A stretch of 64,000 nt of DNA, from positions 19,019,931 through 19,083,930 of the forward strand of contig JAJLRJ010000013.1 in assembly GCA_024195265.1 (NCBI GenBank), given 5' to 3'. The position numbers and the translations under genes are program-made. Positions within the stretch are counted from its first letter, which is position 1. Every line of letters begins with the position of its first letter. The notes under the pieces were generated by a model. The model searched no databases. It saw only the letters and a list, made by a program, of their open reading frames with translations, and had not been told where the DNA came from. This DNA comes from Dendrophyllia cribrosa (Eukaryota; Cnidaria; Anthozoa; Scleractinia; Dendrophylliidae). This document shows, piece by piece, positions 1 through 64,000 of the stretch.

Positions 1-103
1 GCAGAGAATCTTGCCTTTGGTTTACGTGTTATAATGGTCTTTGCATTTTATTTGCATTTTTTTCTGTTTATTTTCTTTTCATTCTTGTGCTTTTTCTTTA
101 CAG

Positions 104-207
104 AGGAGCACGTCATCTGATAAGCAAGCGATCCTTTCAGTATGCAGTCTACAACTCTCTGTTCAGTTCCTGTTTAACACTTACTTTAGGACCACGAAGA
201 AACTCAG
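104..207 (+). CDS. USP24: USP24 exon (first in window)
   Basis: Acceptor ...tctttacag precedes 104; donor gtcagtg starts at 208. Encodes RSTSSDKQAILSVCSLQLSV and onward to TTKKL plus two bases (phase 2). It joins in frame to the exon at 1108. It is the weakest exon by recalled similarity but is supported by phase. Confidence 0.8.
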
Positions 208-641
208 GTCAGTGAAGAATGGAGAAAATACCCCAGAAAAGGAGTTATGCTGCAGCTTATTTCCTACCCTGTGAATGGACAATAGAAAAATAACGTCCTA
301 CCCTGTGAATAGACAATAGAAAAATAGCGGGGAGCTCGTTTGCCTGAATTCACCTCCTATAAATGGGTAAACACTTGTTTCCATCTCTCAAAGTGATGTG
401 GGACATCTTATGAGGTTCAAACAATATAGTATTCTTTATCGTTATACTACTGCTGCAAGCAAGAACTGAACCCCATTTGTTAGGCAGATAACTGAGAGAA
501 TAGAGCTCCAGTTAAGCAAAGAATAGCGTTTTGGGGTTTGCCACTGATCTACAGTGTTTAGGGTTAAGTACTGAGTTGAAAATGTTTACCTTTCATTTAT
601 AGTTACGAGTAAATCTATAAATGTGTTAAAAATTACAACCC

Positions 642-674
<33 letters not shown>

Positions 675-3600
675 CAGCTAGCCCTCATTGGTGTAGTGGA
701 TGTGGATATTAGCTATGAAGCGAACAATTCAGACTCGAGGCATACATTTTTCTGATCTTTTTTCCTTCTTTTACTCTAAAGTGTGAAATAAGTTAAACTT
801 CACGTTATCTTAAGAAAGTGCTGACCCCGTAAATGTGACAAAAATGAACCCCCACCCCAGGTTTATGGTTGACACTCAGGCCACAAAAATGCTTGTCTTT
901 TCTACAGTGCCTTTGCCAACATTTCTGGTGAATGGTGAGGATGTCAATTGATTTATAAGATATATATTTTTATTTATTTATTTATTTTCGCTTTGGTATC
1001 TTATAGTTTCAGTTAGCTTACGGAATGGTTAAAAACATTATAGTGTCCCAGAACATTTTACTCACGATCAAAGTCCAACTGCAGCAACTGTTTGTTTTTG
1101 TGTCCAGGACGCATACAGAGGATTGGTGTAGTTGCATTGGCACAATAGTAAAGCACAACAGTGAGGCATGTGGATGGTTCATACAGTTCCTTTCTGGTGA
1201 CAGAGGCAAAGGATACGTTAGGTAAATAACGAACGTGTATCGCCAAAATATCGAAATTTTGTTTACCTAATTCCATGATATGTAGCCAAATGCCAACAAA
1301 TATGCAACTAAATTGGATAAAAAGATTATATAGCGCAAAACAGAACAAATGCAGGATCACAAGGATGGAAGTGGATTACAGTTCATCAAATTTGATTTCG
1401 TGACAGGCGGTTAGAGCAGTTTTCAATTGAGTGTCGAAAGTAATTACACAATTGCTTTGGTTTTGCATTGCTACGCTTTGTGATTGGCTAAAAAATCTCG
1501 CGCCACTTTCGCGACCAATCAGAAGTAAAACCAAAACCAATCGTGACTTGCTCGCACGCGTTTTCCCGCGCTTGGCGCTGGCGACATGTAATTGCTTCGA
1601 GCTCTGATTGGTTCATTGGATTGTTTACGACTGCTGTGATTGGTCAGAGTAATTACTTTGGTTTTAGTTTTACGACACTCAATTGAAAACTGCTCTATTA
1701 TGTCTCTTTAGTTCATATTTCTTTGCTTTCATCACTTTTGGCGTTTTTTTTTTGTCCTACTGAAAGATAATAAAGCAAACTTAAAACAAGCTCCTGGCAA
1801 TATTCATGAAAACACGATATCTAAGCCTGGTCACTGTCCTTTTAAGTTGCCAGGCCCCTGAAAAAAAAAAAAGAAGAAAAAAGACCACAATTCTAAAGAT
1901 GCCCAACAACAACAGTTCTTTTCAGAACTACACCAACCTGGACGATCACAATCAACACACTAATGATATTCCTGGGGTCAATTCAATAAAACTTTTACAA
2001 GTGTAATTTACAAGTGTTGCCATTGTTTCAGAGGTTGAAAACAATTGCTACACTTGTAAATTACACTTGTAAAAGTTTTATTGAATTGACCCCTGGATTC
2101 AAACCATTTACCAAGAAATGCGAAGTTGGTTACAGTTCTTTCTGTTTTAGACCTTTTCTGCTGGAATGCCCTTCACAAGAAGTTCGCTTTGCATTCGCCA
2201 AGATTCTCAGCCTTACATTTGAGAGTTTCATACTACACGGAGGAAATGTGGTAAATGTATTTATCCGTTGCAAGAAATTTATTATTGACCACAAAAAACC
2301 GTTCATTTCCTGGGCCAAGTTGTTCGGAGGACGATTAGCGCTAATCCAGGGTTAATTACCATGACAACTCATATGTTCTGTTGACAGTTAATCCAGGATT
2401 AGTGCTAATCAGGCTTTGAACAACTCGGCCCTGATTTTTAACTCGTGAATGCGCGTAGCGTTGAACGAGTTATAGCAGTCGGCGATATGTAATGGTGACC
2501 CGCCTTACCCATGCGGACGTGAGAACAGCGTTAAAGGGAGGGGAGGGTGGGAAGTTGGACGCAGGGGTGGGGGGTCGGTAAAACAAAACACCTAGGAGAG
2601 GGGATGGTCGGTGAACATTGAGCCCGCGATATGAAATGGTCACCTGTCTTACCCATGGGGACAGTGCTGGAGGGTGGGGAGTTGGACGCAGGGGTGGGGG
2701 GGGGTGTTGGTGGAACAAAACACCTAGGAAAGGGGATGGTCGTTGAACATTGAGCCCGCGATATGTGATGGTCGCCTGCCTTACCCATGAGGACAGTGCT
2801 GAAAGGTAGGGAGCTGGACGCACGGAGTGGGGGTCGGTGGAACAAAATGCCTAACTGAGGGGTGGGTGCGAACGTTTCGTATTAACGTGTTGGCTCATTG
2901 GAACCTTTGATGTTATCTGTGAAAATACATTCGTTGACCCGACCACCCCATTGATACCATCACATCTTTATGGCCAACGTTGGTCGCATTAACGGGATTT
3001 TGCTGCACTAGATAATAGTCCAGTTTCGAATTCGCTATGGTCGCTGAATGAAAGCATTGAAGACGCATTTTTACAGGGTTAGACTCGACCTGATGTAAAA
3101 TATTCACAAATTCAGGCGAGAAGATGACCTGTTTAGAGCTCTGTCTATTGTATAATTTTCAAATTTCACGCACCTTCTGCCGGTATTTGTGAATATTTTA
3201 CATCAGGTCGAGTCTAACCCTGTATCAATGTGTCATTGGTGTTTGAATTCAGCGGTAATTTTAAATACGAAAATGGCTTATTCCATAAAACTGTTTTGAA
3301 GACCAGACTCTCCCTTAGTGTTTTCTAACGGTAGTTCGCTTTCTTTGCAGGAGTCTGGACAGATAAGTTTGTTGATAGAGACTTTACTGCAGATGTGTGA
3401 CCGTGATGCAGTGGATAACCATAAGAGCTGCTCGGAGTACTTCTGGCTCATGAACAGATACGCTACAATGGTTAGTGCATACATAAAATCATGGCCAATT
3501 GATTTAAGGATACTTCACTTTTTTCAGACATTTTTAGTGGACAATTTGAAAATCGCCGATAATTAATGTCAATTAAATCTAAATTTGAAATTTCATTAAC

Positions 3601-6600
3601 CTACTGAGGACTTTACAGTTGAAATCTGTTTCCGAAAGACTAACAGTAAAATAAAGTGTATAATAAGATGCTCACTTCTCTTTTTCAGCATCGGAAGACT
3701 TGTAAACATCTAATTGATCAGGGGGCCTTTACCAAGTTCTTGCTCTTCTTGGTTGGACCAAATGCTGAAAACGTGAGTTGATCCATCTGTAAATAGCCAA
3801 GTGTGTGGCTAGGCAAGTTGCGTATGTGGTTGAGACAAGAATGAGTTAAGAATATGGACTATTTTGTTGTGTTCCGCTTGAGATTGCAGCAAAACAAACT
3901 TCGCTGCCATTCGCTGGAAATAACCTTGGAAAATGACATTTTTTCACGCGACAAAAGACTCCACGATTTTTGGAATATTTTGGCAGCCGTGTCCAGGTTT
4001 TCTACGCCCGCCCCAGACCACTCCAACCAACCCCGCCATGAAAGCAGAGAAGACCCTGGGGTTACACATGCACATGTATTTATTGTCTTTGTATTGTAAC
4101 CATCAGGGGTCCAACCGCAGATGGAGCTCGATTCAAGCGCAGGAGTTTACTCATCTGTACAGTGTACTAGCCACGCTAGTGTGCTCTTGTGACGTGTCCT
4201 CGCAGATTACAGTCGGTAAGAGAGATACAACAATTATAGAGCGTTTTCATCGGCGACCATATTGGTGTTCCAAAACAAAGAAACGGCGGCCATATTGGTG
4301 TACCAAACCAATCCTCCGGGAATTGAACTCTATTTTTATGCAAACATTTTCTTTAGTTTCATTAAACCAATATGGCCGCTGGTCACGTGAGTGAAAACGC
4401 TCTATACAATACTTCACCACTATAGAGTTCTAAAGTGTGACGTCACAAAAACTAACATTTGTGGGATTTGATTAGATATTCGGAAAGGGCATGACGAAAA
4501 ATGCCCGCTTGCCAAAAATCAGCATCTTTGTTCGTTGCGTAATGAACAAAGGCCAAAATTAAAAGGATTTGTATGGAGTCATCAGAGCATAACAGTGCCA
4601 ATATCTCACCCCCAAATTGCAATAAGATGCTGATTTTTGGCAAGCGGGCATTTTTCGTCATGCCCTTTCCGAATATCTAATCAAATCCCATAATTTCACA
4701 AATTTAGTTTTTGTGACGTCATCACTTTAGAACTCTATAGTATATACTACTTCAGCATTTTACAAGTCTACTGCTCTACTACACCATACCACTATATGCT
4801 GGAACTCACTCATCTGTACTGTGTAGTAGCCAAGCTTGTGACGTGTCCTCTCGAAAATAGTCGGTAAGAGAGATACACCAATTATACTTTACTTCACCAC
4901 TATACTACTTTACCACTTTAGTAGTCTACTACTCTACTACACCATACCACTATATGCTGGAACTTACTCATCTGTACTGTGTAATAGCCAAGCTAGTGTG
5001 CTCTTGTGACGTGTCTTCTCGATAACAGTCGGTAAAAGAGATACACCAGTTATAGCGTAGTGGGGACGAATAGTAGCTACTTTACAACGCCAAGTACGTA
5101 CTACTTTACTACACGACTGTATGAGGAATTCACTCATCTGTAGACGTGTCAACACAGATTACGGTAGGTTAGAGAGCTACACCAATTATTCTATACTTTA
5201 TCGCCTTACAACTTTACCACGCCGAATTCTACTATTTCACTTGTTTATTCAAATGTTTATGCCTCGACTGGCCACGTTAAAAACTAAAAAAAGAACTGTT
5301 TTTGTTGATGGTGAAAAAGAGTGCTTAATCTATTGATGATTGTTTCTCGTTTAGAACCCAGGTCTTTGCGGCCCATGTTCCTGGATACAGTCCGTGCGGA
5401 CTCACTCATTTCCATGCCCTCTCAAATGGAAGACGCCATATTTGGCGTCAACAATGATACTTACATCAGAGAGGTGAGGCTTGCAGGAATCTGATTCGCT
5501 TTCCTTTTTAACTCGTAGATATGCGAAGTGTAATGAATGGGTTATCGCAGACGGTGGCAAATATGCAAATGAGCACTCACTCGCTCGCTCCATCCCTCGG
5601 CTGTAAACTTTTTGTCACGTAATGTTTTAAATATTAGTTTCAATACGAATGCGTTGCGCAACAAGAACAACGTGAAACCAGCGATAACAAGTCAGGACAA
5701 TTTCTTTTGTATACGAATATGAACAACAATAAGCTTAAAGATGTTTCGCATTTGGAATCCGTTAATGAATAAACCAAATTTATGCCTTTCATGTCTTAGC
5801 GTGACACAAATACGCATTGTTTGAAATAGGAGACAACTGGACACGGTTATGCGCTAAAAGGTCCTCAAGTAAAAATATATCCTTGCGTTTTTCTACTGAA
5901 CAGTGTATGTAGACCTTAAATATCACACATATCATATCGCGGATTACGCTATTAAAAGATATCGATGTAAAAATATACGATAATAAACGATAATAAACTG
6001 ACAGTTTATTCTAATCATTTTGAACTTGAAAATGGCGTCATGACGATACAGAAACGTTGTTCCATGATTTTATCGTTTATTTTTACATGTTCATGTATTA
6101 CAAAACCTTCACCTGTTAAGATAACGAGCCGTGTTTATAATTTAAACATACCGTGTATTGCATTACGCATTGTTAGATAAATTTGGCAGACTTATCAAAA
6201 GTGTTAATTGATACAATAAAGCTTCCACGAACCAGAGTGTCTCCCCAACCAAATCGACTAAGCACATGTCTAAATTTAAAATTTCTTTTTGACTACATTT
6301 TGACACCATTTTGTAAGGAAGGGTTGCTCAAATATGAGCCAGTGATGTGTAGGGCATTAATGCGTTGGCTTCAGGAGCCTTTGATTTGTAATATAGCTGC
6401 TTTTTGTACCAAAAACAAGTAACGTACAGTTTGCAGTATTCAGTTTTATTGGGTCTTATACAAACCTCTCTTGTATTTTTGTTATTGAATATCCAGGTTT
6501 CTACAGCTATTTGTGATGTGATGGGTACATCACAGCAGATCGCCAACATGTTTATCCACTGCAGCTGGTGCAATGAACACTTTAGCGTTAAAGTGTTACA

Positions 6601-7081
6601 GCATATAAGGGTATGTGGTGTCTTGATGGAATAATACCCTCTCAATGAGGAGTACAAACTCCGTTGAAAGTAAAATTTTGTATTCAGTTTATGCCGAGCT
6701 TGTGGTTCTTCATATTCCAATCGGTGACGGGAGTGAAACCCATGACCCACCGTACACTGGTAGCATGCTCTCAGTCCACTGAGCTACATGGTGACACATG
6801 TCCTGCATACTGCTGGGATCAGAGAGGTCGAGAGTGTCATGTTCCGTGCTGTTTTACTGTTGTAAATAATGTAGTCATAAACACACGGCATTCATGGAAA
6901 GCAGACATTTTTCTTTTTGTTTTTATTAATGTTTTATACTGGTTTTTAGTATATTGTAATTTAGAATGTAGATTTGAGTAATTTATAGTCATCGTCATCA
7001 TGACTTTATTAATGTGTCAATATTACTAAATAATATAGTTTTGTAAGGCCTGATGTTCTTTTAACCGTGTTTAAATAAAGT

Positions 7082-7114
<33 letters not shown>

Positions 7115-10100
7115 CACCGTCACCACTACCACTACCACTACCACCACCACCACCATCACCACCACTACCACTACCACTACCACCACCACTACCACTACCA
7201 CCACCACCACTACCACCACCACTACCACTACCACTACCACCACCACTACCACTACCACCGCCACCACTACCACCACCACCACTACCACTACCACCACCAC
7301 TACCACTACCACCACCACCACCACCACTACCACCACCACCACTACCACTACCACCACCACCACTACCACTACCACCACCACTACCACTACCACCGCCACC
7401 ACTACCACCACCACCACTACCACTACCACCACCACCACTACCACTACCACCACCACTACCACTACCACCACCACCACTACCACCACTACCACTACCACCA
7501 CCACCACTACCACTACCACCACCACTACCACTACCACCGCCACCACTACCACCACCACCACTACCACCACCACTACCACTACCACCACCACCACTACCAC
7601 TACCACCACCACCACCACTCTTGCTGCCGCTGCCGCTGCTACTAATACTACTACTACTTGTATGCAAACTTCATGGAAACAAACGTTTCATCGCAAATTC
7701 TCAGGCTAATTGATTTTGTCCATGAAGCTCATTAGACAGGCGATGAGTCACTTGCTGCTAAACAGGATGAGTGCTTTTCGATTCCACTTGTTATGACCAC
7801 TTCCCTTATTTGTATTTATTTTGCAGGTTCTTCTTGCTACTGTATCGGCAAATGACATGAAATACCTCTTTGGAGCTCTTCTTGATTTACTGGTATGATT
7901 CATATTACTTCTAAAGTTTTTAACTCGTAAATACGCAAAGGGTTGAAAGAGTTATCGCAGTGGGGCAAACATTCACTCGATCGCTCGCTCCCTCCCTCGC
8001 TTGATCGACTGTTAACACTCAGCCCACGATATGTAATGGTCACCTGTCTTACTCATGGAGACAGTGCTGGAGGGAGGGGTGGGTGGGAGTACGACGCAAT
8101 GGTGGGGTCGGTGAAGCAAAACGACTAGGAGAGGGGAAGGGAAGGGAGGGTCGGTGAATATTGAACCCACTATATGTGGTGGTCACCTCCCTTACCAATA
8201 GGAACGGCGTTGGAAGGAGAGGAGGGTGGAGAGTTGGACGCAGGGGGTGGGGGGTCGTAAAGCAAAACGTCGAAAGGAGGGAAGGATCAGGAACGTTTCG
8301 TATTCACGAGTTGGCTTATAGGAGCCTTTGATTTACATCTTGGGTTGGATCCCCTCCTTCGCTGCCTTGCATAACAACGTCCTTGCGACCATGTTTTACC
8401 ACCTTTCTCACAGGAGCCTTTGATTTAAATCTTGAGTTGAATCCCCTCCTTCGCTGCCTTGTATACTAACGTCCTTGCGACCGTGTTTTACCACCTTTTG
8501 TTGGGTCTCAAAAAAAATATCCATTGCAAGTATTCCGCTGTATAGGTTTACAGCACTTGAACCACGGTATGTTCCATAAACACTGCCTAATACCAGCAGG
8601 TCATCAGAAATATTGAACATTTTTATGATTTTCTTTTTTACTTGAGCTTCGGCTGCTTTTTGGTTCTGAGTTCTTCGGAAATTTGTTTTTCAGATGGTCG
8701 AAGATCCTTTACAGTTGTTACGAATAAAATGCGTAGCTGACGAGCAGGGAGATGGCGTTTTAGGTGAGTTAAACATCAAACTGATTAAAAGTTTAAAGTA
8801 ATTCAGCTTTTCCTATTGTTGCTTATTGTTTAATTTTATAAAGGGGATTGGCTACCAGCATACCGAGTTTCGCGGGGGTTGCGGGTTCCATAACACCCCG
8901 CGTGCCTCGCTTAACTGGCAACCAATCCCCTCTCGCCTTAAGACTTGTTAGGAACCTGGGTTATAATTACTGAACTACATGTCCAAGGTTAACCGCGGTC
9001 AAACGAGAGGAATTTGCAAAAGTTAAGCAAAGTACTTAAAAGTTAAGGTTGTCATTTTCACTGTTTAAAGTTTAATATATTGCCAATACACTGTCAATTT
9101 ACCAAACGTTTTGAAAGTTTACCAAAAAAGTTCTAAGCGTTTAAAAACTGTGAACTGCAGAATTGTCGGCGCCATTTGCCAACATAATTTTGATCAGGCG
9201 CAAAGAGATTTCCTAAGTTTTTAACGGAAAAAAGCTCATCACTTTGAGAAAAATTAAAAGATAGTAACGTCAACTAACGTTTCTTATACATCCTTGCCCA
9301 TATTTCCATTTAATATTAAATAAAATCCCACTTAATAAAACGAATAACGCCTCGGACGTTGACCGCGGTGGAGGCTACCAACATGCCGAGTTGCGCGGGG
9401 GTTGCGGGTTCTATAATACCCCCTGTGCCTCGCTTAACTGGCAATCAATCCCCTCTCGCTTTAAGACTGGGTAGGAGCCTGGGTAATAATAGCGTTCCCG
9501 CCCAGATTCTAAAAATAGAAAACTCGCGCAGCATCGTGGGATTGAAATGCGTACAAACATTCAAGAACTATGCAGGAAACTACAAAAAGGCAGGTGCTAC
9601 GAAGCACTGTTCTTGGGTACAACTCGACAATTATCCTCAACATGTACAGGAATCGCAAAAACTGGTGTTTCCGAGGCAGCCATTTTGAAATATTTGTCCG
9701 CATTTCGATCCCACAATGCGGGGGTGGGGAGGGGCGTCGATGGAGAGGGGAGGGTCCGAAGATTGTTTCGTATTCGCGGGTTGTGTCAAAGGAGCCTTTG
9801 ATTAAAATAGCAATCAGTTCTTTTCTTTCCTAGTTTCAGTGGTTTTTTAAATGATTTTCATTTCTAGCCGTTATCAAGACAAGCAATACAGCTGATAGCC
9901 GTCGTGCGTATCAGTGCATCAAATTCTTGGTTCAGCTAGCAAACAAGTGCCCACAAGCCAAAGATTACTTACTTCAAAACTCGTCCCGCTGGCAGTGGGC
10001 CGTGCAGTGGCTCAAGAGAAAAATGAGCGAACATTACTGGGCACCCCATACCTCATCATCTAATGAATACTCCTCCAGCCGAACATTTCAACGAACCTCG

Positions 10101-10244
10101 AGTGCTGCCGACACGCTTGCCGAAGCTACGGCATTGCTTACCGAACTCGAGGCGAAGGATGGCGAAGTGAACACAAAAGATGACGTAGACGATTCGGAAG
10201 GCAAGTTTGAAGGTGAAGATTGGGATAAGGAAGGAATGACTTAA
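104..10244 (+). CDS. USP24: Ubiquitin carboxyl-terminal hydrolase 24-like protein, C-terminal exons (partial gene)
   Basis: Large deubiquitinase of the USP24/USP9X group, which removes ubiquitin from substrate proteins; only the helical region C-terminal to the catalytic domain is in this window. Eleven coding exons are seen: 104-207, 1108-1221, 2151-2250, 3351-3470, 3689-3772, 4107-4215, 5355-5473, 6497-6610, 7827-7892, 8694-8763 and 9868-10244. All have AG/GT borders and the phases agree, giving 1,377 nt (458 codons plus TAA). The assignment rests on recalled similarity to the human USP24 tail: an RRWSSIQAQEF block, a WCNEHFS block, a conserved RRAYQCIKFLVQLANKCP-type segment, then WAVQWLKRKMSEHYW and a TFQRTSSAADTLAEATALL motif before an acidic C terminus. 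The 5' part of the gene lies upstream of the window. Introns are full of MITEs and minisatellites. USP9X is the nearest alternative, but the C-terminal motifs fit USP24 better. Confidence 0.93.
640..672. repeat. Poly-C run
   Basis: A run of about 33 C in the first USP24 intron of the window. Similar runs occur at 25728-25750, 26256-26280, 34354-34388 and 34536-34553. The length is probably unreliable in the assembly. Confidence 0.8.
1108..1221 (+). CDS. USP24: USP24 exon
   Basis: Acceptor tgtccag, donor gtaaat. Begins by completing an Arg codon and encodes THTEDWCSCIGTIVKHNSEA, then CGWFIQFLSGDRGKGYV, ending in phase 2. The phase match to both neighbours supports it. Confidence 0.85.
1412..1697. 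mobile_element. MITE family A, copy 1 (286 bp, TA target)
   Basis: Terminal inverted repeats of about 25 bp beginning TAGAGCAGTTTTCAATTGAG, with the reverse complement at the other end. It has no coding capacity. Full-length copies of the same 286 bp lie at 18732-19017 and 56319-56604, and a 216-bp internally deleted copy at 29504-29719. TA at each border suggests a Tc1/mariner-type target duplication. Confidence 0.85.
1890..1972 (+). mobile_element. Penelope-like element 3' tail fragment
   Basis: The segment with caacaacagttcttttcagaa is shared with 51195-51270, where it follows a CTGAAGA...TCGG..ACGTC block recalled from coral Penelope-like tails. Only a short tail remains here. Confidence 0.4.
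1974..2093. mobile_element. Short hairpin MITE (120 bp)
   Basis: Arms of about 48 bp, starting ggggtcaattcaataaaact, are near-perfect reverse complements around a ~20-bp loop. It sits 57 bp before a USP24 splice acceptor. Confidence 0.8.
2151..2250 (+). CDS. USP24: USP24 exon
   Basis: Strong acceptor (ttctttctgttttag) and donor gtaaatg. Completes an Arg codon, then PFLLECPSQEVRFAFAKILS through FILHGGNV, ending in phase 0. A hairpin MITE ends 57 bp upstream of the acceptor. Confidence 0.9.
2432..2925. mobile_element. Repeat family B with internal ~130-bp minisatellite
   Basis: One end reads AACTCGTGAATGCGCG; the other, near 2878, reads CGTATTAACGTGTTGGCTC, forming imperfect inverted ends. 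Between them are three G-rich units of ~130 bp, each holding 'cgcgatatg.aatggtcacc' and 'acctagga.aggggatggt'. Related copies lie at 7916-8330 and in part at 5509-5600 and 9730-9810, all inside USP24 introns. Confidence 0.7.
3072..3224. mobile_element. Hairpin MITE (153 bp)
   Basis: Arms of ~39 bp (TACAGGGTTAGACTCGACCT and its complement) surround a short unique core. TA at both borders. Confidence 0.85.
3351..3470 (+). CDS. USP24: USP24 exon
   Basis: Acceptor ttctttgcag, donor gttagtg. Forty in-frame codons from ESGQISLLIETLLQMC to FWLMNRYATM, with phase 0 at both ends. Confidence 0.92.
3689..3772 (+). CDS. USP24: USP24 exon
   Basis: Acceptor ctctttttcag, donor gtgagt. Twenty-eight codons, HRKTCKHLIDQGAFTKFLLF to GPNAEN, phase 0 at both ends. 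Confidence 0.92.
4107..4215 (+). CDS. USP24: USP24 exon whose 3' end is repeated downstream
   Basis: Acceptor accatcag, donor gtaagag. Encodes GSNRRWSSIQAQEFTHLYSV, then LATLVCSCDVSSQITV plus one base (phase 1). The RRWSS..QA.EF block is a clear USP24 signature. The last ~73 nt with the donor recur as decayed tandem copies at 4801-4886, 4959-5055 and 5125-5191. Confidence 0.93.
4235..4406. mobile_element. MITE with TATAGAGCGTTTTCA ends (172 bp)
   Basis: The 15-bp terminal inverted repeat TATAGAGCGTTTTCA / TGAAAACGCTCTATA encloses CCATATTGG-rich sequence. It is inserted only ~20 bp after the donor of the USP24 exon at 4107-4215. Confidence 0.85.
4421..4739. mobile_element. MITE with long inverted repeats (319 bp)
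   Basis: The ends TATAGAGTTCTAAAGTG and their complement extend into arms of more than 100 bp (shared block aatgcccgcttgccaaaaat). It carries a TGACGTCAC palindrome near each end. Confidence 0.9.
4801..5191 (+). repeat. Three decayed tandem copies of a USP24 exon end plus 5' splice site
   Basis: Copies at 4801-4886, 4959-5055 and 5125-5191 match 4142-4239, the last ~73 nt of the upstream exon, its donor and ~25 nt of intron. Each keeps actcatctgta, a form of gacgtgtc and a donor-like GGTAAGAG/GGTAAAAG/GGTTAGAG. Each has stop codons or indels, so none looks like a working alternative exon. Their flanks (ctactacaccataccactat) are also repeated. Confidence 0.85.
5355..5473 (+). CDS. USP24: USP24 exon
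   Basis: Acceptor ctcgtttag, donor gtgagg. Starts in phase 1 and encodes EPRSLRPMFLDTVRADSLIS, then MPSQMEDAIFGVNNDTYIRE, ending in phase 0. It matches the HEEVEALLF...YLLE region of the family in position. Confidence 0.9.
5474..6496. other. USP24 intron, mostly unassigned AT-rich sequence
   Basis: A fragment of repeat family B starts near 5509 (ttttaactcgtagatatgcg). The rest, about 5650-6490, shows no gene, RNA or clear repeat. Confidence 0.5.
6497..6610 (+). CDS. USP24: USP24 exon
   Basis: Acceptor tatccag, donor gtatgt. Thirty-eight codons including GTSQQIANMFIHCSWCNEHF and SVKVLQHIR. The CxWCNEHFS motif is typical of USP24. Phase 0. Confidence 0.93.
6708..6812 (-). repeat. tRNA-derived SINE-like fragment
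   Basis: On the minus strand it reads TAGCTCAGTGGACTGAGAGC (A-box-like), then GGGTTTCACTCCCGTC (degenerate B box). The arms do not pair as a functional tRNA, so this is a SINE or tRNA relic, not a tRNA gene. Confidence 0.5.
6875..7080 (+). mobile_element. LINE 3' end (family L), copy 1
   Basis: Shares acacggcattcatggaaagc and a terminal 'aataaagtta' with the LINE ends at 25816-26228 and 33000-34150. Only the 3' UTR remains, and it runs directly into the (ACT)n microsatellite. Confidence 0.6.
7081..7618. repeat. Long (ACT/ACC)n trinucleotide microsatellite
   Basis: About 540 bp of ACT and ACC/CCA triplets with rare interruptions. It produces spurious long open frames (poly-Val, Gly/Ser) on the minus strand. 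It begins at the 3' end of a LINE fragment, which probably seeded it. Confidence 0.95.
7827..7892 (+). CDS. USP24: USP24 exon
   Basis: Acceptor tattttgcag, donor gtatga. Twenty-two codons, VLLATVSANDMKYLFGALLD then LL. It lies just after a ~540-bp trinucleotide microsatellite in the preceding intron. Confidence 0.9.
7916..8330. mobile_element. Repeat family B, second copy
   Basis: Starts tttttaactcgtaaatacgc and ends cgtattcacgagttggctta. It contains two G-rich ~130-bp internal units like those at 2480-2870. Confidence 0.7.
8313..8500. repeat. Tandem duplication of ~90 bp
   Basis: Two units share 'aggagcctttgattta.atctt' and 'cccctccttcgctgccttg' and end 'gttttaccaccttt'. They adjoin the end of repeat family B. 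Confidence 0.75.
8694..8763 (+). CDS. USP24: USP24 exon
   Basis: Acceptor tttgtttttcag, donor gtgagt. Encodes MVEDPLQLLRIKCVADEQGD, then GVL plus one base (phase 1). It corresponds to the EDP.Q..R region of the human protein. Confidence 0.92.
8848..9495. repeat. Pair of direct repeats (~120 bp) in USP24 intron
   Basis: Segments 8848-8965 and 9366-9495 share 'cgcgggggttgcgggtt', 'cctcgcttaactggcaa' and 'aatcccctctcgc'. The intervening ~400 bp is AT-rich without assignable features. Confidence 0.65.
9868..10244 (+). CDS. USP24: USP24 terminal coding exon and stop codon
   Basis: Acceptor catttctag at 9867; TAA at 10242-10244. Encodes AVIKTSNTADSRRAYQCIKF, LVQLANKCPQAKDYL, WAVQWLKRKMSEHYW and an acidic tail ending EGMT. 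This exon gives the firmest family identification. The 3' UTR follows. Confidence 0.96.
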
Positions 10245-12000
10245 ACATCAAATGGAAGACCAGGATCCCTGTATAAAGATTAAAAGTTTCTCAAACGTCG
10301 AGGAACCACAAAGAAACGTTACTGAATAACAACGTGCAAGTGTGTGCAAAAAGCTGTCCTCAGTTCACTCCTTGGAACGACCAAGTTAGGAAATGTAAAA
10401 CAACTCGTAAATTTCAAACCTCACCACAGGATAATAAACAGTACCACGGGAAAGTAGTGCTCAGTAGCTTTCATTTGAGCTGTCATTTACAGATTCAAAC
10501 GTTAGACGTTCACACAGCTTTGTCTGTGGGAATGAATAATTTAATGACAGTGGACCTGTTGACAGTTAACTTGTCCAAATAGACTTGGTATTTCAAGGAT
10601 GTTTACCTTTTGGACATTAAAAAGCGGGAAGAATTTCATTTTCACAAGCCAGAAATGTGGACAATACAGTACTTCTGGTATGAAATCTTTTAAACGTATT
10701 TTCGTTTTACGGTTACAATGTGTTTGACCTGATCGCCTCTTCATGGCAAAATTAAATGCCGTGTTGCTTAAATTTAATCTAGCAGTTGCGCAAAGCGAGT
10801 ACCTTTTCCAGGCCGGGGGAGGGGAGGGGAGGGGGAAGAACTAGCAACACGTATATGTGGGTCCTCACGCAAGGCACGAACATGACGACACAAATAACGG
10901 CTGCTTGGGCTTGCCACACCTTTTCTCCCCAACAAATAACCATGTTTGCGTGATGAGCAACAACTGAAGCGGAGTATTGGGATAGTATTGGGAAAGCATT
11001 GGGAAAGTATTGGGACAGTGGAATGTTCTGTGTTTTAAGGCGGCGTCTATACGAATGGAAAACGCGTTCTTTCTGATGGCTTTCGCTTATTGTCCACACA
11101 AGCGATCGAAAACGCTGAGAACGGAATGAGACGTTGGAAAACGCAGCTCTATCGCTCTAGTGTGAACTCGGAGACTTGAGCCTTTAACTCCCAAGAGTGC
11201 GAAAATAAAGATTTAACAAAAATTCCAAATTTCATTTCTAAATTATTGGAAGACAAATGGTAACATACAAAAGTACTGCTGAAGAGGTTTCATTTGAATG
11301 GTCACACCATGGGATTTCGTCCATAGACTCAAAAGTTAGAACAAATGGTACCATACAAAAGTGCTGCTGAAAGGTTTGATTTGAATGGTCACACCATAGG
11401 ATTTCATCAACAGACTCAAAAGTTAGAACAAATGGTACCATGCAAAAGTACTGCTGAAGAGGTTTCATTTGAATGGTCACACCATGGGATTTCGTGCACA
11501 GACTCAAAAGTTAGAACTACATGTCTCCATAATTGACTCAGGGATGAAAGGTTAAAAAGTGTTGACGAAAAAGCGTCACACATGACCCTTTTTATCGTTA
11601 CATTAGATGAAAGTCGAAAGCGCGTTGTTATGGAGAGTTGAAAGCGATAGAAAGACGCTATTTGACCGTTTTCGGTCATCAGCTACACAGAAACATGCAG
11701 TCAAAATACAGAACATTTCACTTGTATAACAGTCCACAATACTAAGTACTTGCTGTGCTTTCTTAGTGGAAATATAGATCTCTTTTCCGAGATTTGGAAC
11801 AGAATGTAATATCATATTGTTATGGACAAAAATAGTAATTACACTGTGTTTTCTACTTTCTTTTAGATTTGTAAACATAAACAAATTGAATTAAATTTCA
11901 TTTTGAGAACCAGTTTTAGGGTGAGCAATTTTAGAATTAACCAAAATTCTGTGAACATGTTGAACTGTGAATTTGGAATAAATCTTACTACTCTTGTCTC
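10245..12000 (+). other. Probable USP24 3' UTR and downstream DNA
   Basis: No coding signal. Candidate poly(A) signals AATAAA lie at 10433-10438 and 11977-11982; which one is used cannot be told from sequence. A three-unit ~87-bp tandem repeat (11253-11516) lies inside. Confidence 0.45.
11253..11516. repeat. Three-unit ~87-bp tandem repeat
   Basis: Units start at 11253, 11341 and 11428 (acaaatggta) and each holds 'gaatggtcacaccat'. Diverged single copies occur near 30665-30760 (reverse) and 38990-39080. It is part of a dispersed family with 'ccataattgactc' downstream. Confidence 0.85.
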
Positions 12001-12059
12001 TATTTATGTGCCATTCAATTAAAGAACACGTTAATCAGTTTTAGCACCTTCTAGGTTCA

Positions 12060-13320
12060 AGGTTGGGTATTTATTCCTAAGCGTCCCTTGGTTTTTGACT
12101 GCTAATTTTATGCGCGTTAGAAAAAGTGTGAGGACGATCATTCTGTGCAACTGTCAAGGCTAGAAGCCTTGTAGGAATGGAGCAACTCTCCTTTCAATAT
12201 TGAAACAAAAGAAATCTCTTAATGAGCAAAAATGACCCATTCTTTACAAAAAATCTAATGACCCGTTTTTGCTCATTAACCATTTTCGATTGTTTCAATT
12301 GGCCAGTCCGAAAAATACCATAATACTCCTTTATGTGGAGGCGAAGCCTCGCCAGGGTGCAATTATTCAAGTCTCCTTTGTTAGAATGGCACAATGGAAT
12401 TCAGAGTACATGTAGGAACGCTAGGACGTAGCAGTGTGTTCACATACAAATGTGCACCGTATGCAAATTGCCACGAAGTTGAAGCATAGCACGTGCAGTT
12501 CGTGCTGAAAACAAAAGAAATCGGAAAAATGAGGCTTGCAGCAAGCACCACCCAAACCTGCACTTTAAAGAGTAGTATGGTATGGTTTCTGGAGTGGGCA
12601 ATATTCATGCGTTTATTCCCTAGCGTCCCTCCCGATTTCAGTGCTTATTTTATGCGCGTTAGAAAGTGTGAGCACGTGATCATTCAAAGCAACTTTCAAG
12701 GCTAGAGCCCTTGTAGAAACGGAGCAAATCTCCTTTGAATATTAAAAACAACGGAAATTTGTTTATGAGCAAAAATGAGCCTTTTTTTTCTCAAAAATCC
12801 AAGGATCGTTTTTAGCTCATTAACCATTTTAATTGTTTTAATATTCATACCTTAATTCCCAAGCGTCCCTCGCGATTTCACTGGTAATTTTACGCGTGTT
12901 AGAAAAGTGTGAGGAAATGATCATTCTGTGCAACTTTCAAGGCTACAGCCCTTGTTGAAGCGGAGCAAATGTCCTTTGAATATTGAAACAATTGAAATTC
13001 GTTTTTGTGCATTAACAAATTTCTATTACTTTAATATGTATGCATTTATTCCCAAACGTCCCTTGCGATTTCACTAAAAATTTTTGGCGCGTTACAAAAT
13101 GTGTGAGAACGTGATCATTCTGGGCAACTTTCATAGCTATAGCCCCTGTTGAAACGGAGCAAATTCCCGTCCCTTGCGATTTCACTGCTTATTTTATGCG
13201 CGTTAGAAAGTGTATGAGCACCTGATCATTCAGGGCAACTTTCAAGGTTAGAGCCCTTGTAGAAACGGAGCAAATCTCCTTTGAATATTGAAACAGTAGA
13301 AATTTGCTAATGAGTAAAAA
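12060..13320. repeat. Five diverged units of a ~160-bp repeat
   Basis: Units near 12060-12250, 12600-12790, 12842-13005, 13030-13167 and 13172-13320 share 'aagcgtccct..cgatttcact', 'gcgcgttagaaa.gtgtgag', 'tgatcattc' and 'ggagcaaatctcctttgaat'. No coding signal. Confidence 0.75.
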
Positions 13321-13481
13321 TGAACTATTTTTTTTCCCAAAAATCCAAGAGGACCCTTTTATGAGCTCTATGAGCAACGAACAAAAACACGAATCATCCA
13401 CAGGTCCGATGAAGGCAATTTTGGAGCGATTAAACCATTTTTTAATGGGAATTTTGGTGCTTCGAGTTCGGACCTTTGGCC

Positions 13482-13484
13482 CCA

Positions 13485-13517
<33 letters not shown>

Positions 13518-13941
13518 ACTCCCTATAATGGGCTATACGGGGATGCTCCGCCCGAAAGGGGTACCTTTTTGAGGCTGGAGGTATATGAAAGGGTCGGGAT
13601 TTCACGAGTTAAAGTATGTGAAAGGGTAGGGATTTCACGAAGAATAGGAAATGGTAGCGAAAACACGAGTGAAGCATAAAAAAGGTAGGGAAAACTGCAA
13701 TTTAAGTATTATAAAAAGGGCCTTTCAAAATATATCAAACAGACGCACGCAAAGGCTATATGAAAGGGGTACCATTTTCAACGAAAGGTACATGAAAGGG
13801 GTACCATTTTCAATGAAAGGTATATGAAAGGGGTACCTTTTCTGTCAAAAACGGTATATGAAAGGGTAAGGGTTTGTACCACGGGGCGGAGCATCCCCGT
13901 ACAAAACTTTGTTGAGTACCCCCCCCCCCCCCCCCCCCGGG
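13482..13941. mobile_element. Poly-G MITE (family G) with 8-9 bp target duplication
   Basis: Starts CCAGGGGGG and ends CCCCCCGGG, flanked on both sides by CCTTTGGCC. 'ggggatgctccgcccg' near the start reappears inverted as 'cggggcggagcatcccc' near the end. The 8-bp-class duplication suggests a hAT-like family. Internal 'gaaaggggtacc' motifs repeat several times. Confidence 0.8.
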
Positions 13942-14235
13942 CCTTTGGCCGAGGACTCGCCAACATTTCTTTGAAAACTAGCCAAAGCGGCCTCGAAATT
14001 GCTCAAGGAGCAAACCGGCAAACAGCAGTCAACACAACACCACACACAAGGTAAGTTATCTTTATTTAGAATCTTTTTAAAATACAGTACTTTGAACACA
14101 TTTGTATATTCTTATACATTGTCTTAAATTCCAACCGATTCCAACGGCTGACATATGTGCAGGATGGGCTGCCTGTGGATAACCTCTTTGCAAACCTCAC
14201 GTTTTATAACTGTCATGCAGTGTCCTGTGAAGTAA

Positions 14236-15244
14236 TAGGGAGCTTACGCAACCACGACGGCGACAGCAGCGATAACGGCGACGGCGACGGGCAATTTTCC
14301 CTTTCGTAAACAAGCGATGCCATTTTAGCGACACTTAGAAAATTTTTCACCAATTTTAGAATTTTTTTTTCTATCAGAAAAAGAAAAAATGCAATTAATT
14401 ACCTAGAATCGAACCCGGAACCTCTTCATGTTAGCATCTCTCCTTTACCACTAGACCACTGGGTTGATCCGGCAAACCCAAGAAAATTTTAATTACAAAA
14501 GGTGCTTTTCTTAATATATATCAATAACGGATCACCCTAACCCTAAATCTTACCTAACCGCGAATCTAGCTTAGATCTAATAATCGCTTTACCTAAACCC
14601 AGTTTTATCTAATAATGATAGCCTACTTTCATCCCAATCCAGGCATAAACAAGAGAGAAATGGTATCGACCGTTACAAAAGGCCTGGTTACCAATGAATG
14701 CTATATACATACATACATACATACATACATAAACTTTATTATAGTGTCTGGTCGTTCTAGCGCCTAAATGGCACTAATTGGGGACACACAATAAATCATG
14801 TAAAATCATAATAATCAATATTAAAAAAAATGATGATGCTAATGATGGCATCGACTGTTAAAAATGGCATCGCTTGTTTACGAAAGGGAAATCGGCGACG
14901 GCGACAGCAGCGATAACGGCACAAAACAATAGGTTTAATGAGCGAAAGCAATGCCCCTGCACGTGCGTTTTACATTTTGGTACATTTCTTTGCTGTCCTG
15001 CAAAACAACAACGTCAAATGATCAAATTATAGGTTTTGCGGAGAACGTGAACACGCGACGGTTAATTTTCCGCTTTCCATGTGAACTGGAAAGCCATCCC
15101 TTCAAATTCAGCTCCTGGACAATCCAGTCGCATTAGACAAACTAAACAAATTGGAACAACTGCAAAGTAGTTTAAAATAGTGCGAATCCTTTTTTTAATT
15201 GACGTTTTCCTTGGCGTTGCCGTCGTCGCTGCGTAAGCTCCCTA
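14236..15244. mobile_element. ~1-kb inverted-repeat element with GGAGCTTACGCA ends
   Basis: Ends AGGGAGCTTACGCA / TGCGTAAGCTCCCT, followed at both ends by gacgacggc-type GC-rich sequence. 'gcgacagcagcgataacggc' occurs at both 14260 and 14902. It contains a tRNA-like segment and a reversed LINE tail with (ACAT)n at 14703-14733. No transposase frame. Confidence 0.75.
14403..14480 (-). repeat. tRNA-like (pol III box) segment, probably SINE-derived
   Basis: On the minus strand an A-box-like TGGTCTAGTGGTAAAG is followed by a B-box-like GGTTCCGGGTTCGATTCTAG. The stems are too degenerate for a confident tRNA gene. Confidence 0.45.
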
Positions 15245-15581
15245 TTCTCTTGGAGAGAGTTGTCATGTTTTTAATGCCGCGTTAGCTCCTCATTATTGTG
15301 CGATACTCCACTTGATTTTTTAACATTTGTAAGAACACTTGGTGCTTCTTGTCGTAAAACCTAGTAAAGAAAGTTACCCATTAAACTTTTTAAATCCTTT
15401 GATCAAAATACAAATTCTCCTTTCTTGTTCCTATACATTTCTTATAGCAGCAGTGGGGAGAAATTGTTAAAATATCTTGAGGATTCATCTTGGGCGATCA
15501 TACCATTAAATTCTCATGATCTCTCTGATGGCTTGGGCATTGTTATTCCAAGGAGAAAATCGATGCTGATCACTATTAGGT

Positions 15582-15582
15582 T

Positions 15583-15613
<31 letters not shown>

Positions 15614-16243
15614 ATACAGATTTTTTTAAAACTTGCCATGCAGTAAGGTAAAGATCATTTTTTGCCAAAAAGGCAAAAAAAATGGCGGGGGCGCCGCGCT
15701 CGTTTTCGAGTTAAGGCGCATTGAAGACCATGCGTTTTTAGAAGCTTTCGTTATTTGAAGTCGATCTTAGCTGACAACTATCAGCAATAAAAGAAGCTAC
15801 TTTAGTGAAATTAAGATCAGGTAAAGGTACTCAATTTAACACAAGTGTCTATTAAGTAAACATTTGCAGCTGATGTCGTTCTTTGAGGTAGAATAGGCCT
15901 TGAAAAAGAATACATATTAGTCTTGCCAGTCCACATTCGAAGAAAACTTCGGTCGCACGAAGGCAGAAAAGGTGAAATATTTGTAACTTCTCACGTACAG
16001 ATGTTTTCTTTTTTGTTGTTGTTAAAATGGAGAAAATCAGGATAGAAAGTGATCTATGAAAAGAAAAATGGGGGTCTCCGAGCATCCAAGAGAGTAAAAT
16101 CGCTGCGAAGCTCTCAAAGCGACCATCTATTTGCCATGTTTGTTTACCTCCGTACTTTACGATGCATGACGCATGCGTTACAGTACGTTTGGATGGCATG
16201 CGCGAAAAAAATGCGCAATAGCATAGGCGCGAACGTCCTTAAA
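15582..16243. mobile_element. 662-bp MITE with TTTAAGGACGTTCGCGCC ends
   Basis: Perfect 18-bp terminal inverted repeats. No open frame with recognisable similarity. Confidence 0.85.
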
Positions 16244-16247
16244 GGCT

Positions 16248-16430
16248 AAAGGGGAAAATCCCCCACGTAGAGAATGGAGAACTCCCATATATAAGTGACG
16301 AGAACCTGGTAAAAAACGCCAGAGTTGTTGTAGTTCCGGACGCAGCTTACAGTTTTTTATGTAACATCTTGTACTAGAATCTCTTTTTCGGGAAGAGGGA
16401 GGGGGAAGAGGGAGGGGGAAGGGCGTGGAT
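16248..16430. repeat. Repeat present inverted at 19260-19462
   Basis: Shares 'agaatggagaactcccatat', 'tgtaacatcttgtacta' and a purine-rich gggagg tract with the reverse complement of 19260-19462. The two copies are about 3 kb apart in opposite orientation. Confidence 0.7.
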
Positions 16431-16476
16431 TTAGGTCATGTTTACCCTTGTGGCGTCGGCCTGTTAATTAAGGTAT

Positions 16477-16680
16477 GGGTTTAGCTAGAGACTGGGTTTA
16501 GCTAGAAACTGGGTTTAGCTAGAGACTGGGTTTAGCTAGAAACTGGGTATAGCTAGAGACTGGGTTTAGCTAGAGACTGGGTTTAGCTAGAGACTGGGTA
16601 TAGCTAGAGACTGGGTTTAGCTAGAGACTGGGTATAGCTAGAGACTGGGTTTAGCTAGAGACTGAGTTTAGCTAGAGATT
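16477..16680. repeat. 17-bp minisatellite (gggtttagctagagact)
   Basis: About twelve near-perfect 17-bp units with g/t and a/g variants. Confidence 0.95.
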
Positions 16681-16727
16681 GATCAAAGTACAAATAATAG
16701 GATTCCAAACGTTTTTATAAATAAACG

Positions 16728-16912
16728 TTAACGGCCCACATTCACCCAAAAGACGTTGCGGTCATTTGTTTTTGTTTTGAAATGCTCCATTGTTCATACG
16801 CGTGATCTGATTGGTTGCACGCATTCGAGCGTGAATTTCGTGTTACACGAAATTCAGCACAGAAAGTGATCACGGCGCGCACAGCATTTTGGGTGAAGGT
16901 GGGCCTTTAACG
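16728..16912. mobile_element. MITE with GGCCCACATTCACCC ends (185 bp)
   Basis: Ends AACGGCCCACATTCACCC / GGGTGAAGGTGGGCCTTT. A related end (aaggcccatgttcacccaat) occurs at 24406. Confidence 0.75.
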
Positions 16913-17112
16913 CAAAACCTGGATAAGCTTAATTTGGTGCTCAAGAAACCGAGCCCAGGGAGAAGTAGTAACAGATTTCTTACCCTTTTAAACTTTCTTG
17001 TGGCTTCACAAGTTTTCCTGCTGCGTTCATGCTTTTCATGGCCTCCTTTCAAAGTAAACAAAATAAGGTTAAACGTTGAAAAAACTATCAAGAAACATTC
17101 CCAGTAGATTGT

Positions 17113-17165
17113 TATTTGATTGTAAAGCGCCTTGAACTATGGATATGTGCGCTATATAAATGATA

Positions 17166-17198
<33 letters not shown>

Positions 17199-17200
17199 TA
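17113..17200 (+). mobile_element. L2/CR1-like retroposon 3' tail with (ATT)n
   Basis: 'tgtaaagcgccttgaac' then 'gcgctatataaatgataa' running into (TTA)n is the usual 3' end of L2-type elements. A similar tail is at 36620-36660. Confidence 0.6.
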
Positions 17201-18100
17201 TTATATAACATCGTGTATCTTCTATCCCGACTCTGTTCAACAGTTGGAGCTATCGCAGAACTTTGACACGAGACAGCTTCGACCGTTCTGCCCGAAAAAA
17301 ATAAACCACAAAGAAATGTTTTGTCAATTTATGTTTCATGGCAGCTGTTGCCCGAATTGTAGGCATTTTGCTAGTACATTTTTGAGATTCCTGAAGCTGG
17401 ACGGGGGGATTGCCATCCTGCCCCCCCCCCCGGGATGGGATGCTAGTCAATCTCAGGGTTACCCCGGCATCATGTCGCCGGTACCCGTTTATACACCTGG
17501 GTGAAGAGAGACAATTTGTAGTAGCGTTTCTTGTCTGAGGAAACAAACGACGAAAGAGACCAGGCCTTGAACCACTGAGTTTCAGATGTGAAGTCCAACA
17601 AGCAAAACACTTCACCACCGCGTCCTCGCCAGGTTCGCCTATATTTATTGAGAGCGTATGAGAGTTGCTAGTCAAAGTGGGGACAGAGCGTTGCGTGGAG
17701 ATACAAATAACGACTGCGTAGGAGACTACTTCGAAAGCAAGCGTTTCTCGAGCGGTAAAGATAAACCTTGGAACTCTAGGAACAACGAACAGAAACACGA
17801 ATCATCCGCAGGTCCGACGAATGCAATTTTAGAGTGACTGAACCATTTTAATGGCATCTTTGGAGGTTCGAGTTGGAACTTTGGCCTTTGTTAGTAGGGG
17901 AGGAGCGTTGCATGACGACAGAAATAACGGCTTCGAAGGAGACAAGAGAGTTGCTGGCCAACAATTGTTCACACTAGTTCCCGTTTGATCTCGACCGACT
18001 TCACAGTATGAGATGAAAGAATTTCAGTTTTGATGATTGTGTATTGACTGTTTATTAAAGGCCAGCTAAATTGATAAGATGTTGATTACTGTTTTGAATC
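17200..18100. other. Intergenic stretch, no supported gene
   Basis: Holds a short poly-C at 17421-17430 and open frames without recognisable domains. The expected last FGGY exon should lie downstream of exon 12 on the minus strand (below 18110) but was not recognised here. Confidence 0.4.
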
Positions 18101-18109
18101 ATCACTAAC

Positions 18110-18204
18110 CTGGATAGATGGGAAATCACCTGATGCACATGCTCCCAAAATTGCCGACCCCACGAGGACTGACTCACTTTCGCGAGGTAAAATGCACGGT
18201 AATC
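18110..18204 (-). CDS. FGGY: FGGY exon 12 (last exon found)
   Basis: Acceptor gttcgcag, donor gttagt. Encodes [20 protein letters not shown], then [11 protein letters not shown], the nucleotide-binding C-terminal segment. The donor shows that at least one more exon follows. Confidence 0.94.
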
Positions 18205-21200
18205 CTGCGAACAAAAGTATTGCGCTTTTCATCACGACATATCTACAGATAGTGTCCAAAAATAGCAATGTAAACGTTTCAATAGTCAGAAAAACGAACG
18301 TCAAGTACTGTTACAGCGCAAAACATGAACAAATGAACGTGCTCTTTCGTCTTGTTGGCCCACGCTCTGCGCATGCCTATCACGCTTGTGGTCTCTGTTA
18401 GTACAGTTGTCTCCAATTTCTTACTGCGTCAGAACAGCTGGAAGATTATTACCGACGCCGTAGCACAAAGGTCCTATTCCAATGCCATAAGGCTCTATTT
18501 ACCAACCTGTACACGAAATTGTCTAACCTGTAATGTCGGCGTGAGTTTGAATAAAGAAATCATTCTTGGCCAGTCCACCACAAAGAAACAGGGTGTTAAT
18601 AGCGTGTCCAGCTTTATTCATACTTTCTATGATGTGACGAGTACCATGCTAGAAAAAATAGCCACAGATTAGGTTATAATCGTTGACCTTTTAGGGGGGC
18701 AAAATTTGTAGATTGGTACCGCTTAGGGTACTAGAGCAGTTTTCAATTGAGTGTCGTAAAACCAAAACCAAAGTAATTACTCTGACCAATCACAGCAGTC
18801 GTAAACAATCCAATGAACCAATCAGAGCTCGAAGCAATTACATGTCGGCGGCGCCAAGCGCGGGAAAACGCGTGCGAGCAAGTCACGATTGGTTTTGGTT
18901 TTACTTCTGATTGGTCGAGAAAGTGGCGCGAGATGTTTTAGCCAATCACAAAGCGTAGCAATGCAAAACCAAAGCAATTGTGTAATTACTTTCGATACTC
19001 AATTGAAAACTGCTCTAAAATCTAAAATGATCACCCTTGTAATTATCACGGTACCTTTAGGGTACTGAGCCGAACAAATATGACAGAATATGACAATTTC
19101 CTCGCCAACTGTCCAAGGAGTGGTCTTTAGTAGTCAGATGCATAACAGACGGAACGGGGAAATAAGAGAGTGAAGTGCGAGGAGAGAGAGCGCTAAGCAT
19201 GTCGAGAGAAAGTGAATTAAGTTTTGAATTCTTTCCTCCTAGTTGTAAACTTGACATAAAGACACTCCCTCCCTCCGTCCCTCCTTCCCTCCTTGCCTCC
19301 CTTCTCCCGTAAAAGAGATTTTAGTACAAGATGTTAAAGAAAAACTGTAAACTGCAAGGAGAACAATACATCGACCCTGAAGTTTTTGCCGAGGTTCTTG
19401 TCACTTTTATATGGGAGTTCTCCATTCTCTACTCGGGATATTTTCCCCTTAAGGTGACTCGCTCGAAATGCAAAATGCGCTCATCTGTGACCTGGATGCA
19501 ATTTCCCAACAGCAAACTTTTGGTTATATTTGGTTATAACTTCTTTGTTTTTTACTCTATTGCAATAATTCTTTTTGTATCTCCTAGTTGAATGAAGCAT
19601 GAATTAATAAATATGAACCGATTTTCTTCGAAATAAATACAGGAGCCAAAATCTGGATTTGCGCAAACCCCTCATTTCATATTGAGGCCCTCCTAGAAAA
19701 AAAATGGTTCGTTTTATTTGGCTCAAAATTTGCGAATCGACTTCCTTTGATATAGTCTTGAATGTGGCCAAGTTACAAAAAAATCGTCGTAACAGAAACG
19801 CTGCAACAGAAATGTCGTCAACTTAGGAGCTTATTTCCACCCGTCAGGGGGGAACACCATACCCTGGGGTGTAGTTCTCAGGCATATATGCTCCAATGGA
19901 GCCATTGTTTGTGACATTCGCCAATTGTATGTCAAGTATACGGTAAAGTCAATTCGGTCCCCCCTGACGAATTGTCAAATTTACCATTCGTAAACAAAGA
20001 AGCCTAAAATCTGCGTGCAAGACCATAGGGCAAATCCTTAAAGCCCCAAAAGTGATTATCACCAAATTTCTCCTTGTTATATCTGATTCAATGCTTAATT
20101 AAGTAATGATTCGCATAAGAAGGATAGTGCTGAACGGCAATGCACAATGTCCATTGTTACAACTAGTGCAGTGATCTCATTGGCCTAGACTCAAAAACCG
20201 CTAAAAAGTTCAGGTTCAAGGTGCATTAGGTCTAAATTTTTTGAGACCCAATCGCACAACATGCAATTTTCCAAAGATATGGTATTTGGGGAACTTATCA
20301 AAGAAGCAAAATTAGTAGCTATTGTCTTCGGCTATTCTGATTGGTTAAGCACGAACATTTCCCAAAATATATTTGACGCAAATGGATTTTCTGTATTTTT
20401 ATAATGAAATATAATTATAAACCTTTAGCCCCTCCTCTATTCTTGAAATCAAAGATATTCTATGTGGGAAACAGCCAATGCCGCAGAACAATGAAGTTTA
20501 CTATAGTTCTTATGTGAAGCATTACTTAATCAATCGGGCAGGTCATGAGAATTAAGGACATATCACCCAAGATGAACTCTCTTGATATTTAACAATTTCT
20601 CTCCACTTCTTCTATAAGAAACGTATGAAGACAACGAGGGAGATTTTGTATTTTGATATTGGTGCCTGGTGCTTTGCGAGTTGTTTCCAGTCCCTAACGT
20701 ATTGTGCTTGTTCAAAGACAAAGGGCATGTGAACAATGAAGTATTGTAACTACTTACTGCAATGGCCTGAAGAGTAGCTTGATACAAAACTGCAAGGCTG
20801 TCTAGGTCAGTCGTAAGAGTTAGTCCACAAATCTGAAAGAAACGCATTTCATTAAAGTGCCACTATGATCAAAAATATATATTTTCTGTTCTCTTCATAT
20901 TTTGAAAATATAAGTACTCGCGATCGTTACTTACCTTGCGAAGTTTCAAGTCAAAACTCGTACAGGAAGTGCCATTATTTTAACTTCACATTTCGAATTC
21001 GGCTAGCCGCCATTACTCAATTCAAAAATGACCGGGACCGAATCCTGAGAGTTGGATCGAGTTGGCCTAAAGATTTGGTGACGTCAATGACTCAACACAT
21101 GCCTTTTGGCTTTGTTGTCTGTGTCCCGGTGGGAACCGCGTTGAGTCATTGACGTCACAAATTAAGTCACGTGTACCAGATCGCAAACCAGTAGAACGTG

Positions 21201-24200
21201 GGCTCGGATTTATGAACGGAGTAATGGCGGACGGATTTTACGTGATTTTCGTGGGTTTCGGCCAGCTATTTCTGGGCTGTGTAAGAATATATCAACCTAA
21301 TTTATAGCAATTCACATTTGTCTAAACCTATTAGATACATTTGCGTTAAAAAAGCGGAAAAGAACTACAACAATTTTCGTCGTAGTGGCACTTTAACTGA
21401 TGAACGTGAGACTAACTAGTTAGCGTGTCACGCATTCTATAATAAGAATGTCACACATTCTATTCTGGGACACGCATTCTATTCTTTATAGCTCAGTGGT
21501 AGAGCGTTTAAACCGGAATGGGTTCGAATTCTCGTTGAAACTGCATTCCATTTGCTACTGCTTAAAGGAGACGAATCACAAGAATTTTGAGCTTTTTTGG
21601 TCAAAGCCATGCTACAACACCTTAACTAATTTATAAAGAAAGTACTAAAACACCAAGGGAGCGAAATCAACCAATTCTTGAAAGAGTGACAAATTATGGT
21701 CTGTTCTAGGTTTTGGGGACGAAAATGTGGGAACCTAAAAAAAATGAACTACCTTTTTTCAAGTTGCAATTTATTTCGACCCAGTCCGTCTATGACTAGA
21801 GACACTCATCAACTTTTTTGGTCTATTTCGTGGTAATTTATCACACCACTAGACCGTTCGCCTGCGTAGCTGGCGGTCAGGGCTCGAAATTGCGCCTGTA
21901 TCGGGCGCATTTGCCACTAAAATTTGTCTATTAGTCGCCATTTTGCGACTGTTTTACGGCCTAGCTAATAAAGGAAAGATATTCAACAGTCTTGTGTCTT
22001 ACTTGTAACTGGTAGTTGTAATTTTTATCCGAAAAATCCTGCAAAATTCACGTTGAATGTTGCGTGACTTAATCGTCGATTTTATGCTCCATTAACGCGG
22101 TTTCCAAGCAGTGTATCACATGCACACTTATTTAGACTTTCTCACAAATTTCTCGTTTCTCATTTCCGGTTCCAGTAGTAGTTGTTACAATTTTTTTTTT
22201 GCGACTAAAATTTTCGAACTTGCGACTAAATTTTAGGAATTACTCGTACGTTGCGGTTGAGAGTTTTCTTTAATTTCGAGCCCTGTGGCGGCATCGCGCG
22301 TGCCAATAAAACCGCCAGATACGCTGGCTACTGGAACGTTATTTTTCGGTTTTTGTTCATACAAAAACATTTTTTTGTTTTTAAAAGAACACCAAAACCC
22401 CGTGATACTTCTCCTTTAAGTTGCAGCAAAACTGTAAAGATCTTTCTCCTTAATGAAAACAAAAATGGAGTACAGTCGCTTAGGATTGGGTTATTAACAT
22501 TTGACGTGCATGGTGCATGTGACCTGCACGTGACCTGCACATGATCATTATCGTGACTACTCCTGTCATAGGGAGTAAGTCTCACTTATTGGAAAATTTT
22601 TGACCAGTTTTAGGTATTTAAATTTTCAATGGAAGGGTGCACCGCATGGGTATTTGTGTCCCATTTGTGTCCTTCCTGTTTAGGTTGCCTAGTCATGCGT
22701 ATATTTATTTATTCTCTTTCTTTTTGGTTTGTTTGTTTGTTTGTATGTTTGTTCGTTTTGTTTGTATAAAGGCCGATTTACACAGCACAGCTTTGTCGCA
22801 TGCGATTTTTTGCAGTGCGCGCTGCTTGCGTCAGGCAAAAATTGTATACAACTCGCATCATATAACATTGTATATGTATGTGGCTACGATTTTCATAGGG
22901 TTTTAAAACATGTTTCAAAATCCTACAGCTTTTTTCGTGTTGCATGCAACAGCTTTATGAGCAGGGGGTTGGAAGCCTATCCCATGATGCATCGCAACGA
23001 GTTACCCGCGACATTTGAAGAGAATAAACAAACTTTTTGTAAAATCTCATGTTTCGGTGATTTTGCCGATAGTCTCATTTTATGGTTTTAATTATCGGAG
23101 ACTTGGGAATCAAGGAAATAGTTCGTTGGTAACAGGAAAGAACCACAATGTAAGAATTTCATTTATATTTCTAAGTTTAATCCTCGTTTCTCGTCCTTAG
23201 AAAACATCATTTTCCGCTCGCAGGAAAATGGCAATCATCCCCGAAAATACCACGATAATGCAGTTGTACCTCTTAATCGAAGCGTCACTAGCATTTTAAC
23301 ATACATAACGTATTCCTTAATATCATAACGACTTAAAACATCAGATCCCTCCAGATCCCTCCAGGTTTTTCAAGCTGAATAAAACCATCAAAGTCTGGGC
23401 ACTTTTCAATGCTTTAAATTGACGGCGAGCTGATTTAGGGATATTCGCGCACGTTTGCAGAGTCGAATATAAAAATTCTTTGACGAATAAAACGAATTTA
23501 GACCGAAGCAAGTTCAAGTAAATGAGTATAAAAAGGGTTACATTGTATTTCCAAAAGCCGTCTTGAACAAAGGATGGAGCAAAAAATCTTGGTAAATGCC
23601 TCAGTGCTGAAAGCTCAAATCAGTACCAAACACGCAGCAAAATATATATATGCGCGCGCTATATCGCGCGTACAAGCTAGCTGTACGCGTCAGTTACAGT
23701 TATTCCTAGCGTTGACATCAGAACTACTGTGTCTAGCTAAAACCGTGGAAAAAAAGCGCTATTAAAAGAAGAACTTTTTTCCTAAGGGTTTTCAGTTTTT
23801 TAGAGAACTTATTTGGTTAACACAGTGCACTAGTGTCTTCATATGCGTGGACAAGCAGTTGGATGCTTACGCGTTCAAGCGCGCGCAAATTTTGTTGACA
23901 CAATTTTTTCAAAGTGGCTTGGATAATTATTATCTTCGTTTGTCGTGTCATCCTTCGAACAAATCTTCGAAAGCATGTATCTGTTCGTTGCAAGAGAAGT
24001 TTTCTTGACATTACAAATCCCGACAAAAGAAAACCGACAGACAACAAGCCTTGAAAAGGGTGTCTTGACAGCCACTGCTCGCGTCGGCGGTCACTGGCAA
24101 ATGCGAAGTCACGTGATGAGACAAATTTTGTATACAGTCAACTCTCTCGTAAGCGGACACCCTCGGGAATTGGAAAAAGTGTCCGTTAGTAGAGCTGTCC

Positions 24201-27200
24201 GCTTACGAGAATTATTCCCATAAGCGGACACCAAAGAAAAATAGGGTGGATGTCCGCTTACGGGAGAGTTATGCGGCTGCTGCCTAATTTAGAAGATTGC
24301 ACTTTTGAAACCACATCCAAGGAACACGCTAACACAGTTACTGGATTAGATGAGATACTTGGTCACATTCCTTTGAGGATGGCTGTATTTGTCACCTAGT
24401 TTTTAAAGGCCCATGTTCACCCAATCTGCTTTGCGCGCTTGTGTTTTTGTTTTGAATGACTGGCTGGCACGTCGACCGGGCGGAACAAACAAAGGGAAAG
24501 CCATCATAATGGGTAAACGTGTCAACAGAGGAGCTGGGTACTGCCTGGATATTCCTTGTAAATAGTTTTTTATGGTGATGTTAAAACATCTTTCGTGACC
24601 GTGGCTCAAGTCCAAGCTTGATTATCTGGGATACAGTGTTCGGTACAGTTGGTGATTGAAAACAGAAACAAGAAGGAAAGAAGACCATGACAAACGTGGC
24701 CATGCTGACTCTACAAATGTTACGTCAGACTATTGTTTATGTCAAACGAACGGACAGCTTGCTTTCCCGCGGACTAATAGAGATTTGAAAAACCGATCCC
24801 ACTGTTCTGTTGTTCTGTCAAAGGTCATATTTTTGTTGATTTATTGCAAAATAAAGACAAATTTCATTGCCAAGAGTCAATTATTATACACGAGGTGTCC
24901 GCTTACGAGAGACCGTAAACAAAAGAAAAATCCGATTTTCATTTTCAAAAGTGTCCGCGTCCGCTTACGAGAGAGTGTCCGCTTAAGGGAATGTGTAAAT
25001 ACAGAGTTTGACTGGGAGGTAAAACGGGGATTTGAAAAGGCGTCCGCAAGTAGAGCTGTCCGCTTACGAGAGTGTCCGTTAGCGGAGAGTTGACTGTATA
25101 TCTTTCATTCGCGTTGCATTGTGGGATAGGCTTCCAACCCCCCCCCTCCCCCCCCTCCCCACCCCCCCTGAGTTGTGAGTGACTTGTAGGCTGATTTAGA
25201 CGACGAGATTCATGTCATGGCGTGAGCAGGTTGCATGCGATTGTTGTAGGCAAAAGTTGTACCATCTATATCAGCCTTAACTGAGACTTGTAGAGTGCCC
25301 AATAGAACTGTAAAAAAACGTCTACCCTTTGCTATCGGACCAGTTTTGAAGATTTTTTCAACTTTAAGTATTTTTTCCACCTCAATATTTGTAACAAGAT
25401 CAACCTCCTTTAAAACCTACCATTCCTGTCATATTCGGGTCAGCTACTGGTGATCTGTTGCCATGGAAATCTGGAATCACGTGAACATTTCGTGATAACA
25501 ATGCTACGTTCTCAAGTCTTTGTTTCTCAGCCAGAGCAGTCACATGCTTGTTAAGTTCTTCATACATGGAGCAACCACTACAAGAGTTGAGTAAAAAAAC
25601 TATGTCATGCCCGGTTTTTGCATCTCGAAATTTAAATTATAAATTGTTTTAATCACCCTGTGTTCATGTACCGTAAATGATCTAATAAACGCCCACTCTC
25701 AAATAAACGCCTCGTATCTAATAAACGCCCCCCCCCCCCCCCCCCCCCCCGAGGTGTGAAGTTTATATTAGACGCTCCCCTCTAATAATGTTTTGTTGCC
25801 ATTGTTACAGTTTAAGTGAAAATCATGATGTATAAGACCTTACATGCGATGACACCAGAATATCTACTATCCAGATTTGTTTATCGCGATAACGCGAATG
25901 CTTATCGTTTAAGGAATACCGAAAACAAACTAGTTCTTCCACAACCTCGCACTGATTATCTGAAAAGAAGTTTTTCATACAGTGGAGCTCAGTTGTGGAA
26001 CAACTTACCCACAGAATTAAGACAAGCGTCTTCCTTAAGCGAATTTAAGTTTTTAAGTAAAGTTTTAAATATATTTTGAACACGGCCTCCATGAAAAGCA
26101 GTTTTTATTTTTTTATATTTTACCTCTCATTTGTAGTTAGGAAGTTAGGTAGTTAGCTGATTATGATAATTTAAACTGATGGAAATACTGTGTATAAATA
26201 AAGTTATCTATCTATCTATCTATCTATCTAAAACGCCTCATATCTATTTAACGCCCCCCCTCCCCCCCCCCCCCCCCCCCTTACGACCCCCGAAATTTAA
26301 TAGACGCCCCGGCGTTTATTAGATCATTTACGGTATGATCTTTATGGTTTATCACCATCATTGCCTCTTATCCTAAACTATAATGCACTTATCATTGACT
26401 TTCACGGGGGCCAACCCCTGGGACACCCTCTAGGAAACCCCGGGAACATCCAGGGAATGATGCATTTTTTACAATTTTCCCGTGGTGTAAAGACATTGTT
26501 TAGTTTTGGAAACGAAAATGCCAGACCCATAGGATGCATCCCCATGCACTGGGATTTGTTCGACATTAGTCAGCAGTACATTGCTGTCAAAATTCCGGAT
26601 GAACATACAGATGAGCGAGCTTGCCACCATTTGTATGCTATGTTTTATTCTCAGGTTCATGATAAAGTGTGATATAGAAAAGCCAAGCTGTCACATTTGA
26701 TACCATGGAGGCTGTATCAAGAGTACTGCCAGGAGAGAAAAAAAATTGACAAACTTGTCGGTTATTCCTGATCCTGCACAGATACAGTGCACATGTATGT
26801 AAATGAGGTATTCTGGCTTCAGCCCCTGGGGGAGGGGGTTTGGCGTGAATTTTGTGCCCTATACCCTGGGGATTTAGTAGGTTTTTGTTTGATCATGAAA
26901 ACAAATCTCTTGGGGTGTCCAATGATAAGTGCATAATGTCATTGTAAGGTTTTCTTAGCCTTTAAGGAATTCTGCCCATTAAGAGTGACTAAAATAATCT
27001 CTTCCATGTCGCTAAAATTTTACGGTACATCTTTTTCTAAGCCTTTACGAGGTTTTGTGAGACATGTATTTTTAATAAATTAAATTATAAAAATTAAAAG
27101 CTATGACTTGCCGTTATATCGTGTCAATATTTAGTTTACTCGTCACATTGATTACGATAAGAAATGAGAACGTGCTCTTTTTACAATAATTCCTCATTAA

Positions 27201-30200
27201 ATCGTTTTCATAGGTTCACTATGGTAAAGAACTATAATTTTAGAATGATCAGGAAATGATTCTTACTATTTTGTTACCTAACTGTTTTACGGTAGCAGTT
27301 TGTAATAAACTGACTATAGGTCAAAGCACAAAGCATTAACAATGGTATTATCTCTTGACCTTTGAAACTGTTATCTCAAAAAACACTTGAAACAGAATTT
27401 TCTAGAACTTTCTAGAACAGGCGTCAAAAAGTTACGGAGAATAATTAAATTTAATTTATAACTCGGGCAGGCTTGGCAGATTGCCAAACAGCACGATTAA
27501 AGAAGGAAATAGCAAACAAACAAACAAACAAAAGAAGAACGAAGGAAAATTAACAGAAGAAATAGAAATAAAAACTTTACCTCTTTTTGGCTTTTCCTTT
27601 CAGCTCCGGATATGCCATGTGTGTCTCTATAACATGGTCAATCTGTATTTCGACAACAACATTTGGATAAGAATGGCCTTCCTGAGCTAACAACTGTTCA
27701 GTTAACTCTATAGATTCATCTGACCAACAAAACAATACATGTACAATACAATGAACTGCCACACAGAAGCCTTTGCAGCCTGACGCCACGTTTACCGGTA
27801 AGTGTTTTCTTTTTAACATCAACATTTGACATGCATAGGACCTGAACATGGTCATTATCCCATGACTGCCCCTGTCATAGGAAGTAGTTTTGATCAGTTT
27901 ACATATTTTAATTTTCCAACAGCAGGGCGCCTCACATGGGTCTTCGTGTCCTATTCGTGCCGTTCCAGTTTGGGTTGCCTACTCACACGTATATTTATTT
28001 ATTTATTTATTTGTCTAATAAAGTTGTCAAAAATGGAGCTTGTCCTAAGCACGGGAACATGTACATCAGTTGGGTCATGATTGGTTTTGCGCTTTGTTTC
28101 TGATTGGCTGAAAAAGGTATTTTATGTGTCCTCACCAGTTTCCCAGTAACACTTTGGCCGCCTTCACTCAACCAAAGGCCTGGCACCATAGCAGAATAGT
28201 ATGGGCCCCAGACTCCTGGAACAAATACTGGCTCTTGATTGATCTGTAGAAAGGGAAAAAGCCATTGGGCAAATCATGTCACTGATGTTCTTACTACATT
28301 TTGATGTCTTCTGTGATCTATAACTGAACAGACACACGGCAAAATGGAATCTATTTGTTTTATACAATGAACAGAAAAGTAAAAAGAGTAAAATTACAAA
28401 CTTGCCTCGTAGCGCTCGACTGTTCGAACATTTGTTCCATGCAGTTTAGGTATTTTTCAAGTCGCCAAGAACATTTTTCGTCTTGGTTTCTTCTTTTTCT
28501 TGCTTCTGCTAAACATTTTTCGAGGCATTCACTTGCTCAACCTAAATAATCTCGCAAACATTTTCAAAACTGTGCGCCATGTTGGACAAAACAAAGCAAA
28601 CAATTTTTCTATGACGTCAGCCGTGCGTCTGTACTCTGATAGATCATAGTCAACGACCAATTACAGAGCGCGTAGTATTCAGTTCATTGTATACATAAAC
28701 CTGCAGTACTTTGTAGTAATTTCAATGTACCAAAGCACCAATCAATGCAAAATGGTTCACCATCATTTAATGGACGTGGACATTATGCAATTTGTGTGTG
28801 ACACCGAAATATGGGCGAGTGAGTGGTCACCCAGGGGGGGGGGGGGGGGGGGGGGGGGGGATCCAATATTAAAATGACAAGGGTGCTCGTTGTACCTTTT
28901 AGAGGTCAAAATTTGTGGATTGGTACTGCTTTGGCTACGAAAATCTAAAATGACCACCGTTAGAATTGTCGCGGTACCTTTTAGGGTATGAGCCGAAAAA
29001 AATGACAGAAATATGACGTGTTGTTTTGAATTAATTGGCACCTCTTAGGGGTAAAACTTCTTTGGAGCCATACCCATCAAACGAGATTCTGGTACCTTTT
29101 AGGGTGTTTTTCGAAAATTTCCGACAAGCACCCTGTCATTTTTACATGGGGTTCCACCTACCCCATGGGTTCCACCTACCCCATGGGTTCCACCTACCCC
29201 ATGGGGTTCCACCTACCCCATGGGTGGGAAGGGGGGGGGGGGGGGGGTGGTCACTTACCGGGTTAAAAACAATGGAAAATTAAAATCACCAGCATTGAAA
29301 GTGCTCCCTGAGTCTCTTAAAAGAGGTTTCCTCTATAGTAATTTGACTGTAGAAGTTTTAGTACTTTAGAAAAGTACCAAGTCGCTTATGAGAGGGGGTC
29401 GCACATTGAGATTCAACTGTATTACCACTGATAAAGATCATTGCAGACTACAGCTGTATTTTGTGATCTTATCAAGCGATTAGATGCAGGTATTATTAAT
29501 ATCTAGACCAGTTTTCAGTTGAGTGTCAACCAATCAGAAGTAAAACCAAAACCAAACTTGAAGTACTGGCCCCCCTTTTTTCCGCACTTGGCAGCAGCTT
29601 CATGTAGTTTCTTTGAGCCCTGAATGGTACATTGGATTGTCTGTGTCTGTTGTGATTGGCAATAGTGATTACTTTCAGTGGGTTTGGTTTTAGTAAACAC
29701 TCAATTGAAAACTGCTCTAATTATGCAGACTAACATCACAAAATACATGTTTTACTTCCCATACTTACAGCCATGTGACAAGATGATGTCCCACAAATGA
29801 TAGCTAGGCGAGAAGTTAAAGGTCTGTTTTCACTGAGAAGTAAACTCAAATCTGCTCCAATAACACCTTTATCGCAACAAGAGAAGAAGTACATGTATAA
29901 ATAAAAGCTATGAGCAGAAGGATGTACACTTTAGTGTTTATAACATCACTATGGTAACATCTCTTACTCAGGTCTCCAGCATGTACATCAATAAGTGAAA
30001 TACCCACTTCCCATAATCCTTTGTCTATACAATCACCATGGAAACCACTCTTACCCAGGCACCTGCATGTGCATTATTTTTATAAGGAAAGTAACAATTG
30101 TCATGGTAACCATTCTTACCCAGGCTTCAAGCCTGTGCATAAATAAGTGAAGTAGTGATCAGTTGGCATCCCTTGCCATAATGCTTTGTTTATACAATCA

Positions 30201-33200
30201 CCATGGTAACCACTCTTACCCAAACCTCCAGCATGTGCATCGATCAGTGAAGTACCGACTGGCATGCCTTCCCATAATCCTAAGTCAGCAGCTGCTGTGT
30301 TGGTCAGACCTTTGCCGACTGGCTCTCCAGCGCTGCTCACTTTTGATCCTAACAGTAAAGAAGTGCAAAATCATTATTGATAGAATTTAAAAAAGACTTG
30401 TAACATCGATCCAAGCACTTGACAGATGCCTGGTTAGTTCATGTGGAACAGCACCAGCCAGAACTTACAATAACTGGTAAGATCATGCTGGCTGTACATG
30501 TGCACAACACTTTGTTTGGTTCAGGTGATTGCATCATTGGGCACTGACATTAAGCCATTGGCCTTGTCTCCTACACCTTTCAAAATAAATAACTGGACTT
30601 AGAGGACATTAACTCAATTCACTCCCAGAGTCAAAGACAATTATTATGGAGACTTGTAATGTAGTTCTAACTTTTAAGTCCGTGGACGAAATCTTATGGT
30701 GTGACCATTCAAATGAAACCTCTTCAGCAGTACTATTGCATGGTAACATTTGGTTTTCTATTTTTTACAAAATGAAATTTGGGATTTTTCTTGAACTTTG
30801 ATTTGTGGCACTCTTGTTAAAGTTAAGGGTTAAATAATCCACTCACTGTTGAAAAAGAGTAGTGGACATAGTCTCTGGTGACTGGTACAATCAAATGCGA
30901 GCTGTTGTGGTCTCCCTGCCAAGTATGGTGAAGCTAAATAACCTGGCCTGACCAATCAAGGAAAATCAATGATTGGAAATCGATCAATCGATATCAATTG
31001 ATAATAATTTTTGTTAGTTAATTGATATCATGTATATCAACCAATCGATGGACAATCAATAGTCGACCACAGTAACATTTCCTTCATTACATCGATTGCT
31101 ATCAATTGCTAGTGCGAACCTGAAGTGCACCATTTCTTAATAGCATTGTTTTAACTGGAAGACATTGTAGAGATTTTACAGCACGAGAATGAATATATGA
31201 GATATTGACCACTTTGTAGAGTTGCTGATCATGAGTTGATGTAATAAGAACATCAATCCAAGTGGAAATTTTCCCTCATCGATTGGTCACATCCATTTCC
31301 AATATCAAATGATTAATTGGCATTAATTGTTATTGACCAATATGGATGATCATGGATTATCAATTTCAATGATTGATCAGGCTGGGAAATAATTAATAAA
31401 TATTAATAAACTTGCTTGCCATGTCTCCTCACTAAACTTACCCAATTTGGACTTAGTGTTAACAAGATCCTCCAGTCCAATGACCTCCAAGAATGAGTCA
31501 AGCCAACCACTGCTAGAACCTGTCAATACAACACATTTCATGTCCTTTTAGTCCCAATTTGAACTTATCAATCATCAGTCAATTTTTTTTTCAACTCCCT
31601 AATGGCTTGCAATCCCACAGACCAATTTTTGTTGTTATGTTTGACTGCCTCATAGGATAGGCATCTCAAGCATTTTACTCATAACCCTTTGTTCTTTGGC
31701 ATTAGGTCATAAATTTCTTTTTAGTTTTTGTTGTTGTTGTAGACTAGTGACCAGTCCCCATGTTGAGTATCAAAATATTAATGTGGTCTTGTGGCTTTAA
31801 TCAACAAATTTACCTTCAGGTAACTGTGATTTGTGTCCCATGTAATTAAATTTACAAACAAGTGAACACATGGACCTGGAGAAAAAACAAACAATGAACA
31901 AGGTAGAAGAAATTTACAAACAAAAAAGATTAGCTAATATGATTACAATCAAAATAATTGTCTGATTTATGTATTCTAAGCAAAAGCAAGTAAATTTGTT
32001 TGACAGCGCATCTCCAGACCTTCCAACTCCCATCACATGCAAATCTGGAGGTTTTGAAAAAAAGTCCAGAAAAACCTGGAGATTGGGACCTCAAACTTGG
32101 AGATTTCCAAAATATACGTCAAATTAAAAAAAAAACAGATTATTTGTTTGAGTGGTTTTTTTTACCTTTTTAGTGCCCCTGGCCCTGTTGTATTCTTTTC
32201 TCTCTCGTTATAGCCGACAATGAGCAGTATCTTGGAATATTTGCACACATACATCAAGTCTATTTTTTCTGCTTTTTGAGATTGTCTTAATGTTTTTTGG
32301 TCGATTTCCGCTTCTTCTGTCCATCAATCAAAATTCCTTCATCTTTTCCTCTTAAGGCCCTCTTTGCAGTCTCGCTGCCATGAATAAGTTCGTCCAGTAT
32401 GTCCAAATATTTCCTTCCGACGTAAATCTTATAAATAATATAAACTGGAATTTCCAGTTCCCAAGCCAGCTCCTCGATTGATCCAGCATACGATAATTGT
32501 TGTTTACGTACTTAGAAGAACTACTGTACACAAAGGGTACAACGTAACTTCTGTTCTGTTAAGTTCTGTTCTGCTTGTAAATAAAGTTCTGACCCTCTTA
32601 ACGTGCGACAACGGGTCTATAAAAGGTACTGGAGTTAATAAAAATGAACCCAGATGTGACCCCCTACTGTAAATATGGTTTAAAATAAAAAAAATTCTTG
32701 CATCCTGCTATTACAGACTCTCGCTATTACGGACACCAAATGGCAGTCCCAAGGGTGTCCGCTATAACGGGAGTTGACTGCAGTACGAACACAGATTATT
32801 TGATATTATCCTTCATACTCTGCGGAATATTTTGGCAAATATGAAGGTTTTCTGGTTCACCGTGAGATTTAGAGGCAAAACCGTGAGACCGTGAGATGGC
32901 ATCCCAAACCGTGAGTCTCACGGTCAAACCGTGAGAGTTGGAAGGTCTGCATCTCTCAATATCGATAATGTTTCCATTGAGCAGGTTCCAGTAACAACTC
33001 GGTGTCTATATCAATAAAAATTTAAACTGGAATTGTCAAATACAAAGTAATTGTAAGAAAATAGCCTCGGCCTTGAGTGCACTAAAGCATATATTAGAGA
33101 CTTTGTACCATTTTACACTCTTTTGAACATTATTTTTTAATGGTTTGGTAAAGCCTCATTTTGGTTACTGCAGTATAGTTAACTATCATAGCGTGAAATT

Positions 33201-34353
33201 CTTAGCCGACGAGGCCAAGGGCTGATTTGGCTAAAATTAGGTGATATCACGCAAGCTTGAGTGCTATAATAGTTTTATAATTCAACACATTGATAACAAA
33301 GCACAGTTTGAAGAAAAAATATCGAGCCCGGTCCTTCATTTTTGCATTCTCTTGTCAAAATGCCAAATTTACCTCCATCATTGGTTATACGTCATGTAGA
33401 CATAGCGTATATCGATAACGTTTTGACCATATTTGGGCAGTGTATCAATGTGTTGAATTATAATATGGGATATAGCTGCAGTAATGGTCTCTCTGACAAA
33501 TTACAGAAGCTTCAAAATCATGCAGCTCATATTTTGTTGTCTACCCCTTATGATTCTGATACTACGGATTTATTCCAAAGATTAAATTGGAAGAACTTAA
33601 GGATTCAGAGGCTTTTCGCTAAAGCAATTATGATGTTCAAAGCCTTACATGGAGGGACTCCTGAGTATTTGTCATCTAAATTCACTTTTCGTGATGATAT
33701 AACAAGTTTTAGACTAAGAAATAGTGAAATGAAATTGGCAATTCCACAGCCTTGCACCAATTATGTTCAAGATAGTTTTTCTTATAGTGGTGCTATTTTG
33801 TGGAATAGCCTTCCTGTTGATATCAGACTATCTACAACTTTACGTGAATTTAAAACAAGGCTAAGTCAGTATAGTTTTGAGTAGATAAAACACACGGCAT
33901 CCTTGAAAACCAGGTTTCTTTAATTCGTTACTTAGTGATTTTTATTTTATTTACTAGATAGTTAATATATTCTTGTTTTCATTATTTCTCATTATTTATT
34001 TTGACTTATATTGTTAGCTTAGATTGTAGCTTTAAATTTATATTTTGTCTTTAATTTTTAAATTATTTCTAATTTATTATGTATAGCCGTCGTGTATCCT
34101 GAATGGAATTACTGTGTACAAATGAAGTTATCCATCTACCTATCTATCTATTATCAGGGCTAGACTGATCAGATTTGAGACTGTTAACCGGGGAACCTGC
34201 ATACTACAGGGTTAAGGGCTTGTGGTATATTTTAGCAATGACTTAACTTTTATAACATAGAACTATACTGTGAATCCTCTATTAAGACCCCCTCTCAAAT
34301 ATGCCCTCCCTCTCTAATAAGCCCCCCACCCTTTCTGGAGCAAGAAATGTATT

Positions 34354-34391
<38 letters not shown>

Positions 34392-37300
34392 CCCCAACCA
34401 AAACAATCAATAAGTGACAGACTATATCACTGGTACATTTTTACAGAACCAAGCCAGGCACAAATTCACATCAAGTCATCCCAAGCTTTGGAGGAGATCT
34501 CAGGGATGTTTCAGGGATGGAAACTTCTTCACCAACCCCCCCCCCCCCCCCCCACCCCCCCAAAAAAAAAGTTTTTACATTCGATTATACTATTTGTATA
34601 CAGTTGAACCTGTATTAATAACGGCCCTGTATTAAGCGGCCACCATTTATTAACTGGCCAGTATTTTTATAGTCCCAAATGTTCACCCATACAAAGTATT
34701 AAGCGGTCGTGGCCGTCCTTTATCATTATCAGTACTACGTTTGTCTGTCTTTGTTACTTTTACCTGCCTGTATTAGGCGGCCACACTTGAATAGAAAGTA
34801 TCCATCATACTTGTTTGTCATTTTATTAGGGTGGAAATATGGTTAAGAGGCAGTTTTGCAACATCCAACTCCTGAAACTCTAGAGTTTCATAACTTAAGC
34901 TTGTGGTGACCAATTGCCACCACAGTTACAAGGTAGAGGTCACTTGATTGTGTTATTATAATATTGTACGTTCAAAAAATTGACATTTGACCACATCCAC
35001 AAAGTATTTTTAATGAACCTGCATTAAGCAGCCAAGTCACGAGGGAGGCTGCTAAATACAGGTTTGACTGTATACATTAAGTAAATACATGTATATCAAA
35101 AAAGATCATCCAGGTCAGTTTACATAAAGTTGGCATTCTCTGTTAAAGGACACTATATGACAAGGAACATGAAGTACTATAAACTGCTGGCCGTATGACA
35201 GGCTAGGTTAGGCTTTACCAGAGCATACAAACATTATCTCAAAATTGTGTCTCAAAATGGACTACATTGTAGATTCCATATCAGCGCATATTCATTTCAA
35301 AAAATTACTGGGGGGCCGGGTATGCCCCTGGACTCCTCCTAGAAAAACATGGCCTTCAGCTACTCAAGACTTCTTCTAGAATTCTACTTCTACTGCTCTG
35401 CAGTAATAATAACACTTGAGCTTTGGCAACCATGACAGCAATTAACAGCAAGGAAAACATCATTGAAAAAAAGAATTCACGCTCTTTGAAATTACTTTGC
35501 AATTGTTCCATTTTGTTAAATTTGTCTGATGTGACTGAATTGTCAAGGAGCTGAATTCAGACTGTGATGGCATTCAAGTTCAAATAGAGAAAGTAAAATT
35601 GAACATAGTGTGTTCATGTTCTTCACAAAACCTATAATTTGATCATTTGACATTGTTGTTTTGCAGGGAACTGCTAAGAAATGTAATATTTTTGCTCATC
35701 AAACCTATTGTTTTGTGCTGTTCTCACTGCCATTGTAGTCATGGTTGCTAAAGCTCCCTATTGGTGGTGTGAACCTGCAGCCCAACGTGCCAGTTTTGTG
35801 GTTTTTGGGAATATAAATCACTCACCTTGAAGAGTCCTTAGTAGCTCTGTATGTAAGAAATTCTGGCAGTTCCAGGAAAAGATCACATCTTTTCCAACAC
35901 TCCTCAGGCAAATTCTCTTTCAACCAAAGCAACTTAGGCATCTCCATCTCTGGTGAGACAGATCCGCCAACATAAGACAATACCTTATGTTTTGTGTCAT
36001 TGATTCTTTGTGTTTGATCCATTGCTCTGTGATCCAGCCACATAATTACATTTCTTTGGGGATCCTGTGAGGGGCTGACAGTCACAGGGCACCCAGTAGA
36101 ATCTAGAGCCACCAGAGAGCACGTGGCATCAAAACCAATGCCTCTTATCTTTTGGATGAAATCCTTGTCACTGCTAACTGCAGAAGAAACTTCCTGAAAA
36201 TTCATACAGGAGTTTAAAATTAGGGACAATGGACTCTAGGGGGAGGCTCTGCCCAAAAGGAGTGTCTTTTTTCACTCTCATAGTATTTGAAAAGATAGCA
36301 CAATTTGAAGTTGTATTATTAGAAAGGGTAGCAAAAAGGGGGAAACATTACATGTACATGCAAAATTACACTAACCACTTCACTGCCATAAAAATGTTGA
36401 GTCAGTATACGGTAGTCCCAGTATGGGTAATCACACGACTGTCGCTTATCTTTGAGGGATAAGGAATGGAACAAGTTTTTGTCAAGTATGTGAAATGGTT
36501 GTTGTTTTATAAAAGTTGATACTTTCTCCTCTACAAGCATCACCTGTCACAGTGCTTGGTTTTTCTCTCTCCAGCTTCTGGAGTGTGTGAAAATGTTGCG
36601 TTAATGTAAAGTAGGTTCACTGTATCTTTGAGAACAGCGATGTATAAGCGCTATATAAATATTATTTTTTTGTCCTATTAAAATTGGTTTAATTTGAAAG
36701 GTATGAGTGTTCATTTATTTTTATATAGATCTAGTGTAAACAAGAAAACCCCAACTCACGATGACTTTTCGGCCCTGGGGGGGCAGGGTTGGCGGGGTTG
36801 ATCTTGCTTAGAATTGACTGATACATTATAACACTCTGATTCCATTGCTAGTGTAAACCATCCTCATTAAACAATGGATATATAGAGAGAAAGCAATGGA
36901 ACTAAAACTCACTGGAAACGCTCTAAATCGCCCCAAAAACCACACAAGAGGCAAGGAAATACACAAGCGAAGTACGGTAGGCAATTTTTATTGAAATCTT
37001 GTTCGTATTTTTTAACTCCTGGAATGGACCGTTTTTCGTCATACAAATCCTTATAATTTCGCTCGTAACGGTTCTGTGACACATATAGCTTGGGCTACCT
37101 GTGGTACCAGTTTTAAACCATGATTGAGACAGCAATAAAAACAAGTTGACTGAAAAATAGTTCCTGTCATTTTTTTTTTTCGGCTCAATACCCTGAACGG
37201 TATCGCGACAATTCTAACGGTGGTCATTTTAGATTTTAGCACCTTATTCAAGCGGGTACCAATCTACAAATTTTGACCCCTAAATGGTACGACGAGGACC

Positions 37301-37596
37301 CCCGTCATTTTTATATTGGGGTCCCTCCCCCCGGGCTGTTTGCAACAGGGAATTGACTTTATATGACAAGCAATATCACTTTATAAGTGCTGCGGGGCAT
37401 GTACAAATCGTACCTTAACGACTGCGCAGACATTACGCCATACATCTTCCGACGACTGTTCATAGTAATCCGACAGAGGCAGCCATATTTGTAAAGGACG
37501 GGTGGAACACGTTACGATCTTGCCATCACTTGAAACAAGAGCTGCCCTTACGCTAGCGGTACCGACATCAACACCGATATAATACGATTCTTCCAT
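18110..37596 (-). CDS. FGGY: FGGY-family carbohydrate kinase (C-terminal exon not found)
   Basis: ATP-dependent sugar kinase of the ASKHA fold; the human orthologue is reported to phosphorylate D-ribulose. Twelve exons, given 5' to 3' on the minus strand: 37596-37414, 36193-35826, 31875-31814, 31519-31442, 30348-30220, 29866-29769, 28243-28136, 27642-27581, 25577-25421, 20832-20758, 18648-18528 and 18204-18110. They total 1,536 nt (512 codons) with every phase consistent. Motifs in order: [13 protein letters not shown] (phosphate-1 loop), [24 protein letters not shown] (Asp expected to be the catalytic base), [19 protein letters not shown] block, LCGGL and [15 protein letters not shown] (adenosine-binding segment). 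The human protein is 551 residues, so about 40-45 C-terminal residues in one more exon are missing. Exon 5 has tandem decayed copies of its donor end. Confidence 0.95.
18528..18648 (-). CDS. FGGY: FGGY exon 11
   Basis: Acceptor ttttttctag, donor gttaga. Encodes [20 protein letters not shown], then [20 protein letters not shown] plus one base, fitting the family's FLCGGLSKN block. Confidence 0.92.
18690..19090. mobile_element. Poly-G family G copy split by MITE A
   Basis: 'ggcaaaatttgtagattggtacc' before 18731 and 'aaaatctaaaatgatcaccc' after 19017 are adjacent in the related copy at 28905-28960. The copy is truncated at its outer ends. Confidence 0.75.
18732..19017. mobile_element. MITE family A, copy 2 (nested)
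   Basis: 286 bp, opposite orientation to copy 1, inserted at TA in a family G element. Confidence 0.88.
19260..19462. repeat. Inverted counterpart of 16248-16430
   Basis: Begins with a ctccctcc tract and ends with 'tgggagttctccattct' and 'tattttccccttaa'. See the partner entry for the shared blocks. Confidence 0.7.
19463..20500. other. Intron stretch without assignable features
   Basis: FGGY intron 10 DNA with no recognisable exon, RNA or clear repeat. From 20510 a ~120-bp segment (cacccaagatgaactctctt...) is an inverted relative of 15435-15535. Confidence 0.4.
20758..20832 (-). CDS. FGGY: FGGY exon 10
   Basis: Acceptor gtttctttcag, donor gtaagt. Twenty-five codons, [20 protein letters not shown] then LQAIA. 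A MITE ends 20 bp upstream of the acceptor. Confidence 0.92.
20853..21396. mobile_element. MITE with AAAGTGCCACTA ends (544 bp)
   Basis: TTAAAGTGCCACTATGA at one end, CGTAGTGGCACTTTAA at the other; inner inverted segments include 'gacgtcaatgactcaac'. It abuts the FGGY exon 10 acceptor region. Confidence 0.85.
21484..21545 (+). repeat. tRNA-like SINE fragment
   Basis: TAGCTCAGTGGTAGAGCG (A box) followed by GGGTTCGAATTCT (B box) on the plus strand. No acceptor-stem pairing is visible, so it is treated as SINE-derived. Confidence 0.5.
21879..22285. mobile_element. MITE with CAGGGCTCGAAATT ends (407 bp)
   Basis: Terminal inverted repeats CAGGGCTCGAAATT / AATTTCGAGCCCTG, with a near-identical tggcgg flank outside each end. 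'gcgactaaaatttt' repeats inside. hAT-type ends are likely. Confidence 0.8.
22497..22720 (+). repeat. Retroposon tail repeat, copy 1 (second at 27822-28020)
   Basis: Both copies share 'gaccTg.ac.tg.tcattatc', 'ctgtcatagg.agta' and 'gtatatttatttatt', ending in a TTTA-rich tail, so a truncated LINE or SINE end is likely. Confidence 0.55.
24131..25100. mobile_element. 970-bp MITE-like element, TATACAGTCAACTC ends
   Basis: TATACAGTCAACTCTC / GAGAGTTGACTGTATA with several internal 'gtccgcttacgaga' motifs in both orientations near the ends. Tc1/mariner/pogo-like TA borders. No intact transposase frame. Confidence 0.8.
25421..25577 (-). CDS. FGGY: FGGY exon 9
   Basis: Acceptor ctcttgtag, donor gtaggt. 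Completes Ser, then [18 protein letters not shown] and [29 protein letters not shown] is a strong FGGY landmark. Confidence 0.94.
25669..26335. mobile_element. MITE with TACCGTAAATGATCTAATAA ends, split by a LINE
   Basis: Inverted ends TACCGTAAATGATCTAATAA and their complement bound 'aataaacgcc' repeats and poly-C runs. A truncated LINE (about 25800-26228) lies in the middle. Confidence 0.82.
25816..26228 (+). pseudogene. Truncated LINE (CR1/Jockey-like) ORF2 C terminus and 3' tail
   Basis: The frame 25816-26079 ends with a motif set typical of the region after LINE reverse transcriptase ([13 protein letters not shown], then a Leu-rich stretch). It is followed by a 3' UTR, 'aataaagtta' and (TCTA)n. 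It is 5'-truncated and inserted in a MITE. Confidence 0.8.
26336..27580. other. FGGY intron, little recognisable
   Basis: An inverted pair 'atgcacttatcattg' (26381) / 'caatgataagtgcat' (26920) suggests a ~555-bp element. The rest has no supported feature. Confidence 0.4.
27581..27642 (-). CDS. FGGY: FGGY exon 8
   Basis: Acceptor aaatacag, donor gtaaag. Encodes [20 protein letters not shown] plus two bases, matching the DHM...H.A.PEL.. segment. Confidence 0.9.
28136..28243 (-). CDS. FGGY: FGGY exon 7
   Basis: Acceptor ttctacag, donor gtgagg. Encodes [20 protein letters not shown] and [16 protein letters not shown], a near-invariant family block. Thirty-six codons, phase 0. Confidence 0.95.
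28831..29246. mobile_element. Poly-G family G copy with 8-bp duplication GTGGTCAC
   Basis: GTGGTCAC at 28823-28830 and 29247-29254 flanks an element starting CCAGGGGGG and holding 'tgacaagggtgctcg' and 'gtagaattg/cgcggtacc'-type family G blocks. A 19-bp minisatellite (ccccatgggttccaccta, 4 units, 29144-29224) lies at its right end. Confidence 0.78.
29504..29719. mobile_element. MITE family A, copy 3 (internally deleted)
   Basis: 216 bp instead of 286; both inverted ends are kept. It lies ~50 bp beyond FGGY exon 6. Confidence 0.8.
29769..29866 (-). CDS. FGGY: FGGY exon 6
   Basis: Acceptor gcgataaag, donor gtaagt. Encodes [20 protein letters not shown], then [12 protein letters not shown]. 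Phase 0 out. Confidence 0.93.
29953..30205 (-). repeat. Three decayed tandem copies of FGGY exon 5 end plus 5' splice site
   Basis: Units 30106-30205, 30041-30105 and 29953-30040 match the end of exon 5 (30220-30285), its donor and ~25 nt of intron. On the gene strand each ends in a donor-like gggtaagaatgg, gggtaagagtgg or gagtaagagatg. One still reads like the LIDAHAGG coding stretch but with substitutions. The middle unit is shortened. Confidence 0.85.
30220..30348 (-). CDS. FGGY: FGGY exon 5 with active-site Asp
   Basis: Acceptor ctgttag, donor gtaaga. Encodes [20 protein letters not shown], then [16 protein letters not shown]. The DAHAGG motif holds the predicted catalytic Asp. The last ~62 nt and donor recur in tandem downstream in the intron. 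Confidence 0.95.
30943..31385. mobile_element. Inverted-repeat element dense in ATCGAT/CAATTGAT motifs
   Basis: Ends CCTGGCCTGACCAATCA / TGATTGATCAGGCTGG. The interior has many overlapping tcgatcaatcgat, aattgatatc and ccaatcgat words on both strands. It ends ~57 bp from the donor side of FGGY exon 4. Confidence 0.6.
31442..31519 (-). CDS. FGGY: FGGY exon 4
   Basis: Acceptor gtattgacag, donor gtaagt. Encodes [20 protein letters not shown], then TKSKL, as in the family's GWDDSFW.MIGLEDFV block. Phases 2-in, 1-out fit. Confidence 0.92.
31814..31875 (-). CDS. FGGY: FGGY exon 3
   Basis: Acceptor tttttctccag, donor gtaaat. Completes Arg, then [20 protein letters not shown] plus one base. SLVCK matches the family. 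Confidence 0.9.
32026..32948. mobile_element. hAT-like non-autonomous element (923 bp)
   Basis: AGACCTTCCAACTC / GAGTTGGAAGGTCT ends, flanked by GCATCTCC and GCATCTCT (8-bp duplication, one mismatch). It contains 'acctggagattgggacct' and repeated 'ccgtgaga' words and no transposase frame. Confidence 0.78.
32990..34150 (+). pseudogene. Truncated LINE ORF2 C terminus and 3' end, interrupted
   Basis: The translation before 33178 contains [12 protein letters not shown]; after ~33465 it continues [20 protein letters not shown] through [13 protein letters not shown] to a stop at 33884. These are the conserved blocks after LINE reverse transcriptase. The 3' UTR ends in (CTAT)n at 34137-34150. It has frameshifts and a ~285-bp insertion. 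Confidence 0.8.
33178..33465. mobile_element. Small element inserted in the LINE
   Basis: AACTATCATAGC near the start; an inverted pair 'attataattcaacacattga' (33272) / 'tcaatgtgttgaattataat' (33446). Part is shared with 62385-62505. Confidence 0.6.
34599..35075. mobile_element. Pogo/Tigger-like MITE (about 475 bp)
   Basis: TATACAGTTGAACCTGTATT / AATACAGGTTTGACTGTATA ends with TA borders; internal 'attaagcggcca' repeats. Confidence 0.78.
35826..36193 (-). CDS. FGGY: FGGY exon 2
   Basis: Acceptor gaattttcag, donor gtgagt. Carries [49 protein letters not shown] and [15 protein letters not shown]. Ends in phase 2. A decayed partial copy of this exon lies near 49072-49175. Confidence 0.95.
37160..37345. 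mobile_element. Poly-G family G fragment
   Basis: Reverse-orientation blocks 'gaacggtatcgcgacaattc', 'taacggtggtcattttagat' and 'acccccgtcatttttatat' match the copies at 28831 and 45564. Confidence 0.7.
37414..37596 (-). CDS. FGGY: FGGY exon 1 with start codon
   Basis: ATG at 37596-37594, then [20 protein letters not shown] with the phosphate-binding motif, ending AVVK at donor gtacga. Sixty-one codons, phase 0. The start agrees with the family N terminus. Confidence 0.95.
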
Positions 37597-37654
37597 TCTT
37601 GAGATAACTGGAACATTTCATAGTCTTTATTCAACGACAACGCAGAATCCACAT

Positions 37655-37675
37655 CCTCGCGCCGCCATATTGGCC
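37655..37675 (-). promoter_or_regulatory. YY1-like site upstream of FGGY
   Basis: On the gene strand CAATATGGCGGC lies ~70 bp before the FGGY start codon in an otherwise TATA-less, slightly GC-richer stretch. It resembles the YY1 consensus (AANATGGCGGC). Motif match only. Confidence 0.4.
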
Positions 37676-37785
37676 GAGTTAAGGCGGAAAAGCCTGGGCT
37701 AAGGAAGAGAAGAGACTGGGATAGAGAACCGAAAAGTTATTTATACCCAAATCTCTTAGAGAAAATGATCGCCAAGATAATTGTC

Positions 37786-37934
37786 TGGCCCCGGTTTTTC
37801 AAAAGGTGAATAGCGCTATCTACCGGATAAATCACTATCTAGTGGATAACACAACTGGTTTTTCTAATGCTTATCCACTGGATAGTGATTTATCCGGTGG
37901 ATAGCGCTATCCACCTTTTGAACAACCGGGGCCA
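37786..37934. mobile_element. Palindromic MITE (149 bp)
   Basis: Near-complete hairpin: TGGCCCCGGTTTTTCAAAAG...CCTTTTGAACAACCGGGGCCA with 'ggatagcgctatcc' palindromes inside. It lies ~190 bp upstream of the FGGY start codon. Confidence 0.88.
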
Positions 37935-38411
37935 GGATGACGGTTTTAACAACTGAACTGTGTACAGGCTCATTTAACTTCGCCAAGGAACACTGCCCGG
38001 GGAACACTGCGACACACGAAAACCATGATTTTGGCGCCTTTTTCGTTCAGTCGAGTGATCAACATTTTTTTCTTGGCCTCTTAATTTTTTTCCCCTAAAT
38101 TTGAATGAAATTTGACTGAAGAGGTTTTAAGAAGGGATAGAAGAAAGAAAATGGTTTTTGGAACACCAATAGACAGTTGATACCCACGTAAGAGCACCCC
38201 AGGTTGCTAGTGGACTAACTTGGTGTCCGTCTATTAATTATTAAAAAAATCTTTGAATGCAGAGGTCCACACGACGCAGAAATTAAACGTGCTGGTAGTT
38301 GCCGGATCTTCCTTATGAAAGATCTCGTGCCAGGCGTCACTTGAATGTGAAAATACAAAACTGAATGCAAGGCTGGCACTACGGCAAAGGGCAGATTTAT
38401 TAATGGCCAAT

Positions 38412-38442
38412 ATTTCGACTAATAGTATTAGTCTTCCTCAGG
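38412..38442 (-). ncRNA. Hammerhead-ribozyme-like core of a Penelope-like element
   Basis: On the minus strand CTGAGGA is followed by a 7-bp stem (GACTAAT / ATTAGTC, 3-nt loop) and GAAA: the conserved CUGANGA - stem II - GAAA order of hammerhead ribozymes found in Penelope-like retroelements. Stems I and III could not be confirmed by eye. Confidence 0.4.
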
Positions 38443-38984
38443 GCCAGGGCTGTACTGAAAGAAAATATTGTAACGGCTCCTAAAATTTGAAAATTACATG
38501 GTTATAAATAGTGATTGGCTAATACATGACATGTAGACAGCGCACTTGTAAACATAAGATAAAAATAATATATGACATATATAGTGTATGATATAAAAAT
38601 AAGTTCAGCGTTCGTTCCTTCGGTTAATGCCTTCTGGTGACAAAGTGTTTCCTCTATGAATTAAAAGGGCAAATTCTAATTTTAAAACTTCACTAAATCT
38701 TCAATATTTCTTATTTCTCTTAATTTTACCAATCCTTCTAGAAAAACTATCCCAAACATACCCAAAAATCACCCAAAAATTCACAAAACAACCCACAACA
38801 TAGATTCACGAGATGAGCATAGAGTTTTTGGATTGCTTGAAACGTGAACGAGGTATTTCCATTAAAGCCATGTCAAGTGGCGGAAAAATGGCGTTTAGGT
38901 TAAGTCCCGCCTTAACTCCCAACAGTGCCAAACATCAAAATTCAAGCAAAATTCCAAATTTTATTTTGTAAAATATTGTTATTA

Positions 38985-39090
38985 AATATATTGAATGGTC
39001 ACACCATAGGATGACTGGGATTTCGTTGAGAGACTCAAAAGTTAGAACTACACTTCATGTCTCCATAATTGACTCTGGGAGTGAAAGGGT
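38985..39090. repeat. Dispersed repeat related to 11253-11516
   Basis: Contains 'gaatggtcacaccatagga', 'gactcaaaagttagaactac' and 'tccataattgactctgggag'. Another relative is at 30650-30790. Confidence 0.6.
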
Positions 39091-39630
39091 TAATCTTTTA
39101 TTCGGGCGTAATTATATACATGTAGTTACATGAGAATCAGCCGTAAAAGTAAAAAACATGCTGTATCTTGCATTCTAGAATAAGAAATAAAGTGAGTCAA
39201 ACTTCAAGTCTGTAAAACCGCTCTGGCAAACCGCTATAATTTATACATAATACATAACAACAAGGTTCAACAGCGTATTCGTATTTTTGAGCGTATTAAA
39301 TTTATAACCAATTCAGCCATTTGAAACAGGGCACAATCCACCACACAAACAAAGGATGGTGTGTCTGTGTGTCCATATAGTTCACGTGATTATCGTAGGT
39401 CCCCATATTTAGAATAACGAGAAACATACATTGTACTTTTCAACACCACTTTTATTTTTTTAACTGACTCGGAACAACTAATAACATAAGTTGACCCCGG
39501 GAGGGGGGGGGGAAGTAGTATACAGAATAGCGGTTCTGCAACCGGTGGATCATGTGGATCATGTGGATCAAGCGGGTCCGCATATATTAAGCAATTTAAG
39601 CGGGAAAATGACATCATCGTGGTAAACAAT

Positions 39631-41222
39631 AGGGTTAGAAGGCTTGTTTAAGCTTGCCCAGTCAGTAAAGTATGACGTGATGGTTATAAATACGGTAGTT
39701 TTATATGGGTGTTTGCTTTCTTCTAATTTTTTTTTTTTTTTGTGTGTGTGTTTTGTATTGTCAGCAAAATAATGGTATTATAGAATTGTATTATGAAAGC
39801 GGGTCTGTACAGATTAAAAAGTTATAGGTTCATTGTCTCTTCTATCAACAACTTTGACATCCTAATAAATCGTTTCTAATTTTTTCTCTAGTAAGTGATT
39901 GGTTTAAAAGGGGTTTTTGATCGATTTCATGTTGTAAGTTTAAAGAGGGCCATTCGATTCCTAATTTGTGATGTGTTAATCTCAGTAGATGTATTGACTG
40001 AATTAAATATATGCGTATCTACCTTCTGTACATAACACCCATGGGAGCGCTCTGTTATGGTCCAAATGCAAATGTAGAACACCGTTGAAGGTTTGTAGTT
40101 TAGATTACCGCATAACGAAAAAACACCCAGACAGTTATCATTTCAATTTGTATTTATTTGATATGTTCATCAACGTTCCAAAGGTAGTTAAAAGGTAAGT
40201 CAACAAATCTAAAGTTCCGAGTGATATTTACATACAGCTACACACATTTTTTTTTTTTTTCATTCCACTGTGTATCGTGTGACTTAAATTTAGCTTGAAT
40301 TGCGTTCATATCAACATTGCGTGCTCGATGAAATAAATAGAATAAGCAGTAGTCTCCATCGACGGTCTGCAAAACATTAATTACAAAACTTATGAAAGAG
40401 AATAAAAGCGGTGAAATCGACTAGCAGACTTAAAAGCGTAAACATAATTCCGTTCATACTTCCAATGACACCGAAAACAAACTTAAAAGCGTAAACATAA
40501 TTCCGCACTTCACGACGATAAAACGGCAGTCTGTGAAATTAAAAAAAAAAAAGTTATGAAAGAGGTGATTATTGAAAGCAATGTTCAATGAAAGCAACGA
40601 AAGCAATATTTGAATGATATAAGAAATCGTCTAGCAAGCTTAAAAGCGTAAGCACAATTCCGCACTTCACGACGATAAAACGGCAGTCTGTGAAATTAAA
40701 AAAAAAAAGTTATGAAAGAGGTGATTATTGAAAGCAATGTTCAATGAAAGCAACGAAAGCAATATTTGAATGATATAAGAAATCGTCTAGCAAGCTTAAA
40801 AGCGTAAGCACAATTCCGCACTTCACGACGATAAAACGGCAGTCTGTGAAATTAAAAAAAGTTATGAAAGAGGTGATTATTGAAAGCAATGTTCAATGAA
40901 AGCAATGTTTGAATGATATAAGAAATCGTCTAGCAACCTTTAAAGCTTAAGCACAATTCCGCACTTCACGACGATAAAACGATGGTCTGCAAAACATTAA
41001 TTACAAAACTTATGAAAGAGAATAAAAGCTGTGAAATCGACTAGCAGACTTAAAAGCGTAAACAAAATTCCGTTCATACTTCCAATGACATCGAAAACAA
41101 ACTTAAAAGCGTAAACATAATTCCGCATTTCATAGGGTTAGAAGGCCTGTTTAAGCTTCCCCAGTCAGTAAAGTATGATGCGATGGTTATAAATACGGCA
41201 GTTTTGTATGCGTGTTTGCTTA
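39631..41222. repeat. Direct repeats in left arm
   Basis: A ~90-bp block 'agggttagaagg.ctgtttaag...ggttataaatacgg' occurs at 39631-39720 and 41134-41222. Between them are three tandem ~158-bp units (near 40500-40920) with 'gcacttcacgacgataaaac' and 'gttatgaaagaggtgattat'. The right arm has only two of these units. Confidence 0.85.
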
Positions 41223-41468
41223 GAGCAACTCGGAGCAACTCAGAGCAACTTAGAGCAACTCTGAGCAACTCAGAGTATTAACTCAGAGCAACTCAGAGCA
41301 ACTCAGAGCAACTCAGAGCACAAGAGCGAGCGACTCAGAACATTTGAGTAAGAAACTCAGAGCACTTGAGCGAGCAACTCAGACCATTTGATTGAGCAAC
41401 TTAGAGTAACTCGGAGCAACTCAGAGCAACTCAGAGCAACTCAGAGTAACTCAGAGCAACTCAGAGCA
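41219..41468. repeat. gagcaactca microsatellite, left arm
   Basis: About 20 units of a ~10-bp motif; the mirror copy is at 43747-44006 in the right arm. Confidence 0.9.
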
Positions 41469-41578
41469 ATTCATACGATGATACAGGGTCGATAACAGAT
41501 GAGACTTACTCTTTCAAACTCAATATTTCAAGAATGACATTTATTAAAGACAATTGCAAAATAATGCATTACAGAAAA

Positions 41579-42087
41579 TCACGTATAAAAACTATCGTAG
41601 TATTTTCTCCTTTTTGCTGTGTAAGTCAAGTCTTCATCTTCATTCGACGTTTCTTTAGGTACTAGATCCTCCTGGTCAAACAGTCTGTTCAATAAATATT
41701 TTCGTGTATTGACTGCTGCTTCAGCGGCCTCCGCATAATCCATGTCACCATCTTGCATAAAGCTATGTAATGTTTTCATGACCTTTTTATGCAGTGGGTC
41801 AGTTCTAAGATCACGATACCACTTTAGATAGTGCAGATACAACCTTCGTAGCCTCTTTCTGTAAACAGGGAGTAAAAGATTGGATGCTTGAACCTCCGCA
41901 ACGTCTTGTGGCAAACCCTGCATCGTGTTCTCTTTCACCTGCTCTTCCCAGGTTGAGCTAAGATCATTAATAACTTCCTCACGTAACTTATCCCAAGCAT
42001 CAGTATCATCATTTTCGGCGTCACTAGCTATGCTTTTCTGGTCTTCGTCTTCGTCTTCATCTTCGTCTTCGTCATCATCACCATCGC

Positions 42088-42128
<41 letters not shown>

Positions 42129-42361
42129 GAATCATCACCATCTTTCTCTTCTTCTTCTTTCTTCATCCGACGCATTGCCTTTTCATATTCCTCAAATGGG
42201 TTTTCATCATAACAAGTATCTGGAGAATTCTCTCCCATTCTATACTGGCTGGTCATCTCTTCTTGTTGTTGCTCTGAACGTTTATTACAACATTGCTTCT
42301 CGTGCCTATCTCTGTTGTATTTTCGGCTAAATACCCCTTCACAGAATTGACAAGAATGCAT
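41579..42361 (-). CDS. Zinc-finger protein with acidic tract, left-arm copy (260 aa, intact)
   Basis: ATG at 42361, stop at 41579. Residues 4-24 form a C-X2-C-X12-H-X3-C finger. Residues ~60-110 are Lys/Glu-rich, then a long Asp/Glu run encoded by GAT/GAC/GAA triplets. The C-terminal half (~150-235) is predicted helical with a Leu/Tyr/Arg-rich block, ending in a basic KRRKYY-type tail. AATAAA lies ~34 nt after the stop (complement of 41540-41545), and a TATATAAG box is ~70 bp upstream (42429-42437). It looks like a self-sufficient viral or transposon gene. I know similar single-finger proteins from virus-like elements in cnidarians but cannot name the family. Function unknown; nucleic-acid binding is likely. 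Confidence 0.7.
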
Positions 42362-42571
42362 ATTGATCCACGATGGTTACTCGATGATGACTTGTTGTAA
42401 AATGAATACAGACACATCACCTTGCTTACTTATATAACTGTCACTCAAAAGGGTTTTGTTAATTGAGCATGTCCTTTTGTTAAGCCCATAAGAAAGAGAT
42501 GTGCCACGTATGCAAGGGAGGAACACACCCTTATGGTCAAGGTGGAAATGGATTGGGAGGAATGTTTCGTT

Positions 42572-42636
42572 CCCACTTTCTTTGCAACGCCTCTTTGCAG
42601 CGGTCTTGAGAAGAGGCGTTGCTGTTCGAAAGAGAG
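42572..42636. other. Palindrome spacer (65 bp) with an inner stem
   Basis: The two arms stop matching at 42571/42637. 'gcaacgcctctt' and 'aagaggcgttgc' inside the spacer form a smaller stem, so the whole centre can fold as a hairpin tip. Confidence 0.85.
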
Positions 42637-42709
42637 AACGAAACATTCCTCCCAATCCATTTCCACCTTGACCATAAGGGTGTGTTCCTCCCTTGCATAC
42701 GTGGCACAT
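42572..42709 (-). pseudogene. Start of a basic/amphipathic virion-protein-like gene, cut off by the fold-back
   Basis: ATG at 42709 in the right arm, divergent from the zinc-finger gene (137 bp between starts). About 46 codons continue through the spacer: a CxxC near the start, a Gly-rich stretch, then an amphipathic helix-like segment with Phe, Leu, Arg and Lys. After 42572 the frame runs into the mirror copy of its own promoter end, so the rest is palindrome artefact. Gly-rich plus basic amphipathic composition recalls small core or membrane-active virion proteins of adenovirus-like elements. This is a tentative resemblance only. Confidence 0.4.
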
Positions 42710-42846
42710 CTCTTTCTTATGGGCTTAACAAAAGGACATGCTCAATTAACAAAACCCTTTTGAGTGACAGTTATATAAGTAAGCAAGGTGATGTGTCTGT
42801 ATTCATTTTACAACAAGTCATCATCGAGTAACCATCGTGGATCAAT
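42710..42846. promoter_or_regulatory. Divergent promoter region, right arm
   Basis: 137 bp between two divergent start codons, with TATATAAG at 42772-42779 directed to the zinc-finger gene. The mirror copy in the left arm is at ~42362-42497. Confidence 0.5.
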
Positions 42847-43079
42847 ATGCATTCTTGTCAATTCTGTGAAGGGGTATTTAGCCGAAAATACAACAGAGAT
42901 AGGCACGAGAAGCAATGTTGTAATAAACGTTCAGAGCAACAACAAGAAGAGATGACCAGCCAGTATAGAATGGGAGAGAATTCTCCAGATACTTGTTATG
43001 ATGAAAACCCATTTGAGGAATATGAAAAGGCAATGCGTCGGATGAAGAAAGAAGAAGAAGAGAAAGATGGTGATGATTC

Positions 43080-43112
<33 letters not shown>

Positions 43113-43637
43113 GATGATGATGATGATGGCGATGGTGATGATGACGAAGACGAAGATGAAGACGAAGACGAAGACCAGAAAAGCATAGCTAGTGACGCCG
43201 AAAATGATGATACTGATGCTTGGGATAAGTTACGTGAGGAAGTTATTAATGATCTTAGCTCAACCTGGGAAGAGCAGGTGAAAGAGAACACGATGCAGGG
43301 TTTGCCACAAGACGTTGCGGAGGTTCAAGCATCCAATCTTTTACTCCCTGTTTACAGAAAGAGGCTACGAAGGTTGTATCTGCACTATCTAAAGTGGTAT
43401 CGTGATCTTAGAACTGACCCACTGCATAAAAAGGTCATGAAAACATTACATAGCTTTATGCAAGATGGTGACATGGATTATGCGGAGGCCGCTGAAGCAG
43501 CAGTCAATACACGAAAATATTTATTGAACAGACTGTTTGACCAGGAGGATCTAGTACCTAAAGAAACGTCGAATGAAGATGAAGACTTGACTTACACAGC
43601 AAAAAGGAGAAAATACTACGATAGTTTTTATACGTGA
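42847..43637 (+). pseudogene. Zinc-finger/acidic-tract gene, right-arm copy, frameshifted
   Basis: Mirror copy of the left-arm gene, 791 bp against 783 bp. The difference lies in the GAT repeat near 43080-43130, where an 8-bp length change shifts the frame. The first frame stops at 43188, and the second half is open again from ~43195 to 43637. Upstream TATATAAG at 42772-42779; AATAAA at 43671-43676. It could be slippage or an assembly error in the repeat. Confidence 0.75.
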
Positions 43638-43746
43638 TTTTCTGTAATGCATTATTTTGCAATTGTCTTTAATAAATGTCATTCTTGAAATATTGAGTTT
43701 GAAAGAGTAAGTCTCATCTGTTATCGACCCTGTATCATCGTATGAA

Positions 43747-44006
43747 TTGCTCTGAGTTGCTCTGAGTTACTCTGAGTTGCTCTGAGTTGCTCTGAGTTGC
43801 TCCGAGTTACTCTAAGTTGCTCAATCAAATGGTCTGAGTTGCTCGCTCAAGTGCTCTGAGTTTCTTACTCAAATGTTCTGAGTCGCTCGCTCTTGTGCTC
43901 TGAGTTGCTCTGAGTTGCTCTGAGTTGCTCTGAGTTGCTCTGAGTTAATACTCTGAGTTGCTCAGAGTTGCTCTAAGTTGCTCTGAGTTGCTCCGAGTTG
44001 CTCTAA
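43747..44006. repeat. Microsatellite (tctgagttgc)n, right arm
   Basis: Mirror of 41219-41468, with the same pattern of irregular units. Confidence 0.9.
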
Positions 44007-46028
44007 GCAAACACGCATACAAAACTGCCGTATTTATAACCATCGCATCATACTTTACTGACTGGGGAAGCTTAAACAGGCCTTCTAACCCTATGAAATG
44101 CGGAATTATGTTTACGCTTTTAAGTTTGTTTTCGATGTCATTGGAAGTATGAACGGAATTTTGTTTACGCTTTTAAGTCTGCTAGTCGATTTCACAGCTT
44201 TTATTCTCTTTCATAAGTTTTGTAATTAATGTTTTGCAGACCATCGTTTTATCGTCGTGAAGTGCGGAATTGTGCTTAAGCTTTAAAGGTTGCTAGACGA
44301 TTTCTTATATCATTCAAACATTGCTTTCATTGAACATTGCTTTCAATAATCACCTCTTTCATAACTTTTTTTAATTTCACAGACTGCCGTTTTATCGTCG
44401 TGAAGTGCGGAATTGTGCTTACGCTTTTAAGCTTGCTAGACGATTTCTTATATCATTCAAATATTGCTTTCGTTGCTTTCATTGAACATTGCTTTCAATA
44501 ATCACCTCTTTCATAACTTTTTTTTTTTAATTTCACAGACTGCCGTTTTATCGTCGTGAAGTGCGGAATTATGTTTACGCTTTTAAGTTTGTTTTCGGTG
44601 TCATTGGAAGTATGAACGGAATTATGTTTACGCTTTTAAGTCTGCTAGTCGATTTCACCGCTTTTATTCTCTTTCATAAGTTTTGTAATTAATGTTTTGC
44701 AGACCGTCGATGGAGACTACTGCTTATTCTATTTATTTCATCGAGCACGCAATGTTGATATGAACGCAATTCAAGCTAAATTTAAGTCACACGATACACA
44801 GTGGAATGAAAAAAAAAAAAAATGTGTGTAGCTGTATGTAAATATCACTCGGAACTTTAGATTTGTTGACTTACCTTTTAACTACCTTTGGAACGTTGAT
44901 GAACATATCAAATAAATACAAATTGAAATGATAACTGTCTGGGTGTTTTTTCGTTATGCGGTAATCTAAACTACAAACCTTCAACGGTGTTCTACATTTG
45001 CATTTGGACCATAACAGAGCGCTCCCATGGGTGTTATGTACAGAAGGTAGATACGCATATATTTAATTCAGTCAATACATCTACTGAGATTAACACATCA
45101 CAAATTAGGAATCGAATGGCCCTCTTTAAACTTACAACATGAAATCGATCAAAAACCCCTTTTAAACCAATCACTTACTAGAGAAAAAATTAGAAACGAT
45201 TTATTAGGATGTCAAAGTTGTTGATAGAAGAGACAATGAACCTATAACTTTTTAATCTGTACAGACCCGCTTTCATAATACAATTCTATAATACCATTAT
45301 TTTGCTGACAATACAAAACACACACACAAAAAAAAAAAAAAAAATTAGAAGAAAGCAAACACCCATATAAAACTACCGTATTTATAACCATCACGTCATA
45401 CTTTACTGACTGGGCAAGCTTAAACAAGCCTTCTAACCCTATTGTTTACCACGATGATGTCATTTTCCCGCTTAAATTGCTTAATATATGCGGACCCGCT
45501 TGATCCACATGATCCACATGATCCACCGGTTGCAGAACCGCTATTCTGTATACTACTGGGGGACTCCCATATAAAAATGACGGGGGTGCTCGCCGTACCT
45601 TTTAGGGGTCAAAATCTAAAATGACCACCGTTAGAATTATCGCGGTACCTTTTGGGGTATGAGCCGAAAAATATGACAGAATATGACATGTGTTGGTTTA
45701 GAATTGGTACCTCTTAGGGGTAAAAATTATTTTTAGCCATGCCCATCAAACGTGATTCTGGTACCTTTTAGGGTATTTTTCGAAAATTTCCGACGAGCAC
45801 CCCCGTCATTTTTATATGGGAGTCATCCCCCCCCCCCCCCCCCCCCCGGGAAGTTGACATGTAGCGAGCAAATGTCGCGCCCTTACAAATAAAAATCAAT
45901 GGGTTTTATTAACATGATAAACTTTAAATTTATAAACTTATAATACAAGTTGACCGTGTATCGAGCGGAAGTCACGCTCTTACAATTAAAAAATCAATGC
46001 CGTTATTTTAACATGTTACCATTTTAAC

Positions 46029-47576
46029 TTAAGTATAATCAAGACGTTTTATAAGGGGCACTTGGCAAAGAACGACTGGCGATTCTTCCTTGGTCCCATC
46101 TAGGGAGCCCAAAGTGAAATCGCAGGGAAAGTCATTCCACTTTCCTGATAAGGCCGATTTATTGCCATACATGTTTGTACAATCCTCATTATACCTATAG
46201 TCGTTCGGTTCGTTTGGTGCCCAATTCGTATACCCCCCCTCTATTGGAGTGTCATCAATCCAGTAGAAGTCCGAGTCCACTTTAGCTTGCACAACAGGCG
46301 CCTTTGGGGTGCTCACTTCTTTCCGTTCGATCCCAAGCCACGCGCCAAAGAGAGTGACTCTGTCTGACGTATTACCAGCTTACGAATGAATTCGTTTTCT
46401 TCTGCCGATTTGATTATAGCAAGATCTCCCCCTTTAATCTGGCACAGCGCTCGCGCATCTGCCTGTTTCGGGGTTGGAAAATCGAAGATAAAATAACAGT
46501 TACCGCGGGTGTATTGACAGCCTGTAAAAAAAACAACAACAACAGTGTAAGTCCACGGAAAAATTTACAGACAAATGCATGAAAAACAAAAATAATAAAT
46601 GCACGCTTTCTAACACAGCCACATTCCGTAAATTTGATGAGTATAATCTTCTTCCTTGTGTCGTAAGTTTTCAATTCACTGGATTAACACTGTGTATTTG
46701 GTGCGCATGTTTGCCCTATCAGTTTACCCATGATCTTCCAACAAGGGCGAAGCCGGCCTCTAGATGCGATGACCATAGTCGACTAGCAGTACCATGTAAT
46801 ATATCAATAACAACATAATAATAATAAAAACAATAATAATAATATATCAATAAACGGGTGATTTTCTCTTTCTTTCAGCAATACGACGAAAAAATAATTC
46901 CAAAAATTACTGGATAAATGACCATAAATGGCCGTTTTTATGCTACAGACGTTAATATCGTCTGAGACGTTAAAGTCGTCTCGAGACGACTTTAACGTCT
47001 TGTATAAAAACGGAAAATAAGCCAGACGGATTTAACGTCTGACGACTTTAACATCTTCTTTTAAGTGCGTCGTTCAGACGCACTTAACAGACGACTTAAA
47101 CGTCTTAGACGTTAAATACGTCTAGTATAAAAACGGGACGGCCTTAAAGAGGACGGATTTAGCCCTATTTGTATATTCGTGCTCTTAAAATTTATTTGGG
47201 GACGACTTTAGTCGTATCCAGTCACTTCCGAGAATAGTTTTCTTTAGAAAATCATGTGTTTTTCCCTGTGACCATCTACTTTAAAGCGTCCCGTTTTTAT
47301 ACCAGACGCATTTAACGTCTGAGACGTTAATTGAATCTGGACGACTTTAACGTCTCAAGCATAAAAACGGCCAATGACTTTGTGGAGCAACAACAGAACC
47401 AGGAATTCTGCGCTTCAAGAAATCGACGGCGTTTCGAGGACGGTTTCTGGCACGAAATGATCACTGAAGATCCGTCTAGGCCACGCAGCGTAAGCAAATG
47501 ATAACTAACCTGGTGCTGCCATAGTAGTGACAGCAGTAAACATGATCACAAGAACGGACAGCAACTTGATATCCAT
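46029..47576 (-). pseudogene. Secreted C-type lectin domain gene, copy 1, with frameshift
   Basis: Exon 1 (47576-47510) encodes a start Met and a hydrophobic signal peptide ending TMAAPG, donor gttagt, phase 1. Exon 2 (46521-46029), acceptor tttttttacag, encodes a C-type lectin fold: GGDLAIIKSAEENEFI, then GYTNWAPNEPNDY with the EPN triad of mannose-type calcium sites, WND and paired Cys, ending at TAA 46029. A one-base frame change near 46355-46365 separates the two halves, and the exon length does not fit an open frame. It may be a recent pseudogene or a sequence error. The intron holds a MITE at 46929-47373. It would be an extracellular sugar-binding protein if intact. Confidence 0.75.
46929..47373. 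mobile_element. MITE packed with GACGTTAAAGTCGTC-type palindromes
   Basis: TGGCCGTTTTTATGCT / AGCATAAAAACGGCCA ends. Inside are at least ten short palindromic or inverted words built on agacgtta / taacgtct, plus inner 'agtataaaaacgggac' ends that suggest nested half-elements. It lies in the lectin copy 1 intron. Confidence 0.8.
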
Positions 47577-48764
47577 AATTTAATAGTCGCACGATTAGTC
47601 ACCGACCGGAACTCTGTTACTCGTTGTTCTGAGGATAAGAATGCAGAGTAAATATTTAGAGACGTTGCAGATTTTTAGCCTAAAAACGTTGAGATATATA
47701 GAATATTTTGCTACATTTACAGCATACTGTGTGTTTCTGACAGTTCAAATGTTTAAGCCCGTTTGACGAGCGTGTCCTTAATTTCAAAACAATCACGTCA
47801 GCATGTACCAACGGATCGTATGCATTACAAATTTGAGAATTTTTTTAGATATTTAGAGCTTCTGGAAATGTTTTTCAAGAAACTTAGAGATTTTTTCAAG
47901 AATTTTCGGAAACTTGTATTATTGTATTAGCTACGTTTACTACGAAAAATATGAATGTTGGACGCATTTCACACAAAACAGTATTTGTTGAAATGATTCA
48001 TCAGATGAAGAAATAAAAAACTGAACAGTTAACAGGCATAAACCGTTAGAAAATAGAGACAATAACTTTCTTACTTATATATTGAAACTTCAAAGTCTCT
48101 AGCTGGACAGCTTCCCTGCTATCTTCCCAAATTAAAATTGAACAACTGAATTCCTTCCTAAGAAGTGACCTTTATGTAGTTTTTACAAGGAAGTACTCCA
48201 AGAGATAAAAACAGAGCTGGAAACAAGAGAATGACATGTGTCGATCTTTAGACTATTAATAAACCTCCTCCTCTCATTCCTCCATTTTTGGCAAGCTTCA
48301 AACGGGCCGGATACTCCTATAAGTGTAAACATCTGGCATCCACGACGAATATTAATGCACTTTATTGTTTTTCTAGTCTCCAACGCAGCCTTTATTAGAT
48401 TGTCACGCAACGCTCCTACACCCAAATAACGGCTGCGTAGGAGTCAACCGTTTCTCTAAACTCTAGAAAATAATTTAAAATTAACATGTTTTAATCATTG
48501 CAAAATGATTATATAATTAAGGTTGCTTCCTAAATTTACTTTAATAAATTTCTGTTAGTTTGCAAGTGAACGTCAGTTTATGGCAGCATGAAATTAAAAT
48601 TAACTTCAGACAAATCAGCACTTAAGGAAGTAACATGCATTACTAGAAATTGAAAACGTGCTGCTGGCAAGCTCAAATAAATCAACTGATGTTCTCTTCA
48701 TAGTATTCATGTTTACCGATTCTATTTACTTTATAGCGCTTAAAGGGAAATAATAAAAAGAGGT

Positions 48765-49178
48765 TCCTGTATGCTGAAACACGTTTTTGCTTTACCGGAG
48801 CACAAAAATGTAATTTCAAAATTTTGTCTCAAACCGCACTATATTCATTTTCAAATCTTCCTATATTCATTTAAAAAATGCGGGTATGCCCCTGGACCCC
48901 CTAGAAAAACATGGCCTTTAGCAACTCAGGACTTCTTTCTTAAATGAAAAATCCTAGATAGAATCCCTGAATTCTACTTCTACTGCAATGCAGTAATATT
49001 GTCGGTGTGAATCAGCCCGACGTGCCAGTTTTGCGGTTTTCGGGAATATAAATCACTTACCTTAAAGAGTCCTTAGTATAGCTCTGTATGTACGAAATTC
49101 TGGCACATCTCAAGGGAAAAATCACATTTTTTCCCACACTCCTCAGGCAATTTTTTTTTCAGCCAAAGCAACTTAGTT
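48765..49178 (-). pseudogene. Decayed duplicate of FGGY exon 2 (3' part) and its intron
   Basis: Matches 35185-35945 in several blocks: 'tatgcccctggac', 'tagaaaaacatggcctt', 'ttctacttctactgc', 'cgtgccagtttt', 'gggaatataaatcac', then the exon part with 'gagtccttag', 'agctctgtatgta' and 'aaagcaacttag'. It has a 2-bp insertion and other indels and ends abruptly at ~49175. It is non-coding. Confidence 0.85.
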
Positions 49179-49842
49179 TTATAGGCATCGCTTTAGAGCC
49201 GAAAAAGTTATGACCTAAAGTTTGTCATGGACAAGTGCGCCCGAAATAACAGCGGAGGCCACCTTAACCCTCTCACTCCCAACAAAGTAGACGAGCACTT
49301 GGCTATCGATTAGCTAATTCACAGGCACGCCACGCAAATATGGAAAAAAATATTGTAAATTGAACAATATCACTAATAATATAATATAACATAATATAAC
49401 ATACATTATTAAAAATCTACTAACGTTTTATCACGAATAGCTACACTACTCAATATCTATTCTTTTTTTTATTTATCCTGTTGTAGAAAGTAAGTGTATG
49501 CGGTTGTTATTTATCACTCGTCAATAAAAACGCGCGCCTGTCTTGTTGTTAAGTACTAAAACGATTAGATTATTCGCTGTTGATTTCTATGCGGGAAAGT
49601 TGATTCGGGCTTCGCCCTCATCAACTATCATGCGATATAAATCTCGAGCTCATAATCTAATTGTTAAATATACATGCATGTCAAGAATCCCAACTTACAT
49701 TCTAGAATAAGAAATAAAGTGAACCAAACCTCAAGTTTGTAAAACTGCTCTCGCAAACCATTATAAACAACAACAAAGTTCAACGTATTTCTGAGCGTTT
49801 TTCTTTCATCGTTATCTGAGCCAGCCGTTTAAAAGCACAGTC

Positions 49843-49980
49843 AACCACACAAACAAAGGATGGTAATCCTGTGGTCCACCACACAAACAAAGGATGGTAA
49901 GCCTGTGGTCCACAACACAAACAACGGATGGTAAGTCTGTGATCCACCACACAAACAAAGGATGGCAAGCCTGTGGAACT
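49843..49980. repeat. 36-bp minisatellite, four units
   Basis: 'ccacacaaacaaaggatggtaa' followed by 'cctgtggtc', repeated 3' of lectin copy 2. A single unit is in the matching position near lectin copy 1 (39341-39360), so it expanded after the duplication. Confidence 0.9.
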
Positions 49981-50246
49981 ATAGAGTTAACGTTATTATT
50001 GGACCTCATTGTTAGAATAACGACAAACAAACATTGTACTTTTCCAACACCACTTTAATTTTTTCATCTGACTTGGGACAACTAATAACACAATTTGACC
50101 ATGTATCAAGCGAATGTCACGCTTTTTCAAATAAAAATCAACGGGATATTTTAACATGGCATCTTTCTAAATTTAACTTGATCAATATGGTCCTTTTCTC
50201 AAGTTACGTTCATAGTTAAACCATTTTTAACGATGAACTAGTCGCC

Positions 50247-50705
50247 TCAAAAGGGCTTCTGGCAAAGAACGACTGGCGAGTCATCACTGGTCCAACCGTC
50301 CTGAGGATTGCCCAAAGAGAAATCGCAGAAAAAATCACTCCATGATCCTGTGGTGGCGTAAATGTTTCCACAATCCTCGTTCTGCCGATACAGCTGAATC
50401 CTGTTGGGTTCACCTTGTTCCCAATTCGTATACCCCCCCTCTACAAAGGTGTCATCATGCCAGTAGATCTTCGAATCCCGTTTAATTCGCCTGAATCCAA
50501 GCCACGCGCCAAACACGGTGGTTGTAGTCTGCTGCAATAACAGGTTATGAATGAATTCGTTTTCTTCTGCCGATTTGATTATAGCAAGGTCTCCCCCCAT
50601 ATCCTGGCACGCCGCTCGGCGCTCGAGCATCTGCCAGTTTCGGGGTTGGAGTATCGTCGATGAATTAACACTTGTCTCCATTTCTCACCCAGCCTACTGG
50701 ACAAC
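50247..50705 (-). pseudogene. C-type lectin domain gene, copy 2, damaged
   Basis: An open frame from an ATG at 50681 to a stop at 50247 covers most of the lectin fold: GGDLAIIKSAEENEFIHNLL, GAWLGFR, GYTNWEQGEPNRI (EPN) and WSDFFCDF. The upstream part in the expected frame (GCPVGWVRNGDKC) has TAA where copy 1 has a Tyr codon, and a 7-nt excess near 50625 shifts the frame. No signal-peptide exon was found upstream. Probably a pseudogene; a rescued short protein from the inner ATG would lack secretion. Confidence 0.7.
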
Positions 50706-51069
50706 CTGAGCATTAAAAAACAATTTATAGTAACTCAATATTTTTTATCAAACTTATCACGATTTTTAGTTTTATAAGTCAAAACGAAAATGTTTAATAA
50801 TTCAGTAACCCTTTTGGCAACCTTTTTTATTTTTCAAGAACCAAGATAAAAAGTTGCAAGCCATGTCCATCCAGGTCGTTCATCCGTTACAGTTTCAGTG
50901 CGCCTAGTATATTAACTGTTCAAAAACCCCTGATCAATGTTGTTAGGTTTCCTTAGAACAGACACCACTGAACCGATGCCAACAGCTACCAGCGGCCTAC
51001 AAACGACTTGTCAACAGAACAGAAAAACAATAGACTGAACTCACCGACAAATTTGACAAACAATACAAC

Positions 51070-51300
51070 GACAGAAATTGGCTAAACTGACCAACGACAG
51101 CAATAACCAGACGTATATAACATCAACTGACTATTTACATTTACAACTGACTCTGAAGATAACTTCCGCTCAGGTTGTCGGTACGTCAGTTAATGTCAAT
51201 AACAACAGTTCTTTTCAGAACTTCACTAACCCGGACAATCACACTCGACAGACTAGAGATACTCCTAGAGATACTAGAGATACTCCTAGTTCAAACCATT
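51070..51300 (+). mobile_element. Penelope-like element 3' end
   Basis: 'ctctgaagataacttccgct' and 'caggttgtcggtacgtcagt' then 'aacaacagttcttttcagaa' are recalled from coral Penelope-like tails. A CTGAAGA...stem...tcGGTAC order resembles a degraded hammerhead core. It ends with a short 'agagatactcct' tandem repeat. Confidence 0.45.
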
Positions 51301-52400
51301 GATTTAAATAATTCTTTTAGCTTTTTAAAGCGATATTAAAAATAGGTGACAGTACCCTTTTTAAATAATAAAATAAAATAATGAGTTTTTATGAAGATTT
51401 GGTTAATATGTGAAATATTGAAGGGATTCTATGGATTGAAAAAGTTGTTAATACATGGCAAGACCTTGCTATCTAGTAACCTTTCTCCACACAATTCCTT
51501 ACAATTTTTTTCTGAACGTTGAGGGCCTTAAACTTGATTATTTTGCCAATTTCTTTTTCGGTATTTTTTCTAACTATAGTCCATAATTTAAAGAAAAGTT
51601 TAAAAGGGCCATGTCACCATTTTAAGCGTTATTTTAAAAAGCTGAAAGACATATTTATATCAGTGGAAACGCAAAAATAATGACGGTCCAGTTTTGTTTG
51701 AAATTGCTTTACGAGTATAATGAAACTATAACCAAGTGTCTCTGACTACAGATGGCCAGGATGAAAATGGATTGCAACAGCCAATTTTTTCAAGTTCGTT
51801 CAATGTGTTTTGGAAAATGTGATAAAAACTGATTATGATTTATTCTTTCTACTTATTTTCTCCTTTTTATTCTGGTGTTCTAAGATAATTTTCGTGTTTG
51901 AAGTAAGATTCTCAGTTTTAATTCTACAAACAGTTGCAAAAAGGTTGAGACACTTTCCAAAAGAAAAGTTCATTCCCGTATAAAAGCGACCGCGTAACAC
52001 AAATCAAATCAATGTCATGCGCTACTGACCCCCTCCCCATTTCAATGTTGATGACTGTTATTTTGATATGGTAAAACATTGATAAGGGGGGAGGGGGTGG
52101 GGACTTGTTGAAAACCATGTTATCCTCGAAATATCCACTACAGTACACAATGTCTCAACTGGTTTTGCAATTGCTTGTAGCACAATCTGAGATAAAAACA
52201 AAAAAAATGCCATAACATAGCCCCCTTAAGTACGTGACCTTACAGCTACAAAGGCGTTTGTATTGGAAACAATCCGGGACTATTCGAACCTCTCTCGGCT
52301 AAAACCACTCGCGGACAGAATATCCCGGCCGTTGTGGACCAGAACTGGCCGTTTTGGGCAGTTTTTAAGTTAGAGGATTGGAGTGAATGAATAAGTAGTC
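51300..52400. other. Intergenic AT-rich DNA, nothing assigned
   Basis: No domain-bearing frame or clear repeat. A purine tract (ggggggaggggg) lies at ~52085. Confidence 0.4.
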
Positions 52401-52408
52401 GAGACAAG

Positions 52409-52651
52409 ATGAGCGTTGAAGAGAAGGACAAGCTGGCCGTTCGGTACGTAGCAGTTGGATTGTACAATAAAAACAAGTTTTCTTACAAGATGAGCCACAT
52501 CGTGCAGTGCAAGTGTCGGCCGCGTCATTGGCAACATCTTAAAGGGGGGTGGACAAAACATATTTGGCCGCGTTACGCGAAAAGGGCCCGGACGACGTAT
52601 TTTCTCGATTTTGAGTTTTCAGCTTTTTTGCTTACTTCAATCCCTAAATAA
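52409..52651 (+). other. Open frame of unknown status (80 aa)
   Basis: Starts MSVEEKDKLAVRYVAVGLYN and contains CKCRPRHW and GGWTKHIWPRYAKRA, basic and Trp-rich. It is not a known family to me. Could be a 5' exon or transposon debris. Confidence 0.2.
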
Positions 52652-53415
52652 TATGATGAAAGCGAAAAAAGTCCGGGAATAAATTTAAAACCGTAAAAAT
52701 CGCGCCTTGAATGCACATACCGCAAGGATTCCGCCATTTTGAGCAGCTGATTTAAATGCAAATTACTCGTAATCACGTGCCATGTCATCTGGGCCCTTTT
52801 TGCGTTTTTTGACTATAGAAAAACAACTCAACAGTTAATGAACATGCGTATACACTTCATAATTGCAGAAACGTTCCTGGGAAAAAGCATAAACCATAAA
52901 CGATACGACACAATGGAATTCTGAAAACAAGGCAAATAACGCTTTTTGGCATTTCATATATTGATATCAAAGAGCTATTCCTTCTTAAAAGGTTTTTAGA
53001 AGATGATTATGAGCATACTGTGTTATAATACTGTGCAATTTATCAGAGAACAGCGGACGTTTTAATCAATAACTTTTTTTTACCACACACAGCAGTATGG
53101 CAAAAAGTTGCGAGCCAATAACCGTTATTATTATTGACCATTATTCGTCTATGACCCCATTGAACGTTCTGATGACACGCAAAATATGCGAGCGTATACC
53201 GGTTTGACAGGTTAGCAAAAGAGTGAAGTTAAATTGTAAGTGTGCGCGCTCAGGACGAGAGCTCAGAGGTAAATACTGGGCGAAACATGACGGATAAATT
53301 GAGAAGTTACTAAGGAAAAGGTTCTTAAAAATTGGAAAATTAAACAGTCGAATAATATATCCTTATTTGATGGTTTGGCAGATAATACACGCGGATATTT
53401 ACTTCTGGGCTTTAC

Positions 53416-53503
53416 CGGCCGCTTTGCCACCATCAACACAGGGGACGTGACGAGTAGGAGAAACAGCAGTGTTATTTTGACAGCCATATTTGATTCTGTT
53501 GAA
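53416..53503 (-). CDS. Possible signal-peptide exon of a secreted protein
   Basis: On the minus strand a strong acceptor (gttttatttcaacag) is followed by aatcaaat and ATG at 53487. The frame encodes MAVKITLLFLLLVTSPVLMV then AKRP, a textbook signal peptide, and meets a donor-like gtaaag after RP. If not spliced there, the frame reads on to 53263. No downstream exon was recognised. Confidence 0.35.
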
Positions 53504-53817
53504 ATAAAACAACAACAATTATTTGGTTTTCAATTGCCCACGATTAACAAAAACAATTTCAAATGATAAAATTTGCATGCATGGTGTTAAAAGTGCATTC
53601 TATAGGTAGAATTAAATTATGTAACGTTAGCGAGTTATCTTGTCTTGTTAAATAAATCGAGAATTTTGTTGCATTCAGATCCTTTCCTGGAACGCAATAG
53701 CTTAGAGCGCAGGCGTGTTCGATGCACCGCGTTTATTTTATACATAATTTTAATATATTAGTGGAGCTCCAGCGGGCCGAAGGCGTTTTTCATGGTCATG
53801 GCAACGGAATTTTACTC

Positions 53818-53935
53818 GGGCGCGTGCGACGTCGTGCAGGGTTAGCTCGCGGGCGTGTACGACATCGCGCAGGGCTAGCCCGCGGGCGCGTTCGACGTCG
53901 CCCAACATGCCCGTACGACGTCGCGCAAGTGCTTG
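53818..53935. repeat. GC-rich ~35-bp tandem repeat
   Basis: Three to four units of 'gggcg.g..cgacgtcg..cagggctagc' standing out in AT-rich surroundings and rich in CpG. Confidence 0.8.
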
Positions 53936-54837
53936 GTTTTCAAAACCGTAGTTTCCATGGTTTCGTCTTATCGGTGAAATAACACATAAAATATTCAAAA
54001 TGTAAAAGAGAAAGCTTCAAAGAATACTCTGAAGCCGCTATAGTGGAAAAAGAAGACCTTTAAGGGATAAAATCTTGCTTCGAGGAACTTCATACATACA
54101 TGCGGGGCGGTATTTCTTCTTCGGAAGTCACAACCGAAAAAGCGGAGTTTTAAAGAAATTCCAAGCAGCCGAGGGACTTAAGGGTAAAAGAAATTACATT
54201 TTTCGATGGGAATTTATGTTTATATCAATTGGTGAGTGACTTTTTCTTTGTGTTCTCGTTAGTTTTGGAGAAATGTTTATAACACGTGCTCAAATTCAGT
54301 CGTATTGATATCTTGAATTTCATCGAGGACAGCTCCTCGATGCGCTAATGCATGGTACCCGTTTTGCTTTGAAACATAAACTAATGGATATTTGAATAAA
54401 ATTTTTCAAACGAAGATTTTGTTGTCCATTTTGTTGTTAATTCATTACATAGGTTGAAAAGCGATTTATGTAAACAAAACAAGACTTACAGTTTTAACTT
54501 CACTCGCGTCGCCTTATGCAAAGATGTCTGTGTATTTTTTGCAATTTTGATTTCTAAATCAGTTTCTCGGGCAATTTTCGATACGCAGCAGGTGTATTTT
54601 ATTGGGAAATTAGTCATACTAATTATTCTAGACCGAGAAAAAGTTGTTTTTTTGAGCTTTTGTACGGTCTAATTAATGTACTGTGCAGAGGTCGCGTAAT
54701 ACTGTTTTGAGAAATGCTAAAATTGAAAAATAGCCCGGTCGTCAATCTTAATTCTTGTGCTTCCGACCTTTCACCTTAGTTGAGCTTATCATCAGCTTTT
54801 TGTTCAGAGAGCTTCGCCGTTAGGCTCAGCCCATCTA

Positions 54838-55148
54838 TATACAGCTGTTTCGAGAAAGGTTGTCGGAAAAAAGCGCAAAAGTGCACGCGACAATCTCGAA
54901 AAATAATATGGTATATGATCAATGAATTTTAATAAGTTAAATCTCACAAGAGATTATATTTTATCTTGGTCAAATAAATACATGAAACCCGCGATGCCTC
55001 GTCCGTACAGGGACGATCTTAGATGGCGAGCCATTGGGATAAATGAGTTTTCAGGATATAGCGTAGATGACTACCCACAATACCTTTCTGGATTGTCGCG
55101 TGCAATTTTACGCTTTTTTCCGACAACCTTGCTCGAAACAGCTGTATA
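54838..55148. mobile_element. MITE with TATACAGCTGTTTCGAG ends (311 bp)
   Basis: Arms of ~60 bp continue into 'ggttgtcggaaaaaagcg' and complement. TA borders. Confidence 0.85.
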
Positions 55149-55254
55149 TTAATAATCAGAGACAAACAATGTTCGCGCGATTCTTGGGCGCTGAAAGGTT
55201 GCCGCATACGTGAAAAAGTTTAGGGGTGCACATTTCCTTATAAGGTAAAACGGA

Positions 55255-55640
55255 TTCACGCACCACGTGGGTTATTTGACAGCATACATTAATGTATAAT
55301 CAGTGTAATTAGAAAACTAATTTAGTTTTTAGGGGCTCACTGCGCATTTCTTAGATACCAATGTTATCCCGAAACAATGTTATAGCTTTTACCGGGTACC
55401 TTAACAAAAATGATAACGCACGCACCCAGCATATGTAGAAAATAAATAAATGTTTCATGATAAAGTCCAAGTGAAACTGTTTAAAACTGATAAAGCCAGT
55501 CAGAGTGACAAACAGTTTTCGGGGATTTTTGAATCTAAAAGATTGCACGTGCGATATAGTTCAGGCGCGCCCGCTTCCTTGTAAGGTGAACTGATTCACG
55601 CACCGCGTGGGTTATTTGAGAACACACTTCAACCGCTTTT
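55255..55640. repeat. Two short direct repeats
   Basis: 'gattcacgcaccacgtgggt' (55252) and 'gattcacgcaccgcgtgggt' (55592), each followed by 'tatttga'. Confidence 0.6.
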
Positions 55641-56318
55641 AGTAGAACATTGCGAGTATTTCTTTCAGTGCGACCAGCAAAACCATGAACCATCACGTTA
55701 ACCATAAACCATGCGTGCAATTGTGTAATCTTTGTGTAGTTTGCAAATAGAAACAAATTCCGTTGTAAGACAATGCATATTTATGTCACGCAAAAATGTT
55801 TTCTTATTTGTAAACTGAACACGCTTATTTGTAAACAAAAAAAAAATTTAAAAAAAAATAAAATTATTATTAAGTTCTTTCGTATTCACGAGATGGCTCT
55901 TAGAGCCCCTTTGATTCTTTCCTGGCTCTATAATGTTTTGTAGCTTTGCACGTTCCTTGCTTTTTTCACCTTCATTATGAACTCGTAACATGGGCTAATT
56001 ATAAGAAAGTCAGACCACTCTAACTGATGATCATTCCCTTAGTCTGGACTGGTTATTAACCACCACGCCAGCAATACACTGGAGAGTTTTGGCAGATGGG
56101 CGGAGCGGAACAACAATCCTTTGGACAACGATGAGAACCACTATGACTACGCCACTTTGTTTACGAGGTCGGTAATATTTATTGAAACTTCAACTCAATC
56201 TCGGCCTTCAGCTAGGTTCATGAATGCAGAATTTAATACTCATGTTCCAAACAGCCCAACCACATTATCCTATCCTTTACTTTTCTCGATCCAAGTTGGC
56301 ACGGCATTATGATATTTT

Positions 56319-56604
56319 TAGAGCAGTTTTCAATTGAGTGTAGTAAAACCAAAACCAAAGTAATTACTCTGACCAATCACAGCAGTCGTAAACAATCCAA
56401 TGAACCAATCAGAGCTCGAAGCAATTACATGTCGCCGGCGCCAAGCGCGGGAAAACGCGTGCGAGCAAGTCACGATTGGTTTTGGTTTTACTTCTGATTG
56501 GTCGAGAAAGTGGCGCGAGATTTTTTAGCCAATCACAAAGCGTAGCAATGCAAAACCAAAGCAATTGTGTAATTACTTTCGACACTCAATTGAAAACTGC
56601 TCTA
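56319..56604. mobile_element. MITE family A, copy 4
   Basis: 286 bp, nearly identical to 18732-19017 and in the same orientation. Confidence 0.88.
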
Positions 56605-56849
56605 AAATTCTTCTCTTTACTTTGTTATTGGTCTTCCTTGTGATCTTTAGCTTAATCTTGGCTGATACGTAATAGTTGTTAAGAGTAACAAACAAAGTTA
56701 ACGCTGTAGGTAAAACATGATACGTGTTTTGAAAGAAAGTCATAAAGCTGAAATAATGGCGTTTCGTATTTTTGCAGAACTAGTCTATTAACACTATGAT
56801 CCCTTGAGATACTTTAAACACCTTCTATTTCCACAACTGAAAAAAATAT

Positions 56850-57021
56850 ATATATATGTTGTGGTTCAAATTTTTCTTTGGTTTAAATTTTTTTAAACCA
56901 GTTCAATTTTTGTTTTCTTTTGAATCACATTATGATAATGAATCTGAGACAAAGGAAAATCAAAATCAAACTGGTTTGAAAATTTTTAAACCAAAGAAAA
57001 ATTTAAACCACAACATATATA
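56850..57021. mobile_element. Hairpin MITE (TATATATGTTGTGG ends)
   Basis: Arms of ~55 bp: 'gttgtggttcaaatttttct' and complement, then 'ttaaaccagtt' / 'aactggtttgaa'. Confidence 0.82.
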
Positions 57022-58500
57022 ACTAGTGTATCCAAAAGATAGTGATTGCTGCGGTAAATTTGTTGTAATAATGCTGTTTTATCGCCTCGCTGGTATTACA
57101 GAATTTTCTCTTTCGTTTTTTGAGGGAAAGCAAAGCAAATGTAACCGGGATGAATCGACGAAAACTCCAGCTGATAAGACTAATTTTGTTTTGTAATTCA
57201 CGCATCAAGTTCTTGCAATGTCTGTAGAATATTGTTGAGCAAAGGACGCGTTTACCACGAGGAAGGTGTGAAAATTTAGGTTTAACTTAATTATTGATAA
57301 TGAATATGTTGCGTTACTAGCTAGCCGTATCGTATTCGCGTCTCCACGCGCTCAGCTCAGGTTTCGCGTCCCGCGCTCAGCTCAGTCTCATCGACCGCTG
57401 TCGGAGTGATTTCAAAATAAATTTGTCTTTTATTCCGTACAATCTTCGAAAATCTTTGCTATCCAACGGTCCTATCACCATGCCTCACAGTCCTCGCTCA
57501 ACTCGCGGTAGTCTTCGACACTTCAGTTCCGATTACGACTGGCACATGTTGGACCAAAATATTACAAATCTCGCAGCCAACAGCTTGAAGAAGCAAGCGA
57601 GGCTATTGCTCGTGGCGCAGTGAATTCTGGCCCAAAATGTGTGCGTGGCGCAGTGAATTCTGGTAAAAAGCGATCAAATCGAGATTTTTCGTAGCTTATA
57701 TTTTTTTCTCATATATTTCTCTTAAATCCTGATTATGTTGCTGCTCACTCGCTACGCTCGTTCCGCAGCAATTATTATGTACTTATTGACTGAGTGGGTG
57801 GGACGGATGGGAAAGTATTTGGCTCGTGGTCATGGCGCAAGGCATTATTAGTTTCATTTTTAACACTTTTTACAGCGTTAAACTTAACACTTTTTCACGT
57901 AACTACAATTAACGCTGCGCAGGATACATATTTATTTGTCATGGCGCAAGGACCGAGCGCAGCGACTTAGGTCCTTGCGCCATGACCGAGAGCCAAATAT
58001 TTTCCCTTCCGGCCCGACCTAACTTAGTCAATGAGTATTTTATCATATGACCAATTTGGGGACAAATCTGCTTGAAATTGTAACAAGCGAGGCCGTACGA
58101 TTTTGTAGTAGGGCCGTACAGCTTTTTCCAACCCCGCTCGCGCAAATGCGTACGGCCCTCATACGGAACTTTCATCAAGGGCATGGTAATTAATTATCTC
58201 AATACTCAAAGTATTTAAATGCCGCAAGGATGTATGTCTCCTCTCTTAGCTATAATTTGTTACTATCGCATTAACGGGAAGCTCGTTTGGTCATTCAATA
58301 CAGTATGAAGACGCAGCAGTAAAAAAAAACGAATTTAAGCATCTTTAAATGTTGCGCAAGGTACCATAAATATCATTTTTTTTTCTTTACAGACAAATTT
58401 ACTCGAATAACGCATAAAGCTTGCTCAGCGTAAATGACAAATATAAAAATGGATAAAATTTAGTCCTTGCCATTTACAGAAATACCGAATGAAGTGATAT
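57022..58500. other. Intergenic DNA up to the gap
   Basis: Inverted segments with 'catggcgcaagg' (57832, 57940 and complement at 57979) and 'atttggctc' suggest an old element. No supported gene; the frame at 57480-57623 has no recognisable domain. Confidence 0.35.
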
Positions 58501-59000
58501 NNNNNNNNNNNNNNNNNNNNNNNNNNNNNNNNNNNNNNNNNNNNNNNNNNNNNNNNNNNNNNNNNNNNNNNNNNNNNNNNNNNNNNNNNNNNNNNNNNNN
58601 NNNNNNNNNNNNNNNNNNNNNNNNNNNNNNNNNNNNNNNNNNNNNNNNNNNNNNNNNNNNNNNNNNNNNNNNNNNNNNNNNNNNNNNNNNNNNNNNNNNN
58701 NNNNNNNNNNNNNNNNNNNNNNNNNNNNNNNNNNNNNNNNNNNNNNNNNNNNNNNNNNNNNNNNNNNNNNNNNNNNNNNNNNNNNNNNNNNNNNNNNNNN
58801 NNNNNNNNNNNNNNNNNNNNNNNNNNNNNNNNNNNNNNNNNNNNNNNNNNNNNNNNNNNNNNNNNNNNNNNNNNNNNNNNNNNNNNNNNNNNNNNNNNNN
58901 NNNNNNNNNNNNNNNNNNNNNNNNNNNNNNNNNNNNNNNNNNNNNNNNNNNNNNNNNNNNNNNNNNNNNNNNNNNNNNNNNNNNNNNNNNNNNNNNNNNN
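58501..59000. other. Assembly gap (500 N)
   Basis: A run of exactly 500 N, a common placeholder length, so the true size is unknown. Confidence 0.99.
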
Positions 59001-59329
59001 CAGTGTTGAACGACGCCATTGAACCTCTCGAGGCAAGCAGGTCAACTGAATGATGACGTCACGAAATTTTTGATATATTAGTTTCAAATGCAATGCATCA
59101 TGGGATACTATTCATCCCTCCTCTGCGTCCGGCGTATAGTCGCATTGTTTCTTATATTTTGAGAGTCTTGAGGTCCGTTTTTCTGAATCAAATTCAAGGT
59201 TGTACGGCTGGTCGGCTTCTACCTGCACAGTCATTTAGCACGTCATAGACGTGTATTCTATTCTGCTGAACGTAGTGAAAAAAGAATAGAATATCATTTC
59301 ATGCAATTTTTGTGTATCATTCAAGTGTT

Positions 59330-59440
59330 CAGAGTCAATAAGATGTTCTGTGTAATAAAGCCTCGCTTGCTAAACGATTGGTACCGAGTCTTCTTTATTG
59401 GGTACTTCTTATGTAGCGCCAAGCTCAATTAGTGTGACGG
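59330..59440 (+). repeat. Possible LTR fragment
   Basis: 'gtaataaagcctcgcttg' followed by 'gagtcttctttattgggt' looks like the poly(A)/R-U5 part of an LTR. No partner LTR was seen and the gap lies upstream. Confidence 0.25.
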
Positions 59441-59999
59441 TAGGTTACAAGGCCACCACTTGTCAACTGACTGCAAGCTTAAACGAACCTATCTCTATTC
59501 TACAATTATTGTAGACATGTTTGGGTTCGCGGACCGTGAGAACCAGAAGGCTATAAACCATTGGGACAAAACCGTTAACCAGACAAACGTAAGCAATATA
59601 CCAACCGGACTGAAGTAGACCAAACAGAAACCTATACCGAAATTAGCCCTGACATCCGCTCTCATTTAGGCCTCGGCCGAGGTTGAATTGAACAACTCTA
59701 ACATGTCCACCATGGGAACTATTGTTAAATGCCTTAACCACTTAGACGGTCAAGAATAACAACTGAACACTTAACTGAGAAAGATACGTGTGGCCAAACC
59801 TTAACTAGCCTTGACTAGACTTATCCTTTAGATCACAAGATAAGTATATGACAAGCAAATCAACCAAACGACAAAACGTTAATGTTGCAAACTTAGCGAT
59901 TAGGTAATAAGCTGAAATTAATCAAATGCCATTTTTGGCTTCACTTCTGTTGACGTTCAAGCCGGTCTCTGTGTGTTCTCTCGACTCCAGCACAGGCCA

Positions 60000-60430
60000 A
60001 TATGAGACCAGAAGGCACAGTTCAACGTTTGTCAATCAACAGATGTTGTAACGGCTGTTTGAAAAATGTTAAACAGTGTATCATGCCATGTTTAATGTTG
60101 AAATGGGCCATTCAACATGTCGAACGTTGTTGAACAAAATTAGTGACAGGCTCTGTTGCGTTCAACAAGTTGCACATTGTTGAACGGATTGTTGAAATAC
60201 ATTATAATGTATAGTTAATTTCATTTTGATGGTTTTATATTTTTAAAGTTTTTAGTATTATATTTATATTTTTATCCTTAGTCACACGTTTATAGCAGTT
60301 ATTTTATTTGGCCACACAAGGGTTTTATACCAGTTGTTACTTTTGTGCCAGCAGGATAAATAAAGATTATTATTATCATTGAACGATTATTATTAATGTT
60401 GAACGATGTTGAACCGTGTATCATTACCTT
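60000..60430. repeat. GTTGAAC-rich repeat region with LINE-like tail
   Basis: At least ten GTTGAA(C)/GTTCAAC words in both orientations. 'aggataaataaagattatta' at 60354 resembles a retroposon 3' end. Confidence 0.55.
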
Positions 60431-60968
60431 TTATACCCAAAATCTTCAAATTGAATACCCAACTACAGACCCCAATTGCTCAAAACCCACACCCTTTGAG
60501 GCCACACACGATCCCTATTTAGCTCTTGTAAAGTTGTACTCCTGAGTATTTTAAGCAGAGGATGGTTTCATGATAATCATTTCTTACCGAATGTAAAAAA
60601 ATATGAAACACTAACAGCTATCTGTAGATGTAGAATGAAAGGCGGTAAGGTGTGCACTCCATAGTAAACGATTACTTAAATGTATGCCAGAATCCAAATT
60701 ATTATATCTCTGATAAGTTAAAAGTCAAATCAAAATGCAGTCCAGGGATGTCACCGGCGTTTGCAAATGAACGCCGCCAATTTTCCTTGTGTAGCCGGCA
60801 ATCAAAGGGCTCTAAGAGCCATCTCGTGATCACGAATCAACGTAAGGTTTCTTTAGATGTTTTGTAATTAAGTTTCAAGCTTTTTTAATAATACTAAACT
60901 TGACTTTAGCGGCGTCACTACGCTAAGTGGCTATATTACCAGCAGCCGGGCACGGATCAATAGACTAA

Positions 60969-61392
60969 ATGCCCGCCAGTCAGAAATTCTCACAGAATTT
61001 TCACGGAAAGCCTCTTTTAAACCTGCTAAGAGTATTCCATCTTTGTTTGGAAATGCCAAGCAATTCGAAAAATTATTTTGGATTTTTTAGCTTTGAATCA
61101 CTTGCCACCTCGATACAAGGATTGAGGACTCTTTCAGACCCGAGCTTCTTTCAAGCGTCAGCTGCCGGGCATTTAGTCCATTTGAAACCGTGCCCGTGTG
61201 ACTGGCCACAGATTTTTTAAGTGTCGAGAACATAGCGATTTTATGGTGTGCACAAGCTCGGAGAATTCGTCAACTACAAAACAAAAATAATTTTTCGAAT
61301 CGCTTGCCATTTCCAAACAAAGATCGAATACTCTTAGGAAGTTTAAATGAGACCTTCCGTGAAAATTATGTGAGAATTTCTGACTGCGTAAC
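60969..61392. mobile_element. Inverted-repeat element (424 bp)
   Basis: Arms of ~105 bp with 'gtcagaaattctcacagaat', 'tctttgtttggaaatg' and complements around a ~200-bp centre. The similar frames on opposite strands come from this symmetry. Confidence 0.8.
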
Positions 61393-61861
61393 TTTAAACG
61401 ATAGCAAAGTTCAGGGCTGCACAGCTTCCAGTCGCACTTTAGATTGTCCATGGAGTTGGAAACCCCAAGTTAAAGTCCATAATCTGGACGTATTTGAAAG
61501 AAAACTACCAGCCAAAGCTAAGCGCCGCGTCTCAAATTCATCAATTCTTTGACTGTTTCTACTCTTCTACTCAGAGTCACGCCACTTATTCGATTACAGC
61601 AATCATCTTTCAATACGTAATACACTGGGGAATTAAAAAATGTTTACAAAGGATGGAATAAGTGAATCTGTCACCGTTTACTGTATCTCGTTCAACGATT
61701 CGCGTATTCACGAGATAAAAAGTAAGCTGATGCGATGCCAGCCCTGGGTTGCTACTGTGAATAACAAATTTATCAAGTTTTTCAAGAAATTATTGAGTGC
61801 GTGTAATGTGATACAAGCAGCAGAGGTTGTCGTCACCGAAAACGAAATCCTTAATTGTTTC

Positions 61862-62178
61862 CTATTTGCTGTCACGATTTTGACATTCAGGCTTGTGTTT
61901 CTTCCAGTGTTGCGTCTGACATTGCTTTCCGCAATAGAACACTTTTTTACATCCCAAGCATCTCTTTAAATCGCCTATCTTTGAATGACAAAAGGCGCAT
62001 TCTGGCTCTCTGAGGGGAGGAGCCCACTGAGGAGGGCCAAAGTTAGATGTGCGATCCAATCCGGTAAAGAAGGAATCCATTTCGCTTTCTAACAAGCCTG
62101 ATAAGAACTCAGAGAGGCCATCTGGAGAAATTTCTTGTCCAGTTGGTCTTGTCTTTGCAGAATACCTTAACATTGCTT
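61862..62178 (-). CDS. MYND protein, last exon
   Basis: 317 nt including the stop. Residues SPDGLSEFLSGLLESEMDSF precede a Pro-rich linker and the MYND finger at the C terminus. Confidence 0.9.
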
Positions 62179-62934
62179 CTGTAACAAAAAATGTATATCA
62201 TAATTAAAAAGTAGACTTGAGAGAATATTTAACAGTTACAGTGCGAAAGCGAAGCGCTATATCGCCGGATACTCCTTTTTTTATTCTTTTTTTTTCTTTC
62301 TTTTCCCTTTTTTTTTATCTAAAAGCTCACGCATTTTTTCTCCCAAAAACACGAAATTGCAGGCAGCGGTCATTTTCACTTTTCTTCAAAATGCGAAATT
62401 TACCTCCATCACTGGATATACGTCTCGACCTAGTGTATATCGAGACCTTTATGACCATATTTGGGCAGTGTATCAACGTGTTGAATTATAATTGGCATTA
62501 TATTCATATTACAAATTCACTTTCAAAATTCCAAATTAGAAACGTTGTGTGAGTCGGAACATGAGTTAAGAGTGAAGCTTTATTTGGTCCCGACTCATAC
62601 AACACTTGTAAGATCGATGAATAATGAATTAATCGGCATCTTCTTGCAACATGAACTTGGGCTGGCTGTGGTGAAAACTATACCAATCCTAAAAGAAGAT
62701 CAGCCCAACAAGAGCACCATGTAATACAAAACAACACAAAGTATCAAAAAACCAGAGAATTAAAATATGTTTTCTAGTCGCTTCGGTCAGAATTTTGAAC
62801 TTACCAAGCATATCGCAACTGCGTTCTCTTGGAAACAATGGGGACAAAAAGGAATCCATCCACACGTAAGACCCATTATCCTGCGCAACTCTTGCTGCAT
62901 TTGTGTACAACAATTTACGTAACAAGCTCTTGTC
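61862..62934 (-). CDS. MYND-type zinc-finger protein, last two exons (partial gene)
   Basis: Exon 62934-62805 (acceptor tcataacag, donor gtaagt) encodes DKSLLRKLLYTNAARVAQDN and VWMDSFLSPLFPRERSCDML, phase 1 out. The last exon 62178-61862 (acceptor tttgttacag) completes Glu and continues to TAG. It ends in a complete MYND finger: C-X2-C-X9-C-X2-C-X5-C-X3-C...H-X3-H-X3-C, with the usual YC and QHWKKHK features. MYND fingers mediate protein-protein contacts. The N-terminal part lies beyond the window, so the family member is unknown. Confidence 0.88.
62375..62510. repeat. Copy of the element inserted in the 33-kb LINE
   Basis: Shares 'aatttacctccatca', 'atgaccatatttgggcagtg' and 'gtgttgaattataat' with 33360-33465. 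It lies in the MYND gene intron. Confidence 0.75.
62805..62934 (-). CDS. MYND protein, penultimate exon
   Basis: 130 nt, phase 0 in and 1 out. Good splice borders on both sides, and the phase fits the last exon. Confidence 0.85.
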
Positions 62935-63090
62935 CTGTTATGAGGAAAGCAAGATATTTTATTTTAATATAAAGCTACTAGCGTTCTATCACGAATGTTG
63001 TTCTCTTATAGGCTAACTACTCACTATCCTGTTGTAGAAAGCGAGTGTGTGCGGTTGTTATATACACCAAATTGAAGAAACTTTGTCGGG

Positions 63091-63334
63091 TGAAAAGCAT
63101 AAACCATGAACGATGCGACCCTAAGGTTTACTGGGAAGTTGGATAAATTAATCTTCGTCTGTGACAGAATACACATTATATTAACACACAATGCATAAAT
63201 CGTGTTCTAAAATGTCTCAAACAAAGAAAACATCTTGATTATCAAGAAATGGAATATTACTAAGCTTGCCAATGCCGTCTACCCAAAATCCCATTCGGTC
63301 GCATCGTTCATGGTTTATGCCTTTCAAGGTACCA
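63091..63334. mobile_element. MITE (AAAGCATAAACCATGAACGA ends)
   Basis: 'gcataaaccatgaacgatgc' and complement at 63298-63325. A single related end is at 52887. Confidence 0.75.
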
Positions 63335-64000
63335 CGTGGTAATGTTTTTCCCGCCGTTTCTCATTTTTTATACCTGTTTATAGAAGGCTCGTATGTCATT
63401 ACTGAATATGTAGTGTTAAAAGTAACGTTGTTGTTGTAGTGACTCGTTGAATAATGTGGTTTGTGATTTTTATTAGTTAATTAGTTTACTTATGCTAAGA
63501 AAATAATGGTTGGAGTGTTTTTAAGAATAATTTATGTATAATGCTTGAAAATATCATAGTATGATTGCAGTTGTAGAGATTGTTTTTTAGTTGAAAGATT
63601 TGAGATTAATTTTGAAGGTGTAAGATATTGTGATATCGTATAGTTTCGAATATGCTTTGTGGAAATGGCAATTAATTGAAAGAAAGAGGAAGAATAAGTG
63701 AAAGTGTATTTTTGGCTGTTTGTTTCGAATATGTGTTTTATTTATAGGGTTGTTTAGCATTTCTTTTAAATTGTATAATGGAACGAAATCTTTGTTATTA
63801 AAAGGATTGACTTAGTGAAATATAGGCGTCTGAAAATAAGAGTTTGAAGGAGGAACATTCTTGATATATACACGTTTTAACCTTGTGAAAGTTATGAGAT
63901 TGAACGAATTAGGTTATTTAGTTTCATGTACATGATATTTATGTTGGTGGTATGAGTTTATAGTGTTGTTAATGTGATATATTTTGTTTTGTTAGGTTAC
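63335..64000. other. AT-rich intron or intergenic DNA
   Basis: T/G-biased on the plus strand. No exon of the minus-strand MYND gene and no repeat recognised. Confidence 0.4.

What the first reader, a model, noticed from the sequence alone, without database searches (positions are those of the whole stretch)
39514..45557. Six-kilobase snap-back palindrome integrated like a Polinton
Seen: two ~3-kb arms, near-identical and inverted, meet at a 65-bp spacer, and the outer ends AGTAGTATACAG are exact complements. GGGGGA lies directly outside both ends. Known: Polintons and related virus-like elements make 6-bp target duplications and have long inverted ends. Inference: this is a defective form in which a terminal half of a linear DNA element was copied back on itself, as in snap-back defective viral genomes, and then integrated by the parent's integrase. 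I do not know of such an integrated palindrome being described.
Basis: partly seen in the sequence, partly recalled or inferred. Interest (0 to 1): 0.92.

Follow-up and report, generated by a model that had tools for sequence, protein, structure and literature searches.

The report
Palindromic Polinton family spread by integration
A virus-like jumping DNA of a probably coral-type animal has been folded back on itself into a near-perfect mirror image, and that mirror-image form has been copied into several places of the genome.

Summary
A 6,044-bp palindrome (39514-45557) has AGTAGT...ACTACT ends and GGGGGA on both sides. Outside repeats and gapped columns its arms do not differ (0 of 1,642).

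It is Polinton/Maverick-derived. End motif and 6-bp duplication match. The centre holds 100 bp identical to an intact adintovirus-type "cupiennin" gene of this genome. Larger relatives with the same ~745-bp terminal repeat carry an open PolB-like frame.

The same centre occurs at six loci, five insertions; other loci carry one-arm-deleted forms. PolB-bearing 13-kb relatives are palindromes too, with other centres. Arms match within copies (0.48% against about 2%; 1 of 720 pairings as close), clearly in four of six insertions. So a fold-back before integration is likely, and the palindrome spreads as such, perhaps through a hairpin.

Not shown: a non-palindromic parent, the integrase, the hairpin. 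Polinton terminal-repeat expansion is mentioned in print: a new variant of a known kind.

The parts
39514..45557 (.). whole palindromic element, 6,044 bp
39508..39513 (+). target-site duplication, left copy (GGGGGA)
45558..45563 (+). target-site duplication, right copy (GGGGGA)
39514..42580 (+). left arm (read here as the fold-back copy)
42628..45557 (-). right arm (read here as the first-made arm)
42581..42627 (.). central spacer
44811..45557 (-). terminal repeat (arm positions 1-747), 95.6-97.7% identical to the ends of two 13-kb PolB elements; mirror copy about 39514-40260
   Evidence: L033-L036
41579..42376 (-). zinc-finger protein reading frame, left copy, open (first ATG at 42361)
42832..43637 (+). 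zinc-finger gene, right copy, frame broken by an 8-bp repeat-length change
42592..42691 (-). 100 bp identical to part of the intact cupiennin gene of the capsid-type module (L031 2041-2140)
42611..42622 (-). 12-nt stem of the central hairpin, original copy (inside the cupiennin piece)
42584..42595 (-). inverted copy of the 12-nt stem
40478..40981 (+). 156-bp tandem repeat array in the arm (one unit more than in the right arm)
41222..41473 (+). 10-bp minisatellite; mirror array 43743-44004
45558..45840 (.). dispersed inverted-repeat host element into whose G-rich end the palindrome was inserted (its other piece is 39499-39513)

Best explanation
This is one copy of a multi-copy family of palindromic, non-autonomous Polinton/Maverick (adintovirus-type) elements. 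Inferred mechanism: during replication of a linear element, the new strand had run from one end through the terminal repeat, repeats, zinc-finger gene and into a piece of a capsid-region (cupiennin) gene. It switched briefly onto itself (12-nt inverted copy), resumed, then folded back on a short imperfect inverted repeat and copied its own strand to the end. This gave a hairpin with one element end, and replication from that end gave a linear palindrome with two identical ends. An integrase supplied in trans inserted it with a 6-bp duplication. The palindrome went on being replicated and integrated as such, many cycles perhaps passing through a hairpin in which one arm is the template for both. 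Shown: ends, duplications, identical centre at independent sites, arms matched within copies overall (clearly in four of six insertions), PolB-bearing palindromic relatives. Inferred: replication through a hairpin, help in trans, order of events.
For: Ends and 6-bp duplications: matching in 16 of the 17 elements whose two ends were read, 14 distinct sites (window; nine loci; two; two; two; the exception is L039). Maverick end motif (AGT)2//(ACT)2 with 6-bp duplications: PMC8097293 section 7 and passages. The palindrome stops exactly at the element ends, with host DNA differing on either side, so it arose before insertion. Same centre over 428 bp at 97-100% at six loci (40 of 72 candidates scored). 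Centre: hairpin z = -10.9, 0 of 200 shuffles as stable; fold-back site pairs 9 Watson-Crick plus one G-T of 11, and 2 of 2,919 arm 11-mers pair at 9 or more. Before any genome sequence was seen, the protein family said what should follow the stem (AKKVG, shifted frame, 1 occurrence in 127,996 six-frame residues); an intact genomic copy then showed that continuation (L031). Arms of six independent insertions: mean 0.475% within a copy, 1.9-2.2% between, 1 of 720 pairings as close. A duplicated locus (L013/L014) clusters by side instead, so no matching of arms since that duplication. PolB-like open frame (YADFES, TDTDS; motif meaning recalled) in the arms of 13-kb relatives with the same terminal repeat.
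Against: No non-palindromic parent carrying this arm was found, but the look was partial: of 592 candidates for a PolB piece 40 were scored, and beside the three unpaired copies at >=95% only end stretches and far stretches of 8.5-9 kb were read, with about 7.6-8 kb in between unread. No integrase was tied to the family (150 of 3,549 candidates scored, mostly retroelement-like in my reading). Inverted-arm growth by recombination repair is described for Galileo, and Polinton repeat expansion is mentioned there (PMC3573991 passages). Arm matching fails or is unclear in two of six insertions: L010's arms differ at 9 of 1,642 columns while its copy arm differs from the window's at 1; L013's arms differ at 15, no less than its copy arm from L010's (15). 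In the tree the arms of WIN, L009 and L010 are mixed. L039 shows no matching duplication. The arm is a mosaic, so more events happened than one fold-back.
Confidence: 0.68

Rival explanations
1. Terminal-repeat expansion after integration: a break inside an integrated Polinton was repaired by copying from the opposite terminal repeat (TIR1-F1-F1-TIR2, as proposed for Galileo), and the product later transposed.
For: Model and mention of Polinton repeat expansion in PMC3573991 passages. Short templated inserts such as the 12-nt inverted copy also occur in end-joining repair (recalled). Relatives with 1.76-1.79-kb arms and a 0.85-1.1-kb spacer exist (L012, L017, L018).
Against: Arms are matched per copy in four of six insertions while a post-insertion duplicate keeps side-specific differences. 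At least three different centre types exist, two of them in elements over 13 kb. A spacer of 47 bp between 3-kb arms follows from a fold-back, but needs run-off copying here.
Confidence: 0.17
2. Arms are kept alike by gene conversion inside the chromosome, as in other large genomic palindromes, and not by replication through a hairpin. (This concerns the upkeep of the arms only and can be true beside the best explanation of the origin.)
For: Arms of WIN and L015 do not differ in 1,642 columns, which conversion would also give.
Against: L013 and L014 share one insertion site; their P-P and C-C differences are 4 and 1 of 1,642 while P-C within each is 15 and 12, so no conversion since the locus duplication. 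One case only, and recent.
Confidence: 0.22
3. Classic foldback DNA transposon with no virus connection.
For: Long internally repetitive inverted arms resemble Foldback/Galileo as described in PMC3573991 passages.
Against: Maverick end motif with 6-bp duplications, PolB-like frame in relatives sharing the terminal repeat, adintovirus-type gene piece at the centre.
Confidence: 0.05
4. Assembly artefact: one arm duplicated in mirror image, or the middle of a full element skipped.
For: Arm differences in the window copy are mostly repeat-length changes, as assembly errors would be. Two locus pairs (WIN/L009 and L013/L014) share their flanks and may be uncollapsed haplotypes.
Against: The same centre is assembled at six places with five different target sites. 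The centre holds a sequence that a plain mirror error would not make. First-made arms of independent insertions differ from each other by 10-55 of 1,642 columns while keeping the form (copy arms 1-54).
Confidence: 0.03

Closest known systems
Polinton/Maverick elements and adintoviruses
   Same: AGTAGT//ACTACT ends, 6-bp target duplication, long terminal repeats, PolB-like frame in relatives, adintovirus-type cupiennin gene in the same genome
   Different: almost wholly palindromic; zinc-finger gene in both arms; no integrase, polymerase or complete capsid gene seen in it. Terminal repeats of intact vertebrate Mavericks are 46-1,447 bp (PMC8097293 section 7)
Snapback genomes of adeno-associated virus
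   Same: self-complementary partial genome built from one end region (PMC8235507 passages)
   Different: those are packaged virus genomes; these are integrated in host chromosomes as a multi-copy family with target duplications
Galileo / Foldback transposons
   Same: long, internally repetitive inverted arms; inverted-arm expansion has been proposed (PMC3573991 passages)
   Different: Galileo is a P-superfamily cut-and-paste element (same passages); ends and relatives here are Polinton-like
ODIRA inverted dimers in yeast
   Same: hairpin-capped linear DNA replicates to an inverted dimer and then integrates; formed at short interrupted inverted repeats (PMC4689423 passages)
   Different: that integration is by homologous recombination; here there are defined ends and a 6-bp duplication

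Membership tests
Polinton/Maverick | (AGT)2 at the 5' end and (ACT)2 at the 3' end | tested here: met
   window and relatives; motif from PMC8097293 section 7
Polinton/Maverick | 6-bp target-site duplication | tested here: met
   16 of 17 elements with both ends read, 14 distinct sites; empty site
Polinton/Maverick | protein-primed PolB in the element | tested here: not met
   no frame of that kind in the window element; a PolB-like frame is in 13-kb relatives with the same terminal repeat, but Pfam shows only Endonuclease_7 in it, just below and just above the cut-off in the two copies, and no DNA_pol_B_2 at E <= 0.1
Polinton/Maverick | retroviral-type integrase | tested here: inconclusive
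   PF00665 scan saturated by other elements: 150 of 3,549 candidates scored
Polinton/Maverick | capsid genes | tested here: inconclusive
   only a 100-bp cupiennin piece in the window; the gene is intact in a separate module, six other frames of which have no capsid match in Pfam
Snapback defective genome | self-complementary molecule carrying one terminal region at both ends | tested here: met
Snapback defective genome | replicates only with helper functions | not testable with these tools
   needs an experiment
Foldback transposon (Galileo type) | long internally repetitive inverted arms | tested here: met
Foldback transposon (Galileo type) | P-superfamily transposase in relatives | not tested
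   no such search was made; the two 13-kb relatives whose ends were read carry a PolB-like frame instead

The most novel reading that the evidence does not exclude
A Polinton lineage whose normal transmissible state is palindromic and split into parts: one palindrome carries the polymerase in both arms, another carries the zinc-finger regulator in both arms, and the capsid-type genes sit in a separate high-copy module. Together they would work like a segmented virus, each palindrome replicating from two identical ends and being matched arm to arm through a hairpin.
Probability: 0.2. Interest if true: 0.92.

Novelty: new variant of a known kind. Interest (0 to 1): 0.8.

Why it matters
Protein-primed linear elements are expected to throw off fold-back genomes, but such forms are known to me (recalled) from particles and plasmids, not as integrated, multiplied families. 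Here the chromosomes hold a record: one fold-back with its exact join, its spread to at least five sites, one-arm losses, and separate palindromes carrying a polymerase frame. This makes testable whether Polintons have satellites made of their own ends, whether the integrase needs only the last bases, and how large palindromes survive in an animal genome. Assemblers or annotators that treat such palindromes as errors would erase them.

Tried and rejected
Assembly error as sole cause: rejected because the same centre stands at five independent target sites. Chromosomal fold-back after insertion: rejected because the host flanks are not part of the palindrome. Chance similarity of the GGGGGA flanks: rejected through the empty site in other copies of the host repeat.

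Led nowhere: viral-contig scans with the zinc-finger protein, its alignment, two cupiennin alignments and one cupiennin protein and a genome-contig scan found no relative. Pfam found nothing at E <= 1 in three window frames and no match above a cut-off in 5 cupiennin relatives or 6 zinc-finger relatives. The zinc-finger model (mean pLDDT 63) had no match at E <= 0.001 in the viral or PDB libraries. PF00665 in the own genome was saturated. PDB and NCBIfam searches with the PolB-like frame gave only weak matches. I compared contig lengths by eye to link zinc-finger and cupiennin genes elsewhere; I saw none shared.

Literature: the rows listed (18 of 18; 20 of 38; 20 of 37; 20 of 28; 7 of 7; 15 of 16) show by title and abstract start no paper on palindromic Polintons; other searches served the adintovirus and snapback background. 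Bodies were not read beyond the passages and the section cited, and most subscription papers are missing. Starrett et al. on adintoviruses is not held.

Full report
WHAT IS THERE. The window is from a 627-Mb, 22-contig animal assembly (C5:19019931-19083930). Named relatives of the two proteins come from Montipora, Oculina and Rhodactis, so the host is probably an anthozoan; this is inference. Bases 39514-45557 form an inverted repeat with arms of about 3 kb and a 47-bp spacer. The aligned arms differ by four repeat-length changes and two central substitutions, and by none of 1,642 columns outside repeats and gaps.

INSERTION. The ends AGTAGT and ACTACT with 6 identical bases on each side are the Maverick signature (PMC8097293 section 7; passages). 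The flank is the G-rich end of a dispersed host repeat, and other copies of that repeat show the site without the insertion. Because the mirror stops exactly at the element ends, it was made before insertion.

GENES. Each arm has a zinc-finger gene. The left frame is open (265 codons between stops), the right one is broken by a repeat-length change. It has 53 relatives (7,991 candidates scored), with named ones in corals. Zinc-finger genes are reported in some adintoviruses (PMC11071296 passage). The centre holds a piece of a gene whose relatives (164 hits, 120 listed) include 'cupiennin' of Rhodactis coral adintovirus. No Pfam model matched above its cut-off in the window frames or in the 11 relatives scanned.

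THE JOIN. Read on the minus strand, the cupiennin coding stretch runs to its conserved LKTAAK. Then comes a 12-nt inverted copy of sequence just upstream, then a few codons of normal continuation in another frame (AKKVG; once in 127,996 residues), then the mirror image starts where the strand could pair with itself at 9 of 11 positions plus one G-T. The stretch folds into a hairpin more stable than any of 200 shuffles. An intact copy of the gene in the same genome (L031) later showed the expected continuation. I read this as two template switches of one growing strand, which also gives the direction: right arm first, left arm copied.

A FAMILY. The first 1,001 bases of the element gave 96 matches (40 of 188 candidates scored). 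Of the 40 best, 36 form 18 inverted pairs. I examined 17 of the 18 pairs and found inverted arms in each (for four of the 13-kb pairs only the centre was read, and three small ones have a spacer of 0.85-1.1 kb); for the other (C19:29041591) only one side was read. The whole 428-bp centre occurs at six loci at 97-100%: the window, L009 (same flanks as the window: a duplicated locus or second haplotype), L010, L011, L015 and the C18 copy (L037). That is five target sites. L013/L014, L038, L039 and L040 carry the same stem with material lost on one side. L040 is a single arm that ends in ACTACT directly after the stem, with a perfect TGTTTT duplication. One-sided losses are what unstable palindromes would be expected to suffer (inference).

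LARGER PALINDROMES. Elements of 13.1-13.7 kb matched the 1,001-base query over its first ~745 bases only (95.6-97.7% in the end pieces of two of them); the centre of the C16 element matches the arm of L010 again at locus positions 499-1,044 (92-93%). The two ends are inverted copies at 99.8-99.9% over 3.94 kb in both elements tested, and each arm holds a long open frame with DxE- and DTDS-type motifs and a Polinton-like start and end (recalled). Pfam gives only Endonuclease_7, at about its cut-off. Six centres were read: four are palindromic through the middle, two have spacers of about 316 and 348 bp; there are at least two unrelated centre types. With the window's centre that makes three or more separate fold-backs (inference). 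A piece of the PolB frame has 23 matches of nearly full length at 95% or more, 20 of them in ten inverted pairs 4.7-16 kb apart; a 24th match at that level is a 132-bp piece (40 of 592 candidates scored). Two further pairs, on C1 and C2, were read at their ends and have the terminal repeat and matching duplications. Of the three unpaired copies, C17 and C19 have a terminal repeat at the near end and none in the 9 and 8.5 kb read on the far side, C16 has none in either stretch; about 7.6-8 kb next to each PolB piece was not read, and their partners may be among the unscored candidates.

MOSAIC ARM. Arm positions 749-847 and 2867-2966 are 99-100% identical to two places about 2 kb apart, in opposite relative orientation, in a high-copy module (25 loci for the second piece, 40 of 72 candidates scored). 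Two of its copies agree at 99.7% over 3.9 kb. It has compact frames on one strand, among them an intact cupiennin frame and one with weak AAA-type matches below cut-off. Positions 1554-2831 are about 83% identical to other zinc-finger loci (L028-L030). So the arm was put together by several switches before or with the fold-back.

HOW IT SPREADS. In an alignment of both arms of eight copies, the two arms of a copy differ by 0.26-0.71%, while independent insertions differ by 0.55-3.1% in the first-made arm and 0.19-2.9% in the copy arm. For six independent insertions no other pairing of arms is as close (1 of 720). In the tree the two arms of L011 and of L015 pair with support 1.0; those of L037 lie in one clade with L039 and L040 (0.999); those of WIN, L009 and L010 are mixed; L013 and L014, which share one insertion, cluster by side. 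Outside repeats the within-copy counts are WIN 0, L015 0, L011 1, L037 2, L010 9 and L013 15 of 1,642. So matching is clear in four insertions; in L010 and L013 it is not, and L010's copy arm is nearer to the window's (1) than to its own other arm (9). The simplest reading is that most insertions come from a molecule whose arms had just been copied from one another, as in a hairpin intermediate; L013/L014 shows that matching is not quickly renewed after insertion.

COMPARISON AND NOVELTY. It works like a snapback genome (PMC8235507 passages) and the ODIRA hairpin dimer (PMC4689423 passages), with Maverick ends. Terminal-repeat expansion is proposed for Galileo and mentioned for Polintons (PMC3573991 passages), which is why I do not call it categorically new. 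The rows listed by my searches showed no palindromic Polinton family.

Noticed in passing
45558-45840 with 39499-39513; also 28847-29150 and 37176-37332: A dispersed host repeat of about 300 bp with inverted, G-run ends; the palindrome sits in its end.
   Followed up: partly
46032-46379 and 50250-50684: Two C-type lectin exons on the minus strand with similar surroundings, apparently a tandem duplication (Pfam Lectin_C; similarity).
   Followed up: no
L009 (C5:18601394-18608030) against the window copy; L013 and L014 (C4): Two pairs of copies share their flanks at 458 kb and 158 kb distance: local duplications, or uncollapsed haplotypes in the assembly.
   Followed up: partly
L031, L032, L043 and 22 further loci: High-copy module with an intact cupiennin frame (read in L031 and L032) and other compact frames on one strand; the right boundary shared by L031 and L032 has no ACTACT end.
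   Followed up: partly
L017, L018, L012: Smaller relatives (4.4-4.7 kb) with 1.76-1.79-kb arms and perfect 6-bp duplications; L017 and L018 have a minisatellite-rich middle, L012 holds one partial zinc-finger gene.
   Followed up: partly
7064-7710: Low-complexity stretch that reads as long simple-repeat frames in several frames.
   Followed up: no
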